DNA from: a bacterium
Lineage (GTDB): Bacteria; BMS3Abin14
DNA: 64,000 bases
Assembly (NCBI GenBank): GCA_020350725.1
Contig: CP070719.1
Coordinates: forward strand, 2,316,516 to 2,380,515
Direction of reading: 5' to 3'
The position numbers were made by a program, and so were the translations under genes. Positions 1 through 64,000 of the stretch are shown one piece after another; positions within the stretch are counted from its first letter, which is position 1, and every line of letters starts with the position of its first letter. The notes below the pieces were generated by a model. It searched no databases, had not been told where the DNA came from, and saw only the letters and a list, made by a program, of their open reading frames with translations.

Positions 1-2
1 GT

Positions 3-989
3 TTCAACGACAGCGTCCCCGGTCCCACCATCCGGGTGAGAGAGGGTGACCGGATACGCGTCGTCCTCACCAACAAGACCAAGGATGAACACACCATCCA
101 CATCCACGGACAGATCAAACCCCTTATCATGGATGGGGTTCCCTACCTGAGCCAGGAGCCGGTCCACAAAGGCGAGAGCTACGCATACGAGTTCACCGTC
201 CGCAATCAGGGCACCCATTGGTACCATTGTCACGTGGACAGCGGCCACCACGTGGACATGGGGATGTACGGCGCCTTTATCGTCGAACCGAAAAAGGAGA
301 AGCTGAAGTCCGACAGGGAATACATCCTGATCCTGGACGAGTGGCCCGGCGGCCACAGACATGTTCACGGTGGTGAGATGGACATGGAGGCCCATGAGGT
401 GGATGTTCACGGCGTGGTGACCGAGGATGCCGGGGCGCCCCGGCACGAAAAGCCGGAAGGGAAGATGGCGACCGCCGCGGCACCTATGGCCAAGGATGCG
501 GATCATGTGGAAATGAAGGCAGAGGGCAAAACAGGGATGCCTATGGAGGACCATGGTGACGCGATCATGGAGAAGCCCAAGTCGAGGGACTGGTACCCGA
601 AAACCTACGGAGCCTACACCCCGGTGTACGATACGTTCACCATCAACGGACGGGCCTTCCCCTATACCCAACCCCTGGAGGTCAAGGAGGGCGACAGGGT
701 CCGGATCCGGATCATCAATGCCGGATACCAGACCCACTTCATGCACACCCACTCCCACAAGTTCCTGGTGGTGGCCAGAGACGGTAACCCGGTGAAAAAC
801 CCCCAGAGGAGGGACACCGTTGATATAGGACCAGGGCAACGGGTCGACATCCTCCTGGAGGCCGACAATTTCGGAGTCTGGCCCTTCCATTGTCACAATC
901 TGCTACACGTGGCCAACGACGACATCTATCCGGGGGGGATGCTCACCTTCATCCGGTATGTGGAGAAAGGGATAGAGATTGGAGATTAG
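3..989 (+). CDS. Multicopper oxidase, 5'-truncated by the window edge
   Basis: Laccase/CopA-like multicopper oxidase that would oxidise a substrate (Cu(I), Mn(II) or a phenol; not resolvable here) while reducing O2, normally in the periplasm. The frame is open to the first base and the first visible residues (FNDSVPGPTIRVREGD) are the conserved start of cupredoxin domain 1, so the start lies outside the window; the GTG at 36 is internal. All four copper motifs are visible: HIHG, HWYHCH, HFMHTHSH and, near the C-terminus, HCHNLLH followed by the axial-ligand region. Between the two visible cupredoxin domains lies a roughly 70-residue His/Met/Asp/Glu-rich stretch (many MxM, HVH and HGG pairs) that resembles the Met-rich insert of copper-resistance oxidases. 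The last residues (GIEIGD) and the stop codon are made of the dispersed GAGATTGGAGATTAG repeat that fills the following spacer. Confidence 0.9.
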   Translation, partial: FNDSVPGPTIRVREGDRIRVVLTNKTKDEHTIHIHGQIKPLIMDGVPYLSQEPVHKGESYAYEFTVRNQGTHWYHCHVDSGHHVDMGMYGAFIVEPKKEKLKSDREYILILDEWPGGHRHVHGGEMDMEAHEVDVHGVVTEDAGAPRHEKPEGKMATAAAPMAKDADHVEMKAEGKTGMPMEDHGDAIMEKPKSRDWYPKTYGAYTPVYDTFTINGRAFPYTQPLEVKEGDRVRIRIINAGYQTHFMHTHSHKFLVVARDGNPVKNPQRRDTVDIGPGQRVDILLEADNFGVWPFHCHNLLHVANDDIYPGGMLTFIRYVEKGIEIGD

Positions 990-1339
990 AGATTGGATAT
1001 TGGATATTGGAGATGGGCCGTTTCCGGAGTGGAGCCGGTTCGGGTTCCGGACGGAGATCCAGTTCCATGTTCCAGGTTCCATATAGAGGTCAGCGGATAG
1101 TATTGAATTTTGGATCGAATGTGGGATGTGGATGGTCAAATGTGGAACCCTATCCCCCTGCGGATCACGGGTCACCAATCACCCGTCGTTAGCTTTGAAC
1201 TGAAGACAGGAATCTGCGTTACCATCCGCCTCATCCCTTCCGTGAAGCTGCCATAGCTCCCTGATATACTGAATCCATAATCCCGTGCTCGGCGGGGCAG
1301 AGCGAATATCCTGATCCGTTTCCCTTGAAAGGAGGAGCC
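971..1339. repeat. Spacer with GATTGGATATTGG-type repeats (family A)
   Basis: Positions 971-1014 are a degenerate run of 7-9 bp units of the type GAGATTGGA / GATATTGGA that starts inside the last codons of the oxidase gene. At about 1160-1185 there is a GGTCACCAATCACCCGTC word from the second dispersed family (family B). The remainder of the spacer up to the ribosome binding site of the next gene contains no coding frame with recognisable protein features. A TATACT hexamer at 1265-1270 could be a -10 element for the next gene, but I see no good -35. Confidence 0.6.
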
Positions 1340-1951
1340 GTGAACATTCTCGTCGTATTCTATTCCATGTACGGCCATGTGCACCGCATGGCTGAGGCGG
1401 TTGCCGAGGGCGTCCGGGAGGTCAAAGGTGCGGAGGCGTTCCTGCGCCGGGTTCCCGAGACCCTTTCCGATCAGGTCCTTCAGGCCATGGGTGCGGTTGA
1501 ATCCCAGAAGAGCATGGCCCATATCCCCGTCTGCTCGCCGGAGGAATTGGCCGAATACGACGCCGTCATCTTCGGCACGCCGACCCGTTTCGGCAACATG
1601 TGCGGGCAGATGAGGCAGTTCCTGGACGCCACGGGCCAGCTGTGGTTGCAGGGTTCCCTGGTTGGAAAAGTGGGCAGTGTCTTCACCAGCACAGCCAGTC
1701 AACACGGCGGGCAGGAGACGACCATCCTCAGTTTTCACCTCACCCTCTTTCATCAGGGAATGATCGTCGTTGGTCTCCCCTACGCCTTCGAGGGGCAGAC
1801 GAGGATGGACGAGATCACGGGTTGTTCCCCCTACGGTGCGAGCACCGTCGCGGGGGGAAGAGGAGAGCGCATGCCCTCGGAGAACGAATTGGCCGGAGCC
1901 CGCTACCAGGGCAGACACGTGGCCTCCATCGCTGCGAAACTCTCTGCTTGA
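1340..1951 (+). CDS. wrbA: WrbA-type NAD(P)H:quinone oxidoreductase
   Basis: Flavodoxin-fold FMN enzyme of 203 residues that reduces quinones by two electrons and so avoids semiquinones and superoxide; cytoplasmic. The N-terminus [20 protein letters not shown] is the FMN phosphate-binding loop of the family. Further family segments are visible: [24 protein letters not shown], then [33 protein letters not shown], and the C-terminal [15 protein letters not shown]...[15 protein letters not shown]. The start was set at the GTG at 1340 because a strong AAAGGAGGA lies 4 nt before it; the upstream in-frame TTG at 1325 would put that Shine-Dalgarno inside the gene. It stands alone between repeat-rich spacers. 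A role in redox defence fits the rest of the window. Confidence 0.93.
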
Positions 1952-2329
1952 CCGTTCAACCCTGAACAGTGGGACGTGACAGCTCGATCGATGCCGGCAA
2001 GCTCTCGACAAGTGTCTGATCCATCCGGTCCCTGGGTGACCTTTTCAGCCGGCATCAGCCGCTGGGGAGACGTTACCGTCCAGGGCGGCCGGTCCCGGCC
2101 CTCCTGAGGCGGCGCCAGAGAGCCGAGTTCCCTGGGAGCCATCATGAGGCGCGGGATGGGGTTCCCGATCCGCATCCTTTTTTCTGTCCTTTTGATTCTG
2201 ATATAATTGTTGTGCAAATTGAGATCAGAGATCGGACATTGGAATATTGAGAATGGAGATCAGAGATAGGATATCAGGACCGGAAACAGGGCAAAGGAGA
2301 CTGTAAACCGGGCAAAACAGGAGGGGAAC
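1952..2329. other. Intergenic region with possible fbp promoter and family A repeats
   Basis: Positions 2221-2278 are family A repeat (units such as GAGATCAGAGATCGGACATTGGAATATTGAG). A TATAAT hexamer at 2202-2207 preceded by a T-rich stretch is a plausible -10 for the fbp gene, about 125 nt upstream of its start, but the -35 is poor. No gene is supported in the remaining sequence. Confidence 0.4.
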
Positions 2330-3349
2330 ATGACCGATGGTAAGATCGGAATCAATCTCACGAGGCATATCTTCGAGAAGCAGAGGGAATATCCCGAGGC
2401 CACCGGCGAGCTGACAGGGATCCTCAATCAGATAGCTTTTGCCGCCAAGATCGTTTCGCGGGAGGTCAACAAAGCCGGCCTGGTGGAGATTCTGGGATTG
2501 ACGGGCGACAAGAACATCCAGGGGGAGGAGGTCCAGAAACTGGATGATTTCGCCAACGAGGTCTTCATCAACATCCTTGCCAAATCAGGTCACTTCTGCG
2601 TTTTGGCCTCAGAGGAGGTCCCGGACGTCATACCCATACCCGATGGATACATTTCGGGCCACTACTCCATCGCCATCGATCCCCTTGACGGTTCCTCCAA
2701 CATCGACGTGAACGTCAATATAGGCACTATCTTCTCCATTCACAGGCGGACCAGCGAGGGGGAAAAGGGTTGTGCGGACGACCTCATGCAGGCGGGCAGG
2801 AAACAGGTGGCGGCAGGGTATGTGGTCTACGGCAGCAGCACCATGCTGGTGATGAGCACCGGCAACGGGGTCCACGGGTTCACCCTGGATCCCTCGGTGG
2901 GGGAATTCCTGGAATCCCATCCCGACATTCAGATCCCAAGCAGGGGCAAGACCTATTCCATCAACGAGGGCAATTATCCCTATTGGTCCGGCGGCGTCCG
3001 TCACTATATCGACCACCTCAAGAAGAAGGACAAGGAGAGCGGAACGCCTTACGGAGCACGCTATATAGGCTCCATGGTGGCCGACATGCACAGGACCCTT
3101 CTCAAGGGGGGGATCTTCATGTACCCGGCGGACAACAAGGACCCCAAGAAACCCCACGGTAAGCTGCGGCTGCTCTACGAATGCGCCCCCATGGCCTTCC
3201 TCTGCGAGCACGCGGGAGGAGCGGCCAGCACCGGGACCGGTCCGGTCCTGGATGTCGTACCCACCGAGCTGCATCAGCGGGTGCCGTTCTTCGCCGGGTC
3301 CACTGAGGATGTGAGGGAATTGGAGAGGTTCATCGCCGATTATGATTGA
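2330..3349 (+). CDS. fbp: Fructose-1,6-bisphosphatase, class I
   Basis: Hydrolyses fructose 1,6-bisphosphate to fructose 6-phosphate in gluconeogenesis; cytoplasmic, Mg-dependent. At 339 residues it has the usual length of class I enzymes. Visible signatures: ASEE (metal site), the IDPLDGSSNIDVNVNIGTIFSI block with the D-P-L-D-G-S metal-binding loop, GYVVYGSSTMLV, the substrate-binding GARYIGSMVADMHRTL region and GGIFMYP, and the C-terminal KLRLLYECAPMAFLCEHAGG active-site motif. The ATG at 2330 has a GGAGGGG sequence 4-5 nt upstream. Its product, F6P, is the acceptor for the sucrose-phosphate synthase encoded 8 kb downstream and the substrate of the Pgi half of the 35-38 kb fusion, so it belongs logically to the carbohydrate theme of the window although it is not in an operon with them. 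Confidence 0.97.
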   Translation: MTDGKIGINLTRHIFEKQREYPEATGELTGILNQIAFAAKIVSREVNKAGLVEILGLTGDKNIQGEEVQKLDDFANEVFINILAKSGHFCVLASEEVPDVIPIPDGYISGHYSIAIDPLDGSSNIDVNVNIGTIFSIHRRTSEGEKGCADDLMQAGRKQVAAGYVVYGSSTMLVMSTGNGVHGFTLDPSVGEFLESHPDIQIPSRGKTYSINEGNYPYWSGGVRHYIDHLKKKDKESGTPYGARYIGSMVADMHRTLLKGGIFMYPADNKDPKKPHGKLRLLYECAPMAFLCEHAGGAASTGTGPVLDVVPTELHQRVPFFAGSTEDVRELERFIADYD

Positions 3350-3952
3350 ACCAGGCCGAAAGGGAAAAGGATAAAGGGGGAAGGATCCAGCTCCTGTCTT
3401 TTGCCTTTTCACTATTACGCCACCTTTGATAGCAGCGCACTCCCGGCGGCACAGGGGTGGGAGCGGTGCAAAACCCCTACCAGGTTCAGCGCCGTTGAGC
3501 TCCCCCTGCGGTATGAACAATCCAAGGTGCAAAGGGGTTTTCACCCGTGTCCTTAGTGCCTTTATCGGGAAACACAGGTTCTCTTTGCGGCCATTCTCTC
3601 CATTCCGTTCTCTCTTTTTAATCCGAGATCTGAGATCCGAAAGCTCTCCTTTCCAGAAAAATTCAGGTCGACCTCCTGCCCTGCGAATGCTATTTTCCCA
3701 CTCGGAAAGACCCACTGCCCCAAGGGGCGGATCCCGGCCGCAAAACATTTAACGGCCGCCTGTGCTGAGATTAAATTCCCTGATCCAGGGATTAGGAAAC
3801 AGGTCAATGGAATACGCGCAAAGCGGTATGCTGGAGAGCAGGGGTTCAACGGGGCCTGCGCGCCACTGTTCAGAAAAGTATTGCCCATTCTCCTTTTCGC
3901 CTGTTCTGTCGTACGCCTCTGTGCCCCCGATTGTTCATCGAGGAGAACTGTA
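3350..3952. other. 603-bp intergenic region, no supported gene
   Basis: I see no gene here. There is one long-range inverted pair, AAAACCCCT (3470-3478) and AGGGGTTTT (3533-3541), enclosing a GC-rich stretch, which could be a folded leader or a decayed element. Around 3620-3645 the sequence drifts into family A-like words (ATCCGAGATCTGAGATCCG). Short frames in this stretch have no protein-like composition or Shine-Dalgarno. Confidence 0.4.
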
Positions 3953-5494
3953 TTGACCTTCAAAGACCTTCTCCTGCTCGTTCTCCTCGGTGTGATATGG
4001 GGCGCTTCCTATCTGTTCATCAAGGTTGGGGTGGCGACCATCGCGCCGTTCACCTTCGTTTTCGGGCGGACGGCCCTGGCGGGCCTCCTCCTGTTCGCCG
4101 TCATGAGGGCCCGCGGCCGCAGCATGCCCCGCATCGGCCCGATCTGGATCTCCTTCCTGGTTATGGGATTTTTCAACGGCGCCGTCCCCTACACCCTCAT
4201 CACCTGGGGAGAGATCCACATCGATACGGGCCTCGCGGCGATACTCAATGCCCTCATGCCCCTGTTCACGGTGATCTTTGCCCATTACCTCACCAGGGAC
4301 GAGAAACTCTCGGCAGGAAAGATCACGGGGGTCGCGGTGGGGTTTTCGGGAGTCGTGGTTCTCGTGGGACCAACGGCCGCGGGGGGGCTTTCCGAATCCC
4401 TTCTGGGCCAGCTGGCGGTCATGGGGGCTGCGGCGAGTTACGCCCTGGCGGTGATATACGGCAAGAGGCTCAGGGACGCGTCCTCAACGGTGCTCGCCAC
4501 CGGCCAGATGTTCGCGGCTGCGGTGTGGACACTGCCTCTCAGCATCATTTTCGACAGGCCCTGGACCCTGACGCCCTCCGCGGCATCCCTAGCGTCCATG
4601 GTCTGCCTGTCCGTCCTCGGTACAGGGCTGGCCTACATCCTCTACTATCATCTCCTGGCCCGTGTCGGCGCGACCAACCTCAGCCTGGTCACCTATATCA
4701 TCCCCGTGTCCGGAGTTTTCTGGGGGGTGCTTATCCTCGGGGAGCAGGTCGGCCTCAACGCCCTTGCGGCCCTTGTTCTGATCATGGCCGGGGTGGCCGT
4801 CACAGGGGGAAGACGACCAGTCGCCGGGGCGGGGGAGGGCCTGGCCTTCGACCCCTTCGGCTGGCTGGAGGGTCATATCCCCACCCGGCGCCTCCACACC
4901 ATCATACGTTTCGGCGGTGCGGGCGTCTGCGCCGCCTTTCTCGCCGTCAGGATATTTCAGTACAACGGTTTCGCCCTCAAACCCCTGTGGGCTGCCGAGA
5001 CCCTCGTCTTCATGGTCCTCGTCGTCGCTTTCCTCATGAGGCAGGACCCGGTGGATCGATCGAGGGGCTTTAACGAGATCATTGTCCCCCTGACGGGCTC
5101 CCTCCTGCCTTTCGCCCTCCTCGCCTCCGATCCGGTCCCATGGATCATGAAGAGCCGTACCCTCCTCCTCGGTATCTTCTGGTGGATGACCGCGGCAACG
5201 GGCTTCACGGCCTGGGGGATGTGGACCCTTAGGCGCAATTTCAGCATAACGGTGGAGGCGAGGTCCCTCGTGTCGAAAGGGCCCTACCGATGGGTCCGTC
5301 ATCCCATCTACCTGGGGGAGATCCTGACGGCGGCAGCCGTGGCGACCTGGAGGTTCTCGGCGGCCAACCTGCTGATACTCGTGATCTTTATCGGGGTCCA
5401 GCTCTACCGATCGAGGATGGAGGAGAGTAAGCTCGAGAGGTCCTTCCCCGAATACGGGGCCTTCAGGGGCAGGACGTGGTGGGTGATAAGATAA
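3953..5494 (+). CDS. EamA (DMT) transporter fused to an ICMT-like methyltransferase domain
   Basis: A 513-residue membrane protein with two parts. Residues 1 to about 290 are a ten-helix drug/metabolite transporter of the EamA family: start LTFKDLLLLVLLGVIWGASYLFIKVG, second repeat beginning around AVMGAAASYALAVIYG, and the end-of-family LVTYIIPVSGVFWGVLILGE. After a short linker a second membrane part (about residues 320-513) carries the isoprenylcysteine carboxyl methyltransferase/PEMT-like signature GPYRWVRHPIYLGEIL and, 50 residues on, the EESKLERSFPEYGAF helix. The TTG at 3953 is preferred because GAGGAG lies 7-9 nt before it and the transporter starts immediately; the open frame runs back to 3881 without family similarity. 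Substrate of either half is unknown. The reading frame is continuous, so this is a real fusion rather than two genes joined by annotation. Confidence 0.82.
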   Translation: MTFKDLLLLVLLGVIWGASYLFIKVGVATIAPFTFVFGRTALAGLLLFAVMRARGRSMPRIGPIWISFLVMGFFNGAVPYTLITWGEIHIDTGLAAILNALMPLFTVIFAHYLTRDEKLSAGKITGVAVGFSGVVVLVGPTAAGGLSESLLGQLAVMGAAASYALAVIYGKRLRDASSTVLATGQMFAAAVWTLPLSIIFDRPWTLTPSAASLASMVCLSVLGTGLAYILYYHLLARVGATNLSLVTYIIPVSGVFWGVLILGEQVGLNALAALVLIMAGVAVTGGRRPVAGAGEGLAFDPFGWLEGHIPTRRLHTIIRFGGAGVCAAFLAVRIFQYNGFALKPLWAAETLVFMVLVVAFLMRQDPVDRSRGFNEIIVPLTGSLLPFALLASDPVPWIMKSRTLLLGIFWWMTAATGFTAWGMWTLRRNFSITVEARSLVSKGPYRWVRHPIYLGEILTAAAVATWRFSAANLLILVIFIGVQLYRSRMEESKLERSFPEYGAFRGRTWWVIR

Positions 5495-6059
5495 TATCGA
5501 GTGCCAGGTTTCCTGGAGGTTTATCCAGAGTCCAGGATCCAAAGGGAACTGCCGTCACTTCCATTACTCCGCCATGCCCCGCAGTGAATAGAAGATTAAG
5601 GAAGGAGTTTCACCCTCGGCGTGGGGAAGAAGCGGATACAGTTGTATTCTTTGAACAGGAACGGAAACGCTTCTGATCATCTCTGCTTGCTGCACTCTCA
5701 GGGACGGTTATAGCTCGCTCTGAGGTAAGGACGGCTGATGTTGCCGGCGGCGAAGGTCTCCCTTTCTCGATTCAGGACTGTCGATTTTTGACCCCCTTTT
5801 TCATCCTCCTTTTTCCATTTTATATCCCAGTTTTTCCAAATTTGACATAGAGGTCGATATTCGCAATAATAGGGCGCACATATATTACCTGCTTCCTCAC
5901 GTTTTTCTTTTAAAAATCAGGCGATACTTGAGGTTGTTGAGAAGATCAAAACCCGAAGGAGGATCCTGGCGCCTCTTTCGGTATGACGTTTATGGGGTAG
6001 CCGACTTACATTCAGGCTATTGCCCCGTCATCGGTAAAACGCTAACCAAAGGAGGCAAG
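5495..6059. other. 565-bp region upstream of the ehu-type operon
   Basis: No gene is supported. The first 300 bp are GC-rich without clear structure; from about 5800 the region becomes AT-rich and carries a convincing promoter (listed separately) about 190 nt before the ehuB start, leaving a long 5' leader. I do not recognise a known riboswitch in the leader. A frame running back to 5928 lacks signal-peptide or family sequence. Confidence 0.4.
5842..5870 (+). promoter_or_regulatory. Sigma-70-type promoter for the ehu-type operon
   Basis: TTGACA at 5842-5847 and AATAAT at 5865-5870 are separated by exactly 17 nt and lie in an AT-rich stretch in an otherwise GC-rich genome. Transcription would begin near 5877, giving a leader of about 180 nt before the ehuB start codon. 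Confidence 0.6.
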
Positions 6060-6947
6060 ATGTTTTTCAGCAGTATACCTGGAAGGCGAAAAGAGGCGAT
6101 CAAACGCGTTCTGAAACCATCGGTGGTCGTCATCTTTGTAGCGGTGTTCTGCCTCAGCGCCGGCATGGCGGAAGCCGGTCCGCTCATGGACAGGATCAAG
6201 GCCGGGGAGACGATCAGGCTCGGGTTCGCCAACGAGGTTCCCTGGGCCTATCCCGGAGAGGGGAACAAACCCCTCGGCTTCGCCAACGCCATTACCATCG
6301 GTGTCCTGAAGGAGATGGGATACGAGAACTACGAACCCGTCGTCACCGACTGGGGGGGACTGATCCCCGGCCTGAAGGCCAACCGGTTCGACGTCATCAC
6401 CGGCGGTATGTACATCCTGAACAGCCGCTGCCAGAATGTCTCCTTCTCCGAGCCCATCGGCATCTTCGGCGATGCCTTCATCGTTGCCAAGGGAAATCCC
6501 AAAGGGCTCCAGAACTACCAGGACATCAAAAGAACAGGCGCTGTCTTCGTTACGGGAGCAGGTTTCAACACGGTGGAAGCCGCAAAGGATGAGGGGGTCC
6601 CCGAGTCGAAGATCATGCAGGTGCCGGGCATGACTGAGATCCTGGCAGCGGTCAGGTCCGGACGGGCCGATGCCGGCGGGCTCACCTACTTTTCGGCCCT
6701 GAACCTGGCCAAGGAGGCAGAGGGCAGCATAGAGGTCACCAACCCCTCGGCACTGCCCGAAAAATACCTGAACTGGGTAGGTATTGGTTTCCGCAAGGAG
6801 GACCCTGACTTCCTCGAGAAGTTCAACGCCGCTCTTAAATCCTATCTCGGCACGGATAAGATGCTGAAGGATGTCGAACAGTACGGGTACAGCAAGGACC
6901 AGCTGCCCGGAGATATGAAGACAGAGTGGGTCTGTGAAAACAGGTAG
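6060..6947 (+). CDS. ehuB: Ectoine/hydroxyectoine-type ABC transporter substrate-binding protein
   Basis: Periplasmic solute-binding protein of the family 3 / EhuB type, 295 residues. An N-terminal basic segment and hydrophobic helix (VVVIFVAVFCLSAGMAEA) form a signal peptide. The mature part has the family path: TIRLGFANEVPWAY, GFANAITIGVLKEMGYENYEPVVTDWGGLIPGLKANRFDVITGGM, RCQNVSFSEP, and a C-terminal NWVGIGFRKEDPDFLEKFN block. The RCQNVSFSEP block matches the EhuB subgroup more closely than general polar amino acid binding proteins. The ATG at 6060 follows AAAGGAGGC by 4 nt; the longer frame from 5928 has no Shine-Dalgarno. It is first in an ehuBCDA gene order and is followed by a strong hairpin, which would raise its expression over the membrane subunits. 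Ligand specificity is inferred, not shown: no ectoine catabolic genes are present in the window. Confidence 0.83.
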   Translation: MFFSSIPGRRKEAIKRVLKPSVVVIFVAVFCLSAGMAEAGPLMDRIKAGETIRLGFANEVPWAYPGEGNKPLGFANAITIGVLKEMGYENYEPVVTDWGGLIPGLKANRFDVITGGMYILNSRCQNVSFSEPIGIFGDAFIVAKGNPKGLQNYQDIKRTGAVFVTGAGFNTVEAAKDEGVPESKIMQVPGMTEILAAVRSGRADAGGLTYFSALNLAKEAEGSIEVTNPSALPEKYLNWVGIGFRKEDPDFLEKFNAALKSYLGTDKMLKDVEQYGYSKDQLPGDMKTEWVCENR

Positions 6948-6958
6948 ACTTTCCCGTT

Positions 6959-6993
6959 GCGCGGGAACCCTCGAGGGTTCCCGCGCGGGCCTT
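6959..6993 (+). terminator. Intercistronic hairpin between ehuB and ehuC
   Basis: A perfect inverted repeat, GCGCGGGAACCC (6959-6970) and GGGTTCCCGCGC (6975-6986), separated by TCGA, begins 12 nt after the ehuB stop. Only a short CTTT follows, so it is more likely an mRNA 3'-end stabiliser or leaky terminator than a full stop. This placement is typical where the binding protein is needed in excess over the permease. Confidence 0.65.
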
Positions 6994-7102
6994 TAGAGCG
7001 GCTGTTATTTCGGTTCCGACAGAACCCCGGGACAAATAGTGCCGCTTCCCATGGAAGCACACAGACTACCTCGACCTTTTAAATCAGCCCGAAAATAATC
7101 CG

Positions 7103-7768
7103 ATGACCTTCATCGAATTCCTTAAAACGTATGGCCCCCAGCTTGCCAATGGGTCTGTGACGACCGTCATGCAGACCCTCCTGGCCGCCGGTCTGGCGAT
7201 CCTGATCGCCCTGATTGCCGGCCTGATGCGTCTGTCCCACAGCCGTCTCATCTACGGCGCTGCCACCGTCTACATAGAGGTTTTCCGCGGGACGTCGTTG
7301 CTGGTTCAGCTCTACTGGATCTTCTTCGTTCTGCCGCTCTTCGGGTTGTCACTGGAGAAGTTCACCGCCGGGTTCATCGCGGTCGGCATGAACCTGGGAG
7401 CCTACGGTGCCGAGCTCGTCCGGGGCGGGATCCTTTCCGTCCCAAAGGGTCAATGGGAGGCCGCCACGGCCCTGAGCATGTCGCCGGCCAAAATGATGCG
7501 TCGGATCATCTTCCCCCAGGCCTTCCTCAACATGCTTCCCCCGTGGGGCAACCTGCTTATCGAGCTCCTCAAGGGGACAGCTCTGGTCGCCCTGATCTCG
7601 GTCGCAGACCTCATGTTCGTCGCCAGAAAGATCAACGGGGTCACCTACCTGTCCGCTCAGGCCTTCGGGACGGCGCTGATCATCTACTATCTGATGTCCA
7701 GGGGCCTGATTACGCCGTTCATGAGATGGCTCGAGGGAGTGATGACCCGTAAACTGGGGAAGGCGTGA
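7103..7768 (+). CDS. ehuC: Ectoine-type ABC transporter permease EhuC
   Basis: Inner-membrane permease of the His/Glu/Gln/Arg/opine (HisMQ) family, 221 residues, about five helices. The first helix region includes GSVTTVMQTLLAAGLAILIALIAG, the second IYGAATVYIEVFRGTSLLVQLYWIFFVLPLFG, and the EAA loop that contacts the ATPase is GAYGAELVRGGILSVPKGQWEAATALSMSP followed by RRIIFPQAF. The ATG at 7103 has no strong Shine-Dalgarno, only an A-rich stretch before it, in keeping with lower expression than ehuB. The stop codon overlaps the GTG at 7765 ahead of the next permease gene, indicating translational coupling. Pairs with EhuD to form the heterodimeric channel. Confidence 0.85.
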   Translation: MTFIEFLKTYGPQLANGSVTTVMQTLLAAGLAILIALIAGLMRLSHSRLIYGAATVYIEVFRGTSLLVQLYWIFFVLPLFGLSLEKFTAGFIAVGMNLGAYGAELVRGGILSVPKGQWEAATALSMSPAKMMRRIIFPQAFLNMLPPWGNLLIELLKGTALVALISVADLMFVARKINGVTYLSAQAFGTALIIYYLMSRGLITPFMRWLEGVMTRKLGKA

Positions 7769-7770
7769 TC

Positions 7771-8439
7771 ATGTTTGATTGGCGTTGGGAATTTGTCGGT
7801 GACATACTGCCGCGGCTCTTAAAGGCCACCGGCAACACCTTGCTCGCCGCCCTGTTGGGATACGGCATCGCCGTCGTCCTCGGCCTGATCCTCGCCCTGG
7901 CCCAGAGGACGCATTACCCCCTTTTAAACAGGACTGTCCGCGAATTTGTCGAGTTCATCCGTTCGACACCCCTTGTCCTTCAGATCTTTTTCGTTTTTTA
8001 CGTCGGGCCGCAGTTCGGGATCATGCTGTCGCCCTGGACGGCGGGGATGATAGCCATCGGGCTGCACTACGCTTCCTATCTGTCGGAGGTCTACCGGGCC
8101 GGCATCGACAGTGTCCCCATGGGCCAGTGGGAAGCGGCGACGTCGTTGAGCCTCAGCGCGGCACGGACCTATTCACGCATCATTATTCCGCAGGCGATCC
8201 CGACGGCCTTTGCCGGGATGGGAAATTATCTCGTCGGCATATTCAAGGACACGCCCATGCTGTCCGTCATCGGTGTCGCCGAGCTGATGCACACCGCCAA
8301 CGCCATCGGCTCTGAACATTATCGTTTTCTCGAACCCTACACATTGGTGGGCCTCATCTTCCTGGCGATCTCCCTGCCCACCGCCGGAGCCCTTCGAAAG
8401 GCCGAGGGGAAGATCCGGGAAAACATGGGACTGAGGTGA
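7771..8439 (+). CDS. ehuD: Ectoine-type ABC transporter permease EhuD
   Basis: Second HisMQ-family permease subunit, 222 residues. Recognisable blocks are TGNTLLAALLGYGIAVVLGLILALAQ, EFIRSTPLVLQIFFVFYVGPQFG, and the ATPase-contacting EAA loop HYASYLSEVYRAGIDSVPMGQWEAATSLSLSAART followed by RIIIPQAIP. The ATG at 7771 was chosen over the GTG at 7765 because GGGGAAGG (7756-7763) gives proper spacing only to the ATG; the gene then starts 2 nt after the ehuC stop. Its own stop overlaps a GTG just upstream of the ehuA ATG. Homologous to EhuC but clearly distinct in sequence, as in other two-permease systems. Confidence 0.85.
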   Translation: MFDWRWEFVGDILPRLLKATGNTLLAALLGYGIAVVLGLILALAQRTHYPLLNRTVREFVEFIRSTPLVLQIFFVFYVGPQFGIMLSPWTAGMIAIGLHYASYLSEVYRAGIDSVPMGQWEAATSLSLSAARTYSRIIIPQAIPTAFAGMGNYLVGIFKDTPMLSVIGVAELMHTANAIGSEHYRFLEPYTLVGLIFLAISLPTAGALRKAEGKIRENMGLR

Positions 8440-8441
8440 AC

Positions 8442-9260
8442 ATGAGACCCCCGACAGGTGACTACCCTTTAAGGCTTGAGGACGAGCACATCCCCATGGT
8501 CAGATTCCAGAATGTCACCAAACGTTACGGCGACCTCGTGGTCCTGGACTCATTGGACCTGGACGTGGAGGAAGGGGAGATGGTGACCATCATCGGCCCC
8601 TCCGGGTCGGGCAAAACCACCGTGCTCCGGATGCTGATGGCCCTGGAGATGATCGACGACGGGGTCATCTATCTAGAAGGCGAACCGATGACCCATATGG
8701 TGAAGAACGGAACGTTGATCCGCGCCGACAAAAAGTATTTACGCAGACAGCGTTTGAATATCGGGATGTGTTTTCAGCATTTCAACCTTTTTCCCCACAT
8801 GACCGCCCTGGAGAACTGTATCGAGGCCCCCATCCAGGTCCTCGGCCTCAGCAAAACGGAGGCTGTGGAGCGGGCGAGAGATCTGCTCGATATGGTGGGG
8901 CTGCTGGAAAAATCCGATGAACACCCTTCCAGGTTGTCCGGCGGCCAGAAGCAGCGTGTCGCCATCGCCCGTTCACTGGCCATGCGCCCCAAGGTGATGC
9001 TGTTCGACGAGGTGACGTCCGCACTGGACCCCGAGGTGATCGGCGAGGTCACCCAGGTTATCCGCAAGCTGGTTGACAAGCACAACCTGACCATGCTGAT
9101 GGTGACCCACCAGATGGGTTTTGCCAGGGAGATCTCGGACCGGGTGTGTTTTTTCTACGACGGGAAGATAGAGGAACAGGGGGCGCCGGAACAGCTTTTT
9201 GAAAACCCTGAGAGGGAAAGGACCCAACAGTTTCTCAGCGCGGTTCTGGAGGCGACCTAG
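8442..9260 (+). CDS. ehuA: Ectoine-type ABC transporter ATP-binding protein EhuA
   Basis: ATPase subunit of the importer, 272 residues. Walker A is GPSGSGKTT, the Q-loop sits in MCFQHFNLFPHMTALEN, the ABC signature is LSGGQKQRVAIARSLA, Walker B is VMLFDEVTSALDPE, and the H-loop is MVTHQMGFAREISD. The extended loop before the Q-loop (TLIRADKKYLRRQR) is a feature of EhuA and of related amino-acid importers. ATG 8442 is just after the ehuD stop with a GAGG upstream; the in-frame ATG at 8496, right before VRFQNVTKRYG, is the other possible start and would give the shorter usual family N-terminus. Last gene of the transporter operon; nothing obvious terminates transcription before the TPR gene 144 nt on. 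Confidence 0.87.
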   Translation: MRPPTGDYPLRLEDEHIPMVRFQNVTKRYGDLVVLDSLDLDVEEGEMVTIIGPSGSGKTTVLRMLMALEMIDDGVIYLEGEPMTHMVKNGTLIRADKKYLRRQRLNIGMCFQHFNLFPHMTALENCIEAPIQVLGLSKTEAVERARDLLDMVGLLEKSDEHPSRLSGGQKQRVAIARSLAMRPKVMLFDEVTSALDPEVIGEVTQVIRKLVDKHNLTMLMVTHQMGFAREISDRVCFFYDGKIEEQGAPEQLFENPERERTQQFLSAVLEAT

Positions 9261-9404
9261 AGACAATGGCACACATTGCTGGGCCTTGAGCAATGCCGAT
9301 AGGAGGCCGGCGCAGGGCAGGTTCGAAGGGCAGTCTCCAGTCCCTGAGTCTCTGCACCGGATGGGGATAATCCTCCGTCCCTGAAAAGGGCAAAGGGTGT
9401 CTTA

Positions 9405-9866
9405 ATGGACAGGGAACTCAGACAGGTCAGCAGATACCTCAACGAGGGGAAGGTCAAGGCAGCGAAGGACCTGTTGAGGCCTCTTCTGACAGGACATCGT
9501 GACGATCCGCACGTTTGCTGCTTTGCGGCGAGGCTGCACATCCTCACCGGAGACTTTCTGCAGGCGAAGCGTCTCGCCGAAGAGGCCTGCGCGAGGGACG
9601 ACAACCTGTTGGAAGCCCGGTATCTGCAGGCCTACTGCCACATGAGGCTCGAGGAGTATCCGGAAGCTGTCAGCGCCTACAGGCGCATAATCGCAAAAAA
9701 CCCTCACAGTGCGGTGGCCCACCTCTTCCTTGCTGACTGCCTGAGCAAGATCGGAAAAAAGGAAGATGCCATTGAAAATCTCCTGGAGGCCAGCAGACTC
9801 GACTCAGATGGCGATATCAGGGAACTCGCCCAGGGCACGATCCTCTCCCTCAAGGAATCCCTGTAA
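9405..9866 (+). CDS. Small tetratricopeptide repeat protein
   Basis: A 153-residue soluble protein with no signal peptide, made of about three to four TPR-like helical hairpins: EGKVKAAKDLLRPLLTGHRDDPHVCCFAARLHILTG, FLQAKRLAEEACARDDNLLEARYLQAYCHMRLEEYPEAVSAYRRIIAKNPHSAVAHLFLADCLSKIGKKEDAIENLLEASRLD. The spacing and the small/large residue pattern (A-x-x-x-L-A) fit TPR motifs, which mediate protein-protein contacts. No catalytic domain is present. It precedes the fructokinase gene by 114 nt on the same strand and could be co-transcribed with the sugar genes, but no specific function follows from that. The ribosome binding site is weak (GGCAAAGGG). Confidence 0.7.
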   Translation: MDRELRQVSRYLNEGKVKAAKDLLRPLLTGHRDDPHVCCFAARLHILTGDFLQAKRLAEEACARDDNLLEARYLQAYCHMRLEEYPEAVSAYRRIIAKNPHSAVAHLFLADCLSKIGKKEDAIENLLEASRLDSDGDIRELAQGTILSLKESL

Positions 9867-9980
9867 ACGCACCCGCACGGAGGTTGGCAGACACATCCCC
9901 GTGCATGCGGTCGACCACCTCGTGGCCCGGGACAACCTCCTTGGAAGCATATTCTGCCGGGGAGCGGGGAGTCGGTGCCG

Positions 9981-10889
9981 ATGATCCTGTCTGTGGGTGA
10001 AATCCTTTTCGACCACTTTCCGGAATACCGGCGCGTCGGCGGGGCCCCCTTCAACTTTTCCTACCACGTGAAGAAGCTGGGCTTCCCCGTCAGGTTCATC
10101 ACCCGCGTCGGCGATGATCCCGAGGGTCGGAACCTGAAGGGCCTGCTGCGAAAGAACGGTTTCACAGAGGCAGACCTTCAGGTGGATGGACAGTATCCTA
10201 CCGGAAGCGTGGTCGTCACCCCGGCCGGCAAAGGCCTCCACTCTTTCGAGATCCTTGCCGATGTCGCTTTCGATCACCTGGAAGCCAACACCGCTGTCCT
10301 GTCGATCCTGGACCAGAGTCCGAGGCTGGTTTACTTCGGCACCCTCGTCCAGAGGACCGAACCGGGAAGGCGGTTCATGGGGAGGATCTTCTCGAGAGTA
10401 CAGGGGGAGACCCGGCTCCTGTGTGACATCAACCTGCGGCCAGGGTGCTACACCCGTGAAACGGTGGAAGAGTCCCTGAGGAGGGCCGACATCCTGAAAC
10501 TTAACATCGAGGAATTGGAGGAGATCGCCGCCATGCTCTGGAGCGATCCAGCCCCGGATCACCCCTGCCAGCGTCTGCGGGAGGAATTCGGGATCGAGCT
10601 GATCTCCCTTACCAAGGGCGAGGCCGGAAGCGAAATTTTCAGCCAGGAGGGCAGATTCACCATCGGTCCATCACCGGTGCCGGCCATGGAAGATACGGTG
10701 GGTGCCGGAGATGCCTATTCGGCCGTCCTGGCCATTGGATATCTGACGGGGTGGGATCCTGACAGGATACTGTCCGTCGCCTCCAGATTCGCCGCCGATA
10801 TATGCGGATCGGCAGGGGCCCTCCCCGAGGCGGATTCGTTCTATAATGAATACAATATACTCTTCAGAGGTGAAGGCAATGGCAGTTGA
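9981..10889 (+). CDS. PfkB-family carbohydrate kinase, probable fructokinase
   Basis: Ribokinase/PfkB-fold sugar kinase of 302 residues. The N-terminus has the family GEILFDHFP...VGGAPFNFSYHVKKLG motif, where the GGAP..F sugar-binding loop is typical of fructokinases, and the C-terminus has PfkB signature 2, DTVGAGDAYSAVLA, with the catalytic Asp and anion hole. ATG 9981 is preferred to the GTG at 9975 because the GGAGCGGGGAG sequence is spaced correctly only for the ATG. The last 11 nt overlap the start of the sucrose-phosphate synthase gene, so the two are translationally linked. In this setting it would phosphorylate the fructose released by sucrose synthase and return it as fructose 6-phosphate. 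Confidence 0.85.
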   Translation: MILSVGEILFDHFPEYRRVGGAPFNFSYHVKKLGFPVRFITRVGDDPEGRNLKGLLRKNGFTEADLQVDGQYPTGSVVVTPAGKGLHSFEILADVAFDHLEANTAVLSILDQSPRLVYFGTLVQRTEPGRRFMGRIFSRVQGETRLLCDINLRPGCYTRETVEESLRRADILKLNIEELEEIAAMLWSDPAPDHPCQRLREEFGIELISLTKGEAGSEIFSQEGRFTIGPSPVPAMEDTVGAGDAYSAVLAIGYLTGWDPDRILSVASRFAADICGSAGALPEADSFYNEYNILFRGEGNGS

Positions 10890-13065
10890 TGGTCTTTACA
10901 TACAGATGTTCAGCATTCACGGGCTTGTCAGGCATGAAAATCCCGAGATGGGAAGGGATGCCGACACGGGCGGACAGATCAAATACGTCCTGGAGCTGTG
11001 CCGCTACCTCGCCGGCCATCGATCCGTCCGGCAGGTCGATCTGTTCACCCGTTTTATCGACGACAAGATCCTGTCGGACGATTACACTGTCCCGATCCAG
11101 GAGGTTGAAGAGGGTTTTCGCATCGTGCGCATCCAGTGCGGTGGGAAAAAGTACATGAGAAAGGAGCTGCTCTGGCCCCATCTCGACGAATACATCGACA
11201 AGACCATCAGATTCATCAAGCGTGAGAACGCCATTCCCGATGTCGTCCACGGCCATTATGCGGACGCCGGCTACGTGGCCATGCAGCTGTCCAGTTCCTT
11301 CGGGATCCCCTTCGTGTTTACCGGCCACTCCCTCGGCCGGGCCAAGAGACAGAAATTGCTCGACGATGGCCTCGAGTCGGACGAAATAGAGAGAAAATAC
11401 AGGATCGATCACCGCATAAGAGTGGAGGAGAATATCCTTCGAAACGCCGATCTCGTCATCACGAGCACTCACCAGGAGGCCGAGGAGCAGTACGGAATGT
11501 ACAGGTTCCACGAGGCTCCCCGGTACCAAGTCATCCCGCCGGGATTGGATGTCGATATCTTCTATCCCTTTTACCGTGACATGGTCGAGGAGCAGGAACG
11601 CTCTGACGTGGCCCTGCACACCAGGGCCTCCATCTTTCAGGAGCTCAACCGGTTCTTCGTCACACCCGACAAGCCCCTTATCCTGGCACTCTGCAGGCCT
11701 GACAAGCGCAAGAACATCTCCGGGCTGATCCATGCGTACGGGGAGGACAAGGAACTACAGACAATGGCCAACCTCGCCATCTACGCAGGGCTTCGAAAGG
11801 ACATCAGCGAAATGGAGGACAACGAAAGGGAGGTCCTGACAGAGATGCTGCTGCTCATGGACAAATACGATCTCTACGGAAAGATGGCCATCCCGAAAAA
11901 ACACGATTTCGAGCACGAGGTCCCCGAACTCTACAGGATAGCGGCCCAACGCAAGGGAGTGTTCGTCAATCCGGCCCTGACGGAGCCTTTCGGCCTGACC
12001 CTTCTCGAGGCGGCGGCGGTTGGCCTGCCTGTCGTGGCGACGAACGACGGAGGACCCAGGGACATCTTCGCGAACTGCGGATGCGGGCAGTTGATCGACC
12101 CGACCGATGGAAAGAAGATCGCCGCCGCCATCCGGAAAGTCCTTGCCGACGGGGAGAGGTGGGAGCGTTTCTCCAAGAACGGGATCCTGAATGTGAGGAA
12201 GCATTACACCTGGATAAGCCACACGAAGACGTACATGGAGGAGATCAACGATCTCCTCGAAGAGGCGAAAACGTCCGTGAAGCTGAGCGATATTCCCATG
12301 GACCCCATTGGAAGGAGACTCGCGGGTCTTAACCATTTCATCATCACGGACATCGACAACACCCTCATCGGCGAGGACAATTCACGGTTGGCGGAGTTTC
12401 TCGAGATCGTCAGGGAGAACCGCAGCAGGATAGGCTTCGGTGTGGCCACCGGCAGGTCTCTCGAGTCAGCAGTTCACTTTCTCAAGCAGCATAAGGTCGA
12501 AGGGCTGGACGTCATCATCTCCTCAGTCGGGTCGGAGATCTACTACGGTGCCGGCAATCAGCCTGGCATCGGATGGAGGACCCATATCTCGAACAAGTGG
12601 GACCGGAAAAGGATCAAAGGCCTCCTCGATGGCCTGCCCTTCCTCGAGTACCAGGAGGAGGCAAACCAGCGGCCCTTCAAGATCAGTTACAACATGGCAG
12701 CCGACCGGGACCACCTCGCCTCGGTCCACGACCTTCTCCTCAAGAACAAATGCCCGTACAGCCTCATCTATTCCCACCAGAAATACCTGGACATCCTCCC
12801 CTATCGCGCCTCCAAGGGCAAAGCCATTCGCTATCTCAGTTACAAATGGGAGATCCCCCTGGGCAATTTTCTGGTGTGCGGTGATTCGGGCAATGACGAG
12901 GAGATGCTCCGCGGTGAACCGAAGGCTGTCGTCGTGGGCAACTACAGCCCTGAACTGGAGAAGCTCAGGGGGCGCAGGAAAATTTTTTTCGCCACCAAAG
13001 TCAATGCAGGTGGTATTCTGGAGGCCCTCGAACATTACAATTTCCTGAAGGAAGTAAATCCCTAA
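10879..13065 (+). CDS. Bifunctional sucrose-phosphate synthase / sucrose-phosphatase
   Basis: A 728-residue cytoplasmic enzyme. The N-terminal two thirds are a GT4 glycosyltransferase of the sucrose-phosphate synthase type: FSIHGLVRHENPEMGRDADTGGQIKYVLEL, VVHGHYADAG, FTGHSLGRAKRQKLL, CRPDKRKN and the E-x7-E motif in NPALTEPFGLTLLEAAAVGLPVVATNDGG. From about residue 475 follows a HAD-type sucrose-phosphatase domain: nucleophile motif ITDIDNTLIG, a Lys in the RASKGKAIRYL segment and the acidic CGDSGNDEEML. Together these convert UDP-glucose plus fructose 6-phosphate to sucrose 6-phosphate and then sucrose. The ATG at 10879 follows GAGGTGAAGG and overlaps the kinase gene; the frame upstream to 10846 is within that gene. 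The sucrose synthase gene starts 4 nt after its stop. Confidence 0.92.
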   Translation: MAVDGLYIQMFSIHGLVRHENPEMGRDADTGGQIKYVLELCRYLAGHRSVRQVDLFTRFIDDKILSDDYTVPIQEVEEGFRIVRIQCGGKKYMRKELLWPHLDEYIDKTIRFIKRENAIPDVVHGHYADAGYVAMQLSSSFGIPFVFTGHSLGRAKRQKLLDDGLESDEIERKYRIDHRIRVEENILRNADLVITSTHQEAEEQYGMYRFHEAPRYQVIPPGLDVDIFYPFYRDMVEEQERSDVALHTRASIFQELNRFFVTPDKPLILALCRPDKRKNISGLIHAYGEDKELQTMANLAIYAGLRKDISEMEDNEREVLTEMLLLMDKYDLYGKMAIPKKHDFEHEVPELYRIAAQRKGVFVNPALTEPFGLTLLEAAAVGLPVVATNDGGPRDIFANCGCGQLIDPTDGKKIAAAIRKVLADGERWERFSKNGILNVRKHYTWISHTKTYMEEINDLLEEAKTSVKLSDIPMDPIGRRLAGLNHFIITDIDNTLIGEDNSRLAEFLEIVRENRSRIGFGVATGRSLESAVHFLKQHKVEGLDVIISSVGSEIYYGAGNQPGIGWRTHISNKWDRKRIKGLLDGLPFLEYQEEANQRPFKISYNMAADRDHLASVHDLLLKNKCPYSLIYSHQKYLDILPYRASKGKAIRYLSYKWEIPLGNFLVCGDSGNDEEMLRGEPKAVVVGNYSPELEKLRGRRKIFFATKVNAGGILEALEHYNFLKEVNP

Positions 13066-13069
13066 GACC

Positions 13070-15478
13070 ATGACACAGACCAACCTTTTGACGAGTATTA
13101 TCAACGACGAGGACCTCGGTGATTTCAGGGAATGGCTGGCCCGGCTGTCCGGCCGGGAAAAAGGCCTCTACCTGCGGAACGACGTCATCCAGATGTTCAA
13201 CAGCTACTGCGATGACGCGAAAAAGGGAGAGACTTTTCGCCGGGATTCATCGATCGCTCAGTTCCTTAAAAAGGTCCAGGTCCTTTTCCCATCCGGCGAT
13301 CACATCGTGGTAATGCGCAGACACGATATCGCACGGTATCGTTTCTTCCTCATCCGTAAGGACGGTGATTACATCGAGGAGACCACCCTGCCCCGGTTCC
13401 TGGACCTTCAGAACACCTTTGTCTGTCAGGACAGGAACGGAGACAAGCATCCCCACATCGATTTCCTGCCCTTCTACCGTTCTGCACCCTCCATCCGGGA
13501 CAGACGTTCCATCGGCGGAGGGATCCGTTTCCTCAGCCGTTACCTGAGCAGCAGGCTCTTCAGTCAGCCGGATGAATGGAATCGAAAGCTTTTCGATTTC
13601 ATGAGGATCCAGAGGATCGACGGAAGAAGCCTGATGGTCAATGAGGCCATTATCGACAATCTGGAGCTTTTCGCCGAAAGACTGCAGGGGGTCCTGGAGA
13701 AGATGAGGACCATGGATGCCGAGACCCCCTTCAGGGAAGTCGAGGCCGTTCTGGCCGAGGAGGGGTTCGAGGCGGGTTGGGGCGATACGGTGGGCCGGAT
13801 CGCCGACACGATGGGCATCCTGCTGGACCTTATTCACGAGCCGGACGACCAGCTGCTGGAGGATTTTATCTCCAGGGTGCCCATTCCCCTTATCTCCAGG
13901 ATCGCGATCATCTCACCGCACGGCTGGTTCGGCCAGACGAACACCTTCGGCAAACCGGACACGGGAGGACAGGTGATCTACATCCTCGACCAGGTCAGGG
14001 TCCTGGAAAGACATCTGAGGAAACTCCTGCGTTCCTCGGGTCTGGATGTCGAGCCCCAGATCCTGGTTCTGACCCGTCTTATCCCCGAAGCGGGCGGTAC
14101 GACCTGTGATCAGAGGCTGGAGAAGATCTTCAACACGGATAACTGCTGGATCCTCCGCGTCCCCTTCCGGGACGAACGGTTCAATATCATCAAGCACTGG
14201 ATCTCCCGCTTTCAGGTGTGGCCCTACCTGGAGAATTTCGCCGAGGACGCCGCCCACGAGTTGGTCGGCATGTTCCAGGGTTACCCGGATCTGGTCATCG
14301 GCAATTACTCCGACGGCAACCTCGTCGCCTCCCTGCTCTCGGACCGCTTCGATGCCATCCAGTGTACCATTGCCCATGCTCTGGAGAAACCGAAGTACCA
14401 CCTTTCAGACGTTTACTGGCAGGAAAAGGAAGAGGAATACAACTTCTCCATTCAGTTCACGGCGGATATCTACTCCATGAACAAGTCGGACTTCATCATC
14501 ACCAGCACCCTTCAGGAGATCGTCGGAACCGAGGATACGATGGGACAGTACGAATCGTACCAATTCTTCACCATGCCGGGCCTCTACCAGGTTCACGGCG
14601 GGGTCAACATATTCGATCCCAAATTCAACGTCATTCACCCGGGTGTCGATGAAGAGCTCTACTTCCCCTACTACCGGACGGACAGCAGGGTCCAGAGTGC
14701 GAAAGACAAGCTCGAGCACCACATCTTTCAGGAGAGTTCGGAGGACATCTTCGGCGAGCTTGAGGATGCCGACAGAAGGCCCATATTCACCATGGCCAGG
14801 TTCGACAGGATCAAGAACATCACGGGGCTCATCGAAGCCTTCGGCATCAGTGAGAAGCTGCAGGAGAGCTGTAACCTGATCTTTGCCGCGGGGACCATTC
14901 ACTCGGACAACACCACAGACTATGAAGAGAGGGGCGAGATAGAAAGAGCCCTGGATCTTATCGAACGGCACAGCCTCAACGGTCGGATACGCTGGCTCCC
15001 CAGCATCAATAAGCTCGATACCGGCGAGGCGTACCGGATCATGGCCGACCGCGGCGGACTGTTCGTCCAACCTGCCCTCTTTGAAGCCTTCGGCCTCACC
15101 ATCCTCGAGGCCATGGCGTCGGGACTGCCCACTTTTGCCCCGAAATTCGGCGGCCCCCTCGAGATCATCGAATCCGGTGTCAACGGCTTCCTCGTGGACA
15201 CCAGCCGCCCTGAGTTCATCGCGAGGGCGGTCGAGGGGTTCATCGATCGCGCCCAGGGAGACGGTGATCACTGGAAGAGAATATCGGAGAGGGGGATCGA
15301 GCGGGTCCGCGAGGGTTTCAACTGGCAGAGGTACAGCGAACGCCTCATCAACCTGACCAAGCTTTACGGCTTCTGGAGACATGCCGTTTCCGGACAGGGC
15401 AACGACGAGGTGGACCGGTACTCAGATCTGATCTACCACTTTCTGATCAGGGAGAGGGCGAAGAACCTCGCACGGTGA
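13070..15478 (+). CDS. Sucrose synthase
   Basis: An 802-residue GT4 enzyme of full plant/cyanobacterial sucrose-synthase length that reversibly interconverts sucrose plus UDP (or ADP) with UDP-glucose and fructose. The N-terminal regulatory half lacks the glycosyltransferase fold. The catalytic half starts at about residue 275 with AIISPHGWFGQTNTFGKPDTGGQVIYILDQVR, followed by GNYSDGNLVASLLS, TIAHALEKPKYHLSDVYWQEKEEEYNFSIQFTADIYSMNKSDFIITSTLQEI, and the E-x7-E motif in QPALFEAFGLTILEAMASGLPTFAPKFGGPLEII. It starts 4 nt after the synthase/phosphatase gene, so fructokinase, SPS-SPP and sucrose synthase form one tight operon covering both synthesis and turnover of sucrose. Confidence 0.95.
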   Translation: MTQTNLLTSIINDEDLGDFREWLARLSGREKGLYLRNDVIQMFNSYCDDAKKGETFRRDSSIAQFLKKVQVLFPSGDHIVVMRRHDIARYRFFLIRKDGDYIEETTLPRFLDLQNTFVCQDRNGDKHPHIDFLPFYRSAPSIRDRRSIGGGIRFLSRYLSSRLFSQPDEWNRKLFDFMRIQRIDGRSLMVNEAIIDNLELFAERLQGVLEKMRTMDAETPFREVEAVLAEEGFEAGWGDTVGRIADTMGILLDLIHEPDDQLLEDFISRVPIPLISRIAIISPHGWFGQTNTFGKPDTGGQVIYILDQVRVLERHLRKLLRSSGLDVEPQILVLTRLIPEAGGTTCDQRLEKIFNTDNCWILRVPFRDERFNIIKHWISRFQVWPYLENFAEDAAHELVGMFQGYPDLVIGNYSDGNLVASLLSDRFDAIQCTIAHALEKPKYHLSDVYWQEKEEEYNFSIQFTADIYSMNKSDFIITSTLQEIVGTEDTMGQYESYQFFTMPGLYQVHGGVNIFDPKFNVIHPGVDEELYFPYYRTDSRVQSAKDKLEHHIFQESSEDIFGELEDADRRPIFTMARFDRIKNITGLIEAFGISEKLQESCNLIFAAGTIHSDNTTDYEERGEIERALDLIERHSLNGRIRWLPSINKLDTGEAYRIMADRGGLFVQPALFEAFGLTILEAMASGLPTFAPKFGGPLEIIESGVNGFLVDTSRPEFIARAVEGFIDRAQGDGDHWKRISERGIERVREGFNWQRYSERLINLTKLYGFWRHAVSGQGNDEVDRYSDLIYHFLIRERAKNLAR

Positions 15479-15518
15479 ACCGGAAGGGCCTGTCTCCTTT
15501 CGGAAGGATATCCCCCGC

Positions 15519-16148
15519 TCAGGACAGGACGGAAGCCGAGATCCTCTTGAACCACACCAGCAGGCCCTGCATGATCATCTCCACCGCGAAGATCCCCACG
15601 ATCAAGGCCAGGATCCGGCCCATGATCTCGATGTAGCGCTCCACCAGTCTTTCGTTCCGCGGTTTGACGAAATCGTGGAGTATTTTCATGGTGATCATCA
15701 CGAGTATGCAGATGGCCACCGCAGTGAGGACGGCCATCACCGCCAGCATCCGGCTGAGCTGCTGACCGACAATGACACTGGCGCTCACGGTGGCGGGACC
15801 GACCAGAACGGGCATGGCGATGGACCCGGCAATGTGCTCGGGGGGACCCCTGAGGGCTTCAATGGCCTGGTTTCCCCTGAGCATGAAATTGATGCCGATG
15901 ATAAGAAAGATGATGCCGCCGAATATCTGGAAGGAAGCAAACTCGGCGCGGAGCAGCTCGGTGAAGACGGCATCGCCAAGAAGGGTGAAGAGGATGAAAA
16001 TTGCCGAGCTGATCATGCCGCCCCTCACCAGGACCTTCGAAAAAGTGGGGAGGTCGAGATCGCGGATGAGTTCGATCAGGTAGACCACCACCAGAAAGGG
16101 ATTGAGGAGGATCAGCAGGAGAGTCAGAGCGTTGAAAAAACCGGTCAT
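15519..16148 (-). CDS. MarC-family integral membrane protein
   Basis: A 209-residue, roughly six-helix membrane protein of the MarC (UPF0056) family, whose transport role, if any, is not established. Family features are the N-terminal LLILLNPFLVVVYLIEL, the GGIIFLIIGINFMLRG helix and the central AMPVLVGPATVSASVIV motif (usually P-L-x-x-GPG-A-x-x-T/S). The start is an ATG; convergent with the sucrose synthase gene, with only 40 nt between the two stop codons and no obvious terminator hairpin. No functional link to its neighbours is visible. Confidence 0.88.
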   Translation of the reverse strand: MTGFFNALTLLLILLNPFLVVVYLIELIRDLDLPTFSKVLVRGGMISSAIFILFTLLGDAVFTELLRAEFASFQIFGGIIFLIIGINFMLRGNQAIEALRGPPEHIAGSIAMPVLVGPATVSASVIVGQQLSRMLAVMAVLTAVAICILVMITMKILHDFVKPRNERLVERYIEIMGRILALIVGIFAVEMIMQGLLVWFKRISASVLS

Positions 16149-16506
16149 GGTATGGGTGTCATGAAATAGGTCCCGAGTTCAGGTCCCGTGTCTATAGTCC
16201 CAGGCCGGCCCCAAGCCTGCCGAGGGTTCCAGGTGCCATGCCCCAGGTCCTCATGTGGTCCAGAGGCGAGGGAGGGAAAACAGCCCAAGGTTAAAGGTTC
16301 AACGGGCAACGGAAGACATCGTCCGCGTTATCGCTTTTTGAGCTCATACTGCGAACCGTGAACCGGAACCTGTCCTCCGATCCTGCATTCCCGATGCCCA
16401 ACCTCCAATATCCACTCTCCAATATCCACTCTCTAATATCTAATGTCTAATGTCTGATGTCCAATGTCCAATGTCCAATCCCAAATCTCTGCCCCATCTC
16501 CGACAT
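16149..16506. repeat. Repeat-filled spacer (family A, long array)
   Basis: Positions 16401-16480 are an 80-bp run of 7-9 bp units such as TCCAATATC, TCTAATATC, TCTAATGTC and TCCAATGTC, the reverse-complement orientation of the family A repeat. Upstream, 16160-16370 contains words like GTTCCAGGTGCCATG and CTGCGAACCGTGAACCGG that recur in other spacers of the window. No gene is supported. Confidence 0.6.
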
Positions 16507-17352
16507 CTACTCCCTGTAGTCATAGTCGCTCTGGAGGGTTTCGTCCATAAGAGCCGTGAGGCGGTCGAGGTGTTTTCTTTCCTCGTCGGACAGGCTGCGA
16601 AAGACACTCCGGGAGGGTTCATCCTCAACGATGTTGAGCATCTTGATATATCGATCGTAGGCGTTCGTCTCCAGGGCCAGGACGATGTCGAGGACCTCCT
16701 CCAGCGGCTTTCCCTCCACCCAGTGAAGGGTTCCGTCCAGATCCATTCCGCCCTCCAGGAGAGGAGGTCCGCCCTGGGCCAGGTCGGGCATATCCTGTTT
16801 TCCCGACAGGTCACGGAAAAGGTCCACCAGGGTCGCCTTGTGGCTCTCCTCCGCCTCTGCCAGGCTCTGAAACAGGGCTGAGGACCTGGAGTCGGGCACC
16901 AGACCGGAGAGGGCGAGGTAGAATTTTCTCGTGTTTTCCTCCATGGTCCAGGAGATCGCCGCCATCTCGGCGGGATTTCCCGCGGCCTCGAACTGGGAGA
17001 GCCCCGCATCTGCCGGACCGTCAGCAACCAGCCCCTCCCAGGCGTGAATGCCTCCGGACATGCTGACAACGGGATTATAGCCAAGCCTTTTCAGAACGGC
17101 CGCAGCGGCACGGCTGCGGATTCCCGAGGCTCAGTATGCGATGGTGGGCCTGGAGGGATCGATCTCGCCGGCCCTGGTCTCGAGTTCCGCCATCGGGATG
17201 AGCCGGGAACCCGGAAGGTGTCCCCTCTCGTACTCAGCGGGCTGGCGAACGTCCACCAGATTGTATTCCTCCGGTGAGTGTTCCCGGAGGAATCTGCGGA
17301 CCTGATCGGCGGACCATGCTTCGATCGGTTTGAAGTAATCGGCTATGGGCAT
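16507..17352 (-). CDS. Probable selenoprotein: rhodanese (Sec74) fused to a ferritin-like diiron domain
   Basis: Read from 17352 to 16507 this is one 281-codon frame interrupted only by TGA at 17133-17131 (codon 74). Residues 1-100 are a single rhodanese domain: FKPIEAWSADQVRRFL, NLVDVRQPAEYERGHLPGSRLIPMAEL, PTIAY, then TGA, then ASGIRSRAAAAVLKRLGY and MSGGIHAWEG. The TGA replaces the catalytic Cys of the C-x-x-G-x-R-S loop. Residues from about 118 form a rubrerythrin-like domain with both diiron halves: MEENTRKFY and EESH, then LETNAYDRY and EERKH. A hairpin 11 nt after the UGA (separate entry) meets bacterial SECIS rules. I infer selenocysteine insertion, giving a sulfur/selenium transferase or peroxidase-like redox enzyme. 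The alternative is a broken gene or sequencing error; against it, both sides keep full conservation. It lies 105 nt downstream of the SelD-N-terminus-like oxidoreductase on the same strand. The start ATG 17352 follows GGAGGAACC. Confidence 0.8.
17100..17119 (-). promoter_or_regulatory. Bacterial SECIS-like hairpin after the in-frame UGA
   Basis: On the minus strand, 11 nt after the UGA, CCGCAGC (17119-17113) pairs perfectly with GCTGCGG (17106-17100) around the six-base loop CGTGCC. The apical loop begins 18 nt after the UGA and has G as its second base. Known bacterial SECIS elements have a small apical loop about 16-37 nt from the UGA with at least one G in its first two positions, so this fits. 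It lies within coding sequence for RSRAAAA, which itself is GC-rich, so chance pairing cannot be excluded. Confidence 0.65.
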
Positions 17353-17457
17353 GGCGGTTCCTCCTCATGACTCTGGAGGGTAAAGGATACAGGATACGGA
17401 GTGTAGAATACAGTGTTAACGGGACTTCATGCCAAGCGATCTTCTCCTGACCTCCGG

Positions 17458-18636
17458 TTATCGACTGCTGAATTCAGGGGAGCGCTGGATATTCCCCAGC
17501 TCCTCCTCCAACTCCCCCGATACCTGGTACCTTTTCATGAACCTCCGGTCTATCCAGTCCTTGAGGCGAAAAGCAAGACGGCCTTGGTATATCCATTTCC
17601 CCTTCCGCAGGATACCTGTCCCGTCCCCCATGTTCAGGATGAGAAGGAAGGACGGGCTGCCGGGTTCGAAAACCGTAAGCGGTGTCCCCTCCAGGGATGC
17701 CAGAAGGTTGTGGAAGAGGACCGGGTTCTGACGGACCGCGTAGACGCCGACTCTGGCCAGGGGGTCGCCCTCAAGGGTGACACAGTCGCCGCCGCCGAAG
17801 ATCTCCGGAAAGTCGACGCTCTGAAGGCGGTTGTTCACCAGGAGTCCCCCGTCATCGCCTGCAGGGACCTCCGTGTTGCGGAAAAGGGAACTCGGTTTCA
17901 CCCCAACGGCCACGAAGGTGATGAGGCTGTCGATGGCCTGCCCGTCCTCCATCTTCACACTGCCTGCGGTGATCTCTTCTACGGGGACATCCTCGTGGAT
18001 GGCAACACCCCTTGATGCCAGGGATTCAAACGCCAGATCCCGTACCCTTCGGGGCAACCTTCCCAGCAGCTTCCCCCCCGTCAGAAGGGTGATCCTGGAG
18101 GGCCTCTGGAGACGCTGAGTCAGGGCCCAGACAGACCCGGCGAGTTCCACTCCCGCCGGTCCTCCTCCCACCACACAGACGGCGATCTCCTCCCCGGCGG
18201 GCTGGTCGCGATGGAGGGCCTCAAGGGCCAACCTCCCCCTGAGAAGGTTCTCGATGGGCTTAACGGTAAATATGTTTCGGCCCTCCCGGACAATGCGTCC
18301 GGTGGGAACTTCGCTACCGATGTTGAAGGACACGGTATCGTAAGGGATCGTGATGCCCGACGCGAGGACCAGCTCCTTCTCACGGGGGCGGATGTCCTCG
18401 ATCCGGTCCTCGATGAAACGGCCTCCGCGGTCAACCACCATCTTGCGGATGTGGAAGCGGATCTGCTGGGGGCGGTAATGACCCGAGACCATACCGGGGG
18501 CCATTCCGGAATAGTAATGATAAGGGGACGGGCCGACGACGGTCACCTGGTGGCCGCGCGAGGTGATCTCACCGGTTCGTAACAGGGTCGTGAGGTGGGC
18601 ATGACCACCTCCTGCCAGCACCAGATGGCGGCCCAT
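17458..18636 (-). CDS. FAD/NAD(P)-dependent oxidoreductase of the SelD-N-terminal-domain family
   Basis: A 392-residue two-dinucleotide-fold flavoprotein. The N-terminus MGRHLVLAGGGHAHLTTL carries the FAD GxGxxx-type site in the GGGHAHL form characteristic of the family found as the N-terminal half of fused SelD proteins (TIGR03169, Nterm_to_SelD, also close to NDH-2). Other blocks are YYSGMAPGMVSGHY, PYDTVSFNIGSEVP, the second nucleotide motif VCVVGGGPAGVELAGS, and the C-terminal FAD contact IFGGGDCVTLEGDPLARVGVYAVRQ. There is no CxxxxC redox disulfide and no SelD kinase domain. It lies directly upstream of the probable Sec-rhodanese gene, so a joint role in selenium or sulfur redox chemistry is a reasonable inference, not proof. 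The ATG has GGGAG about 10 nt upstream. Confidence 0.82.
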   Translation of the reverse strand: MGRHLVLAGGGHAHLTTLLRTGEITSRGHQVTVVGPSPYHYYSGMAPGMVSGHYRPQQIRFHIRKMVVDRGGRFIEDRIEDIRPREKELVLASGITIPYDTVSFNIGSEVPTGRIVREGRNIFTVKPIENLLRGRLALEALHRDQPAGEEIAVCVVGGGPAGVELAGSVWALTQRLQRPSRITLLTGGKLLGRLPRRVRDLAFESLASRGVAIHEDVPVEEITAGSVKMEDGQAIDSLITFVAVGVKPSSLFRNTEVPAGDDGGLLVNNRLQSVDFPEIFGGGDCVTLEGDPLARVGVYAVRQNPVLFHNLLASLEGTPLTVFEPGSPSFLLILNMGDGTGILRKGKWIYQGRLAFRLKDWIDRRFMKRYQVSGELEEELGNIQRSPEFSSR

Positions 18637-19208
18637 GGTCGAAGGTCTCCCGGGATCGCTTTCTTGTTAAGAAGGAAATGTCCTGTATATGGAAAAAGGG
18701 TAGCAGCTGCCGATGGGATGTCAATGGGGTGGCAAAATGGAGATGGGGGGTTAGAGATTGGAGATTGGACATTGGATATTAGAGATTAGATATTAGAGAG
18801 TGGATATTGGAGATTAGATATTGGAGGTTGGGCATCGGGAATGGAGGATCGGAGGACAGGTTCCGGTTCACGGTTCGCAGTATGAGCTCAAAAACCGATA
18901 CCGCAGCCGATGTCTTCCGTTGCCCGTTGCAACTTGACCCTTGGGCGGTTTTCTGCTCCCTTGACGCCGGCCTCCAGACTCAGGCCGGGGCCCAGACGCC
19001 AGGGAAGACGGGACGAGGAGACGGGGGGGGCGGGTGGGGGAACGCGGGAGAAGAAGCGGCAGTCATTGCGAGCCGATATCCAGGTGAAGCAATCCCAGGG
19101 GAGATCTCGGACGATAACGTCTTCCTGCTCTCCGGACATCCCCCGGGACACCTGGTATTCTGTATAATTAACTGCAGAGCGAGAATACAAATGGAGGAGC
19201 AGCGCTGT
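18637..19208. repeat. Repeat-rich spacer: family A array plus a REP-like GTCATTGCGA element
   Basis: Positions 18739-18830 are a family A run (GAGATTGGAGATTGGACATTGG-like units). At 19062-19096 is one copy of the dispersed element that starts GTCATTGCGA and ends GGTGAAGCAATC (family C). A TATAAT at 19163-19168 is a likely -10 for the small-gene operon that follows, without a good -35. A longer open frame from 18807 crosses these repeats and is not credible as protein. Confidence 0.6.
19062..19096 (+). repeat. Family C repeat copy (solo)
   Basis: GTCATTGCGAGCCGATATCC followed by AGGTGAAGCAATCCC. It is preceded by AACGCGGGAGAAGAAGCGGCA, similar to the sequence before the copy at 29.8 kb. Confidence 0.6.
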
Positions 19209-19445
19209 ATGGTCGATCAGATCACCACCTGGATCAAAGGCCTTCCCTGGAGTATGGTCGTTCTGGCCTGTCTCACCCTGGGTCTCGCACCCTTTTCTCC
19301 GCCCCACATCTGGGAGAAGCTGCACCTTCTCCTTAAAGGCAGGTTGATTCGCCCCATAGACTGGCTCGATCTGATCTTCCACGGGGTCCCGTGGCTGATC
19401 CTCATCGCCAAGCTGGTCTTCAGGGGGAATGGAGGTGTAAGATGA
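19209..19445 (+). CDS. Small two-helix membrane protein (often labelled RND transporter)
   Basis: A 78-residue protein with two hydrophobic segments, WSMVVLACLTLGLAPFS and LDLIFHGVPWLILIAKLVF, separated by a basic amphipathic stretch (HIWEKLHLLLKGRLIRPIDWLD). Proteins of this pattern are conserved in proteobacteria and carry an RND transporter label in databases, but they are far too short for that; function unknown. The ATG at 19209 has GGAGGAG 9 nt upstream, whereas the long frame back to 18807 would run through repeats. Its TGA overlaps the ATG of the next small gene (ATGA), so the two are translationally coupled. Confidence 0.72.
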   Translation: MVDQITTWIKGLPWSMVVLACLTLGLAPFSPPHIWEKLHLLLKGRLIRPIDWLDLIFHGVPWLILIAKLVFRGNGGVR

Positions 19446-19642
19446 TTGAGGTTAAGACGTTCGCCACTCCCCTCAAGGTCTTCCAGGCCCATGAGGAGCT
19501 GGAAGCCCTGGACGAGCAGGTCAACGGTTTTCTGGCCGGCCAGGGGATCGACGAGGTGGTGTCGGTCAGCGACGCCGTCACCACCGATCAGACCGGCGCC
19601 GCCATCGGGCTGGTGAGGGTTCTGGCCTATCGAAAGCCCTGA
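19442..19642 (+). CDS. Small conserved soluble protein
   Basis: A 66-residue acidic protein, MIEVKTFATPLKVFQAHEELEALDEQVNGF..., with no hydrophobic segment and a C-terminal beta-type stretch (AAIGLVRVLAYRKP). I do not recognise a characterised family; the fold looks like a small alpha/beta unit. Overlap of its start codon with the stop of the two-helix membrane protein and close spacing (25 nt) to the LapA-like gene indicate a three-gene operon of very small proteins. Absence of Cys argues against a redox role. Confidence 0.65.
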   Translation: MIEVKTFATPLKVFQAHEELEALDEQVNGFLAGQGIDEVVSVSDAVTTDQTGAAIGLVRVLAYRKP

Positions 19643-19667
19643 CGGTCCCTCAGGCAGGAGGTTCCCC

Positions 19668-19874
19668 TTGAAAGCCAAGACGATCGTGTTTCTGACCCTT
19701 TTGAGCCTTTCCCTGGTTCTTCTCCTGCAGAACGCCCAGGTGGTTTCCGTGAAGTTTTTCTTCTGGGAGATCAGCATGTCACGGGTGATCATGTTCCCCC
19801 TGCTCATCCTCCTCGGCTTTGCCCTCGGATACGTGGCGGGCACTACGGGGAAAAAAAGACGGGGAAGGGTATAG
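19668..19874 (+). CDS. LapA (DUF1049) family small membrane protein
   Basis: A 68-residue protein with two transmembrane helices, TIVFLTLLSLSLVLLLQNAQVVSVKFFFW and VIMFPLLILLGFALGYVAG, followed by a short basic tail (KKRRGRV). The LLLQN...V.V.F..W block joining the helices is the hallmark of LapA/YciS-type proteins, which in enterobacteria take part in control of lipopolysaccharide synthesis. The TTG start at 19668 is supported by AGGAGG 5 nt upstream. Last gene of the small operon, followed by a terminator-like hairpin. Confidence 0.78.
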   Translation: MKAKTIVFLTLLSLSLVLLLQNAQVVSVKFFFWEISMSRVIMFPLLILLGFALGYVAGTTGKKRRGRV

Positions 19875-19884
19875 AACTCCGTAA

Positions 19885-19926
19885 GGGGCAAATCCCCGGG
19901 CTCAAGGACGGGTTGCCCTCTTTTCG
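19885..19926 (+). terminator. Probable terminator of the small-protein operon
   Basis: GGGCAA (19886-19891) pairs with TTGCCC (19913-19918) with an inner CCCG/CGGG pairing, followed by TCTTTTC. It lies 11 nt after the LapA-like gene and in the convergent gap before the minus-strand lipoprotein gene. Confidence 0.5.
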
Positions 19927-19982
19927 GGCCGGGGTTCGCACTCCAGTCAACGGCAGGTCGGGGCGGTTTGCCGCCGGGTCCC

Positions 19983-21242
19983 TCACGGTCGGCCGGTTGG
20001 CAGGGCCCTCCAATCCTCCAGGAACCTCCTCCCTCCATGCTCCATGATCCTGTCGATGTCCATGGTATTCCTCTTCCGGTCAACCGCTTCCCGGACCACC
20101 CGGATATCTTCAGGATCACCGTCGTGCAGATATCCGAACTTGAGGAGGTTTCCCAGAGGGAGGAGGGCGGGGACAGTGTAATAATCGCTCCCCGGCGGGC
20201 CGTCACGGCCCACATACATCCCGAAAAGGGGTCTCGGTTCACCGAGAAGGATCTCGGCCGTGTAGAGGGGATCGCACGGCGACAGGTACCTCATATCGTA
20301 ATCGATCTCCACCCCGCCTGCCCTCTTTCCATACGTGACGTCAAATCCCCTCAGGAGGGGCGGGTTTTCTCCGCTCAGGAGGTAGTCCAGGTAACGGCTC
20401 CATCGGATGACCCGGTGTGCCACGGGTTCGCCGGAGTCCGAGGCCGGGTAGATCTCGTTGGACCGGAGGGCCACGTCCACCGAGACCCGCCCGTCCCCGG
20501 GCAGGGGCAGGTCCTTGCCCAGGAGATAGGATCTGTGGTGGTTGTGCTGGGCCAGGACCATGGCGACGGGAGACAGGCCCTCGTCCAGGACCACGTGCAC
20601 GGCGACGAAATTGTCCAGCTCGTGCCAGTCCTCACTGCTGAAACCGGCCAGGACCATGAGGATGTCGACGTACCAGGGAAGTCTGGCCGGGAGGCCGCTG
20701 ACGGCAAAGAGCGCATTGTATTTCAGAAAGGTCAGGCGGCGGGTGCCCTTCCCGCCCTCCCCGTCCGGGAAGTCAACCGCTTCCCGGTAGACTCTCCCGT
20801 AGAGGACCGGCCGCCGGGTCTCAAGGGCAACCTCCCGCTCCTGGCCGAGCTTTCTGTCCCATCCCGCCCTTCGGTACCGGTCGAGGGAGAAATCCACAAA
20901 GACACCCCGTTTTCCCCGGTTGGCGTCGAGGACCTCGCGGGTCACGGCCGGTGAGAGGACCTCCCGATCGGGGAAGCGGAGCAGAGCGGCGTGGGGGAGA
21001 TAGTCGCGGTAGAGATCGATGGGGTACCTGCCTCCGGGTGGAAGGATCAGGCGCGGTCGGTAACGCTCGAGCAGCGCCCTGTCCTCGGGAGAGGTTCCCC
21101 GGTACCCCTCGCCATCACACCGGTCCCGGTAATATGAGGCAAATCCGGGGTAGTCGGCAAAGGTGTGGTATCCGTCCCCCGAACATCCACCCAGGGCGAA
21201 AAAAAAGATTGGAAGAAGTATTGGACCAAGGATCCTGGTCAC
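19983..21242 (-). CDS. Predicted lipoprotein of unknown function
   Basis: A 419-residue protein with a lipoprotein signal (MTRILGPILLPIFFFALGGCSG; lipobox LGGC) and therefore membrane-anchored outside the cytoplasm. The mature part is rich in Tyr, Asp and Arg and has blocks such as ERYRPRLILPPGGRYPIDLYRDYLPH, NALFAVSGLPARLPWYVDILMVLAGF, HELDNFVAVHVVLDEGLSPVAMVLAQHNHHRSYL and EILLGEPRPLFGMYVGRDGPPGSDYYTVP. The W-HELD-VAVHVVL and AQHNHHRSYL segments hint at a His-rich functional site, but I do not recognise the family. It is downstream (156 nt) of the CopD/cytochrome b5-like gene on the same strand and may belong to that operon. Confidence 0.72.
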   Translation of the reverse strand: MTRILGPILLPIFFFALGGCSGDGYHTFADYPGFASYYRDRCDGEGYRGTSPEDRALLERYRPRLILPPGGRYPIDLYRDYLPHAALLRFPDREVLSPAVTREVLDANRGKRGVFVDFSLDRYRRAGWDRKLGQEREVALETRRPVLYGRVYREAVDFPDGEGGKGTRRLTFLKYNALFAVSGLPARLPWYVDILMVLAGFSSEDWHELDNFVAVHVVLDEGLSPVAMVLAQHNHHRSYLLGKDLPLPGDGRVSVDVALRSNEIYPASDSGEPVAHRVIRWSRYLDYLLSGENPPLLRGFDVTYGKRAGGVEIDYDMRYLSPCDPLYTAEILLGEPRPLFGMYVGRDGPPGSDYYTVPALLPLGNLLKFGYLHDGDPEDIRVVREAVDRKRNTMDIDRIMEHGGRRFLEDWRALPTGRP

Positions 21243-21398
21243 CTGAACCCATTCCCCCGAACCCGATGGGCAAATTCCGGAGATTGCTCCGTCGGCCCCA
21301 ACAGCCCGAGCCTCCTCCAGATATTGGCATTTCCTTCCGGATGTCAGATGCCGGATCTCCAGGCTTTGGCGGTCTCCCTCTTCCTTTGCCGCCTCTTT

Positions 21399-22352
21399 TC
21401 ACAGCCGCCACAGGGCCACGACGGCAAGAATGACGAGGCAGGCGGCGGTCCCCAGGTAGATCGCCCTGTAGTACCATCGGGTCACATTGCTCTTCTCACC
21501 TCGACCCCCGAGGAGCCTGCCCGCCCTCGGGACCCTCTCCAGGACATCCGGTCCGTGGGGGGCATCCCGGAAGCTGTCGCTCAGATCCTGCCCCGCATGG
21601 TGACCGCCCGGATGGATGCCATGCCGCCAGAGGTTGCGGCCGGTCAGGTCGTAGATGACTCCGTCGGCGGCCGCCAGGGCCTTCCTCTTGCCCCTTCCCG
21701 TGAAGAGGGACAGATCGCCTGTGGTCAGTTCGACCGGTCTGCCGCCGTCGATCTCTTTGGACAACTGCCGGTACCGCCGCCCGGCATAGGGGACGATGTA
21801 CCACGTGATGAACACTGTGGTCGCCAGCAGGCAGAGAACGGCCAGGATCTTCAGGACGAGGAGGAGACCGAAACGGGACGTGAGAAGGCCCGGTATGAAC
21901 AGGACCTTCATGTAGGCCAGGAAGGGGCCGGCAACGATAACCACCGCTGCCCCGTACCACATCTGGCGGAGATATCCCCTGGGGGGGGAGGGAAAATCCC
22001 GATGCCGAAGTGCAGCGGGAAGGAAGAGATAGAGAAAGATCCCCACCCATCCCACTCCGAACAGGATGTGGATGAGATAGGCAGCCGCGTGCAGGATACG
22101 CTGCCCCGGAGTGACGAGAAGTAAGGGGTCGACAGGGGGGGTGGCGCTCTGGAGGGCCTCACGGAAGGCCTCCCCTGAGGGGGTGAGAGGTCCCCCGCCG
22201 AAGGGCGAGATGTGGCAGTGGGAGCAGGCTTGTCCGGTGGCCTTGGCGAAGGGCGGCATGGCGCCGCCCACATCCGGCCGCACCAGGATGAGGGCGACCA
22301 GTGCACACGCGACGGACAGGAACAGGACTGATGCCGGCGGCCCGGATCTCAT
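21399..22352 (-). CDS. CopD-like membrane protein with an N-terminal CxxCH heme site and C-terminal cytochrome b5-like domain
   Basis: A 317-residue protein with three recognisable parts. After a signal/anchor helix, residues about 43-47 are CSHCH, a covalent heme c site in a short cytochrome segment (PPFAKATGQACSHCHISPFGG). Residues about 80-200 hold four hydrophobic helices resembling the CopD/DUF family of copper-resistance membrane proteins (ILHAAAYLIHILFGVGWVGIFLYLFLPAAL ... LLVLKILAVLCLLATTVFITWYIV). Residues about 230-285 resemble cytochrome b5: ADGVIYDLTGRNLWRHGIHPGGHHAGQDLSDSF with the HPGG heme ligand and a second His in APHGPDVL. A final helix ends the protein. This looks like a membrane electron-transfer module. 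It starts 4 nt inside the end of the PEPCK-like gene, so the two are coupled. Confidence 0.75.
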   Translation of the reverse strand: MRSGPPASVLFLSVACALVALILVRPDVGGAMPPFAKATGQACSHCHISPFGGGPLTPSGEAFREALQSATPPVDPLLLVTPGQRILHAAAYLIHILFGVGWVGIFLYLFLPAALRHRDFPSPPRGYLRQMWYGAAVVIVAGPFLAYMKVLFIPGLLTSRFGLLLVLKILAVLCLLATTVFITWYIVPYAGRRYRQLSKEIDGGRPVELTTGDLSLFTGRGKRKALAAADGVIYDLTGRNLWRHGIHPGGHHAGQDLSDSFRDAPHGPDVLERVPRAGRLLGGRGEKSNVTRWYYRAIYLGTAACLVILAVVALWRL

Positions 22353-24148
22353 GACCGGTCCCTCGAGATGAGCTCAAACAGGGCATGTGCAGCCTCCCGC
22401 GGGCCCTCGATCTCGAAGCCGGGAAGGGCCAGCCGGGTCCGGATCTGGGCGAAGAAGGCCCCGGACGAGAAGGCGGCCTCGAAGGTCCTCACGGCCAGTT
22501 CCTCGTGCATGTCCCTGTACTGGGGAGGCCCGAAGATATTGGCGAAGTAGCTGTGCACGAGTCCGATGGAGGTGGTTGTCCCCTTGGCCATGGCGGCGCC
22601 CTCGCGGAAGACCCTCAGGGCGGCCTGTGGGGTCGGCAGGGGATCGACAATGGGGTGGTCCGGGTCCACCTGCTCGTAGTTGTTGGTGTACAGGACGTAG
22701 TCCACGGGGTACCCGGCCGTGACCTCCTCCAGGAAGGCCACCGGCACGACGACTCTGGCATTGACCTTCTGGGGGCTCATGATGATAGCCCGGTCCACCT
22801 GGTTGAAGGCGTACTCCCGGGCGAGATCGTCCAGACGGATGAAGGCACCGATCTCCGTGCCGTAGCCGTGAACCCTTCCGTCAGACCCTATCTCGAGGGA
22901 GCCCATGTCGTCGGCGACGATGGTCATGTCACTGATGGAGTCCCGGCCCAGGGTTCTGAGAGCCTCCAGCGTCTCTGACTTGCCCGTGGCGGTGTCCCCC
23001 ATGATGAGGAGGCTGGCCGTCCTCCCGTTCCTCAGGGTGATCCTTGTCATGGCCCCGTGGAAGGGCATCCGCCCCCTCTTCATGACCCGGACATTGTGGA
23101 GAGTGAGGGCCATCTTCTTCAGATAACCGAAATACCCGAAACGGTCCTCCCCGGGCACCGCGGCGATGAGGAGGTCGTTCGCCTCATCATCGAAGAAGAC
23201 CGTGGGCAGGTCCCCGTACCGCCCCAATTGATCGGACGGGACGCCATAGAGGTAGATCGCCTCCGGGCCGGAGGCGATCTGCTCGTCGGTGGCCAGCTCG
23301 AAGAGATTGGCCAGGGAACAGCCGAGACCCATGAACCGACGATTGAAGTAGATGAATATGACGACGGGACCGACCTGGGCGGGATAGCAGAGCCACTGCT
23401 CCGGGTCGAGATCCAGGTTCTCCAGGGGATTCGTTTCGACCTTCAGGAACTCTCCGGTTCGCCGGTTCTCCGGGGGATCGATGATAAGGGGAGGGTTGAT
23501 GAGGACCTGGCGGACAAAGGGGATGTTGTCCAGACCGGCAACCGTGCCGACGGTGGAGGGCCATTGCCTCTGCACGGCTATGATCCCCACGTCGCACCCG
23601 GCCGAGACCTGACGATAGATGCGGAGGCGATCCCCGGTGATGTTCTCGCAGATGTCTCGATAGAGGGCCCGGACCAGGTGTTTAAGTCTTTCCACAGTGA
23701 TGTTGAAGGTCCTGTATGGTCTCCTGTCGTGGCTGTTGGGGCCCTGCTCGGAGGTGCATATCAGGTACCTGTCATGGGCCCGCCAGAAGTCATAGAAACC
23801 CTCGATAAAGAGATGCAGAGCCCTCCTGTCATTCAGGTAGTGGTCTCCATCCGCGGCAACCCTGGCGGCGTTCTCCAGCCGGGTCTCGGAGAGGTTCCGA
23901 AGCAGGGAGAGCAGGCGTCGGCGGCCCCCGGGGGCTGTCACGTCCGGCGCCATCCTCGCCAGGATCGGACTGGCGTGTCGTTCGAGGTCGTCGAGGTAGA
24001 AGCCGAGAACGGTCTCGAATGCCCTGCTGTTGACCAACTCCTCGGTAGTGGCGCACAGGATCCCCTCCGTGGACAGGATGACCTGCCGATCGTCCCTGAC
24101 GAGGGATCTCAGGTAGATGTCGGGCTTACTGGATGGAGGCATGGTCAT
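22349..24148 (-). CDS. PEPCK/HprK-superfamily P-loop protein
   Basis: A 599-residue cytoplasmic protein. About 350 N-terminal residues are unrelated to known catalytic domains but well ordered (e.g. VERLKHLVRALYRDICENITGDRLRIYRQVSAGCDVGIIA). The C-terminal part has the nucleotide site GDTATGKSETLEAL and, 25 residues on, IVADDMGSLEI; the G-x4-GKSE...L plus V-A-D-D pairing is characteristic of HPr kinase and PEP carboxykinase, which share a fold. Proteins like this in Desulfobacterota are usually labelled phosphoenolpyruvate carboxykinase, but the PEPCK oxaloacetate-binding motifs are not evident to me, so a protein kinase/phosphorylase activity is equally possible. It sits between SfsA (30 nt upstream) and the membrane cytochrome gene (4-nt overlap), all minus strand, suggesting an operon. 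Confidence 0.68.
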   Translation of the reverse strand: MTMPPSSKPDIYLRSLVRDDRQVILSTEGILCATTEELVNSRAFETVLGFYLDDLERHASPILARMAPDVTAPGGRRRLLSLLRNLSETRLENAARVAADGDHYLNDRRALHLFIEGFYDFWRAHDRYLICTSEQGPNSHDRRPYRTFNITVERLKHLVRALYRDICENITGDRLRIYRQVSAGCDVGIIAVQRQWPSTVGTVAGLDNIPFVRQVLINPPLIIDPPENRRTGEFLKVETNPLENLDLDPEQWLCYPAQVGPVVIFIYFNRRFMGLGCSLANLFELATDEQIASGPEAIYLYGVPSDQLGRYGDLPTVFFDDEANDLLIAAVPGEDRFGYFGYLKKMALTLHNVRVMKRGRMPFHGAMTRITLRNGRTASLLIMGDTATGKSETLEALRTLGRDSISDMTIVADDMGSLEIGSDGRVHGYGTEIGAFIRLDDLAREYAFNQVDRAIIMSPQKVNARVVVPVAFLEEVTAGYPVDYVLYTNNYEQVDPDHPIVDPLPTPQAALRVFREGAAMAKGTTTSIGLVHSYFANIFGPPQYRDMHEELAVRTFEAAFSSGAFFAQIRTRLALPGFEIEGPREAAHALFELISRDRS

Positions 24149-24178
24149 GGGAGTTCCGTCCTCTCTCGTGCGTCTCCG

Positions 24179-24898
24179 TCAGGGCAAGGATGGTACGGTC
24201 AGCGGCAGGGTGTCAACGTAAAAGATGCCCGAGGGGCCGACTTCCAGGCTGCAGGCGAGGACCTTGACCCCGGCTTCGACCGCCTCATCGAAGGCCTGGG
24301 CATAATCGGGGTCGATGTCCCGGGCAGGACCGAAGCGGGAACAGTCCGACCTCTGAACGATGTAGAGCATGCATGCGAGATAGCCCTCCGAAAGGGCATC
24401 GATGAGGGTAAGGAGATGCTTTTTCCCCCTCGCGGTACGGGCGTCGGGGAACCTGGCCGTGTCGTTCTCCCGGAGGGTGACGTTCTTGACCTCGGCCAGA
24501 CATCTGGAGGCGCCGTCAGTGAGGACCAGGTCGAGCCTGGAATCACCGTAGGTGTATTCCCGCCCCTCGACCGTGAATCCCTCCAGACCGTCCTTTCCGG
24601 TCAGCCCTTCTGAGACGATCCTGGCTCCGAGTTCGTTGGCGAGCAGAGTGTTCACGCCCACCCATACGGCCTCGGTGCGGACCATCTCCAGGGTGTAGTC
24701 GGTTTTCCTGCCCGGTATCCCCTGGTAGGAAAGCATGACCGGTGAACCGGGGTCGGAGCAGGTCAGCATGCTCCCCGAGTTCGGGGTGAAGGCCGTTACC
24801 GTCCTTCCGTCATCGAGGCGGACATCGGCCAGGAACCGCTTGTATCGCCTCAGGAGGATACCGGGATGGAGATCGTCGAAGGTGTGGATCCTGATCAT
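24179..24898 (-). CDS. sfsA: SfsA, sugar fermentation stimulation protein homologue
   Basis: A 239-residue protein of the SfsA family, which has an OB-like N-terminal and a nuclease-like C-terminal domain; its true function is unsettled. Visible family segments: RRYKRFLADVRLDDGRTVTAFTPNSGSML (F-x-ADV ... V-x-CPNSG in most members), YTLEMVRTEAVWVGVNTLLAN, SRLDLVLTD, LAEVKNVTLRENDTARFPDARTARGKKHL, with the E-V-K and D-x-L nuclease-type residues, and the C-terminal LACSLEVGPSGI. The ATG at 24898 (MIRIHTFDD) is chosen over an upstream frame to 24925 because AAGAGAAAGAGA precedes it and homologues start there. Divergent from the dienelactone hydrolase gene; a TATAAT at 24941-24946 lies in the gap. 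Confidence 0.87.
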   Translation of the reverse strand: MIRIHTFDDLHPGILLRRYKRFLADVRLDDGRTVTAFTPNSGSMLTCSDPGSPVMLSYQGIPGRKTDYTLEMVRTEAVWVGVNTLLANELGARIVSEGLTGKDGLEGFTVEGREYTYGDSRLDLVLTDGASRCLAEVKNVTLRENDTARFPDARTARGKKHLLTLIDALSEGYLACMLYIVQRSDCSRFGPARDIDPDYAQAFDEAVEAGVKVLACSLEVGPSGIFYVDTLPLTVPSLP

Positions 24899-25017
24899 CG
24901 GATCTCTTTCTCTTTCTTCAGGCAACTCGTTCCGGGATGCTATAATTCTAAAGGTAAGACCGCGAAATGTCTTCCCGGTTTGTTGTCCTTATCCACAAGG
25001 GGGAGAGGAGGAGAGGG

Positions 25018-25794
25018 ATGAAATATCTCGTGGCAGTGATGCTGGTCCTGGGCCTGTCGATGAGCGCCCGCGCCGAGGTGCGGAGCGAGCTGGTGGAATA
25101 CTGGCACGGGGACACGGTCCTGGAGGGTTACCTGGCATGGGACGATTCCGGCGACGGACAGCGCCCGGGCGTCGTCGTTTTTCACGACTGGATGGGTGAA
25201 GGCCCGTTCGACAGGGACGTGGTCAGGAAGCTGGCCGGGATGGGATACATCGCCCTGGCGGCGGATGTCTACGGCAAGGGGGTCAGGCCTAAAGATCAGA
25301 AGGAGGCCGCCCAACAGGCGGGCATCTATCGCGGAGACCGTGGACTCATGCGGGCGAGGGCCAACAGTGCCCTGACCCTCCTGCTCGAGAACGACCTGAC
25401 GGATAAAAACAGGGTCGCAGCCACGGGATATTGCTTCGGCGGCGGTGTGGCCCTCGAGCTGGCCCGGAGCGGAGCGCCCCTCGCCGGGGTCGTGAGCTTC
25501 CACGGCAACCTGGACACCCCGGATCCGAAGGACGCCGGAAACATAAAGGGGAAAATCCTGGTCCTCCACGGAGCGGACGACCCCCTTGTACCTCCTGAGC
25601 AGGTTTCGGCCTTCATCGCGGAGATGCGGTCGGCCGATGTGGACTGGCAGATGGTCCACTACGGCGGCGCCGTGCACGCCTTTACAAACCCCGGTGCGGG
25701 GAACGACAATTCGCGCGGGGCGGCCTTCAACGAGGGGGCGGACAGGCGCTCCTGGCAAGCGATGAGATCGTTCTTTGGTGAGATATTTGACTAA
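25018..25794 (+). CDS. Secreted dienelactone hydrolase-family protein
   Basis: Alpha/beta hydrolase of the dienelactone hydrolase family, 258 residues. An N-terminal signal peptide (MKYLVAVMLVLGLSMSARAEV) suggests periplasmic location. The catalytic triad is visible: Cys in GYCFGGGVALELA, Asp in HGADDPLVPPEQV, and His in GGAVHAFTNPGAG. The cap-region EYWHGDTVLEGYLAWDD and VVVFHDWMGEGPFDRD blocks are typical of the subgroup that acts on unknown ester substrates rather than chlorocatechol products. ATG 25018 has GGAGGAGAGG directly upstream; the frame back to 24967 lacks a signal peptide start. The following PfpI gene is 158 nt away behind a repeat-containing gap. Confidence 0.88.
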   Translation: MKYLVAVMLVLGLSMSARAEVRSELVEYWHGDTVLEGYLAWDDSGDGQRPGVVVFHDWMGEGPFDRDVVRKLAGMGYIALAADVYGKGVRPKDQKEAAQQAGIYRGDRGLMRARANSALTLLLENDLTDKNRVAATGYCFGGGVALELARSGAPLAGVVSFHGNLDTPDPKDAGNIKGKILVLHGADDPLVPPEQVSAFIAEMRSADVDWQMVHYGGAVHAFTNPGAGNDNSRGAAFNEGADRRSWQAMRSFFGEIFD

Positions 25795-25952
25795 GAATCC
25801 ACCATCCAAAGTCCAGGTACCAGGATCCAGAGCGATGAAATGGGATCGCAGTGAAGCTATTGGCGCGATGATCATCCTGATTCCTGAAAACCACTGGTAT
25901 CAGAATTGATGTTTTTTGGATTTTGGCTATTGGATCTGACGGGAGGATCTCC

Positions 25953-26474
25953 ATGAAACTTAAAGGCAAGAGGGTGGCGATCCTGGTGGAGAACCTCTAT
26001 CAGGAGCACGAACTCTGGTATCCCTACTACCGCATGAAGGAAGAGGGCGCCGAGGTCACGGTGGTCGGTCCCCGGACGGACACCTATACCTCCAAGCACG
26101 GCTACCCCGTCCGGGCCGACAGGGCCGCCGAGACGGTGGGCGCCGCCGATTTCGACGCGGTCGTCATCCCCGGGGGTTACGCTCCGGACCATATGCGGCG
26201 TCACCGGCCCATGGTTCGCCTCGTCCACGACATGGTGAAGGGGGAAAAGGTCGTGGCCGCAATCTGCCATGCCGGATGGATGCTGGCGTCCGCCGATGTT
26301 CTCTCCGGAAGAGAGGTGACCGGTTTCTTCGCCATTAAGGACGATCTGGTCCACGCCGGGGCGCGTTACGTCGACGAGGAGGTGGTTCGGGACGGCAACC
26401 TCATCACCTCCCGGATGCCCGATGACCTCCCGGCCTTCTGCAGGACTGTCATCGAGGCCCTGGTGGAAGGTTAG
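25953..26474 (+). CDS. DJ-1/PfpI family protein
   Basis: A 173-residue cytoplasmic class I glutamine amidotransferase-like protein of the PfpI/YhbO group, members of which act as proteases, glyoxalases or protein/nucleotide deglycases. The conserved acidic residue is in VENLYQEHELWYPYYR, the nucleophile elbow is AICHAGWML (Cys followed by His), and the DFDAVVIPGGYAPDHMR segment is typical. The start at ATG 25953 follows GGGAGGATC; the 10 codons upstream are made of the dispersed GATTTTGGATTTTGG-type words. Likely part of a stress-response set; no operon partner. Confidence 0.9.
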   Translation: MKLKGKRVAILVENLYQEHELWYPYYRMKEEGAEVTVVGPRTDTYTSKHGYPVRADRAAETVGAADFDAVVIPGGYAPDHMRRHRPMVRLVHDMVKGEKVVAAICHAGWMLASADVLSGREVTGFFAIKDDLVHAGARYVDEEVVRDGNLITSRMPDDLPAFCRTVIEALVEG

Positions 26475-26739
26475 GAACGTCTGACGGGAGCGTTGGTGAT
26501 CAGTGATTTGTGACTCGTGATTTGTAAATGTGAACCATCGGCCAAAATTATTAGAATACTTAATGTCCAGAGGCAACCACGTATTGAAATGACTATCCAG
26601 GTACATCGCCGGAAAAACGTTTTCAATGATGAGGATACAGTTCACACTTGATCTCGTAACCCCAACCGTAAATTATGGTCTATCCACAGATCACTAATTA
26701 CGAATCACCAATCACGGATAATCTTACTCTGACCAAACC
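26475..26739. repeat. Spacer with family B repeats (GATCACTAATCACGAATCACCAATCAC type)
   Basis: Positions 26493-26532 and 26688-26716 are words of a degenerate repeat built on AATCACxAATCAC and its complement (GATTTGTGACTCGTGATTTGT). The stretch between them (about 26545-26680) is AT-richer and has no gene I can support. Confidence 0.5.
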
Positions 26740-28905
26740 ATGTCCTTCGAGAAGTTCCAATACGTTGTCGGCAGAATGATCGGCACCGAAGAGGGCCGTC
26801 CCGGCTTGACCGGCCTGGCCGCCGGGGACCAGTTCCGTCCGGAAGAGAACGATCCTGAGCAGGTGGCCCAGAACCTGAACGCGGCATTTCTCATCGCACT
26901 CGCCGGTCCCGGCCACCATCTCTACTCGCCCGCTCTCCAGTGCCTGGACCTTCACCGGCAGGACCCGGAATGGGGCCTGGTCGCGTCTTTTCTGAACAAC
27001 TCATTGTTCCAGGTCGAGGAGGAGGTCCGGGACCGGTGCTCCGGAGACCGGCTGTTTGCGGAGGATCTGGACAGCCTGGTCGTCTGGCTTACCGGAAACG
27101 AGGATCCGCAGTTATTCGAGGCTGTGGACAGGGTCTACACCCTCCTCTTTCCCGAAGGGGCGGCCGCCCTGAGGTCCCCCGAGGAACAGGTCAGGTCCCT
27201 TCGGAATAAACGCGGTGTCCGGATAGACCATCTCAATCCCGAACCCGTCACCTCCCCCGGCAGGGAGGTCCTCTTTACCTCCAACGTGCTGCTGACGCTC
27301 CCCCTGGCCGGGACCGATCCGGGTCATCTTCCCCTGTCCCGGGAGATCCGGGATCGGTTGGGAGAGATCTCGCTCGACGAACAGAAGTACTGGTATGACC
27401 ACCCCATACCCCTCGGGATCAAGGCCGACAGGAACGAGGCCGTCTACGGAATGCGGAACCTGGAGGAGGCGATCCGCTGGGAGGTGGATAGGGGAAATAT
27501 GCCGGAGAAAGGCAGGGTGTCCTGTCTCCTGTCGGTGTCGGCGACCCATGACGGCCTGCAGGGGATCGCAAGAAAATATCTTGAGGAGGAGTTCGCCGCC
27601 GCCGGGGTGGGCGGGCATCTCGACCTCTATGTGGTCACCGAGGGTGACGCGGTGGGGTTTCTGGAGGAGGTCCTCCTTCCGGCGGGGAGGAAATACCTTC
27701 GAAAGAGAGACTATGATGACCTGAAAAGGGTCTTCGGCGTCGAGGGCCGGTACGGCCGTCACTACTCGTTTCTCAAGGCCGTCGCCGCTCTCTGGCAGGT
27801 CCTGATCGATCCTGGAATCAGAGCGACGTTCAAGGTCGACCTCGACCAGGTCTTCCCCCAGCGGGAACTGGTTGCCGAGACGGGGAGGTCGGCCTTCGAG
27901 CACCTGATGACGCCCCTCTGGGGGGCCGGTGGCATAGACAGCGATGGAAACCGGGTTGAGCTGGGCATGATCGCCGGGGCCCTTGTCAACGAGGCGGATA
28001 TCGGAAAGGGCCTGTACACCCCCGACGTACGCTGGCCGCCCCTTCCAGACCCAAGTCTCACTTCCACTCCCTCTTCTCCTTCTTCCGCTGCTCCTGTTCC
28101 CCCCCCTTATGTTCTGGAACCCGACCAGTGGGTTTTTTTCAGCCAGCTTCCCCAGGCGCTGTCCACGGAGGCGGAGATGATGGCCCGTTACGATCGGACG
28201 GTTGCCGTGGGGACGGGAGAGTGCCTCCAGCGCGTCCACGTTACCGGAGGGACCACGGGGATCCTCATCGACAGCCTGAGACGGCACCGGCCGTTCACAC
28301 CTACTTTCGTGGCCCGGGCAGAGGACCAGGCCTACCTGATGTCCGTTCTTTACGCCGAGAACGGTGCGAATCTCAGGTACGTGCACGCCGACGGCCTGTT
28401 CATGCGTCATGACAAGGAAGCCTTCGCCCGGGAGGCCATCGAGGCCGCCCGCCTGGGAAAGACGGTGGGGGACCTCGTCAGGATTTTGATCTACACCTCC
28501 TATGCCCGTTCTCTTCCCTGGGGGGCTGACAGGATCAAGGACGCCCTGGACCCCTTCACGGGATGCTTCGTCTCCAGGGTGCCCATCACGGTGACCTGCC
28601 TCAGGATGGCTCTCACCGTCGCCAAAATGTTCCACAACGGGAGCCCGGCCGGAAACGCCGACGCCCGGGACCTGCTGGTCCTGTCGTGCCAAAGACTGGC
28701 AGACCTCGCCGGCCGGATGTCCTTCGACCCATACCCCCTGTCCGCCCGGTTCTGGTCTGAGAGGGAGGGTTGGCATATCTTCTACGACATCCTGGATGAG
28801 CTGGAGGCGGCCCTGGCGAGGGGCGATCAGTATGCTGCGGATCTGAGGGCCAAGGCCCTGGAGGTGGTGGCGGACTGGAAGCTGAGGCTCTCTCCCCCCT
28901 CCTGA
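26740..28905 (+). CDS. Large protein of unknown function, possibly glycosyltransferase-like
   Basis: A 721-residue soluble protein without signal peptide or membrane helices. I do not recognise the family. Features seen: YYWDHPIPLGI-like DHPIPLGIKADRNEAVYGMRNLEEAIRWE, LLSVSATHDGLQGIARKYLEEEF, ATFKVDLDQVFPQRELVAETG (an Asp-x-Asp in a beta-strand context, as in GT-A enzymes), LWGAGGIDSDGNRVELGMIAGALVN, a low-complexity Ser/Pro stretch around residues 445-460 (LTSTPSSPSSAAPVPPP), and RHRPFTPTFVARAEDQAYLMSVL (an acidic E-D-Q motif seen in some GT-A proteins). These are consistent with a nucleotide-sugar transferase but do not prove it. The start ATG 26740 has no strong Shine-Dalgarno. A strong bidirectional terminator follows. 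Confidence 0.7.
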   Translation: MSFEKFQYVVGRMIGTEEGRPGLTGLAAGDQFRPEENDPEQVAQNLNAAFLIALAGPGHHLYSPALQCLDLHRQDPEWGLVASFLNNSLFQVEEEVRDRCSGDRLFAEDLDSLVVWLTGNEDPQLFEAVDRVYTLLFPEGAAALRSPEEQVRSLRNKRGVRIDHLNPEPVTSPGREVLFTSNVLLTLPLAGTDPGHLPLSREIRDRLGEISLDEQKYWYDHPIPLGIKADRNEAVYGMRNLEEAIRWEVDRGNMPEKGRVSCLLSVSATHDGLQGIARKYLEEEFAAAGVGGHLDLYVVTEGDAVGFLEEVLLPAGRKYLRKRDYDDLKRVFGVEGRYGRHYSFLKAVAALWQVLIDPGIRATFKVDLDQVFPQRELVAETGRSAFEHLMTPLWGAGGIDSDGNRVELGMIAGALVNEADIGKGLYTPDVRWPPLPDPSLTSTPSSPSSAAPVPPPYVLEPDQWVFFSQLPQALSTEAEMMARYDRTVAVGTGECLQRVHVTGGTTGILIDSLRRHRPFTPTFVARAEDQAYLMSVLYAENGANLRYVHADGLFMRHDKEAFAREAIEAARLGKTVGDLVRILIYTSYARSLPWGADRIKDALDPFTGCFVSRVPITVTCLRMALTVAKMFHNGSPAGNADARDLLVLSCQRLADLAGRMSFDPYPLSARFWSEREGWHIFYDILDELEAALARGDQYAADLRAKALEVVADWKLRLSPPS

Positions 28906-28911
28906 CTGGGC

Positions 28912-28947
28912 AAAAAAAAGCCCCGGGCATCATGCCCGGGGCCCTTT
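28912..28947. terminator. Bidirectional rho-independent terminator
   Basis: GCCCCGGGCAT (28920-28930) pairs with ATGCCCGGGGC (28932-28942). An A8 run precedes it, giving a U run for the minus-strand cytochrome gene, and CCTTTC follows on the plus strand. It fills the 61-nt gap between two convergent genes. Confidence 0.85.
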
Positions 28948-28966
28948 CGAAACTGGATAATATCAC

Positions 28967-29332
28967 CTATTCCTTGTGGCACTCGTTGCACTTGGTCGGA
29001 CCCTGTCCCTTTTCCTTGTGGCATTCCCGGCAGAGAATGTGAAAGGGGTTTTCCTTGGCGCTCATCACGCTCGGGTCGGGAATGTTCTCATCCTTGCCGT
29101 GGCACTCGAAGCAGCTTCTCTTCTCCTCCTTGCCCTCGTCCTTGTGGTGGCACACGGTGCAGTCGTTATCCTTGGCGTGGGCTGCGTGGGGGAAGACCAC
29201 CGGCGGCTTCTTGTTCTGGGCCTTGTCGATGGTGATCGTCTCGGGCACGTCGGCAAAGGAGATAGCCACTGCCCCCATAAAGGCGACGGCCATGACGGCG
29301 GCGATTAGAAAAATGGTCAACTTCCGGGTCAT
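28967..29332 (-). CDS. Tetraheme class III cytochrome c (cytochrome c3-like)
   Basis: A 121-residue periplasmic multiheme cytochrome. After a signal peptide (MTRKLTIFLIAAVMAVAFMGAVAISFAD) the mature protein has four CxxCH heme sites: CTVCH, CFECH, CRECH and CNECH. Additional His residues for bis-His coordination are visible in FPHAAHAKDND and in the HH of CHHKDEG, and in FHILCRECHKE. The first segment PPVVFPHAAHAKDNDCTVCHHKDEG is typical of class III (c3/c7) cytochromes of sulfate- and metal-reducing bacteria, which shuttle electrons between hydrogenases or quinone-linked complexes and terminal reductases. No membrane partner is encoded next to it. Confidence 0.93.
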   Translation of the reverse strand: MTRKLTIFLIAAVMAVAFMGAVAISFADVPETITIDKAQNKKPPVVFPHAAHAKDNDCTVCHHKDEGKEEKRSCFECHGKDENIPDPSVMSAKENPFHILCRECHKEKGQGPTKCNECHKE

Positions 29333-30027
29333 CTGATGTCCTCCTTACGTCCTTATGTGAATAGGTCCACAGCCTAAAATCCGCAAGAGTCGAGAGGATA
29401 ACAAAACAGATAAATCCAGGCAAGATAATTTACAGTTTTGTGAATTTTTGCCCAAACAGGCCGCCCGGATTTCTGCTCTGTAATATGTTAATACGAGCAG
29501 GCTAGATGAAGGGATACAGCGAGATGATATCGGCATCGAGGGTATGCGAAGGGGGAAGGAACCTGCTGCGAGGGGAAATGAGTCCAGAGGCCCGAGGCCA
29601 GGGTCCCGAGGGGGCGATTTGAAGGTAATGTGTACCGAAGGATCGATGTGGCGAAGTATCGAGGTGGTTAGATCAATAAAGAAGGAACTTAAGGTTGAAT
29701 TGCTCGATACCTCCATACCTCGTTACACCGATACTGACCAGATACCCTGGAACCTCAATCTGCGGACGCGGAGACGAGGAGACACGGGGGAAAAGCGGTT
29801 GTCATTGCGAACCGATTCCCGGGTGAAGCAATCTATATCTGGGAACTGTGAACCCTTCGACAGGCTCCGTTCGACAAGCTCACGGCAGGCAGGGCAGGCC
29901 GTGATCTGTGAACTGTCCTTTTGGATTTTGGATTGATACCTAATCTCTAATTTCTAATGCTCCAATGCTCTGCTTTTCAACCGTGAACTGACTCTCCCCT
30001 TTCCACCCAACCACGGGGCTCCTGCAG
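29333..30027. repeat. 695-bp repeat-bearing intergenic region
   Basis: From about 29333 to 29540 the sequence is AT-richer and probably holds the cytochrome promoter, though I cannot point to clear hexamers. Positions 29801-29833 are a family C element (GTCATTGCGA ... GGTGAAGCAATC), preceded by a GACGCGGAGACGAGGAGACACGG stretch that also precedes other copies. Positions 29853-29898 hold two overlapping copies of a CCCTTCGACAGGCTC word (family E). Positions 29905-29945 hold GTGAACTGTCC and TTTTGGATTTTGGATTG words. Frames in this interval run through the repeats and are not credible. Confidence 0.6.
29801..29833 (+). repeat. Family C repeat copy (solo)
   Basis: GTCATTGCGAACCGATTCCC followed by GGGTGAAGCAATC, with AAAAGCGGTT directly upstream as in the copies at 53.2 and 53.4 kb. 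Confidence 0.65.
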
Positions 30028-32211
30028 TTATCGTCCCCACCGGTTCAGGTCCCAGTCGTAGAACAGGTACTCGAACTCGAGATGCTTCCCTCGGTGAAGA
30101 AGAAAATCCCGGGTCTCGTCCTCGGCCAGGTAGCGGGAGATGAAATCGATGACGCCCGATCGGCCGCCAAAGTCGCCCGCGTACCACCGAAAGATCTCGG
30201 ACAGGAGAACGCGGCCTTCCTCCGGAAAGACAAGCACCTCGGAGGAGTTGACGAAGGCCCTTGCCGCCTCGTCCATCTGAAGGTCGATCCGGGCGGGGTC
30301 GTAGTAGTCTATGGGAGCACAGGACCGGGACCCGCACACCAGGGCGAAGTGAACGCGGGGATCGGGTTCCTCGACCATCCACTTTTTTCTCCGGTCCCAG
30401 GGACGGAAGGGCCCGAAGGGGTAGAAAGGGCCGCGCCGATTGCCCCTGAGGATGCCGTGTTCCACGTCATCCAGGGAAAAATTCCTTCCTCCGATGGCAT
30501 AGGAGATCTTATGGAAGAAACCAGGATAGGTGAGGACGGATCGCTGAACACCAGTGGACACGATGGCGTCAACCACCAGGGTGTTGTAAAGGTTGACCCA
30601 GAAGGCGAGTCGGTCCGTGTGTCCCCTCAGGTTCCCGGGGTCGAAATCCCGGAGCCCGTTGGTCAGGACCCGGTAATCACGGAAACGGTCTGATCCTTTC
30701 AGGGCTTCGTAATCCACCAGGCCGCGCTCGGTGTCGTAAAAGGAGTCCCTCATGGACCGGATGCTCTTCATCAGCTCCCCTGCCAGTTCCCCCGGCGGGC
30801 AGGATGGTTCCTCCGTCCCTGAGTTCAGGGTTCTCCCCGGGGTCATGAGGCTGCGAAGGATCTTCTTCGCCCTGCGCCGGGGTCGGTCCTCCCGGTAGAA
30901 TTCCTCCACCAGGTCGATGAACAGAGCCGCCGTCCAGCTGAAGTCCTCCGATCCGTAGCCCCTGCCCGAGAAGGAATCGAAGTACTCGCGGAATCCGAAG
31001 CGGATGGGAAGTTGAAGGAGATCGCGGCGCAGGGAATCGGCCTTGAGGGTATATCCGTAACGCTTGAGGCCGTGCGTCAGCATCCAGTTGATATTGATCC
31101 ACACCGGACCCCTCCAGTAATTGGTGCGATCGAAATCCTCCTTCCGGGTGTCGTAATTGGGTATGGTGTAGCAGTTACCCTGATGCAGAGAACAGAAGGA
31201 CACCGAATTGAGCCGGCCATAGAGGATATCGGCCTGTTCCCGGGTGGCTGCTCCGGCGAAGAGGGGAAGAAACCCGGACGACGTCTCCGCGTGGATCAGA
31301 GTTCCCGTCACGAGATCGAGGGGATAGAACATCCGGCTGTCCGGGCACCACAGCTTCGTGCGGATCGCCTCGGCAGTCCTTTCCACCCAAGATCGGGGGA
31401 GATCGGCTGATTCGCCGATGATATCAGCGATCCGCACCAGGGATCGATTGGCCCGGCAGAGTATAGAGTTGAAGAGGGGGTCCTGGATGAGGAAGGGGGA
31501 TTCCTCCCGGATGGCGGTCTCGTTGTAGTCCCTATTCCGGAATAGGTCCACCAGGTAGACGTATCGATCGTAGTCATCGTCCGATGGCCTCATCTCTGCC
31601 GAAACGTGGTCCAGGTCTCTTCGGCTGTAGGAGGGCAGGGCATGGCGATCGACGGGGATGGCTTTGAGGGACCCGTCCCAGGCGGGGGAGTTGTCGACAC
31701 CGGATTCCCACGGATGCCTGATGTAGACGAGGCCCTCATCCATTGGATCCCTCTCCCGATAGAGGTATTGATGGAGGGAGAGAAGTCGGGGATAGATCCG
31801 CCTGAGGAAGGGCAGCACGTCCTTTCGTTGGGTGGCGTGGTCGTAGATATGCTCCACGGCGACGGCGTGGATCGGCGGCATGGTGATGCCCGAAGTGATC
31901 CGGTCCCGGGGACAGTGCGGGGATCGGTCCGCCTGCCAGAAGTCCGGTTCGGGAAAGTAGTGTCCGAGGACTTCCGGATTGAAGATGATCTGGGGGAGCA
32001 TGCCGTTGGCCCACTGGCCCGCGAAGAGACTGTCCAGTTCAGCGATAGCTGCCCTGGTATCGTAGTGCGATTTGCCGATGGCGATGAATCCCGAATCCCA
32101 GTTCCACTGGTGGGGGTAGAGGTTCGGAGAGGGTTTGGTGTAGGACCCTGTCCAGTTATTCCTGAGGACCCCCTTGGCTCGGTCGAGATATTTGTCGAAG
32201 ATGCGGGGCAT
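30028..32211 (-). CDS. GH63-type glycoside hydrolase fused to a DUF547 domain
   Basis: A 727-residue protein without an obvious signal peptide. Residues 1 to about 440 match the bacterial GH63 (alpha/alpha)6-barrel group that includes mannosylglycerate and glucosylglycerate hydrolases: NNWTGSYTKPSPNLYPHQWNWDSGFIAIG at the start, HPWESGVDNSPAWDG, and NYWRGPVWININWMLTHGLKRYG. Residues from about 490 are DUF547: LAFWVNLYNTLVVDAIV, HGILRGN, DPRVHFALVCGSRSCAPI and the C-terminal FLLHRGKHLEFEYLFYDWDLN. DUF547 domains resemble Cys/His papain/transglutaminase-like folds, and the ALVCGSRSCAP block contains the conserved Cys. The ATG at 32211 (MPRIF) follows AAAGGA; the longer frame to 32265 starts in repeat words. 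Substrate unproven, but glycosylglycerate osmolytes are the leading guess. Confidence 0.82.
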   Translation of the reverse strand: MPRIFDKYLDRAKGVLRNNWTGSYTKPSPNLYPHQWNWDSGFIAIGKSHYDTRAAIAELDSLFAGQWANGMLPQIIFNPEVLGHYFPEPDFWQADRSPHCPRDRITSGITMPPIHAVAVEHIYDHATQRKDVLPFLRRIYPRLLSLHQYLYRERDPMDEGLVYIRHPWESGVDNSPAWDGSLKAIPVDRHALPSYSRRDLDHVSAEMRPSDDDYDRYVYLVDLFRNRDYNETAIREESPFLIQDPLFNSILCRANRSLVRIADIIGESADLPRSWVERTAEAIRTKLWCPDSRMFYPLDLVTGTLIHAETSSGFLPLFAGAATREQADILYGRLNSVSFCSLHQGNCYTIPNYDTRKEDFDRTNYWRGPVWININWMLTHGLKRYGYTLKADSLRRDLLQLPIRFGFREYFDSFSGRGYGSEDFSWTAALFIDLVEEFYREDRPRRRAKKILRSLMTPGRTLNSGTEEPSCPPGELAGELMKSIRSMRDSFYDTERGLVDYEALKGSDRFRDYRVLTNGLRDFDPGNLRGHTDRLAFWVNLYNTLVVDAIVSTGVQRSVLTYPGFFHKISYAIGGRNFSLDDVEHGILRGNRRGPFYPFGPFRPWDRRKKWMVEEPDPRVHFALVCGSRSCAPIDYYDPARIDLQMDEAARAFVNSSEVLVFPEEGRVLLSEIFRWYAGDFGGRSGVIDFISRYLAEDETRDFLLHRGKHLEFEYLFYDWDLNRWGR

Positions 32212-32365
32212 CGGATTGGAGTCCTTTAATCCAAAATCCAAAAATGTGAGTTCTCGAAAAAACACTGATGTTGAGCGCTTATTTGGGAGATTCCCCTACG
32301 AAAGAAGTCCGTTTCCTTCATCCCGGTTTAGTTTTGGATTTTGGATCTAGGACTTTGGATTCTCC

Positions 32366-33754
32366 TCATTCCCTGTCCACCAGGGCGAACAGGTTGTTCA
32401 GGCTCTCTGCCAGAGTGGGATGGGCGAAGATCATGTTCCTCAGGTCACTGTGGGTCAGACCTCCCACCATGGCCATCTGAACCACGGCCATGAGCTCTCC
32501 CCCCTCCATGCCCAGTGCGGTGAAGCCCAGTATCCTGCCTGTACCCGAATCCACCAGAGCCTTCAAGAACCCCCTGGTCTCGTCCACCTCGAGGGCTCTG
32601 GCGACGTGGGCCATGGGCATCCTGACCACCTTGAAATCGAGCCCCCGCTCTCCGGCTTCCCTCTCCGACAGGCCTACCCTGCCCAGCTGGGGGTCGATGA
32701 ACACCACGTAGGGCAAAAGACGGTCGGAGATTGTGGCGTCACCGCCGTCGAGGAGATTCTGTCGGATGACCCGGTAGTCGTCGTAGGCGATGTGGGTGAA
32801 GGCCGGACCTCCCTTGACATCCCCCAGGGCAAAAATCCCGGGCACCGAGGTGCGGAGCCTGTCATCTACCCTGATGTAGCCCTTCTCGTCCACCTCAATG
32901 CCGGCGGCGCCCAGGTTGAGCATGTCGGTATTCGGGGTCCTCCCGGCGGCCACCAGCAGATGGGAGCCGGTCAGGGTTTCCTCACCCTCCTGACAGGTGA
33001 GGGCAAGGTGGATCGTTCCGTCGTTATCCTGGGTGGCGCTGCGCGTGTCAGCCTGGAGAATGATCCGAATTCCGTCCTCAGCGAAGATCTCCTGGATGGC
33101 CTCTGCCACATCGGCGTCCTCCCGGCTGAGAACGTGTTGCCCCCGGTGGATGATTGTGACCCGGGCCCCGAACCTGCGGTACATGCGGCCGAACTCCATG
33201 CCCACATAACCGCCCCCGACAACCAGCAGGTGATCCGGAACGGCGTCAAGCTCCATGATGGAGGCGTTGTCCAGGATGGAGCAGTCGGACAATCCCTCGA
33301 TGTCCGGGGATGCAGGCCTGGTACCGGTATCGATGAAGATCCTCTCGGCCGTCATTCGGCTCTCACCGCCGTCATTCAGGTTGACCTCGATCTCATCCGG
33401 CCCCCTGAACCTCGCCTCCCCGAAGAAAATGTTAACTCCCTTGCGCTCCAGCTTGGCTCTGTCCCCTTCTCTGAACCCGGAAACGATGTCCCGCTTCCTC
33501 TTCCGGACCCTTCTCATGTCCACCGACACCGGTCCTGTGACATTCACCCCGTAATCGGCCGCCCTTCCCACCACATAGGCCACCCTGCCGCTGGACTCCA
33601 TGGTCTTGGTGGGTGAACAGCCCACGTTGACGCAGGACCCCCCGATGTGCTCCCGTTCTATCAGGGCCACCTTCCGGCCGGACACCGCCAGTTTGACGGC
33701 CAGCGGGTTGCCGGCCTGGCCGCTGCCGATTATGATGGCGTCATAGCGTTCCAA
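32366..33754 (-). CDS. Pyridine nucleotide-disulfide oxidoreductase, MerA-like
   Basis: A 462-residue class I flavin disulfide reductase. FAD site GSGQAGNPLAVKLA, redox-active disulfide in GGSCVNVGCSPTKTM (C-x4-C), NAD(P) site VVGGGYVGMEFGRMYRRFG, FAD-ribityl contact GIFALGDVKGGPAFTHIA, and the C-terminal His of the active-site dyad in IFAHPTLAESL. It lacks an N-terminal heavy-metal-binding domain and the Cys pair that MerA has at its C-terminus, so mercuric reduction is doubtful; the subgroup is usually labelled mercuric reductase. The TTG start at 33754 follows GGAAAGGA. Neighbouring minus-strand genes are sugar enzymes, with about 150 nt on either side. Confidence 0.87.
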   Translation of the reverse strand: MERYDAIIIGSGQAGNPLAVKLAVSGRKVALIEREHIGGSCVNVGCSPTKTMESSGRVAYVVGRAADYGVNVTGPVSVDMRRVRKRKRDIVSGFREGDRAKLERKGVNIFFGEARFRGPDEIEVNLNDGGESRMTAERIFIDTGTRPASPDIEGLSDCSILDNASIMELDAVPDHLLVVGGGYVGMEFGRMYRRFGARVTIIHRGQHVLSREDADVAEAIQEIFAEDGIRIILQADTRSATQDNDGTIHLALTCQEGEETLTGSHLLVAAGRTPNTDMLNLGAAGIEVDEKGYIRVDDRLRTSVPGIFALGDVKGGPAFTHIAYDDYRVIRQNLLDGGDATISDRLLPYVVFIDPQLGRVGLSEREAGERGLDFKVVRMPMAHVARALEVDETRGFLKALVDSGTGRILGFTALGMEGGELMAVVQMAMVGGLTHSDLRNMIFAHPTLAESLNNLFALVDRE

Positions 33755-33907
33755 TTTGTTGTCCTTTCCGATCCATGATTCCCTCTTGGCATCCCACGCA
33801 GTATGGGCGAATAGGAGAGCGGGTGAGTGGGAGACAGATCGCTTTTTCTCCCCCTCTCCGTTTCTCCCCCTCTCCCCCTCTAGAGATCCTTCCTCTTCGG
33901 GAGGATC

Positions 33908-34900
33908 TTATCCGCCCATTCTCTCCAGCCCGTAGCACGCCGCCCCGAGGAGGGCTGCCTTCTCGTTGACGATGACCTTTACCGGGATCCTGTTCACCAG
34001 GTGCGTCATCCGTCCCTTCCCCCTGAACGCCTCCAGAAAGGGGCCACCCTCGAGAGCCGGGAGGATCCGGGGCGGTATGCCCCCTCCCAGGTAAACTCCA
34101 CCCGTCGCCAGGACCTTCAGGGCCAGGTTGCTGGATTCCCTTCCCAGGAGGGACACGAAGGTCTCCAGGGTCAGGCGGCAGATCTCGCATTTATCGGGGT
34201 TCCGGAGGCCGTTTTCAATGATGACCGGATTGGCATCACCGGCCCGTTTCAGCTCTGCGGCCAGCCAGGGCGGTTCCTCCGCTGCACCGGTGTCCCTCAG
34301 GAAGGAGTAGATGTTGGTGATGCCGATACCGGAGCAGACATGCTCCCAGCTCACATGGTCGTATCTGGCCTGCAGGTACTGGAGCATGCTGACCTCCCGT
34401 GCCGTGGCAGGCGAGAAATCGGTGTGCCCTCCCTCGGAAGGGCAGGCCCGGTATCCCCTGTCTGTCCAGACGAGAAAGGCTTCTCCGAGGCCTGTTCCGG
34501 GGGCGATAATCGCCATGGCGCCGCCCCTCACGGGCCGGCCCTCGTTTAGAACGTGCAGGTCATCCGGCTCCAGGTGGGGTATCGCATAGGCGACAGCCTC
34601 GAGGTCGTTGAGAAGAAATGCGGCCTTCAGGCCGACAGCCCCGGCGAGGCTTTTCTCCTCGATGACCCAGGGGAGGTTGGTGGTGTTGACAGCACCCTCC
34701 GCGACAGGGCCGGCCACGCCGAAACTTCCGTGGCTCACCGGCTCGGTGACCGAGGACAAAAATTCGGCGACCATCGTCTCGAAGCTGCTGTAATCGGAGC
34801 TGCGGAAGGTCCTCTCCGCGACGGGCCGGAAGGGGCCGCCGTCGGGCGAAAATAGGGCCAGGAGGGTTTTGGTGCCGCCTATGTCGCCGGCCAAGAGCAT
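33908..34900 (-). CDS. glk: Glucokinase
   Basis: A 330-residue hexokinase-fold enzyme of the proteobacterial Glk family (not ROK), converting glucose plus ATP to glucose 6-phosphate in the cytoplasm. Visible: phosphate-binding MLLAGDIGGTKTLLALF, FGVAGPVAEGAVNTTNLPWVI, LLNDLEAVAYAIP with the catalytic Asp, IIAPGTGLGEAFLVW, and the PSEGGHTDFSP sugar-binding segment; adenosine-site GGVYLGGGIPPRIL near the C-terminus. The ATG at 34900 is preferred over the TTG at 34906 on Shine-Dalgarno spacing (GGGAG). It lies upstream of the MerA-like gene and downstream of the transaldolase/isomerase gene in a loose minus-strand sugar-metabolism block. Confidence 0.93.
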   Translation of the reverse strand: MLLAGDIGGTKTLLALFSPDGGPFRPVAERTFRSSDYSSFETMVAEFLSSVTEPVSHGSFGVAGPVAEGAVNTTNLPWVIEEKSLAGAVGLKAAFLLNDLEAVAYAIPHLEPDDLHVLNEGRPVRGGAMAIIAPGTGLGEAFLVWTDRGYRACPSEGGHTDFSPATAREVSMLQYLQARYDHVSWEHVCSGIGITNIYSFLRDTGAAEEPPWLAAELKRAGDANPVIIENGLRNPDKCEICRLTLETFVSLLGRESSNLALKVLATGGVYLGGGIPPRILPALEGGPFLEAFRGKGRMTHLVNRIPVKVIVNEKAALLGAACYGLERMGG

Positions 34901-35115
34901 GGACAACTCCCGGGAAAAAAGAGGCGCTGGATCAAATGAAAAATCCGAGATCTTAAATCCAAAATAAAATCTCCGGCGCTAATTGGTATGTTGAGGAAAT
35001 CATCGGCGGAACCGCTTTGCCCTTGTCCCGCTTACATGCAGGCGATGAAAACCGGAGGAAGTTCCCCGTTTCCACCTGCCATATTCCGACTCCTTCCGGC
35101 TGTCACCTCGCTCCT

Positions 35116-37914
35116 TTATTCTCTCCGCTTGACAGTTTCGGCAAGCCGCCTGATCCCGGCCCGGGCATCTCCGGTGATGTGAAACCTCGCCACCCGGCGT
35201 CCCGCATCCAGTAGCGCCCGCCTGTCTCCCATGGCCTGGGCGGCCTTGAGGACCCCGAAACTGACGGAGGATTTCTCCTCACCGGGGACATCCGGTATGG
35301 GCAGATCCAGGGCGTCCTCGGTGGTGATCTGAATAAACAGGCCCTTTCCCCCATCGCCCTTGTGAAGTTGACCCGTCGAGTGGAGAAAACGGGGGCCAAA
35401 GCCCGAGGTCGTGGCCACCTTCAGCGCATCCCGGATCCTGACTCTCAGATCTGCCAGGGCGGCCCCGTTGCCGTTCGAGGGATGAACATAGGCCTGCAGG
35501 GCGACGTAGGATCCCGGTTCTGCCTGATCCAGGAATCCGTTGACGGCCTCGTCGAGGTTTGCGGGGTTAAGATCCGAATACACCAGGATGCCGTCCTCCT
35601 CCAGGGTGGGCGGCGGTGAGGGGAGGCTTCCGGACTCGACGAATTCATCCAGCATCCTCCGGGCCTGGACCTTTGCCGATTCCACGTTGGGCTGGTCGAA
35701 GGGGTTGATCCCCATGATGGACCCGGCTACGGCAGTGGCCATCTCCCAGCGGAAGAACTCTCCGCCCAGATCATAGGCATCCTTCAGGTCGATCCGTACG
35801 AAAGGACGTCCGGAGTCGGCCAGAGACTGGACCGCCGCGACATCGGCCTCGTCCCCGGGCAGACGGAGGGTGACGAAGAACCTGTCCCCGCCGTAGACGT
35901 CCGGTTGGCCGACAGGTTCGCCGTCCACGGGAAGGATCCCTTTGCCCTCCTTTCCGGTGCTCTCGGCCACCAGCTGTTCCAGCCAGGTGCCGAAGGTGGA
36001 GATCCCCGGAGATGTGACGATGGTCAGCTTGTCCACGCCCTCCAGAGACAGCCGTCCCATGGCCGCGCCGAGCTGCCCCCCGGTGTTGTCCCCCTGGACT
36101 GGGCAGTTGGCCGCTTCGCAGTTGCAGGCCATTGTGGCCGCACGGTCCAGGAGGGTGGGGAGGTCCAGACCGAGGAGGGCGGCCGGCACGAGACCGAAAT
36201 AGGACAGAGCGGAATAGCGCCCTCCGATATTGGGGTCGTTGAGGAACGTCCGGCGAAAGCCGTGCTCCCGGGCCAGCCGTTCCAGGGAGCTGCCTGGGTC
36301 GGTAATGGCCGCGAAGTGCCGTCCCGCTTCCCTGTCCCCGACGGTCTCTCTGGCGCGATTGTAGAAATACTTGAAGAAGGACAGGGTTTCGACTGTCCCT
36401 CCCGATTTCGTGGACACGATGAAGAGGGTCCTTCTCGGGTCGTGTCGTCCGTCCATTTCCATGACCGCGGCGGGGTCGGTGCTGTCCAGGACCGACAGAT
36501 CGAGGTAGCCGTCGGACACCGGGAAGGTCTCTCCGAATACCAGTGGAGCGAGGCTGGACCCTCCCATTCCCAGGAGGAGGGCGTGGGTGTAGCCGTCCTC
36601 CCTCACCCGGGCCGCGAAATCCTGGATCTCCGGCAGGACGCCGGCCATGTTCTCCGGGCTGGCAAGCCACCCGAGCCGGTTGGTGATCTCATCCGGGGAC
36701 GGTTTCCAGACCGTGTGGTCGTGATCCCAGATTCGGGACATGATATTCCGCTCCCGTAATCCCCGTGATGCCTCTCCGACGGCCTCGGCGTAGGGGCCGG
36801 GATCGATGTCGAAGTGGACACGGTGCTCCATGAGTTCCTCCCCCTTGGCCCGAATGCTCGACATGAGGGATTGAAAGGATCTCGAAAAGAGGTCCACACC
36901 CCGGGTCAGGAGATCATCGGTAATACCATCCAGGTCGATGCCCAGTCCGGCGATTCGGTCCAGGAATCCGGCGGCGGCGTCCACACCCTCGTCGATGGTC
37001 GATTTGACCTGTCCGTGATCGAGGAAGGCATGCAGGGTGTTGGTCGGGAGAGTGTTCACGGTGTCCTTGCCAATGAGGCTGTCCACGTACAGGGTGTCCG
37101 GGTACCGGGGATTCTTGGTGCTGGTGCTGGCCCACAGCGGTCTCTGGACGCGGGCCCCCTTTGCGGCCATCTTCTCCCATCGGGGTCCGCTGAAGATCCG
37201 GCTGAACTCGGCGTAGGCGACCTTGGCATTGGCAATGGCGGTCATGCCCTGGTGTTCCGAAAAGCCCGTCTCCTGGAGGACCTCGTCGACGACGGTGTCC
37301 AGGCGGCTGACGAAGAATGAAGCCACGGAGGCCACCCCTCCGACGTCCCCTCCGGCCGAGACGATCCTCTCCAGGCCTCTGATGTAGGCTTCTGCTGCAG
37401 CCCGGTACTGGTCCAGGGAGAAGATGAGAGTGACATTGACGTTGATACCCTCACTGAGGAGGACTTCAATGGCCGGTATGCCCTTCACCGTGGCCGGGAC
37501 CTTGATCATGATGTTGGGCCGGCCGAGGGCCCTGAACAGGCGTCGCCCCTCGGCGATGGTGCTCGCGGTGTCGGTGGCCAGAAGGGGATTGACCTCGAGG
37601 CTGACGAAGCCGTCCGAGCCTCCGGTGGAGTCGAAAACAGGGCGGAGGGCGTCCCCTGCCATGGCGATGTCATCCCGGGTCAAGGTGTCGTAGATCTCCT
37701 CCACGGGCATTCCCGATCGAATCATCCGGTTCAGGTCGGCATCGTAGTCGGAGCTTCCGGCAATGGCCTTCTCGAAGATGGAGGGATTGGAGGTCATGCC
37801 GGTCAGGCCCTTATCGAGGAGATCGTTGAGTTCACCCGAGGTGATAAAGGATCGCCGGATGTAGTCGAGCCAAATGGACTGGCCCAGCTTGTGTGCCTTT
37901 TGAATGTTGTTCAT
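35116..37914 (-). CDS. Bifunctional transaldolase / glucose-6-phosphate isomerase
   Basis: A 932-residue natural fusion. Residues 1 to about 365 are transaldolase: LGQSIWLDYIRRSFI, GMTSNPSIFEKAIAGS, the Schiff-base Lys in IMIKVPATVKGIPAIEVLLSEGINVNVTLIFS, and RPLWASTSTKNPRYPDTLYV. From about 385 the phosphoglucose isomerase part follows: YTHALLLGMGGSSLAPLVFGE, TLFIVSTKSGGTVETLSFFKYFYNRA, FLNDPNIGGRYSALSYFGLVPAAL, and the C-terminal ... FGPRFLHSTGQLHKGDGGKGLFIQIT. Such Tal-Pgi fusions occur in several bacteria and join the non-oxidative pentose phosphate pathway to glycolysis. The first codons MNNIQKAHKLGQ are the usual transaldolase start. RpiB, another pentose phosphate enzyme, is encoded about 100 nt upstream on the same strand. 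Confidence 0.95.
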   Translation of the reverse strand: MNNIQKAHKLGQSIWLDYIRRSFITSGELNDLLDKGLTGMTSNPSIFEKAIAGSSDYDADLNRMIRSGMPVEEIYDTLTRDDIAMAGDALRPVFDSTGGSDGFVSLEVNPLLATDTASTIAEGRRLFRALGRPNIMIKVPATVKGIPAIEVLLSEGINVNVTLIFSLDQYRAAAEAYIRGLERIVSAGGDVGGVASVASFFVSRLDTVVDEVLQETGFSEHQGMTAIANAKVAYAEFSRIFSGPRWEKMAAKGARVQRPLWASTSTKNPRYPDTLYVDSLIGKDTVNTLPTNTLHAFLDHGQVKSTIDEGVDAAAGFLDRIAGLGIDLDGITDDLLTRGVDLFSRSFQSLMSSIRAKGEELMEHRVHFDIDPGPYAEAVGEASRGLRERNIMSRIWDHDHTVWKPSPDEITNRLGWLASPENMAGVLPEIQDFAARVREDGYTHALLLGMGGSSLAPLVFGETFPVSDGYLDLSVLDSTDPAAVMEMDGRHDPRRTLFIVSTKSGGTVETLSFFKYFYNRARETVGDREAGRHFAAITDPGSSLERLAREHGFRRTFLNDPNIGGRYSALSYFGLVPAALLGLDLPTLLDRAATMACNCEAANCPVQGDNTGGQLGAAMGRLSLEGVDKLTIVTSPGISTFGTWLEQLVAESTGKEGKGILPVDGEPVGQPDVYGGDRFFVTLRLPGDEADVAAVQSLADSGRPFVRIDLKDAYDLGGEFFRWEMATAVAGSIMGINPFDQPNVESAKVQARRMLDEFVESGSLPSPPPTLEEDGILVYSDLNPANLDEAVNGFLDQAEPGSYVALQAYVHPSNGNGAALADLRVRIRDALKVATTSGFGPRFLHSTGQLHKGDGGKGLFIQITTEDALDLPIPDVPGEEKSSVSFGVLKAAQAMGDRRALLDAGRRVARFHITGDARAGIRRLAETVKRRE

Positions 37915-38017
37915 GGAGAATTTCCTCTGGCGAGTGATCTGTGATGAGTAATTCGTGATCAGCGAACAGTTGCTTTGTCAGCTATCGAATGACAAATGAC
38001 GAATCACTGATCACTGA
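37915..38017. repeat. Family B repeat spacer between rpiB and tal-pgi
   Basis: About 100 bp of words such as GCGAGTGATCTGTGATGAGTAATTCGTGATC and CGAATCACTGATCACTGATCAC, the family B repeat in both orientations. The pairs can form a long imperfect hairpin between about 37930-37965 and 37990-38025. Confidence 0.5.
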
Positions 38018-38476
38018 TCACAGTTTTTTCATGTACAGCTCCTCGATCTCCCGCACCTTCTCCGATCGCCTGACGTGTCTCGGTTCCCCGCTGAACCGAG
38101 CCCTGAGAAAGGTTTCGGCAAGTTCACGGGCAAGTTCGGAACCGATGACCCGGGCTCCCATGACCAGGACGTTCATGTCGTCGTGTTCAACCCCCTGATG
38201 GGCTGAATAGGTGTCGTGGCACAGGCCCGCCCTTATCCCCGGGATCTTGTTGGCCGCCACTGACACCCCCACTCCGCTGCCGCAGATAAGGATCCCCCTG
38301 TCCGCCTCACCGGATGACAAAGCCTGCCCGACCCGGAGGGCGAATTCGGGATAATCCACCGGATCGTCACTTTGAGTGCCGAGATCGAGGGTCTCGTACC
38401 CCTCCCGCCTCAGAAGATCGACGATCTCCCTTTTCAGCGAAAAACCGGCGTGATCGGAGGCCACCGCTACGCGCAT
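38018..38476 (-). CDS. rpiB: Ribose-5-phosphate isomerase B
   Basis: A 152-residue RpiB/LacAB-family isomerase interconverting ribose 5-phosphate and ribulose 5-phosphate. Conserved blocks: MRVAVASDHAGFSLK, the VDYPEFALRVG stretch, active-site ILICGSGVGVSVAANKIPGIRAGLCHDTYSAHQGVEHDDMNVLVMGARVIG (with H-D and the H-N-D-A-N-x-L-equivalent EHDDMNVL). In most members the catalytic loop is CGTGIG; here it is CGSGVG. Full family length. It is upstream of the transaldolase/isomerase fusion on the same strand and forms a pentose phosphate unit with it. Confidence 0.93.
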   Translation of the reverse strand: MRVAVASDHAGFSLKREIVDLLRREGYETLDLGTQSDDPVDYPEFALRVGQALSSGEADRGILICGSGVGVSVAANKIPGIRAGLCHDTYSAHQGVEHDDMNVLVMGARVIGSELARELAETFLRARFSGEPRHVRRSEKVREIEELYMKKL

Positions 38477-38739
38477 ATGGATGTCCTCTGGAAAAAAATT
38501 CGAACCTGCGGGGTTCGACAGGGTTCCGGTTAAAGGATATTACAACATGTCCCGGCGGGCAAGGAAACAGGGGGGAAGTGATAAAAATGTTAAGACTCCG
38601 AAGCACATATTTGATAATTACAGGCCAATATTTTCCTGTCCTTGAAATGGTGTATATTAATGGGGTTGGTTGCCTGTTCGTGAAATGAATATCACGGGGA
38701 GCGGGGTCGGAAAGATCTGGTCAGGCGGGAGGTCTATCG

Positions 38740-39693
38740 ATGAATGAGTTCGAGCGCCGGATTCCGAAGAAGGGAAAGGACGGGCTCTTTGCCAGAGGTG
38801 TCGATATCATCCAGGTCAACATAGGCCTGAAATGCAACCAGGTCTGTGATCACTGCCACCTGGACGCCTCGCCGGATCGCCGGGAGGTCATGGGACGGGA
38901 GATCATGGAAAGGGTTCTCGAGATCATGGACGAGGTCCGGCCTCAAATGGTGGACCTCACAGGTGGTGCGCCCGAGCTGAATCCGGATCTGAAATGGTTC
39001 CTCTCGTCCCTGACGGAAAACGGGCTTCGGGTCCAGATCCGCACAAACCTTACTGCCCTCCTGGAGCCCGGCCTGGAGGACCTTCCCGGCTTCTTCAGGG
39101 ACCATCGGGTGGATCTCGTCGCCTCCATGCCCTGCTACCTCGAGGAGAACGTCCGCAACCAGCGGGGACCCCATGTTTACGAGAGGAGCATCGAGGCCAT
39201 CAGGATGCTGAACGGGCTGGGCTACGGGACCGCAAACGGACTTAAGCTCGATCTCGTCTACAATCCGGGAGGAGCATTCCTGCCCGGCGACCAGGACGCT
39301 CTTGAAGAGGCATACCGAAAGGAGCTCCGGCAGAGATTCGGCATCCAGTTCACCAACCTCCTCACCATCACCAATATGCCCATCGGTCGCTTCCAGGAAG
39401 GCCTTCGGAAAAAGCATAAGGACAAAAAGTACCTGGCCCTGCTGAAGGACTCATTCAACCCCGGTACGGTGGATGGTCTCATGTGCCGCAGGCAGATCAG
39501 CATCGGGTGGAACGGCGACATGTACGACTGCGACTTCAACCTTGCCCTCGATATGACTATGGACCACGGGGCCCCCGATCATGTCAGCCGTTTCGACATC
39601 GGTTCAGTGGCCGGCAGGAGGATCGTGACGGGTATCCACTGCTTCGGTTGTACGGCGGGGAGAGGATCTTCCTGCGGGGGAGCCCTGGCATAG
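38740..39693 (+). CDS. arsS: Radical SAM protein ArsS (arsenosugar biosynthesis), Cys form
   Basis: A 317-residue radical SAM enzyme of the ArsS family (TIGR04167, annotated as radical SAM (seleno)protein), proposed to build the ribosyl-arsenic bond of arsenosugars. The iron-sulfur motif is GLKCNQVCDHCHLDASP (C-x3-C-x2-C), then MVDLTGGAPELNP (GGE-like SAM motif), MPCYLEENVRNQRG, DLVYNPGG, and a Cys-rich C-terminal domain: LMCRRQISIGWNGDMYDCDFN and HCFGCTAGRGSSCGGA. In some relatives the penultimate Cys of GSSCGG is selenocysteine; here the codon is TGC, so this is the Cys form. Start ATG 38740 follows GGGAGG. The terminator-like hairpin after it separates it partly from TVP38. Together with the TIGR04282/04283-type transferase fusion 2.6 kb on, this is the rSAM/selenodomain cluster; no arsM is in the window. 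Confidence 0.88.
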   Translation: MNEFERRIPKKGKDGLFARGVDIIQVNIGLKCNQVCDHCHLDASPDRREVMGREIMERVLEIMDEVRPQMVDLTGGAPELNPDLKWFLSSLTENGLRVQIRTNLTALLEPGLEDLPGFFRDHRVDLVASMPCYLEENVRNQRGPHVYERSIEAIRMLNGLGYGTANGLKLDLVYNPGGAFLPGDQDALEEAYRKELRQRFGIQFTNLLTITNMPIGRFQEGLRKKHKDKKYLALLKDSFNPGTVDGLMCRRQISIGWNGDMYDCDFNLALDMTMDHGAPDHVSRFDIGSVAGRRIVTGIHCFGCTAGRGSSCGGALA

Positions 39694-39741
39694 ACACCCG
39701 GCAGCTCCAGGAATGATGCCCTGAAGGCTTTTGTTACAGGG

Positions 39742-39764
39742 GGGCGGTTAAGCCCTTTTTTTTT
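39742..39764 (+). terminator. Terminator-like hairpin after arsS
   Basis: GGGC (39742-39745) pairs with GCCC (39752-39755) around GGTTAA, followed by nine T (39756-39764). The stem is short, so termination is probably partial and the downstream TVP38 gene could still be read through. Confidence 0.45.
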
Positions 39765-39801
39765 CTGGTAGACTTTTCAAATATCGCACCGGGGGTAGAG
39801 C

Positions 39802-40587
39802 ATGGCCTTGAGTGCACAGAGAGGCAGCCGGGAACCGTCCGGCACCAGGTTCAGGAAGATCGTCATCCTCGGCCTCGTCGTTATTCTTCTCGGAACCCTC
39901 ATCTCCTACCGCACCTATTTCCAGGATCTCCTCCGATCGTCTCTGGTCTGGATTCAGGATCTGGGGCCCCTTGGCGCAATTGTCTTTGTCCTGATCTACA
40001 TCCTCGCCACCATCTTTTTCCTCCCCGGTTCCATCCTCACCCTCGGTGCGGGGTTCGTGTACGGGCTGATCAAAGGTTTCGTCATCGTGTCCATAGCCTC
40101 TACCCTGGGGGCAACCGGAGCCTTTCTCGTGGGACGGTACCTGGCACGAGGCTGGGTGGCCCGAAAGGTCGAGGGCAATACCAGGTTCAAGGCCATCGAC
40201 GAGGCGGTGGGTCATGCCGGCTGGAGGATCGTCGGTCTCACCAGACTGTCCCCGGTTTTCCCTTTCAATATGCTCAACTACGCCTATGGTCTGACCAAGG
40301 TCACCTTGAGGGAGTACTTCCTCGCCTCGTGGATCGGCATGATGCCCGGTACGATCATGTACGTTTATTTCGGCACCGTTGCCGGCAGCCTGGCGACTCT
40401 GGGGTCGGATCAAGGCGATCAAACCCCGGCTCAGCTGGGGATCAAGATCGTGGGGTTGATCGCCACGGTCATTGTGACCGTTTACATCACCAGGATCGCT
40501 AAAAGAGCCCTGGCGGCCCGGGTCGAGGGGGTTGCGGACGAACCCTCCGGCCGGGGCGGTACAGAAGAGGGGACCCATCGTGAATGA
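39802..40587 (+). CDS. TVP38/TMEM64 (DedA-like) membrane protein
   Basis: A 261-residue integral membrane protein of the TVP38/TMEM64 (VTT/SNARE-associated) family. It has an N-terminal helix (IVILGLVVILLGTLISY), the reentrant family core FFLPGSILTLGAGFVYGLIKGFVIVSIASTLGATGAFLVGRYLARGW, and the second half-hairpin LTRLSPVFPFNMLNYAYGLTKVTLREYFLASWIGMMPGTIMYVYFGT. Relatives are thought to move lipids or support proton-coupled transport; the role here is unknown. Its last 8 nt overlap the GTG start of the MerA-like gene. TVP38 genes are repeatedly found paired or even fused with mercuric reductase-like genes, so this pair is probably functional. Confidence 0.9.
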   Translation: MALSAQRGSREPSGTRFRKIVILGLVVILLGTLISYRTYFQDLLRSSLVWIQDLGPLGAIVFVLIYILATIFFLPGSILTLGAGFVYGLIKGFVIVSIASTLGATGAFLVGRYLARGWVARKVEGNTRFKAIDEAVGHAGWRIVGLTRLSPVFPFNMLNYAYGLTKVTLREYFLASWIGMMPGTIMYVYFGTVAGSLATLGSDQGDQTPAQLGIKIVGLIATVIVTVYITRIAKRALAARVEGVADEPSGRGGTEEGTHRE

Positions 40588-42112
40588 TAAGGTCAATATC
40601 CTGCCCGAGGATCCATACAACCGAGAACTTGCCTCAAACGTCCACCCTCCGGACTGGGTGAACCCGGAACCGGCCCGTGTCTACAACATGGTCGTCATCG
40701 GAGCTGGGACGGCCGGTCTGGTAACGGCCGCCGTCGCGGCCGGTCTGGGTGGAAAGGTCGCCCTGGTCGAGAGACACCTTCTGGGTGGGGACTGTCTGAA
40801 CGTGGGATGTGTCCCGTCAAAGTGCATCATCAGGTCCTCGCGGGCGGCCTTCGACGTCGGGGATGCGCACCGGTTCGGCATCAGTGTGCCCGAAGGCGCC
40901 GAAGTGGACTTTCCGGCCGTTATGGAGAGGATGCGGCGCATCCGGTCCGTGATCAGTGAAAACGACTCGGCCCGGCGGTACAGCGAGGATCTGGGAGTGG
41001 ACGTCTTCATCGGCAGTGGTGTGTTCACCGGCCCCGACAGTGTGGAGGTGGACGGTAAGACCCTCCGGTTCAAACGGGCGGCCATCACCACCGGGGCCAG
41101 GGCCTTCGAACTGCCCATCGACGGTCTCGCCGAAGCGGGGTACCTCACCAACGAGACGGTTTTTTCCCTGACCGAAAGGCCGGACCGGCTGGCCGTCATC
41201 GGAGCCGGCCCCCTGGGGTGCGAACTGGCCCAGACCTTCCAGCGGCTCGGAAGCGAGGTCACCCTCCTCGAGGCGGGCCCTCAGATCCTGTCCCGTGAGG
41301 ACCGTGACGCCGCCAGGGTGGTAGAGGAATCCATGATCAGAGACGGTGTCGAACTGGTACTGTCCTGCAGCATCAGCCGGGTCGAGAGGGCTCATGAGGG
41401 CAAGGTCATCCACCTCGAGTGCGACGGCGAGATGAAACGGATCGTCGTCGACGACATCCTCATCGGCGTGGGAAGGGTCCCCAATGTGGACGGCCTCAAT
41501 CTCGAGGCGGCCGGGGTCCGTTACGATGCCAGGAAAGGGGTCGAGGTCGACGACAGGCTTCGGACCTCCAACCCGAGGATCTATGCCGCCGGGGATATCT
41601 GCTTCCCCTACAAATTCACCCACACGGCCGATGCGACAGCGCGCATTGTCATTCAGAACGCCCTTTTCTGGGGGCGGAAAAAAGCGAGTGCCCTGACCAT
41701 CCCCTGGTGCACCTACACCGATCCCGAGATCGCCCATGTCGGCATGTACGAGAGAGATGCCGCCGAAAAAGGGATCCCCGTGGACACCTTCACCATCGGT
41801 ATGGACGATGTGGATCGGGCTCTTGCCGACGGTGAGGAGGAGGGGATGGTGCGCATCCACGTCAGGAAGGGGACCGACACGATCCTGGGTGCCACCATCG
41901 TTGCCCGCCACGCCGGCGAGATGATCAGCGAGGTCAGCGTGGCCATGCAGGCCAAGATCGGCCTGGGAGCCCTCTCCTCGGTCATCCATCCCTATCCCAC
42001 CCAGGCCGAGGCGATCCGCCGGGCGGCCGACGCGTACAATCGCACCCGGCTGACCCCGAGGGTGAAGGGGATCTTTGAAAGGATCCTGCGGTGGCGGAGG
42101 GGTGGGGATTAG
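40580..42112 (+). CDS. Mercuric reductase-like FAD disulfide oxidoreductase
   Basis: A 510-residue flavin disulfide reductase with a 35-residue leader (NDKVNILPEDPYNRELASNVHPPDW) before the FAD site VVIGAGTAGLVTAAVAAGLG. Redox disulfide GGDCLNVGCVPSKCI (C-x4-C, with an extra Cys just after), NAD(P) motif VIGAGPLGCELAQTFQRLG, FAD contact IYAAGDICFPYKFTHTAD, and the C-terminal IHPYPTQAEAIRRAADAYNR with the dyad His. The leader and SKCI form are typical of the TVP38-associated group rather than of true MerA, which has a C-terminal CC pair absent here. GTG 40580 follows GAGGGGAC and overlaps the TVP38 stop. A second, shorter paralogue is at 32.4 kb. Substrate not known. Confidence 0.88.
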   Translation: MNDKVNILPEDPYNRELASNVHPPDWVNPEPARVYNMVVIGAGTAGLVTAAVAAGLGGKVALVERHLLGGDCLNVGCVPSKCIIRSSRAAFDVGDAHRFGISVPEGAEVDFPAVMERMRRIRSVISENDSARRYSEDLGVDVFIGSGVFTGPDSVEVDGKTLRFKRAAITTGARAFELPIDGLAEAGYLTNETVFSLTERPDRLAVIGAGPLGCELAQTFQRLGSEVTLLEAGPQILSREDRDAARVVEESMIRDGVELVLSCSISRVERAHEGKVIHLECDGEMKRIVVDDILIGVGRVPNVDGLNLEAAGVRYDARKGVEVDDRLRTSNPRIYAAGDICFPYKFTHTADATARIVIQNALFWGRKKASALTIPWCTYTDPEIAHVGMYERDAAEKGIPVDTFTIGMDDVDRALADGEEEGMVRIHVRKGTDTILGATIVARHAGEMISEVSVAMQAKIGLGALSSVIHPYPTQAEAIRRAADAYNRTRLTPRVKGIFERILRWRRGGD

Positions 42113-42285
42113 GGGACGCAGAGTTCCAAATCCGAGGGGGCGATCGGGAGATAGGGCGATGGGGAGAAAGGGAGCGAACCATACGAATATTCGCCCATAC
42201 GCCCACTCACCCCATCTCCCATTCCATGACATCCACACTTGAAAAAATTGGCTATCAAACACGGATAACCGATCACTGATTACCG
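42113..42285. repeat. Repeat words between the reductase and transferase genes
   Basis: GGGGCGATCGGGAGATAGGGCGATGGGGAG (about 42135-42165), its approximate complement CGCCCATACGCCCACTCACCCCATCTCCC (about 42192-42222), and family B words (CGGATAACCGATCACTGATTACCGATGAC, about 42261-42290). The first two can pair as a long imperfect hairpin. Confidence 0.45.
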
Positions 42286-43650
42286 ATGACTGTGCCCTCA
42301 AAATTAATCATCTTCACCCGCTACCCCGAACCCGGTACCACGAAGACCCGCCTGATCCCCGCCTTGGGACCGGAGGGAGCCGCCGACCTGCACCGGAGGA
42401 TGACCGAACATACCCTGAACCGTGTCAGACCGCTTGCCCGATCGGGTTTTGACCTTCAGGTCCGGTATGAAGGAGGCAACGCAAGGAGGATGGTGGACTG
42501 GCTGGGTCCGGAGCTGGAATACCGCCTCCAGGGAGAGGGGGACCTGGGGGCCAGGATGGAGAGGGCTTTCAGGGAATCCTTTTCGGAAGGTTACAGCGAA
42601 GCCCTTATCATCGGCAGCGACTGTCCGTCGCTCACCGAGGACGATGTGTCCACCGCCTCTGCGCTTCTGGATAGTAATCAGATAATCCTCGGACCGGCCA
42701 CCGACGGCGGCTACTACCTCCTTGGCATCCGTTCCGATGCTCCCGAGGAAGTGTTCGCCGCTCTGTTCCAGGGTATTCCGTGGGGAACAGATGAGGTCCT
42801 GATGAGGACGGTGAACTCCCTGGCAGGCGTTCGGGTCGACCTGGGCCTGCTGGACGACAAGGACGATGTGGACGAGCCGGCCGACCTGGTGGCCTGGGAA
42901 CGGGCGGTGTCCGAATCCCTTGCCCGATATCCGGACAAAAATCGGACCATCTCGGTGATCGTTCCCGTATTCAACGAAGAGGAGAGGATCGGAGATCTTC
43001 TGAAGGACCTCAGGAACTCGGATGTCGAGGTCGTCGTCTCCGACGGAGGGAGCGTGGACGGTACGGTGCGGATCTGCCGGGAGGCAGGGGTCAGGGTGCG
43101 TCCAGGCCCGGCGAGCCGGCCCGGGCAGATGAACAGCGGAGCCGATGCGGCAACCGGGGATCTGGTGCTCTTCCTCCACGCAGACACGAAATTGCCGGCC
43201 CGCTTCCCGGACCTGATCAGAGAGGCGGTCGAAGGTGGTGCGGTCGCAGGGGCCTTCTCCTTGGCCTTTGAGGAGGGAAGCCGGTCCCTGCGGGTCATTC
43301 AGTGGGCCGCCAACCTGCGGGCTCACCGTCTGGGGGTGGTCTTCGGGGACCAGGCGATCTTCGCGGTTAAAGAGAAGTTCTCTGCCGTGGGCGGTTTCCC
43401 GGACCAGCCCATAATGGAGGATTATGAACTGTGGCGGCGTCTGAGGAGATCGGACAGGACCGTTATCCTTCCAGCCGTGGCGGTCACATCGGCCAGGAGG
43501 TGGATCCGACACGGGACCTGGCGGACAACCTTTATCCACCTGGCGGTAACCTGGCTGTACCATCTCGGTGTCTCACCGGACAGGCTGGCCGGGTGGTACA
43601 GGAGATGGATGGAAAAAGCGGAGATGGGGAGTAAGAGTATCAGAGATTAG
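42286..43650 (+). CDS. DUF2064 transferase fused to a GT2 glycosyltransferase (rSAM/selenodomain-associated)
   Basis: A 454-residue cytoplasmic protein joining two nucleotide-sugar transferase-type domains. Residues 1-210: DUF2064/TIGR04282 type, with LIIFTRYPEPGTTKTRLIPALG, ALIIGSDCPSLT and GPATDGGYYLLG. Residues about 222-454: GT2/TIGR04283 type, with ISVIVPVFNEEERIGDLL, VVVSDGGSVDGTV, LFLHADTKLP (D-x-D like), AGAFSLAFEE, FGDQAIFAVKEKF and the acidic PIMEDYELWRRL. In NCBI both families are called arsenosugar biosynthesis glycosyltransferases because they co-occur with ArsS. Finding them as one chain next to ArsS supports a joint pathway. The last codons (SKSIRD plus TAG) are formed by the family A repeat that follows, as with the oxidase at the window start. 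Confidence 0.87.
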   Translation: MTVPSKLIIFTRYPEPGTTKTRLIPALGPEGAADLHRRMTEHTLNRVRPLARSGFDLQVRYEGGNARRMVDWLGPELEYRLQGEGDLGARMERAFRESFSEGYSEALIIGSDCPSLTEDDVSTASALLDSNQIILGPATDGGYYLLGIRSDAPEEVFAALFQGIPWGTDEVLMRTVNSLAGVRVDLGLLDDKDDVDEPADLVAWERAVSESLARYPDKNRTISVIVPVFNEEERIGDLLKDLRNSDVEVVVSDGGSVDGTVRICREAGVRVRPGPASRPGQMNSGADAATGDLVLFLHADTKLPARFPDLIREAVEGGAVAGAFSLAFEEGSRSLRVIQWAANLRAHRLGVVFGDQAIFAVKEKFSAVGGFPDQPIMEDYELWRRLRRSDRTVILPAVAVTSARRWIRHGTWRTTFIHLAVTWLYHLGVSPDRLAGWYRRWMEKAEMGSKSIRD

Positions 43651-43933
43651 AATATTAGAGATTAGAGCATTAGGGGTTAGAGTATTAGAGATTAGAGCAT
43701 TAGGGATTAGAGTATTAGGGATTAGAACATTAGAAATTGGAGCATTGGAAATGGAACACAGCATATATTCACCGTAAGATCTGCTAACCGGTCATAAATA
43801 AATAGTATATTTTCCCGATGTCTTCCAATCTCTTTACGTAGATACAGTAATGTCTAATATCTAATTCTCCAATAGCTAATGTCCCAATATCTATTGATCC
43901 GATACCCCATTTTCGGATCTGAAAGGAAACCCT
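43636..43933. repeat. Longest family A repeat array
   Basis: Positions 43636-43754 are about 15 head-to-tail units of 7-9 bp (ATTAGAGATTAGAGCATTAGGG-like), starting inside the 3' end of the transferase gene. A second short run in the opposite orientation (TGTCTAATATCTAATTCTCC...) occupies about 43849-43898. The 90 bp in between are AT-rich. Units are too short, too variable and lack spacers for this to be a CRISPR array. Confidence 0.7.
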
Positions 43934-44722
43934 ATGCCCGAGCTGCCGGAGGTGGAGACAATCCGTGAGGATTTTCAGGGTAGGTTCCTGGGCAGAAAGA
44001 TCGCCGGGGTTTCGATCGGGAACGAGTCCAGGCTGAGGAGCCCCTTTCCCGAAAACCTCAAGATCCGCCTGACGGGGACGGAATTCACCGGGACCCTCCG
44101 CCACGGGAAATACCTCTTGGCCGGGACAGAAAGGGGAGGATACCTGGTCTTTCATTTCGGTATGACCGGCCGCCTTGATGAGCTGTTCCCGTCCGATCCG
44201 GCGCCCCGTTTCTGCCGGGTGACGATTCGGTTCCAGGACGGTGGAGGGCTCTCCTTCTCGGACATGCGCAGGCTGGGAAGTCTCGCCTGGACGGACGGCG
44301 TCGGAGAATTCCTGCGACTCAAGGACCTCGGTCCGGATGCGATGGATCCGGAACTTGACCCGGACCGGTTCGAAAAGATCTTCGAGCACAGGAGAGCCCT
44401 CCTCAAACCGTCTCTCATGAACCAGACCCTCATTGCCGGTATCGGCAACCTGTACGCCGACGAGATCCTGTTTCAGAACGGCATCCATCCGCGGGTGGGG
44501 ATCCCCGACCTGCCGGCAGGCATTTTCGAGGCCCTCCACGGTTCCATGAGAGACGTCCTGGCCCTGTCCATCCGCCTTCATGCTGATTTTTCCCGGTTCC
44601 CGGACCGCTATCTGCTGTTCGATCGGAGGGCGGGCAGAGGGTGTCCGCACTGCCCGGGGAAACTCGAGGGCAGTCGGATCCAGGGACGGACGGCTGTCTT
44701 CTGCCCCGGCCACCAGGGGTAG
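43934..44722 (+). CDS. mutM: Formamidopyrimidine-DNA glycosylase (Fpg/MutM)
   Basis: Base-excision repair glycosylase/AP lyase for 8-oxoguanine and formamidopyrimidines, 262 residues. The N-terminus PELPEVETIREDF has the catalytic Pro and Glu; the conserved Lys is in LRHGKYLL; the H2TH region is FEHRRALLKPSLMNQTLIAGIGNLYADEILFQNGIHP. The C-terminal zinc finger reads CPHC ... GRTAVFCPGHQ: three Cys and a His where most Fpg proteins have the fourth Cys, which may still bind zinc. AAGGAAA lies just upstream of ATG 43934. It stands alone between repeat arrays and a long spacer; a function in oxidative damage repair agrees with the oxygen-defence genes at the other end of the window. Confidence 0.93.
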   Translation: MPELPEVETIREDFQGRFLGRKIAGVSIGNESRLRSPFPENLKIRLTGTEFTGTLRHGKYLLAGTERGGYLVFHFGMTGRLDELFPSDPAPRFCRVTIRFQDGGGLSFSDMRRLGSLAWTDGVGEFLRLKDLGPDAMDPELDPDRFEKIFEHRRALLKPSLMNQTLIAGIGNLYADEILFQNGIHPRVGIPDLPAGIFEALHGSMRDVLALSIRLHADFSRFPDRYLLFDRRAGRGCPHCPGKLEGSRIQGRTAVFCPGHQG

Positions 44723-45047
44723 AAATCAGGGCAGGTCCTCGAGTTTCGATGGTCCGGACTGCCCAATGTCCCCTTGTGAGTATTTGTCGGATTTTGTCCC
44801 GGTGTTTCCTCTCACCTATACTTTTCACCACCGAGGGTTGTGAAATGGACCGTCCCTTTGCGGTAACATATTGCCTATTTTCGGGAAACGGATGGCCGGT
44901 TTTGACCTCCGTCGTTTGAAAAACCATTTGATATCAATGCCCTCCATGAGGGCACGGGAATTGCTTATGTGACTTCTGCCTAACTCTGGCGATATTGTCA
45001 GTTGTGTCGGTCCGGTTGACCGGCACGGGTTTTCAAGGGGGTGTGTG
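44723..45047. other. 325-bp intergenic region with a sigma-54-like promoter
   Basis: No gene supported. The region holds a small hairpin (GCCCTC/GAGGGC around 44939-44953) overlapping a -24/-12 promoter-like sequence (separate entry), and an approximate Shine-Dalgarno (CAAGGGGG) before the next gene. Confidence 0.45.
44950..44966 (+). promoter_or_regulatory. Sigma-54-type (-24/-12) promoter
   Basis: GGGCACGGGAATTGCTT matches the consensus TGGCACG-N4-TTGCW at all positions but the first. The GG at -24 and GC at -12 are 10 nt apart as required. Transcription would start near 44975, about 70 nt before the ATG of the secreted protein gene. No adjacent enhancer-binding protein gene is seen. Confidence 0.55.
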
Positions 45048-46166
45048 ATGAAGGGGAGAATGTCGGTACTGGTTTTGGCTGTCCTGATCCTGGGCCTTGT
45101 CATCGTGCCCGGTTTTACCGCCGATTCGGATGACCCGGGTGAAAATTCCCGGACCTACGGCTGCGGGGCCAAAAAGGGAGGGGACAGCAGGTTGAGCGGC
45201 AGCAGGATCAGCCACCTGTACTTTAGACAGGCGGAGGTCTCCGATGGCGTGGATTGCCCCAGAGCGTGGGCCAAAATGGCCTATACGATCTGCGGCGAAC
45301 CGTCGCGATTCGTCTTCAAGGGAAGCGGCCTCGAGTGTAATTCAGAGTATGAGCTCGTCTTTGCAGACGATGTGGCCGACGGTGCGGGTACGCCGGAAAC
45401 GGTGTTATTCAGCGTTGGCGCCGCATCCTCCGACTATGGCGGAAATATCTATATCAAGGGATCCTTCCCCCCGGTGGACCTGTCGGAGATCTCTTTCTCC
45501 CTTATCCATGCCGGCGGTGTGGACGACATGGTCCATGACGAGATGGATGTCGTCCTCGTTGGAGAGGAGGCCATTTCCTATGCACTGACCTGTCCCGATC
45601 TGGGCCTGTGCGATCTGGAGATCTTCTCCGCTGATCTGGCCGGCGTGGAGTCCACACCAGGCGGCACTGTGGAGCCCCTGGACAGTGGAGAGGCCACAGG
45701 AAAGGCGATCTTCGCCGTCGGTCCCTGGAGCGACAGGATCTACTACAAGCTGGTGGCGGACAACGCCGGGACGGTGATCGCCGCCAGCATCGTGGCAGGC
45801 GGGGATCCGTCCGGTGTGGAACTGGTCCCGATCTATCCGTCCGAAAGGGAGATCGACCTTCACGGTCACGATCTCATCGCCCTGGGCGTCATCGATGCCG
45901 ACGACAGCCTCAACCAGTCCGTCCTGGGGACAACCGACACCATCGGCTCATTGATCGGGGAGGTCAACACCGGTACGACCTATGTCAGTCTGATCACGGA
46001 GGGAGATCCAGGAGACGAACTGCGGGGCGACATCCTACCGGCAGACTGCAGCGCACTGATGGAACTGTGGAACCTCCATGTCGATCTCTGGGATTGGGGC
46101 TGCGGTAACCGCTGGGATCATGACCGCGGTGGAGATGGCACGAAAAATTGCGGTGACTGTTTCTAA
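45048..46166 (+). CDS. Secreted protein of unknown function with weak CHRD-like features
   Basis: A 372-residue exported protein: signal peptide MKGRMSVLVLAVLILGLVIVPGFTA, then an acidic Asp/Gly-rich mature part. Cys residues occur in pairs spread through the chain (YGCGAKK, GVDCP, TICGEP, LECNSEY, TCPDLGLCDLEIF, ADCSALM, DWGCGNR, KNCGDCF), suggesting several disulfides. The C-terminal NTGTTYVSLITEGDPGDELRGDILPADC resembles the CHRD domain ending (Y-x-x-x-x-T ... P-G-E-I-R-G), and KLVADNAGTVIAASI and VDLSEI could be earlier strands. I do not recognise a characterised protein. ATG 45048 was taken over the GTG at 45045. Preceded by a sigma-54-like promoter and followed by a strong terminator, so it is a monocistronic unit. 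Confidence 0.75.
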   Translation: MKGRMSVLVLAVLILGLVIVPGFTADSDDPGENSRTYGCGAKKGGDSRLSGSRISHLYFRQAEVSDGVDCPRAWAKMAYTICGEPSRFVFKGSGLECNSEYELVFADDVADGAGTPETVLFSVGAASSDYGGNIYIKGSFPPVDLSEISFSLIHAGGVDDMVHDEMDVVLVGEEAISYALTCPDLGLCDLEIFSADLAGVESTPGGTVEPLDSGEATGKAIFAVGPWSDRIYYKLVADNAGTVIAASIVAGGDPSGVELVPIYPSEREIDLHGHDLIALGVIDADDSLNQSVLGTTDTIGSLIGEVNTGTTYVSLITEGDPGDELRGDILPADCSALMELWNLHVDLWDWGCGNRWDHDRGGDGTKNCGDCF

Positions 46167-46218
46167 AGCAGCGCGGGCAGCAGGCAGATAACACTGTCGA
46201 CAGCCGAGCATCTCTTAC

Positions 46219-46260
46219 CCGAGGGCGGGACCGATCACGGTTTCGCCCTCGGTTTTTTTT
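46219..46260 (+). terminator. Rho-independent terminator
   Basis: CCGAGGGCG (46219-46227) pairs with CGCCCTCGG (46244-46252), followed directly by eight T (46253-46260). It lies about 50 nt after the stop of the secreted protein gene and isolates it from the phosphate operon. Confidence 0.92.
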
Positions 46261-46365
46261 GCCTGTCCGGATGTTGTCGCGGATTGGCCGAGAATTGAGT
46301 TGAGGTTTCAAAGCGGGACCGATAATATGCCTCACTGAATCCATTGGAAAGGGGGAGGAGTCGGG

Positions 46366-47040
46366 ATGAGAAAGACTATTTTCGATCTGTTTGCCAAGTC
46401 GCCCTTCGGTCCCCTCCAGGACCACATGCGCAAGGTGATGGAATGCGTTCGGCTGGTGCCGGAGCTTTTTCAGGCCCTGGAGAAGGAGGACGAGGAAAAG
46501 TTCGAATATCTGGTCGAACAGATAAAGAAAGCCGAGCACGAGGCCGACGTGATCAAGAACCACATCCGGGGCGACCTGCCCAAGACCATCTTCACGCCCG
46601 TCGACCGAACGGACCTGCTTGACATCCTCCGGTTCCAGGACCGGATCAGTGACGTGGCCGAGGACGTGGGCGTTCTTCTGAGCATGCGCCATCTTCCCTT
46701 CCCCGAGAAGATCCGCAAGCAGTTCTGGGACTTTATGGAGCAGGTCATGGCCACCGTCGAACAGTTCAGCAGGATCAGCGAGGAACTCGACGAGCTGATG
46801 GAGGCGTCCTTTGGCGGCGCCGAGGCGGGCAAGGTTACCGAGATGATAGACAACCTCGGCCAGGAGGAGCACAAGGCCGACGTCAAACAGTACCAACTCG
46901 TCAAGAACATCCTTACCCTCGAGGATGAGATCGGTTCAGTCAACGTGATCCTGTGGATGAAGGTCCTCGAGGCGGTGGGGAACATTGCCAACGGAGCCGA
47001 AAAGACGGGCAACCGCATCCGCATGTTCATCTTCAAATAG
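46366..47040 (+). CDS. DUF47 (PhoU-like) phosphate transport regulator
   Basis: A 224-residue all-helical cytoplasmic protein of the TIGR00153/DUF47 family, PhoU-like adaptors encoded beside low-affinity phosphate transporters. Typical segments: FGPLQDHMRKVMECVRLVPELFQAL, KAEHEADVIKNHIRGDLPKTIFTPVDRTDLLDILRFQDRISDVAEDVG with the metal-binding E/D-x3-D pattern, and EEHKADVKQYQLVKNILTLEDEIGSVNVILWMKVLEAVGNIANGAEKTGNRIRMFI. GGGGGAGGAG precedes ATG 46366. The PiT transporter gene begins 9 nt after its stop, so the pair forms an operon. Confidence 0.93.
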   Translation: MRKTIFDLFAKSPFGPLQDHMRKVMECVRLVPELFQALEKEDEEKFEYLVEQIKKAEHEADVIKNHIRGDLPKTIFTPVDRTDLLDILRFQDRISDVAEDVGVLLSMRHLPFPEKIRKQFWDFMEQVMATVEQFSRISEELDELMEASFGGAEAGKVTEMIDNLGQEEHKADVKQYQLVKNILTLEDEIGSVNVILWMKVLEAVGNIANGAEKTGNRIRMFIFK

Positions 47041-47049
47041 GGCGGTTTC

Positions 47050-48303
47050 ATGCTCGATCTGAATATCTGGGTTCTCTGGGTCAGCGCGGCCACCTGTGCA
47101 TACATGGCCTGGAACATCGGAGCCAACGATGTCGCCAACGCCATGGGGACCTCCGTTGGATCCCACGCGATCAACCTCAGGCAGGCTGTCCTCCTGGCCG
47201 CCGTCTTCGAGTTTGCCGGGGCGTTCCTGGTCGGAGGCCACGTAACGAACACCGTCCGGAAGGGGATCGTTTCCCCCGACGTATTCGCCGACAATCCGGA
47301 GGTGTTTATCCTGGGAATGATGGCGGCATTGCTGGCCTCGGGGATCTGGCTCAACCTGTCCACCTTTCTCGGTCTTCCCGTTTCCACCACGCACAGCATC
47401 GTCGGCTCCATCGTCGGTTTCGGTCTCCTGGTGGGGGGGCTGACGGCCATCAAGTGGGGCAAGCTCGGATCCATCGTCCTGAGCTGGTTCGTATCTCCCC
47501 TGTGCGGCGGACTGGTGGGGTTCCTCACCTTTCTTCTGGTCAAGAGGACCGTTCTGGCGGCGTGGAACCCGGTCAGAGCGGCCAACCGGGTTGTCCCCAT
47601 CCTGCTTTTTCCAGTGATCTCGGTTCTCGTCCTTTCCATGATCTACAAGGGCCTGAAAAACATCAACCTGGACGTCCCTTTCAAACAGGCGCTCCTCATC
47701 GCCATTGGCTGCGGCCTTGCCGCCTATCTTGTCATGCGTCTTTTCCTCGCCCGCAAGTTCTCCGACCGTCCCAGCAGGAGAAAGGACGCCTTCGACCAGG
47801 TGGAGGGGATCTTCGCCTACCTCCAGGTGGGGACCGCCTGTTACGTCGCCTTTGCCCACGGAGCCAACGACGTGGCAAACGCCATCGGTCCCTTCGCCGC
47901 CATAGTTTCCGTCTTTCAAAGCGGAAGCGTCGAGATGAAGGTGGGTGTTCCCGTCTGGATCCTTGCCCTGGGAGGGCTGGGGATAGTCGTCGGTCTGGCC
48001 ACCTGGGGGTACAGGGTCATCGAGACCATCGGTAAGAAGATCACCATTATCACCCCCTCCCGGGGATTCTCGGCCGAATTCGCCACCGCAACCACGGTGC
48101 TGGTCTGTTCCAAGCTGGGCCTTCCCGTCTCGACCAGCCACACCCTCGTCGGGAGCGTGATCGGTGTCGGGATGGCCAGGGGGCTGGCGGCCCTTAACCT
48201 GAGGGTTATCCGAAACATCGTCAATTCCTGGCTGATCACGGTACCGGCTACCGCTCTCTTCACTGTGCTCGTCTTTACCGTGCTCAGGCTCATCGTCCTC
48301 TAG
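47050..48303 (+). CDS. PiT-family inorganic phosphate transporter
   Basis: A 417-residue inner-membrane permease importing phosphate (as metal-phosphate) with protons or Na+. Both PiT signature repeats are present: AWNIGANDVANAMGTSVGSHAI near the N-terminus and FAHGANDVANAIGPFAAI in the second half, and the internal repeat P-V-S-T-T/S-H occurs as FLGLPVSTTHSIVGSIVGFG and KLGLPVSTSHTLVGSVIGVG. Around ten helices. The cytoplasmic loop (about residues 235-255, RKFSDRPSRRKDAFDQVEG) lies before the second signature. Translated in tandem with the DUF47 adaptor and followed after 12 nt by the DUF445 gene. Confidence 0.95.
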   Translation: MLDLNIWVLWVSAATCAYMAWNIGANDVANAMGTSVGSHAINLRQAVLLAAVFEFAGAFLVGGHVTNTVRKGIVSPDVFADNPEVFILGMMAALLASGIWLNLSTFLGLPVSTTHSIVGSIVGFGLLVGGLTAIKWGKLGSIVLSWFVSPLCGGLVGFLTFLLVKRTVLAAWNPVRAANRVVPILLFPVISVLVLSMIYKGLKNINLDVPFKQALLIAIGCGLAAYLVMRLFLARKFSDRPSRRKDAFDQVEGIFAYLQVGTACYVAFAHGANDVANAIGPFAAIVSVFQSGSVEMKVGVPVWILALGGLGIVVGLATWGYRVIETIGKKITIITPSRGFSAEFATATTVLVCSKLGLPVSTSHTLVGSVIGVGMARGLAALNLRVIRNIVNSWLITVPATALFTVLVFTVLRLIVL

Positions 48304-48315
48304 AAACCGAATCCC

Positions 48316-48927
48316 ATGGCGGAATGGGTTTATTTTCTCATCTTCCCCTCCGTCGGCGCCCTGGTCGGCTGGTTCACTAACTGGCTGGCCATCAGGATGC
48401 TCTTCCGGCCCCGAAGGCCGGTGAGGATCCTCTGCTTCACCCTGCAGGGAGTGATTCCCCGCCGGCATGCGGACCTGGCCGGCAGAGTGGCCGAAACGGT
48501 GGAGAGTTCCCTCCTCACCCAGGAGGACCTGGAGGCGGCCATGACCGGCGTGAGGTGGGAGGATGAGGTCAGAAGGCTCATCGCCAGGATCCTTGACGAA
48601 AAGGGGCCGGGCATCTTCCTGGTGATGATCCCCGGCATTGCCCAGGCCTGGTCCAATGTGGTGATCCCCACCCTTCAGGATGTCCTGGGAAAGGAGATCA
48701 ACCGTCTGATTGTCAGAAGCCAATCCGCCGTCATCAACAAGCTCAGGACCTCCGTGGATGTGAAGGGAATTGTCCGGGACAAGGTCGAGCAGTTCGAGGT
48801 CGAGGCCCTCGAGGGGCTGATACGGGGCATTGCCAGAACCGAGTTCGGGCACATCCAGGTCGTCGGGGCCCTGACGGGAGCGGCCATCGGCATTGTCCAG
48901 GGACTGATCCTTCTTTTCACCACCTAG
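48316..48927 (+). CDS. DUF445 family membrane protein
   Basis: A 203-residue protein of the DUF445 group. It starts with a membrane helix and the conserved FPSVGALVGWFTNWLAIRMLFRPRRP motif (G-x-x-GW-x-TN-x-x-A-x-x-M-L-F-x-P), continues with a cytoplasmic helical part (LAGRVAETVESSLLTQEDLEAAM...) and ends with a second hydrophobic segment (LTGAAIGIVQGLILLFTT). No biochemical function is known for the family. It begins 12 nt after the PiT gene and is probably in the same transcript, though a direct link to phosphate uptake is not established. Confidence 0.85.
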   Translation: MAEWVYFLIFPSVGALVGWFTNWLAIRMLFRPRRPVRILCFTLQGVIPRRHADLAGRVAETVESSLLTQEDLEAAMTGVRWEDEVRRLIARILDEKGPGIFLVMIPGIAQAWSNVVIPTLQDVLGKEINRLIVRSQSAVINKLRTSVDVKGIVRDKVEQFEVEALEGLIRGIARTEFGHIQVVGALTGAAIGIVQGLILLFTT

Positions 48928-49411
48928 AAGCTCCCTGGGACGCTGTGGTCCTTGATCGGGGTCGGTAAGGGATATCCCCCGGTATTCTTTGCCCACCATC
49001 CCCGGCGCTGTGCGTTGGAGCGCCGCGGCGGGTTTTGATGCTGAACTGGCAATTCAGGGACCGAGAAACCGGTTTGAGCCCCAATCGACATGCATGAGAG
49101 CAGCAGCGAAAACCGGCCCATTCAATGCCTGGGCGGAAGCAACGGGTGGTACGACTTCGATTGGATGTGGCCGATCAGAGGGGCCATGGACCGCCTTTGG
49201 GGAGGGCCTGCTGGTACAGGGTGTATCCCTCTCATTGTCCGGTTTTTTACGGGATGTTCCGCGGCATCATGCAGAACATCCAACGGAAGGGTAATTGATT
49301 CCGGTACCTCTGCATTTGATCCTCTCCCCTTCACTTTGCCTTTAAACTATCCGTTACGGATTCGTGAACACTGTCTGATTCGATGGTTGCTCTATGAGGG
49401 TGATGAGGTAA
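48928..49411. other. 484-bp intergenic region, no supported gene
   Basis: GGCGCT (49004-49009) and AGCGCC (49019-49024) form a hairpin followed by GCGGCGGGTTTT, possibly a weak terminator of the phosphate operon. An open frame from 49090 continues into the response regulator gene in another frame; its composition and lack of a Shine-Dalgarno argue against it. Nothing else is recognised. Confidence 0.4.
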
Positions 49412-50143
49412 ATGGCCGGTACAACATCCAGGAAAGTCCTCCTCGTCGAGGATGACAGGGATATCTCGCACCTGGTGAAACTTCACCTCCAGGACGCGGG
49501 ATACCATGTGAGTCTGGCCGAGGACGGCAATACCGGCCTGAATCTGGCCCAGTCCGGAAATTTCGGCCTGATCATCCTCGACCTCATGCTGCCCGACATG
49601 GACGGCCTCGATCTCTGCAGGGCTTTGAGAGCCGCCTCCAACTTCACCCCCATCCTCATGCTGACGGCCAAGTCCTCAGAAGTTGACCGGGTTCTGGGTC
49701 TCGAGATGGGAGCGGATGATTACCTGATCAAGCCCTTCAGCGTCCGGGAGCTGGTGGCCAGGGTCAAGGCGATCTTCCGCAGGGCGGGTATGGAGGGCGC
49801 TATGGGAGATCGCGGAGATCTCGTCTCGCGGGGGGATCTCGTCATCGACACCGCTCGGAGAAAGGTGACCCTGAAAGGCCGGTCGGTGAGCCTGACGGCC
49901 AAGGAGTTCGACCTTCTCCTTCACTTTGCCGCCCACCCGGGAAGGGTCTACACGAGGGCTCAGCTGCTCGACCAGGTCTGGGGTTATGGATACGAGGGTT
50001 ACGAACACACGGTCAACTCCCACATCAACCGGTTAAGGGGCAAGATAGAGGCCGACCCGGCCAAACCGGGTTTCATCCTCACGGTCTGGGGTGTGGGCTA
50101 CAAGTTCGCCGACAGGGAAGACCTGGAGCAGGACGCGGGATGA
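49412..50143 (+). CDS. OmpR/PhoB-family response regulator
   Basis: A 243-residue two-component regulator. Receiver domain: acidic pocket KVLLVEDDRDI, phosphoacceptor Asp57 in LIILDLMLPDMDG, the conserved Thr/Lys in MLTAKSSE and DDYLIKPFSVREL. The C-terminal winged helix has the OmpR pattern VSLTAKEFDLLLHFAAHPGRVYTRAQLLDQVWGY and TVNSHINRLRGKIEADPAKPGFILTVWGVGYKF. Its ATG overlaps nothing upstream; its TGA overlaps the ATG of the histidine kinase (ATGA), so the pair is co-translated. The phosphate transport operon lies just upstream on the same strand, so a PhoBR-like role is possible, but the kinase lacks the typical PhoR PAS layout and this remains a guess. Confidence 0.93.
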   Translation: MAGTTSRKVLLVEDDRDISHLVKLHLQDAGYHVSLAEDGNTGLNLAQSGNFGLIILDLMLPDMDGLDLCRALRAASNFTPILMLTAKSSEVDRVLGLEMGADDYLIKPFSVRELVARVKAIFRRAGMEGAMGDRGDLVSRGDLVIDTARRKVTLKGRSVSLTAKEFDLLLHFAAHPGRVYTRAQLLDQVWGYGYEGYEHTVNSHINRLRGKIEADPAKPGFILTVWGVGYKFADREDLEQDAG

Positions 50144-51615
50144 TCCGAACCATCCACGGCAGGTTGACGGCCCTCATGCTGGGGCTGTTCTATCTGGCGG
50201 GATTCTTCTTTATCCTGCTCGTCCTCTTCTCCAACCGCATGTACTTCCGCGAGGCCAGCCAGAAGCTCAACCGGAACATCGCTAAGCAGATCGTCTCCAA
50301 ACAGGACCTGCTCAGGGACGGTCAGGTCAACCATGAGAGCCTGTCGCTGATCTATCGGGATCTTCTGGCGGTGAATCCCACCATTACCGTCTACATCCTC
50401 GACCTGTATGGACACATTCTGTCTTCGTCCGTCGAGCTGAGTTCCCTTCAGCAGGATCATGTGTCCATGGAACCCTTGATCCGGTTCGCCGGCGGGGAGG
50501 AAGCCTTTCCTATCCTGGGAGACGATCCGGCGGACCCGGACCGGCGCAAGGTCTTCTCCGCCTGCGCCATCCCCATTGAGGGGCCTCCTGAAGGATACCT
50601 CTACATCACCCTTGGAGAAGGGGAGCACGAGTCCATATCGAGGATGCTCACCGGCAGCCACATCGCCCGGTTGAGCATCTTCGCCGTCCTGTCAGGTATA
50701 GTCCTGGTGTCCCTGGTGGGCCTGCTGCTGTTCCGTCATCTCACCCGCAGGCTTCGTCTTCTGACCAGGGAAGTCGAGGCCTTCAAGGAGGGGGATTTTT
50801 CGGAGCCCGAGACGATCGTCGATGACAGTACCGAGGGGTCGGGTGACGAGATCGATCAGCTGCACCGCATGTTCCACGAAATGGCCCTGAGAATTGGCGC
50901 CCAGGTCAGGGAGCTGAAGGACTCCGACACCCTGCGTCGCGAGCTGATCACCAACATATCCCACGATCTGCGGACGCCCCTGACCTCCCTCCAGGGATAT
51001 CTGGAGACACTGGCCATGAAGGCGGATCTGGCAGACGAGGAACGCCACCGGTATATGGACACCGCCATCCGGCACAGCAACCGCCTGAGGCAGCTGGTTG
51101 CAGACCTGTTTGAGCTGGCTAAACTGGATGCAGGGGAGGTCCGTTATCATCCGGAGCCCTTCTCACTGTCGGAGCTGATCCTTGACATCCTCCAGAAGTA
51201 CGAACTCAGGGCGGAAGAGAAGGGAGTCCGCCTCAATTCGGATTTCAGCGCCCACCTCCCCTTTGTGAAAGCGGATATCGGCCTCGTGGAGCGCGCCCTG
51301 GAGAACCTTCTGCGAAACGCCCTGCAGTATACATCGGCGGGTGGGTCGGTGACGGTGTCGATCGGCCAGCAGGAGGAGACTCTGGTTGTCCGGGTCAAGG
51401 ACACCGGAGTCGGGATCTCCGAACAGGATATTCCGTACATCTTTGACCGGTACTATCGGTCGAAGGAGACCGAGGACCATCATGCTGAAGGGACCGGTCT
51501 CGGCCTTGCCATAACCAAGAGGATCATCGAGTTGCACGGTCGATCCATAGAGGTTCGAAGTACAGCCGGTGAGGGATCCGTCTTCAGCTTCAGCCTTCCT
51601 GTGTCAACGGCCTAG
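50140..51615 (+). CDS. Sensor histidine kinase
   Basis: A 491-residue membrane histidine kinase, partner of the preceding regulator. TM1 about residues 9-30 (LMLGLFYLAGFFFILLVLF), a periplasmic sensor of about 145 residues, TM2 about 176-198 (LSIFAVLSGIVLVSLVGLLLF), HAMP (RHLTRRLRLLTREVEAFKEGDFSEPE...), HisKA with His275 in ITNISHDLRTPLTSLQGYLE, and HATPase with the N-box RALENLLRNALQYT, G1 VKDTGVGIS, F-box IFDRYYRSKE and G2 GTGLGLAI. The periplasmic part (SKQDLLRDGQVNHESLSLIYRDLLAVNPTITVYILDLYG) looks like a dCACHE/PAS-like sensor with a YILD strand; ligand unknown. Confidence 0.93.
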   Translation: MIRTIHGRLTALMLGLFYLAGFFFILLVLFSNRMYFREASQKLNRNIAKQIVSKQDLLRDGQVNHESLSLIYRDLLAVNPTITVYILDLYGHILSSSVELSSLQQDHVSMEPLIRFAGGEEAFPILGDDPADPDRRKVFSACAIPIEGPPEGYLYITLGEGEHESISRMLTGSHIARLSIFAVLSGIVLVSLVGLLLFRHLTRRLRLLTREVEAFKEGDFSEPETIVDDSTEGSGDEIDQLHRMFHEMALRIGAQVRELKDSDTLRRELITNISHDLRTPLTSLQGYLETLAMKADLADEERHRYMDTAIRHSNRLRQLVADLFELAKLDAGEVRYHPEPFSLSELILDILQKYELRAEEKGVRLNSDFSAHLPFVKADIGLVERALENLLRNALQYTSAGGSVTVSIGQQEETLVVRVKDTGVGISEQDIPYIFDRYYRSKETEDHHAEGTGLGLAITKRIIELHGRSIEVRSTAGEGSVFSFSLPVSTA

Positions 51616-51798
51616 GATGACGGTTCCTCGCCGGGGCATGTCTTCCCATCAGGATGGAGAGGAAGCCTTGGACTGCCCGGTCAGCCGGGTCGACGGGGGG
51701 GGGTGATCCATCTACCCGTTTACATCAATGGGGTAGCCGGGATGCTCACAGCCGTTCCCAGGTGATTGAGATGACAGGGAGGCCCGGGAAGGAGGTTT

Positions 51799-52251
51799 TT
51801 AACGGTCCTGGAGGTAGGCTCTGACCGTTGATGTCACGAGGTCGGTAACGGCCCGCTCGTCCTCCAGGAGCTGCCAGACCTCCTCGATGTTCCTGTAACG
51901 GGCGTCCCGCCCGTTATTTCTGTCCACAACGATGACCGTGTTGTAGAAGAAATCGTAGTCCGTCTCGTAGTGCCTGTTCTCCTCCTCCTCGAGATTAACG
52001 ACCCGGAAAACAAGTTCGCCCGACCTGAGTGGATCGGGAAAGTGATTCTCGAGGATCCCGGTGATCATCTTTTCGAGCTTGTAGCACTCCTCACAGCGGA
52101 ACCTCCTGTGGAACTGGTACACGATGACTCCGTCATCGGGGAGTCCCCCGGCCAGGGCCGTTCCCGGATCCAAGGGTGCCGTTCCCGGCCAGGGGAGGGC
52201 AGAGTACAGAAAAAGGGTGATGGCCAGGCCTTTCGCAAGCCTCATGCTCAT
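51799..52251 (-). CDS. Thioredoxin-like CxxC protein, ArsF-like, copy 1
   Basis: A 150-residue exported protein: signal-like N-terminus MSMRLAKGLAITLFLYSALPWPG...ALAGG, then VIVYQFHRRFRCEECYKLEKMITGIL with a CEEC motif after a beta strand, and LVFRVVNLEEEENRHYETDYDFFYNTVIVVDRNNGRDARYRNIEEVWQLLEDERA. It is clearly paralogous to the gene 160 bp upstream (F-H-R-x-F-R-C-x-x-C, V-V-N-L, E-N-R-x-Y, Y-N/L-F-N-x-V-I-V-V). This layout is what databases call the ArsF-type nitroreductase-subunit family, a thioredoxin-like group whose chemistry is unproven. Convergent with the histidine kinase gene. Confidence 0.72.
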   Translation of the reverse strand: MSMRLAKGLAITLFLYSALPWPGTAPLDPGTALAGGLPDDGVIVYQFHRRFRCEECYKLEKMITGILENHFPDPLRSGELVFRVVNLEEEENRHYETDYDFFYNTVIVVDRNNGRDARYRNIEEVWQLLEDERAVTDLVTSTVRAYLQDR

Positions 52252-52414
52252 ATCATTCGATCTCCATGATGCGTCCTTTGGGTCATGGTCTCATAGTAAT
52301 CATCCCGGACCAAATGTCTAGTAACTCGATAGGGGAACGCCTGAACGATTGTGCCTCGGATTTACTGCAAAGGGCGGGTTGCGGTCTGTTCCGGCGGGAG
52401 AGGACAGGAGGGGG

Positions 52415-52897
52415 TCAGCTTCCCCGCAGAAAGGGGGAGATCTCATCAAGGAGATGCTTGATGGTGGCCTCACGATCGGTGTAGATATCCCATATTTTTT
52501 CGAGGTTCTTGAACCTCAGGGCCTTTCCCGATTTCCTTTCCACGACGATGACCGAGTTGAACAGGATGTCGAATTCATCGATATAGCGTCTGTTTTCGGC
52601 GTCGTCCAGATTGACCACGCAGACAGCCAGCCGACCGCTGCCGAGGTGGGAGGAAAAGTATCTGTCGAAGGTCTCGTGGAGGGTCGATTCCACAATCAGG
52701 CAGGAAGGGCATCGAAATTTCCGGTGGAAATAGTAGACGACCACCTGGTCGTCGGTAAGGATGCCACGGCATCCGTCGGTGATCTCCCCGGCGGGGTCGG
52801 CGTGGGAGCCGCCGGGGACCAGGAGGCCCGCACCGACTGCGGCTGCCACCAGGACCAGCCCGGTTATTAAAGGAAAAAAAGGGAATCTTCTGCTCAT
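52415..52897 (-). CDS. Thioredoxin-like CxxC protein, ArsF-like, copy 2
   Basis: A 160-residue exported protein: N-terminal hydrophobic signal (SRRFPFFPLITGLVLVAAAVGAGLLVPGGSHA), then VVVYYFHRKFRCPSCLIVESTLHETFDRYF with a CPSC motif, AVCVVNLDDAENRRYIDEFDILFNSVIVVERKSGKALRFKNLEKIWDIYTDREATIKHLL. The motif CPSC is closer to redox-active disulfides than the CEEC of the downstream paralogue, so the two may have different partners. The ATG at 52897 is preferred over an upstream frame to 53095, which would translate repeat-like spacer sequence (LWTLASGLWTHFSPFPLSPFPF). The two genes are separated by about 160 nt on the same strand and arose by tandem duplication. Confidence 0.74.
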   Translation of the reverse strand: MSRRFPFFPLITGLVLVAAAVGAGLLVPGGSHADPAGEITDGCRGILTDDQVVVYYFHRKFRCPSCLIVESTLHETFDRYFSSHLGSGRLAVCVVNLDDAENRRYIDEFDILFNSVIVVERKSGKALRFKNLEKIWDIYTDREATIKHLLDEISPFLRGS

Positions 52898-53186
52898 TGC
52901 TTTCGCATTCTCCTCAAGGAAGAGATCGGGGACAACGGGCAATACCATACAGTAAACCGGGGAAAGTTTCCAGAGGGAGGGAGAAAACAGTAAAAAGGGA
53001 AAAGGGGAAAGGGGAAAGGGGGAGAAATGAGTCCAGAGTCCAGAGGCCAGCGTCCAGAGGAAATGCGGGGAGAAAAAAAGCGAATCACTAATCACGAATC
53101 ACCAATCACGGGGGTCCCAACCGTTCAGAGTTCACAGTCAATAACTGGAACATGGGACATGGCTATCAGACACGGAGGAAGCGGTT

Positions 53187-53288
53187 GTCATTGCGAACCG
53201 TCTCCTTAGTGAAGCAATCTCGGGAATTTAAACTTTACCACAGAGGGCACAGAGGCGTCCTTTGAGACGCCGCCACAGAGGGCCACAG
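53187..53288 (+). repeat. Composite repeat copy 1 (C+D)
   Basis: Family C (GTCATTGCGA ... GAAGCAATCTCGGG, 53187-53224) is followed after about 10 nt by family D (53234-53288): TTTACCACAGAGG, CACAGAG, hairpin GGCGTC-CTTTGA-GACGCC, GCCACAGAG, GCCACAG. The D part matches the reverse complement of 63548-63603 over about 55 nt with only one single-base gap and one or two substitutions. Confidence 0.75.
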
Positions 53289-53409
53289 TAATTGGGAGGG
53301 GCGAAGAGCGGACGCGGGGTCGCGGTGACGCGGAGACACTGAAATACGGGGGGGCGATAGGGCGAGAGGGAGATAGGGCGAGAGACCGACGCGGGGAAAA
53401 AAGACGGTT

Positions 53410-53444
53410 GTCATTGCGAACCGATGCCCGGGTGAAGCAATCTC
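53410..53444 (+). repeat. Family C repeat copy (solo)
   Basis: GTCATTGCGAACCGATGCCC followed by GGGTGAAGCAATCTCG, nearly identical to the copy at 29.8 kb and preceded by AAAAGACGGTT. Confidence 0.65.
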
Positions 53445-53624
53445 GAACTGTGAACGGTGAACTGTCTTTTTGGATTTTGGACTTTGGATTTTGAATTCGT
53501 TTCCGAATCACTAATCACGAATCACCAATCACTGCGTTCCCAACCCTTCGACTAAGCTCAGGGCAGGCCGGAAACCGCAAACCGGGACCCGGGGACCCTT
53601 TCTCCTCCTCCGTGACCTCTGCGG

Positions 53625-54770
53625 CTAATTAACTGGTTTGGCCGGTTCGATGGTGATGATCGTCACCTCGGGAGGGGAGAGGACGCGCAGGGGAGGACCC
53701 CAGGTCCCGGTTCCCCGACTGGTGAAGATCGCCGAGCCTTTTTCCAGCTGATAGAGGCCACTCAGGAACGGATATTCCAGCCTGACCAGGAAATGAAAGG
53801 GGAAGATCTGCCCCCGGTGTGTGTGCCCGGAGAGTTGAAGGTCGAAACGGCCCTCCATCCCCTCCCCGATCCAGGGGCGGTGTTTGAGCAGGACGGTGAA
53901 TCTCTCCCCTTTCGGAGCCGGCAGGATCTGTGACTCATCGGTTTTGATACCGGGGTCCATTTGCCTGCCGGCAGGGTCGTCCACCCCGGCAAGGGTGAGA
54001 AGCTCCCCCACGGCCCTCGATTGGCCCCGAAGGACCTCAAAACCGCTCCTGTGGTGGAAATCCAGACTGTGATCCAGCCCGGCGTAGAACTCGTGGTTGC
54101 CCGTCACGGCGAACTTACCCAAGGGCGGTTTTATGTCGGAGAAGACCGTCGACAGGTGGTCCAGGTGGGGAGAGAAACCGTCCACAAGATCGCCGGTGGA
54201 AACCAGGACATCGGGATCGGTCTCCCTGAGGACCCGAGAGATCTGGCGTACCCTTCCTCTGCCTTCGATCATTCCCAGGTGGACGTCCGAGATCTGGGCG
54301 ATCCTCAGGGGTTGACTGCCGGCGGGCAGGAGATCAGTCCTGATGGAGAGTCGCTCCACCCTCAGGTTGCGCGCCTCTATGGATCCCCACACGATTAAAA
54401 GAATTACCACAAAGGCGAGAGTGCGGAACCCGGCAGCCGGCCCTACGACGAACTGCGAGGTGGCGGGGACGGCCCGTGCGGCCGTCCGGATGACGAGGTT
54501 CCATGCGTTCAGGACGAGACCGAAAGCGAGGAACCACAGGGCGACGGCCATCCAGATGTAGACGATATATGCCAGGCCGGTGGCGGGGAGGTGCAGGCCC
54601 GCCCTCTCCAGGAGGCGGACCAGGATAGGCCCCGTGACCATGACCAGGAGGAAGACAACGAGGCCGATGAGGCGAAGCCCCTGCAGGTGGTAGGCATGCT
54701 GAAAGCGCCAGAAGAAATAGGCGTTCATGCTCCCGTAAATGGAGAGAAAGATGATGAGAAAGATGGACAT
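53625..54770 (-). CDS. Membrane-anchored calcineurin-like metallophosphoesterase
   Basis: A 381-residue protein with about four N-terminal transmembrane helices (e.g. LIIFLSIYGSMNAYFFW, LRLIGLVVFLLVMVTGPILV, GLAYIVYIWMAVALWFLAFGLVL, TLAFVVILLIVWGSI) and a C-terminal metallophosphoesterase of the YaeI/YkuE type. Metal-binding motifs are present in order: RIAQISDVHLG (D-x-H), LVSTGDLVDG (GD), AVTGNHEFY (GNHE), VLLKHRPW (H) and LQLSGHTHRGQIFP (GHxH). Relatives hydrolyse lipid pyrophosphates or UDP-diacylglucosamine, but the substrate here is not known. Divergent from the M48 protease gene, with a 92-nt gap before that gene's first possible codon. Confidence 0.9.
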   Translation of the reverse strand: MSIFLIIFLSIYGSMNAYFFWRFQHAYHLQGLRLIGLVVFLLVMVTGPILVRLLERAGLHLPATGLAYIVYIWMAVALWFLAFGLVLNAWNLVIRTAARAVPATSQFVVGPAAGFRTLAFVVILLIVWGSIEARNLRVERLSIRTDLLPAGSQPLRIAQISDVHLGMIEGRGRVRQISRVLRETDPDVLVSTGDLVDGFSPHLDHLSTVFSDIKPPLGKFAVTGNHEFYAGLDHSLDFHHRSGFEVLRGQSRAVGELLTLAGVDDPAGRQMDPGIKTDESQILPAPKGERFTVLLKHRPWIGEGMEGRFDLQLSGHTHRGQIFPFHFLVRLEYPFLSGLYQLEKGSAIFTSRGTGTWGPPLRVLSPPEVTIITIEPAKPVN

Positions 54771-54928
54771 AGGCCGGATCTCCTAAGGGAGAGAGGAGAC
54801 AGCAGATTATCGGTTTGAACCTTGTATCACCCCGAATCGTTATTCGTCTATAATTACCCTTATTGAATCACCCGGCAGGCAGCACGCCGGCCGCCGTCGG
54901 TTTGGTCAGCAAACACAGGAGGGAGTCC

Positions 54929-56359
54929 ATGGGAAGCAGAATGTCAGTAAGGTTGTTGGTGGTCATCTTCTTGCCGGTCCTGCTGCTGGCTCTTCCATCC
55001 GCCGCCTACCCGGAACCCCTCAACAAGGATGGCCTCGCCGTGGTCCGTCTCTCCGATGATGATTATCGCAGGATCGTCAAAGACGCAAGGGTGATCACCG
55101 ATCGAAACCTGACCACCTATATCTCGGCCGTGGCCGCGCGGCTGGTCCCGGACGGAACCGAGTTGGCCCCGGGAGTCTCGGTGTCGGTGACCGTCCTGGA
55201 CAGGGACCTGCCGGAGGTGTACTCCATGGCAAACGGTACGATCGTGATCACCTCGGGGGCAGTGACGGCGCTTGAAAACGAGGCGCAGATGGCTGCGGTC
55301 CTGGCCCACGAAGTGGCCCACATCGTCGACGCCCACTACCCCTCCATCTATCAGGCCTTCAAGGAAGTCGAGGCGAAAAGGCGCCGCAGCATGCTTGCGG
55401 CAGGTCTCGCCGGCGTGGTGGTGGGTGCGGCCATTGATTATACGGTGGCGAGCAAAACGAATGAGATCTACGCCGATCTCGACGCCGGAGATATCAGCTA
55501 TCGGGAGGCCATGAAGAAGATCACGACAATGGAGATAGGCGCCGGCACGCTGGAGGGTTTCTCAGATGTGTATCAGAGCCTTCCACCGGAAACCCGGGCC
55601 GGATCCGGTGACCCCCGGGTCCCCCTGGAGATGGTGGCCGACGCCGGGAGCCTGACCCTGATGGCACGGTCGGGATACGATCCGGGACAGGCTGGGGAGG
55701 CCTGGCGGCGGCTGCGGAAAAAGTCAGACAGGGCCAAAGAGACCGACATGGGATCACTCGCCATGGCATTCCTGCCGGCTCAGATGAGGACTCTCATATC
55801 CGGTGTCGAGGATCCAGCCGGGAACATCCGGGCCGAGGCCCTCACCAGGACGGTGAACCACAACCCCCCGGACAGGCCTGACTTCCTTGATTCTCTTGCC
55901 CGGTCGAGGGAGATCACCGCTCTGAAGAGGGGTCCCATGACAGTGGGCCGGGCTGATTTTGCCCGGGTCATCGGCGGTTTTGTCATGGGCGGAGCCAGGG
56001 AGGCCTTCGAGGAAGGTGACTACGGCAGGTCGAAAGAACTCTATCAGGCGGCATGGGATTCGGGTTACCGAACGGCCGATGTGGCCTACCATCTGGGACG
56101 ATCCCAGTTCGGTGAGTTCGCCTTTGCCGCCTCCGAAAGGGAAAAGGAGACGGCCGAAAATTATCTCCTCAAGGCCATAGAACTCGACCCCGGCATGCCG
56201 GAACCCTACAAGGCCCTGGGCGAACTCTACGGGGAATGGGATATGTATCAGGACTCGGCCCGCATGTACAGGAAGTATCTCAGAGCCGCTCCCGGTGCAC
56301 CCGACAGGAACCGGGTCGAGCGTCAGATTGAGAAGATGGAAAGGAAGAGCAGACGATGA
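54929..56359 (+). CDS. M48-family metalloprotease with C-terminal TPR repeats
   Basis: A 476-residue exported protease. Signal peptide VRLLVVIFLPVLLLALPSAAYPEP; peptidase core with LVPDGTELAPGVSVSVTVLDRDLPEVYSMANGTIVITSGAVTALENEAQMAAVLAHEVAHIVDAHYP (HExxH zinc site), then the M48 helical part. Near the C-terminus are TPR-like helices (YGRSKELYQAAWDSGYRTADVAYHLGRSQFGEF ... ENYLLKAIELDPGMPEPYKALGELYGEWDMYQDSARMYRKYLRAAPGAPD). This BepA-like layout suggests outer-membrane protein quality control. ATG 54929 follows AGGAGGGAG; the frame to 54863 lacks a signal start. It overlaps the next gene by 4 nt (ATGA). Confidence 0.9.
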   Translation: MGSRMSVRLLVVIFLPVLLLALPSAAYPEPLNKDGLAVVRLSDDDYRRIVKDARVITDRNLTTYISAVAARLVPDGTELAPGVSVSVTVLDRDLPEVYSMANGTIVITSGAVTALENEAQMAAVLAHEVAHIVDAHYPSIYQAFKEVEAKRRRSMLAAGLAGVVVGAAIDYTVASKTNEIYADLDAGDISYREAMKKITTMEIGAGTLEGFSDVYQSLPPETRAGSGDPRVPLEMVADAGSLTLMARSGYDPGQAGEAWRRLRKKSDRAKETDMGSLAMAFLPAQMRTLISGVEDPAGNIRAEALTRTVNHNPPDRPDFLDSLARSREITALKRGPMTVGRADFARVIGGFVMGGAREAFEEGDYGRSKELYQAAWDSGYRTADVAYHLGRSQFGEFAFAASEREKETAENYLLKAIELDPGMPEPYKALGELYGEWDMYQDSARMYRKYLRAAPGAPDRNRVERQIEKMERKSRR

Positions 56360-57243
56360 ACAGAAACGGGGTGTCCGGGGCCGTATTCCTGACGGTTATA
56401 TTGTTGGCGGCCGGTTTGCCCACGGAGGCGTCCGGTGGTTCGGCGAGGCTCCGGTACGGGTTCAGCCCCGGCAAATCGTACAGGGTCAGGGAAATGCACC
56501 ACGATGTGGGAAAAACCGTGACCGTGATGAACGTCATGGGACAGGAACAGGAATTCGAGACCCCCATGGATCAGGTGTCGGAGGGGGTCTGGTCAGCCAC
56601 AGTCACGGGCGGTGGTGGCAGCGGGGTGAAACTGGCCGTCACATACGGTAAACACAAAGGTGGTCAGCGATGGTCCAGCGACAAGATCCAGTCCGACGAC
56701 TTCTTCGCCGACAGCAGGGCTGAGGTTGTCATCCATCCTGTGAAAGGTGCGATCGGCTACAGCATAAAACCCGACGAACCGACGATCGACCTCATTTACA
56801 GAGCCAGGTTCATCTGGATGCCCGTGTTTCCGGAGGGCTCTCTATCGAAGGGCAGCGAGTTCAGCCACGAATACGTCCTGAAGTCCGGCATGTACAATAT
56901 CAAGTCCACGGACGACTATTACCTTGTCGAGGTAAAGGGAGGTTACGCCCATTTTGACGTCGAGAGCAGGCAGGTGGCGGTGATCAGACTGACCCAGCCG
57001 CAGGGGACGGGCCAGATACCTGCCGGCATGGGGATGAACATGAGCGACATGAAGATCGCCTACAGGGGGGAGGGAACGGCTGTTTTTGACATCGGGGAAG
57101 GGATCTTCGTCGAGCGGGAGGGCAAAATGTCCTATTCCAACATGGAGGGCACGAAAGGGTCATCTCCCATGCCCGGTGGAGCGGCCTTCTCCTCCCGTAT
57201 GGAGGGCACTGTAAAATACAGGTGGGAGATGGAGCGCGACTGA
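56356..57243 (+). CDS. Exported protein of unknown function coupled to the M48 protease
   Basis: A 295-residue exported protein: signal peptide MNRNGVSGAVFLTVILLAAGLPTEASGG, then a beta-rich mature chain starting LRYGFSPGKSYRVREMHHDVGKTVTVMNVMGQEQEFE. The repeated pattern of short strands with conserved Tyr/Gly (YSIKPDEPTIDLIYRARFIWMPVFPEG, SGMYNIKSTDDYYLVEVKGGYAHFDVESRQVAVIRL, GEGTAVFDIGEGIFVEREGKMSYSN) is reminiscent of proteins annotated DUF6263, which look like lipocalin-type barrels. No Cys in the mature part. Translationally coupled to the protease gene (ATGA overlap), so it may be its substrate or cofactor, but no function is proven. Confidence 0.68.
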   Translation: MNRNGVSGAVFLTVILLAAGLPTEASGGSARLRYGFSPGKSYRVREMHHDVGKTVTVMNVMGQEQEFETPMDQVSEGVWSATVTGGGGSGVKLAVTYGKHKGGQRWSSDKIQSDDFFADSRAEVVIHPVKGAIGYSIKPDEPTIDLIYRARFIWMPVFPEGSLSKGSEFSHEYVLKSGMYNIKSTDDYYLVEVKGGYAHFDVESRQVAVIRLTQPQGTGQIPAGMGMNMSDMKIAYRGEGTAVFDIGEGIFVEREGKMSYSNMEGTKGSSPMPGGAAFSSRMEGTVKYRWEMERD

Positions 57244-57364
57244 AGCAGTCGAGCAGCCACGCTCCCCGGATCAACCCGCTTTCCCCAACCAACAGAATCC
57301 AAGCGATTCCCATATCTGCCTGTTGCCCCATCGTCCCGGAAAAGGAGAAGGACGGAGACAATTC

Positions 57365-57405
57365 TTGACAAATCTTATAAGTTCAATTATCAGTAATTAT
57401 TATCA
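57365..57405 (+). promoter_or_regulatory. Promoter and Fur/PerR-like operator of the Fur-family gene
   Basis: TTGACA (57365-57370) is followed after 17 nt by TATCAG (57388-57393) in a strongly AT-rich stretch. CAGTAATTATTATCA (57391-57405) overlaps the -10 and has the 7-1-7 layout of Fur-family operators, with one perfect ATTATCA half and one poor half. This is consistent with autoregulation. Confidence 0.5.
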
Positions 57406-57419
57406 ATAAGGAGCTTGTG

Positions 57420-57857
57420 ATGGGAACGACAATGTCCAGGATGACCACCCAGAGAAAGGTCATCCTGGAGGAGCTCAGAAAGGTCCGCAGCCATCCGACC
57501 GCCGAGGAGGTCTATAGGATGGTGCGGACAAAGCTCCCCCGCATCAGTCTGGGTACCGTATACCGAAACCTCGAGACGATGTCGGAGGCCGGTCTGATCA
57601 AGCGCCTGGATATGGCGGGGAATCAGCGCCGGTACGACGGCGACTGCACGCCTCACGTCCACGTCAGGTGTACCCGGTGCGGCAAAATGGCCGACAGCGA
57701 AAGCATCGCTGGAACCGGGCCCGGAGGCGAGGCCGATATTGTCCCCGCGGAGGTGGAGGGTTTCCGGATCACGGCCGTGAAGATCCTGTATGAGGGTGTC
57801 TGTCCAGTCTGCTGGCGGAGAGGAGAAGGAGCCCGGCAAGATGAAACCGGCGCATAG
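57420..57857 (+). CDS. Fur-family transcriptional regulator (PerR-like)
   Basis: A 145-residue winged-helix regulator. DNA-binding domain SRMTTQRKVILEELRKVRSHPTAEEVYRMVRTKLPRISLGTVYRNLETMSEAGLIKRLD; dimerisation domain with HVHVRCTRCGKMADSE and the C-terminal CPVCWRRG, i.e. two CxxC pairs for structural zinc as in PerR/Fur. The N-terminal His/Asp of the PerR regulatory site cannot be assigned from sequence alone. ATG 57420 is preferred over GTG 57417 on spacing from AAGGAG. Its own promoter carries a possible Fur/PerR box. It heads the oxygen-defence end of the window (rubrerythrin, desulfoferrodoxin) and overlaps the TIGR02757 gene by 17 nt. Confidence 0.9.
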   Translation: MGTTMSRMTTQRKVILEELRKVRSHPTAEEVYRMVRTKLPRISLGTVYRNLETMSEAGLIKRLDMAGNQRRYDGDCTPHVHVRCTRCGKMADSESIAGTGPGGEADIVPAEVEGFRITAVKILYEGVCPVCWRRGEGARQDETGA

Positions 57858-58656
57858 AGGGCGGTCGAGGCTTCCGGCGGCACTGGACCGGGACCGTTTC
57901 GAAAGGCTCTATCAGGCATGCAACCGCAGGGAGTACGTGTATCCTGACCCCCTTGCAGTCGTCCTGGACTTCCCGAACCCGATCGACAGGGAGATCGCGG
58001 CCCTGGTCGCCTCATCCCTTGCTTACGGACGCGTCACCCAGATCCTCTCCTCGCTCGAAAGGGTTTTCAAGGTGACGGGAGAATCTCCCGGCTCCTATAT
58101 CCTCAGCAGGACCGGGGAGGACATAGAGGCCGATCTTGCCGACTTCAAGCACAGGTGGACCACCGGAAAGGACCTGGCCGGGCTGCTGATCGGCGCCCGG
58201 GAGATCCTCGAGGAATTCGGGTCACTGGAGGCTTTCTTCCTGACCGGCATGAATGAAGGCGATCCGAATGTCCTTCCCGCACTGGAGGCCTTTGTGGGGG
58301 GTTTTGGTCCAAGAACCGGCGGTTCCGGGTCAAGCCTGCTGGCCAGTCCGGCGGGCGGGAGTGCCTGCAAGAGGCTGAACCTCTTTCTCCGGTGGATGGT
58401 CCGGCAGGATGCCGTCGATCCTGGCGGCTGGACCAGAGTTCCTCCTTCCCTGCTCGTTGTTCCCCTGGACACCCACATGCTCCGGATAAGCCGGACGCTC
58501 GGCCTAACCGGGCGTAAGCAGGCTGACCTGGTGTGCGCCCTCGAGATAACGCAGGCCTTCAGGGCCATCTCCCCTGACGACCCTGTTAAATACGACTTTG
58601 CCCTGACCCGTTTTGGCATAAGGAACGACCTGAGCATGGAGGAATTTTTCGGGTAG
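57841..58656 (+). CDS. TIGR02757/DUF2400 family protein
   Basis: A 271-residue soluble protein. The family blocks are visible: ERLYQACNRREYVYPDPLAVVLDFPNPIDREIAALVASSLAYGRVTQILSSLERVF, MNEGDPNVLPALEAFVGGFGPR, KRLNLFLRWMVRQDAVDPGGW, LLVVPLDTHMLRISRTLGLTGRKQADLVCALEITQAFRAISPDDPVKYDFALTRFGIRN. The PVKYDFALTRFGI ending and the D-T-H metal-like motif suggest a helix-hairpin-helix DNA glycosylase-related fold (the family is distantly like Nth), but no activity is established. Start ATG 57841 after AGAAGGAG, inside the 3' end of the Fur-type gene. Member of that operon. Confidence 0.83.
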   Translation: MKPAHRGRSRLPAALDRDRFERLYQACNRREYVYPDPLAVVLDFPNPIDREIAALVASSLAYGRVTQILSSLERVFKVTGESPGSYILSRTGEDIEADLADFKHRWTTGKDLAGLLIGAREILEEFGSLEAFFLTGMNEGDPNVLPALEAFVGGFGPRTGGSGSSLLASPAGGSACKRLNLFLRWMVRQDAVDPGGWTRVPPSLLVVPLDTHMLRISRTLGLTGRKQADLVCALEITQAFRAISPDDPVKYDFALTRFGIRNDLSMEEFFG

Positions 58657-58778
58657 TCCTCACTGCGTGTGGATATGCTGTGGAAAGGGGGATCCGAGCC
58701 TGGAGAAGCAAAACCGCACATCCGAGAGACCGGAACACGGTACCTATAACCTGAAACTTATTTAAAGGAGGATTGACA

Positions 58779-59351
58779 GTGAGCCTTAAAGGAACGCAGA
58801 CCGAGAAAAACATCCTGACCGCATTTGCCGGAGAATCCCAGGCACGCAACCGGTACACCTACTTCTCCAGCAAGGCCCGCAAGGAGGGTTTCAGGCAGAT
58901 CGCGGAGATCTTCGAGGAGACCGCCGATCAGGAAAAGGAACACGCCAAGCGCCTTTTCAAGCTCCTGGAGGGCGGAGAGGCCGAGGTAACCGCTTCGTTC
59001 CCGGCCGGAGTGATAGGGAGCACGATGGAAAATCTGGCGGAGGCGGCGGGAGGCGAACACTACGAGTGGACCGAGATGTATCCCGGCTTCGCCAAGACGG
59101 CCCGGGAGGAGGGTTTCGGTCACATCGCGGCCATCTTCAAGGCGATCGCTGTGGCCGAGAAACAGCACGAAAAAAGGTATCGGGCCCTCAGGGGCAATAT
59201 CGAGGCGGGAAAAGTGTTCGCGAGGGACGAGACCGTGATCTGGGCCTGCCTGAACTGCGGGTACCTGCACGAGGGGACCGAAGCCCCCAAAGAGTGCCCC
59301 GCATGTGCCCACCCGCGGGACCATTTCGAGCTTCTCTGTGAGAACTGGTGA
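58779..59351 (+). CDS. Rubrerythrin
   Basis: A 190-residue non-heme iron peroxidase protecting anaerobes from H2O2. Diiron domain: [58 protein letters not shown] and [18 protein letters not shown], giving the E...E-x-x-H pairs of rubrerythrin. C-terminal rubredoxin-like Fe(SCys)4 domain: [32 protein letters not shown] with two CxxC. The GTG at 58779 is preferred over TTG 58773 because AAAGGAGGA ends 6 nt before it. Peroxide reduction is fed by a ferredoxin/rubredoxin system not encoded here. Confidence 0.96.
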
Positions 59352-59477
59352 TATAATAGGTTAATAAAGTGCTAAGTACCAAGTGCTAAGAGCTAAGCGC
59401 GAAGTTTTAATCGTGGCTCTTTGTCCTTGGCGCTTAGATTTCAAAGGTGCCAATACTTAAAAAAAGGAGACAGGGAT

Positions 59478-59852
59478 ATGGCGGAGAGATTGCAGGTTTA
59501 CGGATGTGACGTATGCGGGAACATCGTGGAAGTTGTCCACGCCGGAGCGGGCGACCTGGTCTGCTGCGGTCAACCGATGAATTTCCTCGCTGAAAATACG
59601 GTGGATGCTGCTGTCGAGAAACATGTTCCGGTCATCGAGGAGACCGACCACGGAATCAAGGTGACCGTGGGGAGCGTTCCCCATCCCATGGAGGCCGACC
59701 ATTACATCGAATGGATCGAAGTGGTCGCCGACGGCAGGGCCTACAGGGAGTTTCTCAATCCGGGCGATGCACCCGAGGCGACCTTCTGCATCGAGGGCAA
59801 GGACATCGTGGCGAGGGAGTACTGCAACAAACACGGACACTGGAAGTCCTGA
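59478..59852 (+). CDS. dfx: Desulfoferrodoxin (2Fe superoxide reductase)
   Basis: A 124-residue superoxide reductase. N-terminal desulforedoxin-like domain with [27 protein letters not shown] (C-x2-C and CC for iron centre I). C-terminal neelaredoxin domain with the iron centre II ligands: EKHVPVIE (with the adjacent Glu/Lys catalytic pair), [14 protein letters not shown] (two His), and CNKHGHW (Cys and His). It reduces superoxide to H2O2, which rubrerythrin then removes. ATG 59478 after AAAAGGAGACAGG. Immediately downstream of rubrerythrin across a short repeat-containing gap (AAGTGCTAAGTACCAAGTGCTAAG words at about 59368-59400). Confidence 0.96.
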
Positions 59853-60004
59853 TATGGTCAACCTGCCTCGGCCTTCCTCGCCCCTGGTGGCGGTTCGACA
59901 GGCTCACCGTCCCGAGTTCGTCGAGGGAGAGAGGACCGAGGTGAGGGGGACCAGACATGATCGACCAACCTCCTATTGAGGATAATAGTGATCTGAATTG
60001 ACAG

Positions 60005-60028
60005 GGCGGCCTCCGGGCCGCCTTTCTT
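60005..60028 (+). terminator. Rho-independent terminator after desulfoferrodoxin
   Basis: GGCGGCC (60005-60011) pairs with GGCCGCC (60016-60022) with a TCCG loop, followed by TTTCTT. It lies about 150 nt after the desulfoferrodoxin stop and closes the oxygen-defence unit. Confidence 0.8.
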
Positions 60029-60244
60029 ATGGGTATTCCTGCAGGATCGAGAACCCTGCAGTCAGTATTCGGATACAGGTTCTAGAGGGAAAATATCCTC
60101 ATTCCTGCAGCCGGTACCTTTGCCTGCTCCGGATCCCCAGATAAAATCATTTCCGATCGATTGCCCTGTTACCCGGTAAAAGTTGCTTCTCCTGCTGAAT
60201 CCAGAATTCTGACTGCTGAATACTCGGAAAAACATTATCCCCCC

Positions 60245-60280
60245 TTGACAAATCAAATTAAATAGGTATTATGATACCTA
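60245..60280 (+). promoter_or_regulatory. Promoter and operator of the Rrf2 gene
   Basis: TTGACA (60245-60250) and TATTAT (60267-60272) are separated by 16 nt. Overlapping the -10, TAGGTAT (60263-60269) and ATACCTA (60274-60280) form a perfect inverted repeat with a 4-nt centre, an ideal autoregulatory operator for a dimeric Rrf2 repressor. Because transcription would begin after about 60278, the ATG at 60271 cannot be the start codon of the gene. Confidence 0.7.
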
Positions 60281-60309
60281 AATACCTAATTATCGATCGG
60301 GAGGGCCTT

Positions 60310-60762
60310 TTGCCCAGCGTACTGAAAATATCCGAAGCAGCGTCGATGGCCATGCACACCATGGTGATCCTGGCGGCATCCGGCGGGGGCACAATCTCAG
60401 CCAAGGAGATCGCCGCCAGGCTCAACGCCTCGGAGGCCCACCTGGCGAAGGTGATGCAGCGGTTGGCAAGGGCGGGGCTCGTCAAATCCACAAGGGGTCC
60501 AAAGGGAGGATTCGTTCTCAGCCGCAGGGGTGAGGAAATCACCCTGCTCGAGGTCTACCAGTCCATCGAGGGCCCCCTTCCGGAGGACGGATGCCTGTTC
60601 GAGCAGCCCTCGTGTCACGGCAACGGGTGCATCCTCGGCGGCTTTCTCGATCAGGTGAACAGGGACCTGAGGATATATCTGGAGACGACCACCGTCTCCG
60701 GACAAAACAACCTATACAGGAGAGATGAAAATGGCAAAGAGATCGATCGTACACATCGATGA
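60310..60762 (+). CDS. Rrf2-family transcriptional regulator (Fe-S sensing)
   Basis: A 150-residue winged-helix regulator. DNA-binding part LKISEAASMAMHTMVILAASGGGTISAKEIAARLNASEAHLAKVMQRLARAGLVKSTRGPKGGFVLSR; then the iron-sulfur cluster loop DGCLFEQPSCHGNGCILG with three conserved Cys as in IscR/NsrR/RsrR types. The TTG at 60310 (protein MPSVLKIS...) is preferred over the ATG at 60271, which lies inside the promoter -10 and before the probable transcription start. It probably represses or activates the ferredoxin and ferritin-like genes that follow and its own promoter through the TAGGTAT palindrome. The ferredoxin gene overlaps its 3' end by 32 nt. Confidence 0.88.
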   Translation: MPSVLKISEAASMAMHTMVILAASGGGTISAKEIAARLNASEAHLAKVMQRLARAGLVKSTRGPKGGFVLSRRGEEITLLEVYQSIEGPLPEDGCLFEQPSCHGNGCILGGFLDQVNRDLRIYLETTTVSGQNNLYRRDENGKEIDRTHR

Positions 60763-61624
60763 GGACAAGTGTGACGGGTGCGGATTGTGTGTCCCGGGCT
60801 GTGCGGAGGGCGCACTGCAGATCATTGACGGCAAGGCCAAGCTGGTCAGCGATATCTACTGCGACGGCCTCGGCGCCTGCCTGGGAGAGTGCCCGCAGGG
60901 AGCCATCACCATGATCGAGAGAGAGGCCGAGGACTTCAGCGAGGAGGCTGTCAAGGAGCACCTCGAGAACCTCCAGGGCGGTTCGGACCATGCCCATGGC
61001 CATGACGCGGAGGAGGACCAGGACTCCCTGGCCTGCGGCTGCCCCAGCACGATGGTCCAGTCCTTCGGCGAGGTCAGGGAGAAAAAGCCCGTTTCCCCTT
61101 CGCCCGTCGCCGCCGGCCTGGGCGGGTGTCCGGGATCGAGGTCACAGTCCTTTGAAAAGGCAGGCCAGGGCACCGGGGCGGCCAGCGGAGCCGCAGTTTC
61201 GGGTGGACACGAGGAGGGTCATCCCGTTGCCTCGCGCCTGGGCAACTGGCCGGTACAGATCATGCTGGTTCCGGTTCAGGCTCCCTACCTGAATGGTGCT
61301 GATATCGTCATCGCGGCCGACTGCGCCCCTTTTGCCTACGCCGACTTCCACCGCCGTTTCCTGGAAGGAAAGACGTTGCTCATCGGCTGTCCCAAGCTCG
61401 ACGACACGGAGGTGTACGTCAGGAAACTGTCTGAGATCTTCAGGCAGAACGACATCCGATCCATTGACATCGTTTACATGGAAGTTCCATGCTGCACGGG
61501 GCTGGTGCACCTGGTCAAGACGGCCCTTGACCAGAGCGGAAGGAATATCCCGACGACCCTTAGCCGGGTGGGTATAAAGGGCGATTTCGTTGAGGAACGA
61601 ACCCTGGGCGGAGCGGCCGCCTGA
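60731..61624 (+). CDS. 4Fe-4S ferredoxin with a large C-terminal domain
   Basis: A 297-residue cytoplasmic iron-sulfur protein. N-terminal ferredoxin: CDGCGLCVPGCAEGAL and CDGLGACLGECPQGAI; the second motif has the family-specific C-x5-C-x3-CP arrangement, so only one cluster is canonical. A linker of about 100 residues is rich in His, Glu and Gly with CGCPST and GGCPGS motifs. The C-terminal half (LGNWPVQIMLVPVQAPYLNGADIVIAADCAPFAYADFHRRFLEGKTLLIGCPKLDD ... VYMEVPCCTGLVHLVKTALDQS) has additional Cys pairs. This protein follows Rrf2-type regulators in many anaerobes. ATG 60731 was chosen over ATG 60725 on spacing from AGGAGA. Its role, perhaps electron supply to the ferritin-like proteins, is inferred. 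Confidence 0.85.
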   Translation: MAKRSIVHIDEDKCDGCGLCVPGCAEGALQIIDGKAKLVSDIYCDGLGACLGECPQGAITMIEREAEDFSEEAVKEHLENLQGGSDHAHGHDAEEDQDSLACGCPSTMVQSFGEVREKKPVSPSPVAAGLGGCPGSRSQSFEKAGQGTGAASGAAVSGGHEEGHPVASRLGNWPVQIMLVPVQAPYLNGADIVIAADCAPFAYADFHRRFLEGKTLLIGCPKLDDTEVYVRKLSEIFRQNDIRSIDIVYMEVPCCTGLVHLVKTALDQSGRNIPTTLSRVGIKGDFVEERTLGGAAA

Positions 61625-61745
61625 CGGTCCTCGCTGGATTCGTCTCCCGGCCCTTTACTACTACGATTATTAGGCTTATATTAGGGCAGCCTTAAGATCG
61701 CATACCGGAGGCTGCCCGCCTCCGAAGACATCAAAGGGGGACTCG

Positions 61746-62240
61746 ATGGAGAACCAGAAAGTGTACGGACCTCATGAGGCTGTCATGCTCGGGATCGAGC
61801 TGGAGAACGCCGGCCATCACTTCTACACCAGGGTCGCTGATTGTGCGGTCGATTTCCGGGTTAAGGAGATCTTTCAAAAACTGGCCGCGGCCGAGGTCAA
61901 ACACCTCAAGATCATCAAGGAGGAGATCGAGCCGATTTTCGCTCCGGAGTGGTACCGTGAAGAGGATCAACAGCTCATGGCCGAATACCTGCGGGACGTT
62001 GAAAAACAGCCGGTGTTCCCGGATCCGGAAGAGGCTGCCGACTACTGCAGCCGGGCCGACACGACCGTCAAGGCCATCGACATCGGCATCCGGGCGGAGG
62101 AGCGTTCCATGATGTATTTCTCCTACCTGAGAGACGCCACCCAGGACGATGCGGGCAAGGAGGCCTTCGAGAGGCTTTACAACGAGGAGAGCAAACACCT
62201 CAAGATGCTTCAGGATCTGAAAAAGGAACTGCTGGCTTAG
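61746..62240 (+). CDS. Ferritin-like (rubrerythrin-type) diiron protein, copy 1
   Basis: A 164-residue four-helix ferritin-like protein without a rubredoxin domain. Diiron ligands: GIELENAGHHFYTRVADC, AAAEVKHLKIIKEE (E-x-x-H), RAEERSMMYFSYL and YNEESKHLKML (E-x-x-H). It starts with ATG 61746 after AAAGGGG. It is the first of two adjacent ferritin-like genes (32 nt apart) and probably co-transcribed with the Rrf2-ferredoxin pair, 121 nt upstream. Function is likely peroxide detoxification or iron handling; no experimental basis in the sequence itself. Confidence 0.9.
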   Translation: MENQKVYGPHEAVMLGIELENAGHHFYTRVADCAVDFRVKEIFQKLAAAEVKHLKIIKEEIEPIFAPEWYREEDQQLMAEYLRDVEKQPVFPDPEEAADYCSRADTTVKAIDIGIRAEERSMMYFSYLRDATQDDAGKEAFERLYNEESKHLKMLQDLKKELLA

Positions 62241-62272
62241 GTCCAGGGCCGGCAAGAGAGGAGATTGACGAG

Positions 62273-62794
62273 ATGTCCGATGAGAGAAAAGCCCACGTTG
62301 AGGCCCTTCAGATGGCCATGGACACGGAGAAAAAGGGCTACCGGTTCTACCGGATCGCCGCTGAAAGCAGCAGGGACCCGAAGGGAAAAAAGGTCTTTGA
62401 ACATCTGGCAAAGGACGAGATCGAGCACATGGGCGTTTTCGCCACCCTCTACGAGAGCCTTACAAACGACGAGCCCTGGATGACCTACGAGGAGGCGGTG
62501 GCAAAATTCGGGCAGACGGATCAGGACAAGCTCATCTTTCCCGACGAGCCCGTTGAGGCCGAGGAGAACTTCGACGACCTGAAAGCCCTCGAGGAAGCAC
62601 TGGGTTTCGAGAAGAAAGCGGTCGCCTTCTACCAGAACCAGGCGGAGAAAGCAGAGGACGACACCGCCAGGGCCTTCTACCAGAGCCTGGTGGTCATCGA
62701 AGAGGGGCACGTCAAGATCATCCAGGCCGAGATCGACTCCCTGACCGGCACCGGTTTCTGGCTGGACTATCAGGAGATCTCCCTGGAGCACTGA
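62273..62794 (+). CDS. Ferritin-like (rubrerythrin-type) diiron protein, copy 2
   Basis: A 173-residue ferritin-like protein, paralogous to its upstream neighbour. Ligand motifs: MAMDTEKKGYRFYRIAAESS, HLAKDEIEHMGVF (E-x-x-H), LEEALGFEKKAVAFYQNQAEKAED and VVIEEGHVKIIQAEI (E-x-x-H). Between helices 2 and 3 is a longer insert (TNDEPWMTYEEAVAKFGQTDQDKLIFPDEPVEAEENFDDL) than in copy 1. GAGGAG upstream of ATG 62273. The downstream hairpin marks the end of the operon. Confidence 0.9.
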   Translation: MSDERKAHVEALQMAMDTEKKGYRFYRIAAESSRDPKGKKVFEHLAKDEIEHMGVFATLYESLTNDEPWMTYEEAVAKFGQTDQDKLIFPDEPVEAEENFDDLKALEEALGFEKKAVAFYQNQAEKAEDDTARAFYQSLVVIEEGHVKIIQAEIDSLTGTGFWLDYQEISLEH

Positions 62795-62830
62795 AATCCG
62801 GTTTCCTCACACCTTTGAATCATCATTCCC

Positions 62831-62861
62831 GGGCGGTTGCCAGAGACCGCCCTTTTCTTTT
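62831..62861 (+). terminator. Rho-independent terminator
   Basis: GGGCGGT (62831-62837) pairs with ACCGCCC (62846-62852) around an 8-nt loop, followed by TTTTCTTTT. It closes the Rrf2-ferredoxin-ferritin operon. Confidence 0.9.
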
Positions 62862-62890
62862 GCCGGAAGGTGGTTAAGATGGAAGGGTAT

Positions 62891-62942
62891 TCAGACATTA
62901 GACATTAGAGATTTGAGATTGGATATTCGTGATTGGAGATTG
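62891..62942. repeat. Short family A repeat array
   Basis: About 50 bp of ACATTAGACATTAGAGATTTGAGATTGG-like units, the same family as at 0.97, 2.2, 16.4, 18.7 and 43.6 kb. Confidence 0.55.
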
Positions 62943-62998
62943 AAAAAACTTTCCGCTTTCTCCTTTAACCTTTTCCCTGAATTTCCGGAGGAAATTCG

Positions 62999-63391
62999 AT
63001 GTTTTTCCGCCTCTTCCTTCTTTTCACCCTCGTGCCGGCCATCGAGCTGTATCTGCTCATCAAGGTGGGGACCGTCATCGGGGCGTTCAACACCCTGTTA
63101 GTCATCATCCTGACAGGGGTGGTGGGTGCCTTCTACGCCCGCCAGCAGGGTTTCCGGGTCGTCAACAACATCCAGTGGAAGATGGAGCAGGGTGAGCTGC
63201 CCGGTGACGACCTGATCAACGGCGCCATGCTCCTCGTCGGCGGGGCGCTGCTGGTCACCCCAGGCTTCATAACCGACTTCGCCGGATTTTCCCTCATCTT
63301 CCCCCCCACCCGGGAGGCGATCAAGGTCAGCGTGAAACGATATCTGGAAAAGAAGATCAGGGAGGGGGAGGTAAGGGTTTATCCTTATTGA
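62999..63391 (+). CDS. fxsA: FxsA family membrane protein
   Basis: A 130-residue membrane protein of the FxsA family, which in E. coli relieves exclusion of phage T7 by F; its cellular role is unknown. Features: FRLFLLFTLVPAIELYLLIKVGTVIGAFNTLLVIILTGVVGAFYAR (two helices with the family P-x-x-E-L-x-x-L-I-x-V-G), QWKMEQGELPGDDLINGAMLLVGGALLVTPGFITDFAGFSLIFPPTR (the E-x-P-x-x-x-x-x-x-G-A-M-L-L-x-A-G-x-L-L-x-x-P-G-F-x-T-D motif), and a Lys-rich C-terminal tail. GGAGGAA lies about 4 nt before ATG 62999. No operon partner. Confidence 0.92.
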   Translation: MFFRLFLLFTLVPAIELYLLIKVGTVIGAFNTLLVIILTGVVGAFYARQQGFRVVNNIQWKMEQGELPGDDLINGAMLLVGGALLVTPGFITDFAGFSLIFPPTREAIKVSVKRYLEKKIREGEVRVYPY

Positions 63392-63547
63392 CGGCGGGAG
63401 CCGGGCGCCGGAAAACCGATCCAGAATCCAAAAAGCAGTTCCCCGTTCACAGTTTCCGGTTCACGGTTAGGACCGCCGTGATTTGTGATTCGTGATTAGT
63501 GATTCGGAAACGAATCCAAAGTCCAAAGTCCAAGTCTGAAAACATCT

Positions 63548-63647
63548 CTGTGGCACTCTGTGGCGGCGTCTCAAAGGACGCCTCTGTGGTCCTCTGTGGT
63601 AAAGGCTTTTCCCGAGATCGCTTCGCTCGTACACAGCTCGCGATGAC
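63548..63647 (-). repeat. Composite repeat copy 2 (C+D)
   Basis: On the minus strand: family C (GTCATCGCGAGCTGTGTACG AG... ATCTCGGG, 63647-63611) then family D (63603-63548) with the same GGCGTC/GACGCC hairpin as copy 1. The linker reads GAAAAGCC. Confidence 0.75.
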
Positions 63648-63893
63648 TTTGTTACTCTCCTCGTCCCCCCGTCTGGTGATTTACGTTCCATGTTCCAGAT
63701 ACTAACTGAGAGCTGAGTCCTAAGTACTTAGTGATATGTGATAAGTAACAGCTCAGTATGCTTATCTCTTATCACTTATCTCTTAGAACTATATATCTAT
63801 CTCCCCCTCTCCCTATCTCCCCCTCGCCCCATCGCCCCCTCTGGACGCTGGCCTCTGGGCTCTGGACTGATTTCTCCCCCCCCGCCCCCTCGC

Positions 63894-63998
63894 AATTACT
63901 GTGGCCCTCTGCGGTGCGGTCAGAAAGGGACCGCTCTGTGTCCTCTGTGGTGAAGGCTTTTCCCGAGATCGCTTCGCTCGTACACAGCTCTCGATGAC
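63894..63998 (-). repeat. Composite repeat copy 3 (C+D), variant hairpin
   Basis: On the minus strand: family C (63998-63961), linker, then family D (about 63956-63894) in which the hairpin is GCGGTC-CCTTTCT-GACCGC instead of GGCGTC-CTTTGA-GACGCC. Both arms have changed together, keeping the stem paired. Confidence 0.7.
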
Positions 63999-64000
63999 TT

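Follow-up and report, generated by a model that had tools for sequence, protein, structure and literature searches.

Read on the minus strand of the window, by which we mean the whole 64,000-nucleotide stretch of bacterial DNA analysed, the locus very likely encodes one protein of 281 residues in which a selenocysteine (Sec) rhodanese is fused to a ferritin-like diiron domain (Table 1); a reading that rests on comparison between homologues, there being no biochemical, transcript or read-level data. The 281-codon frame holds a single TGA, in the context ...TIAY-U-ASGIRSRAAA..., and thus contains a UxxG motif (U-A-S-G) at residues 74–77. In the readthrough protein, the match to PF00581 runs across the TGA (71.2 bits; cut-off 22.2) and is followed in frame by one to the rubrerythrin-family PF02915 (49.5 bits; cut-off 22.8). 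The proposal of an earlier note, made before any database had been searched, that one frame carries a TGA at the catalytic Cys of a rhodanese and then continues into a ferritin-like domain, is upheld by both the frame reading and Pfam. Mechanical ORF calling returns a 184-aa ORF here (17061–16507); the same note expected ordinary gene calling to split the locus into two genes. Directly upstream, on the same strand, lies a gene for a flavoprotein.

Table 1. Features of the rhodanese–diiron fusion locus, in window coordinates
Feature	Coordinates	Strand	Remarks
FAD/NAD(P)H oxidoreductase, NDH-2-like	17458..18636	(-)	Nearest NCBIfam model TIGR03169 (Nterm_to_SelD), below cut-off
Rhodanese + ferritin-like diiron fusion selenoprotein gene	16507..17352	(-)	281 residues; UGA74 very probably read as Sec; ATG start, TAG stop
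Rhodanese domain (PF00581), residues 26–106	17035..17277	(-)	Pfam and fold matches
In-frame TGA (codon 74), standing in for the catalytic Cys of the rhodanese loop (Y-U-A-S-G-I-R-S)	17131..17133	(-)	Frame reading and homologues
SECIS-like hairpin, 7-bp stem, loop CGUGCC (17112–17107)	17100..17119	(-)	Loop starts 18 nt after the UGA
Ferritin-like diiron domain (PF02915), residues 133–269	16546..16956	(-)	Pfam; ligands E138, E168, H171, E228, E258 and H261; fold

Neither an Rfam family nor a tRNA was found in the 64-kb window. A degenerate tandem repeat of 7/14 bp (TCCAATATCCAATG / GAGATTGGATATTG) occurs at 16404–16479 and again at 18738–18831, flanking the pair formed by the flavoprotein and fusion genes. 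Further off, two long consecutive genes on the plus strand (10846–15478) follow an ORF at 9975–10889; by eye, and with their families unchecked, we take the former to be a sucrose-phosphate synthase and a sucrose synthase, and the latter to be sugar-kinase-like.

An AlphaFold2 model of the fusion (mean pLDDT 85.7, pTM 0.81) recovers both folds: that of a rhodanese, with matches including 3tp9 and CoADR-RHD, and a four-helix diiron bundle, best matched by 2fzf (Z 18.5, rmsd 2.9 over 153 residues). Across the 99 members aligned, Sec and Cys forms alike retain the rhodanese-site residues R36 and R79, and the six iron ligands listed in Table 1 are nearly invariant; with the fold recovered as well, the claim that both diiron halves are present also stands. 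Conservation of the ligands for a six-ligand diiron site in the second domain is thus shown, the iron itself is not. There is no second conserved Cys across the 99 members, and a Pfam scan finds no rubredoxin domain in the fusion. Residue 231, which we take to be the position of the extra helix-C Glu ligand of classical rubrerythrin (three residues after the first Glu), is Ala here and in 83 of the 99 rows, the rest having Ser, Gly or a gap; the aligned rubrerythrin row has Glu at the equivalent position. For this reason we file the second domain as ferritin-like diiron, rather than as a rubrerythrin in the strict sense.

In the first homologue search, of 12 genomes from the window's phylum, members of another three genera proved to carry this TGA, at 44–51% identity. 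A scan of GTDB contigs brought further members, in records named Syntrophobacterales, Syntrophobacteraceae and Desulfuromonadales, and a profile search (E <= 1e-40) of 395 genomes, drawn from the phylum of one of these GTDB-scan members, found the fusion in 105; most, but not all, of the profile-search loci were fetched for the reading of codon 74. A second phylum search, centred on genome G016, returned largely the same genomes and nothing new. Reading codon 74 in the fused homologues, some 100 in all, gave TGA 37 times (the window not counted), TGC 51 times, TGT 10 times and GGC twice; Cys thus stands at this position in 61 of them and Gly in two, and roughly a third of the members read use Sec. 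(Four rows do not cover the codon, and one Cys row, L028, is a distant rhodanese and not a clear member.) The TGA-bearing members have exactly one TGA each within the match, always at codon 74, and no homologue has a TGA elsewhere; frame and length are conserved across members of the fusion. Such a pattern is the classical one for selenocysteine, and is unlike that of sequencing error or gene decay.

The obvious objection is that the TGA is a real stop (whether by sequencing error, in a pseudogene, or between two genes), leaving a truncated rhodanese and a separate ferritin-like protein begun at an internal ATG. The 184-aa ORF speaks for this, as does the lack of read-level confirmation for the window TGA. 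Against it, the TGA sits inside the rhodanese domain, at the catalytic residue; 37 other members share it and 61 have Cys instead; and the hairpin described below is nearly confined to TGA forms, a specificity not to be expected of recurrent error or decay. Separate genes in homologues would have refuted the earlier note, but in the full-length homologues the two halves share a single frame, whose codon 74 is TGA or Cys, or in two cases Gly; and whilst we have no read data, an error at read level is very unlikely given the same TGA at 37 other loci. It is on codon 74 across the family that we reject the stop-codon and split-gene readings, and the rival as a whole is all but excluded.

Some individual homologues deserve mention in their own right. 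Two Desulfuromonadales members (L033, 3998–4819; L035, 2108–2929) combine Gly74 with Ser at R36 and keep all six iron ligands; their rhodanese site is likely dead, as inferred from sequence alone, and their existence means that the iron domain can persist without the nucleophile. In L026 (~1490–2034, genome G001), the ferritin-like half comes almost immediately after the flavoprotein gene, and no rhodanese half is present, through either a real deletion or the assembly. L037 and L040 lie on the bin676 chromosome (CP070682.1), where a further N-terminal piece of the gene, near-identical and ending in Ns, is found ~100 kb away; possibly an assembly duplication.

Eleven nucleotides after the window TGA begins the hairpin CCGCAGC-CGUGCC-GCUGCGG, its six-base loop having G as the second base; the description given in the earlier note (7-bp stem, 11 nt, six-base loop, second base G, 18 nt) holds base for base. 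Its claim that the hairpin meets the rules for a bacterial SECIS (bSECIS) also holds: these ask for a loop 16–37 nt from the UGA, a G in the first two loop bases, a stem of 4–16 bp and an MFE of at most -7.5, and the window hairpin offers 18 nt, G at the second base, 7 bp and -18.3 kcal/mol (over a 48-nt stretch). Saying this, the hairpin taken alone is not beyond chance, either against dinucleotide shuffles (z -1.04, with 35 of 200 as good) or against synonymous-codon shuffles (p = 0.09), and as stand-alone proof of Sec we have dropped it.

Its significance emerges only by comparison across homologues. Taking for each gene the top-scoring hairpin within 48 nt downstream of codon 74, with a G required among the first two loop bases, we find a stem of >= 5 bp with a loop start 18–20 nt after the codon in 36/38 TGA genes versus 4/61 Cys genes; the scores of the two groups differ (Mann-Whitney p = 4e-11), and resampling of synonymous codons within each gene gives a combined p of 3e-16 for TGA genes versus 0.35 for Cys genes. 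Pairing registers vary among the TGA genes, with loop starts at 18–19 and at 20, such that the hairpin is kept while the paired bases differ. Phylogenetically independent pairs give 6.3 for and 0.5 against an association of hairpin with Sec, at a median p of 0.07; this is suggestive only, and it follows that the small p values above lean on related genes.

In an unrooted tree of 99 members, built with column 74 masked, the Sec, Cys and Gly states require 16 changes, at least nine of them forced by well-supported branches; hence Sec and Cys have swapped places repeatedly, the direction not being given by unrooted counts. The window gene belongs to a four-member clade (SH-aLRT 92), all Sec and all from the window's phylum.

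Absence of all Sec machinery from the genome was a further result that would have refuted the earlier note; selA, selB, tRNA-Sec and selD are all there. The host genome of the window, a single contig of 2.78 Mb rated 100% complete, encodes a tRNA-Sec whose anticodon is TCA (74.2 bits), SelA (599.7 bits) and, adjoining it, SelB (367 bits). SelD is itself a Sec gene, with its own in-frame TGA in a G-U-A-A-K loop that matches UxxK, the motif catalogued for SelD (PMC13188914). The organism is therefore equipped to decode UGA as Sec and, taken with the codon-74 and hairpin comparisons, decoding at UGA74 of the fusion is very likely; the comparative support is strong, but there is no biochemical proof and selenium has not been shown in the protein. 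As an aside, the C-terminal part of the host SelD (L011, C1:1315718-1316350) is lost in a run of Ns, despite the genome being one contig.

SelA is encoded in 33/33 TGA-bearing genomes tested, and also in 44/47 Cys-bearing ones; SelB falls below the cut-off in three genomes, with fragmented or gapped matches. As a discriminator between Sec and Cys forms, the presence of SelA/SelB is uninformative, nearly all genomes encoding them.

The upstream flavoprotein gene, like the Sec/Cys/Gly exchange, went unmentioned in the earlier note. Its product reaches 253 bits of the 310-bit cut-off for TIGR03169; solved relatives are the NDH-2-type YjlD and FSP1/AIFM2. C285 is its only invariant Cys, and at the threshold used the gene is single-copy in the host genome. 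A homologue adjoins the fusion gene in 28 loci (20 upstream, 8 downstream), always codirectionally, and is seen with both Sec and Cys forms; the occurrence of both orders suggests that the two genes work as a pair, and not merely that one arrangement was inherited. We consider the flavoprotein a likely functional partner of the fusion, an inference from linkage. In most loci with enough flank, however, no such gene lies next door, so that the flavoprotein may act from elsewhere or be unneeded. A second recurrent neighbour, codirectional and adjacent, occurs at L062, L066, L069, L077, L080, L092, L097 and L100; by eye, we take it to be a membrane protein of the fatty-acid hydroxylase/sterol desaturase family.

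The family of the neighbouring flavoprotein also makes a serious rival of selenium supply (PMC4561486). Here the same selenoprotein would be a selenium supplier: the Sec rhodanese would carry perselenide and, with a flavoprotein of the SelD-fusion type, feed reduced selenium to SelD. In its favour, the nearest model to the neighbour, TIGR03169, describes a domain N-terminal to SelD; the commonest SelD fusions are those to an NADH-dehydrogenase-like domain (PMC4561486); and nearly all genomes bearing the fusion encode SelA. Against it, SelD is not among the recurrent neighbours of the fusion gene, the fusion is absent, at the threshold used, from 290/395 sampled genomes of the phylum, and the diiron site is left unexplained. 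On balance we think this rival unlikely.

Our own working model is of a two-component, NAD(P)H-driven persulfide/peroxide reductase that would protect the cell in sulfane-sulfur or oxygen stress. UGA74 would be decoded as Sec by the host SelA/B/C/D, aided by the adjacent SECIS hairpin, and Sec74 would serve as the catalytic nucleophile of the single rhodanese domain; inferring from the family, we expect it to take up sulfane sulfur, or to undergo oxidation by peroxide, in the form of Se-S(H) or Se-OH. The attached four-helix domain is predicted to hold a six-ligand diiron site, which may reduce peroxide or oxygen, or share electrons with the Sec site. Because the fusion has no other conserved Cys and no rubredoxin, electrons would have to come from outside, and the codirectional NDH-2-like flavoprotein is the best candidate to deliver them from NAD(P)H, as inferred from linkage. 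Sec and Cys would be interchangeable nucleophiles in this scheme. The activity is an inference and the substrate is unknown; we hold persulfide/peroxide reduction to be the likeliest of the activities considered, but still less likely than not. Likewise, the Sec persulfide/selenide transferase or peroxidase, wired to a diiron site, that the earlier note envisaged is not shown as an activity by any of our findings. Bolder still, though possible, is that the protein represents a selenoenzyme of a new type, in which Sec-bound sulfane sulfur (or selenenic acid) and the diiron centre, on the same chain, would form one catalytic system supplied by an NAD(P)H flavoprotein dedicated to it.

It is also possible that the same selenoprotein is simply a peroxidase, with Sec reducing H2O2 or organic peroxides, the diiron site acting as a second sink for peroxide or oxygen, and sulfur transfer abandoned. 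Rubrerythrins have peroxidase activity, and the second domain matches PF02915; in addition, most uncharacterised selenoproteins are considered likely redox enzymes in the catalogue review (PMC13188914). Against this, R36 and R79 are kept in both Sec and Cys forms, which argues for retained binding of an anion or of sulfane sulfur, and where classical rubrerythrin has its extra helix-C Glu this protein has Ala231.

Whatever its activity, the fusion brings to the prokaryotic selenoproteome an architecture of two domains and two cofactors, and one that is common in the sampled phylum (105/395 genomes), the arrangement being shared by dozens of related bacteria. Ordinary gene calling would break its Sec forms into two pieces, with the active site lost. 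With many natural Sec and Cys alternatives and two Gly forms on one scaffold, the long-standing question of why selenium repays its cost becomes directly testable, and the recurring flavoprotein ties the NADH-dehydrogenase-like domain known from SelD fusions to a second selenium-related gene.

As the earlier note stated, rhodanese-like selenoproteins have been reported in metagenomic selenoproteome surveys; what it did not mention is that UxxG rhodanese-like forms (2 and 4, represented by MBM9537886.1 and MCY3690685.1) are already in the 2026 catalogue (PMC13188914). These resemble the present protein in that a rhodanese domain has Sec as its catalytic residue, within a UxxG motif (here U-A-S-G); unlike it, they are given no ferritin or rubrerythrin domain, and indeed the words ferritin and rubrerythrin are absent from both that catalogue and a 2022 review (PMC9312934). 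A search of the open-licence literature, subscription papers being outside its scope, returned nothing on rhodanese and rubrerythrin with Sec or as a fusion, nor on a ferritin-like diiron selenoprotein, and no NCBIfam model reaches its cut-off on the fusion protein. What is new is the combination of Sec rhodanese, diiron domain and linked flavoprotein, with the proviso that a catalogued UxxG representative may be the same fusion, described by its rhodanese part only. TsoB (NF045694, a rhodanese/DsbD fusion-like protein) is likewise a selenoprotein with a rhodanese domain; the fusion scores only 24.1 against its cut-off of 805, however, and TsoB as catalogued has two Sec and a different partner domain (PMC13188914). 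The LYCAU rhodanese model, NF041203, gives at most 28.5 of 115 with homologues of the fusion.

Ferritin-like diiron proteins and rubrerythrins (PDB: 2fzf, 1vjx, 3qhb; PF02915) share the four-helix bundle with its two E..ExxH halves; to this the fusion adds a rhodanese, lacks a rubredoxin, and has Ala231 in place of the extra helix-C Glu of classical rubrerythrin. As working analogues, the NADH-dependent persulfide reductases (PMC7969121) and the persulfide dioxygenase–rhodanese fusion come closest. In the former (Npsr/CoADR-RHD; PDB: 3nta, 3icr; PMC7969121), as would be the case here, a rhodanese acts together with a flavoprotein from the pyridine nucleotide-disulfide oxidoreductase superfamily, and the rhodanese folds match; there, however, the two form one chain, whereas here they are encoded by separate adjacent genes, the flavoprotein has C285 as its sole invariant Cys, and the rhodanese carries (predicted) Sec and a diiron domain. 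The latter, BpPRF (PDB: 5ve3), is similarly a rhodanese fused to an iron protein; its iron domain is a dioxygenase of the metallo-beta-lactamase fold and it has no Sec, the fusion described here having a four-helix diiron bundle instead.
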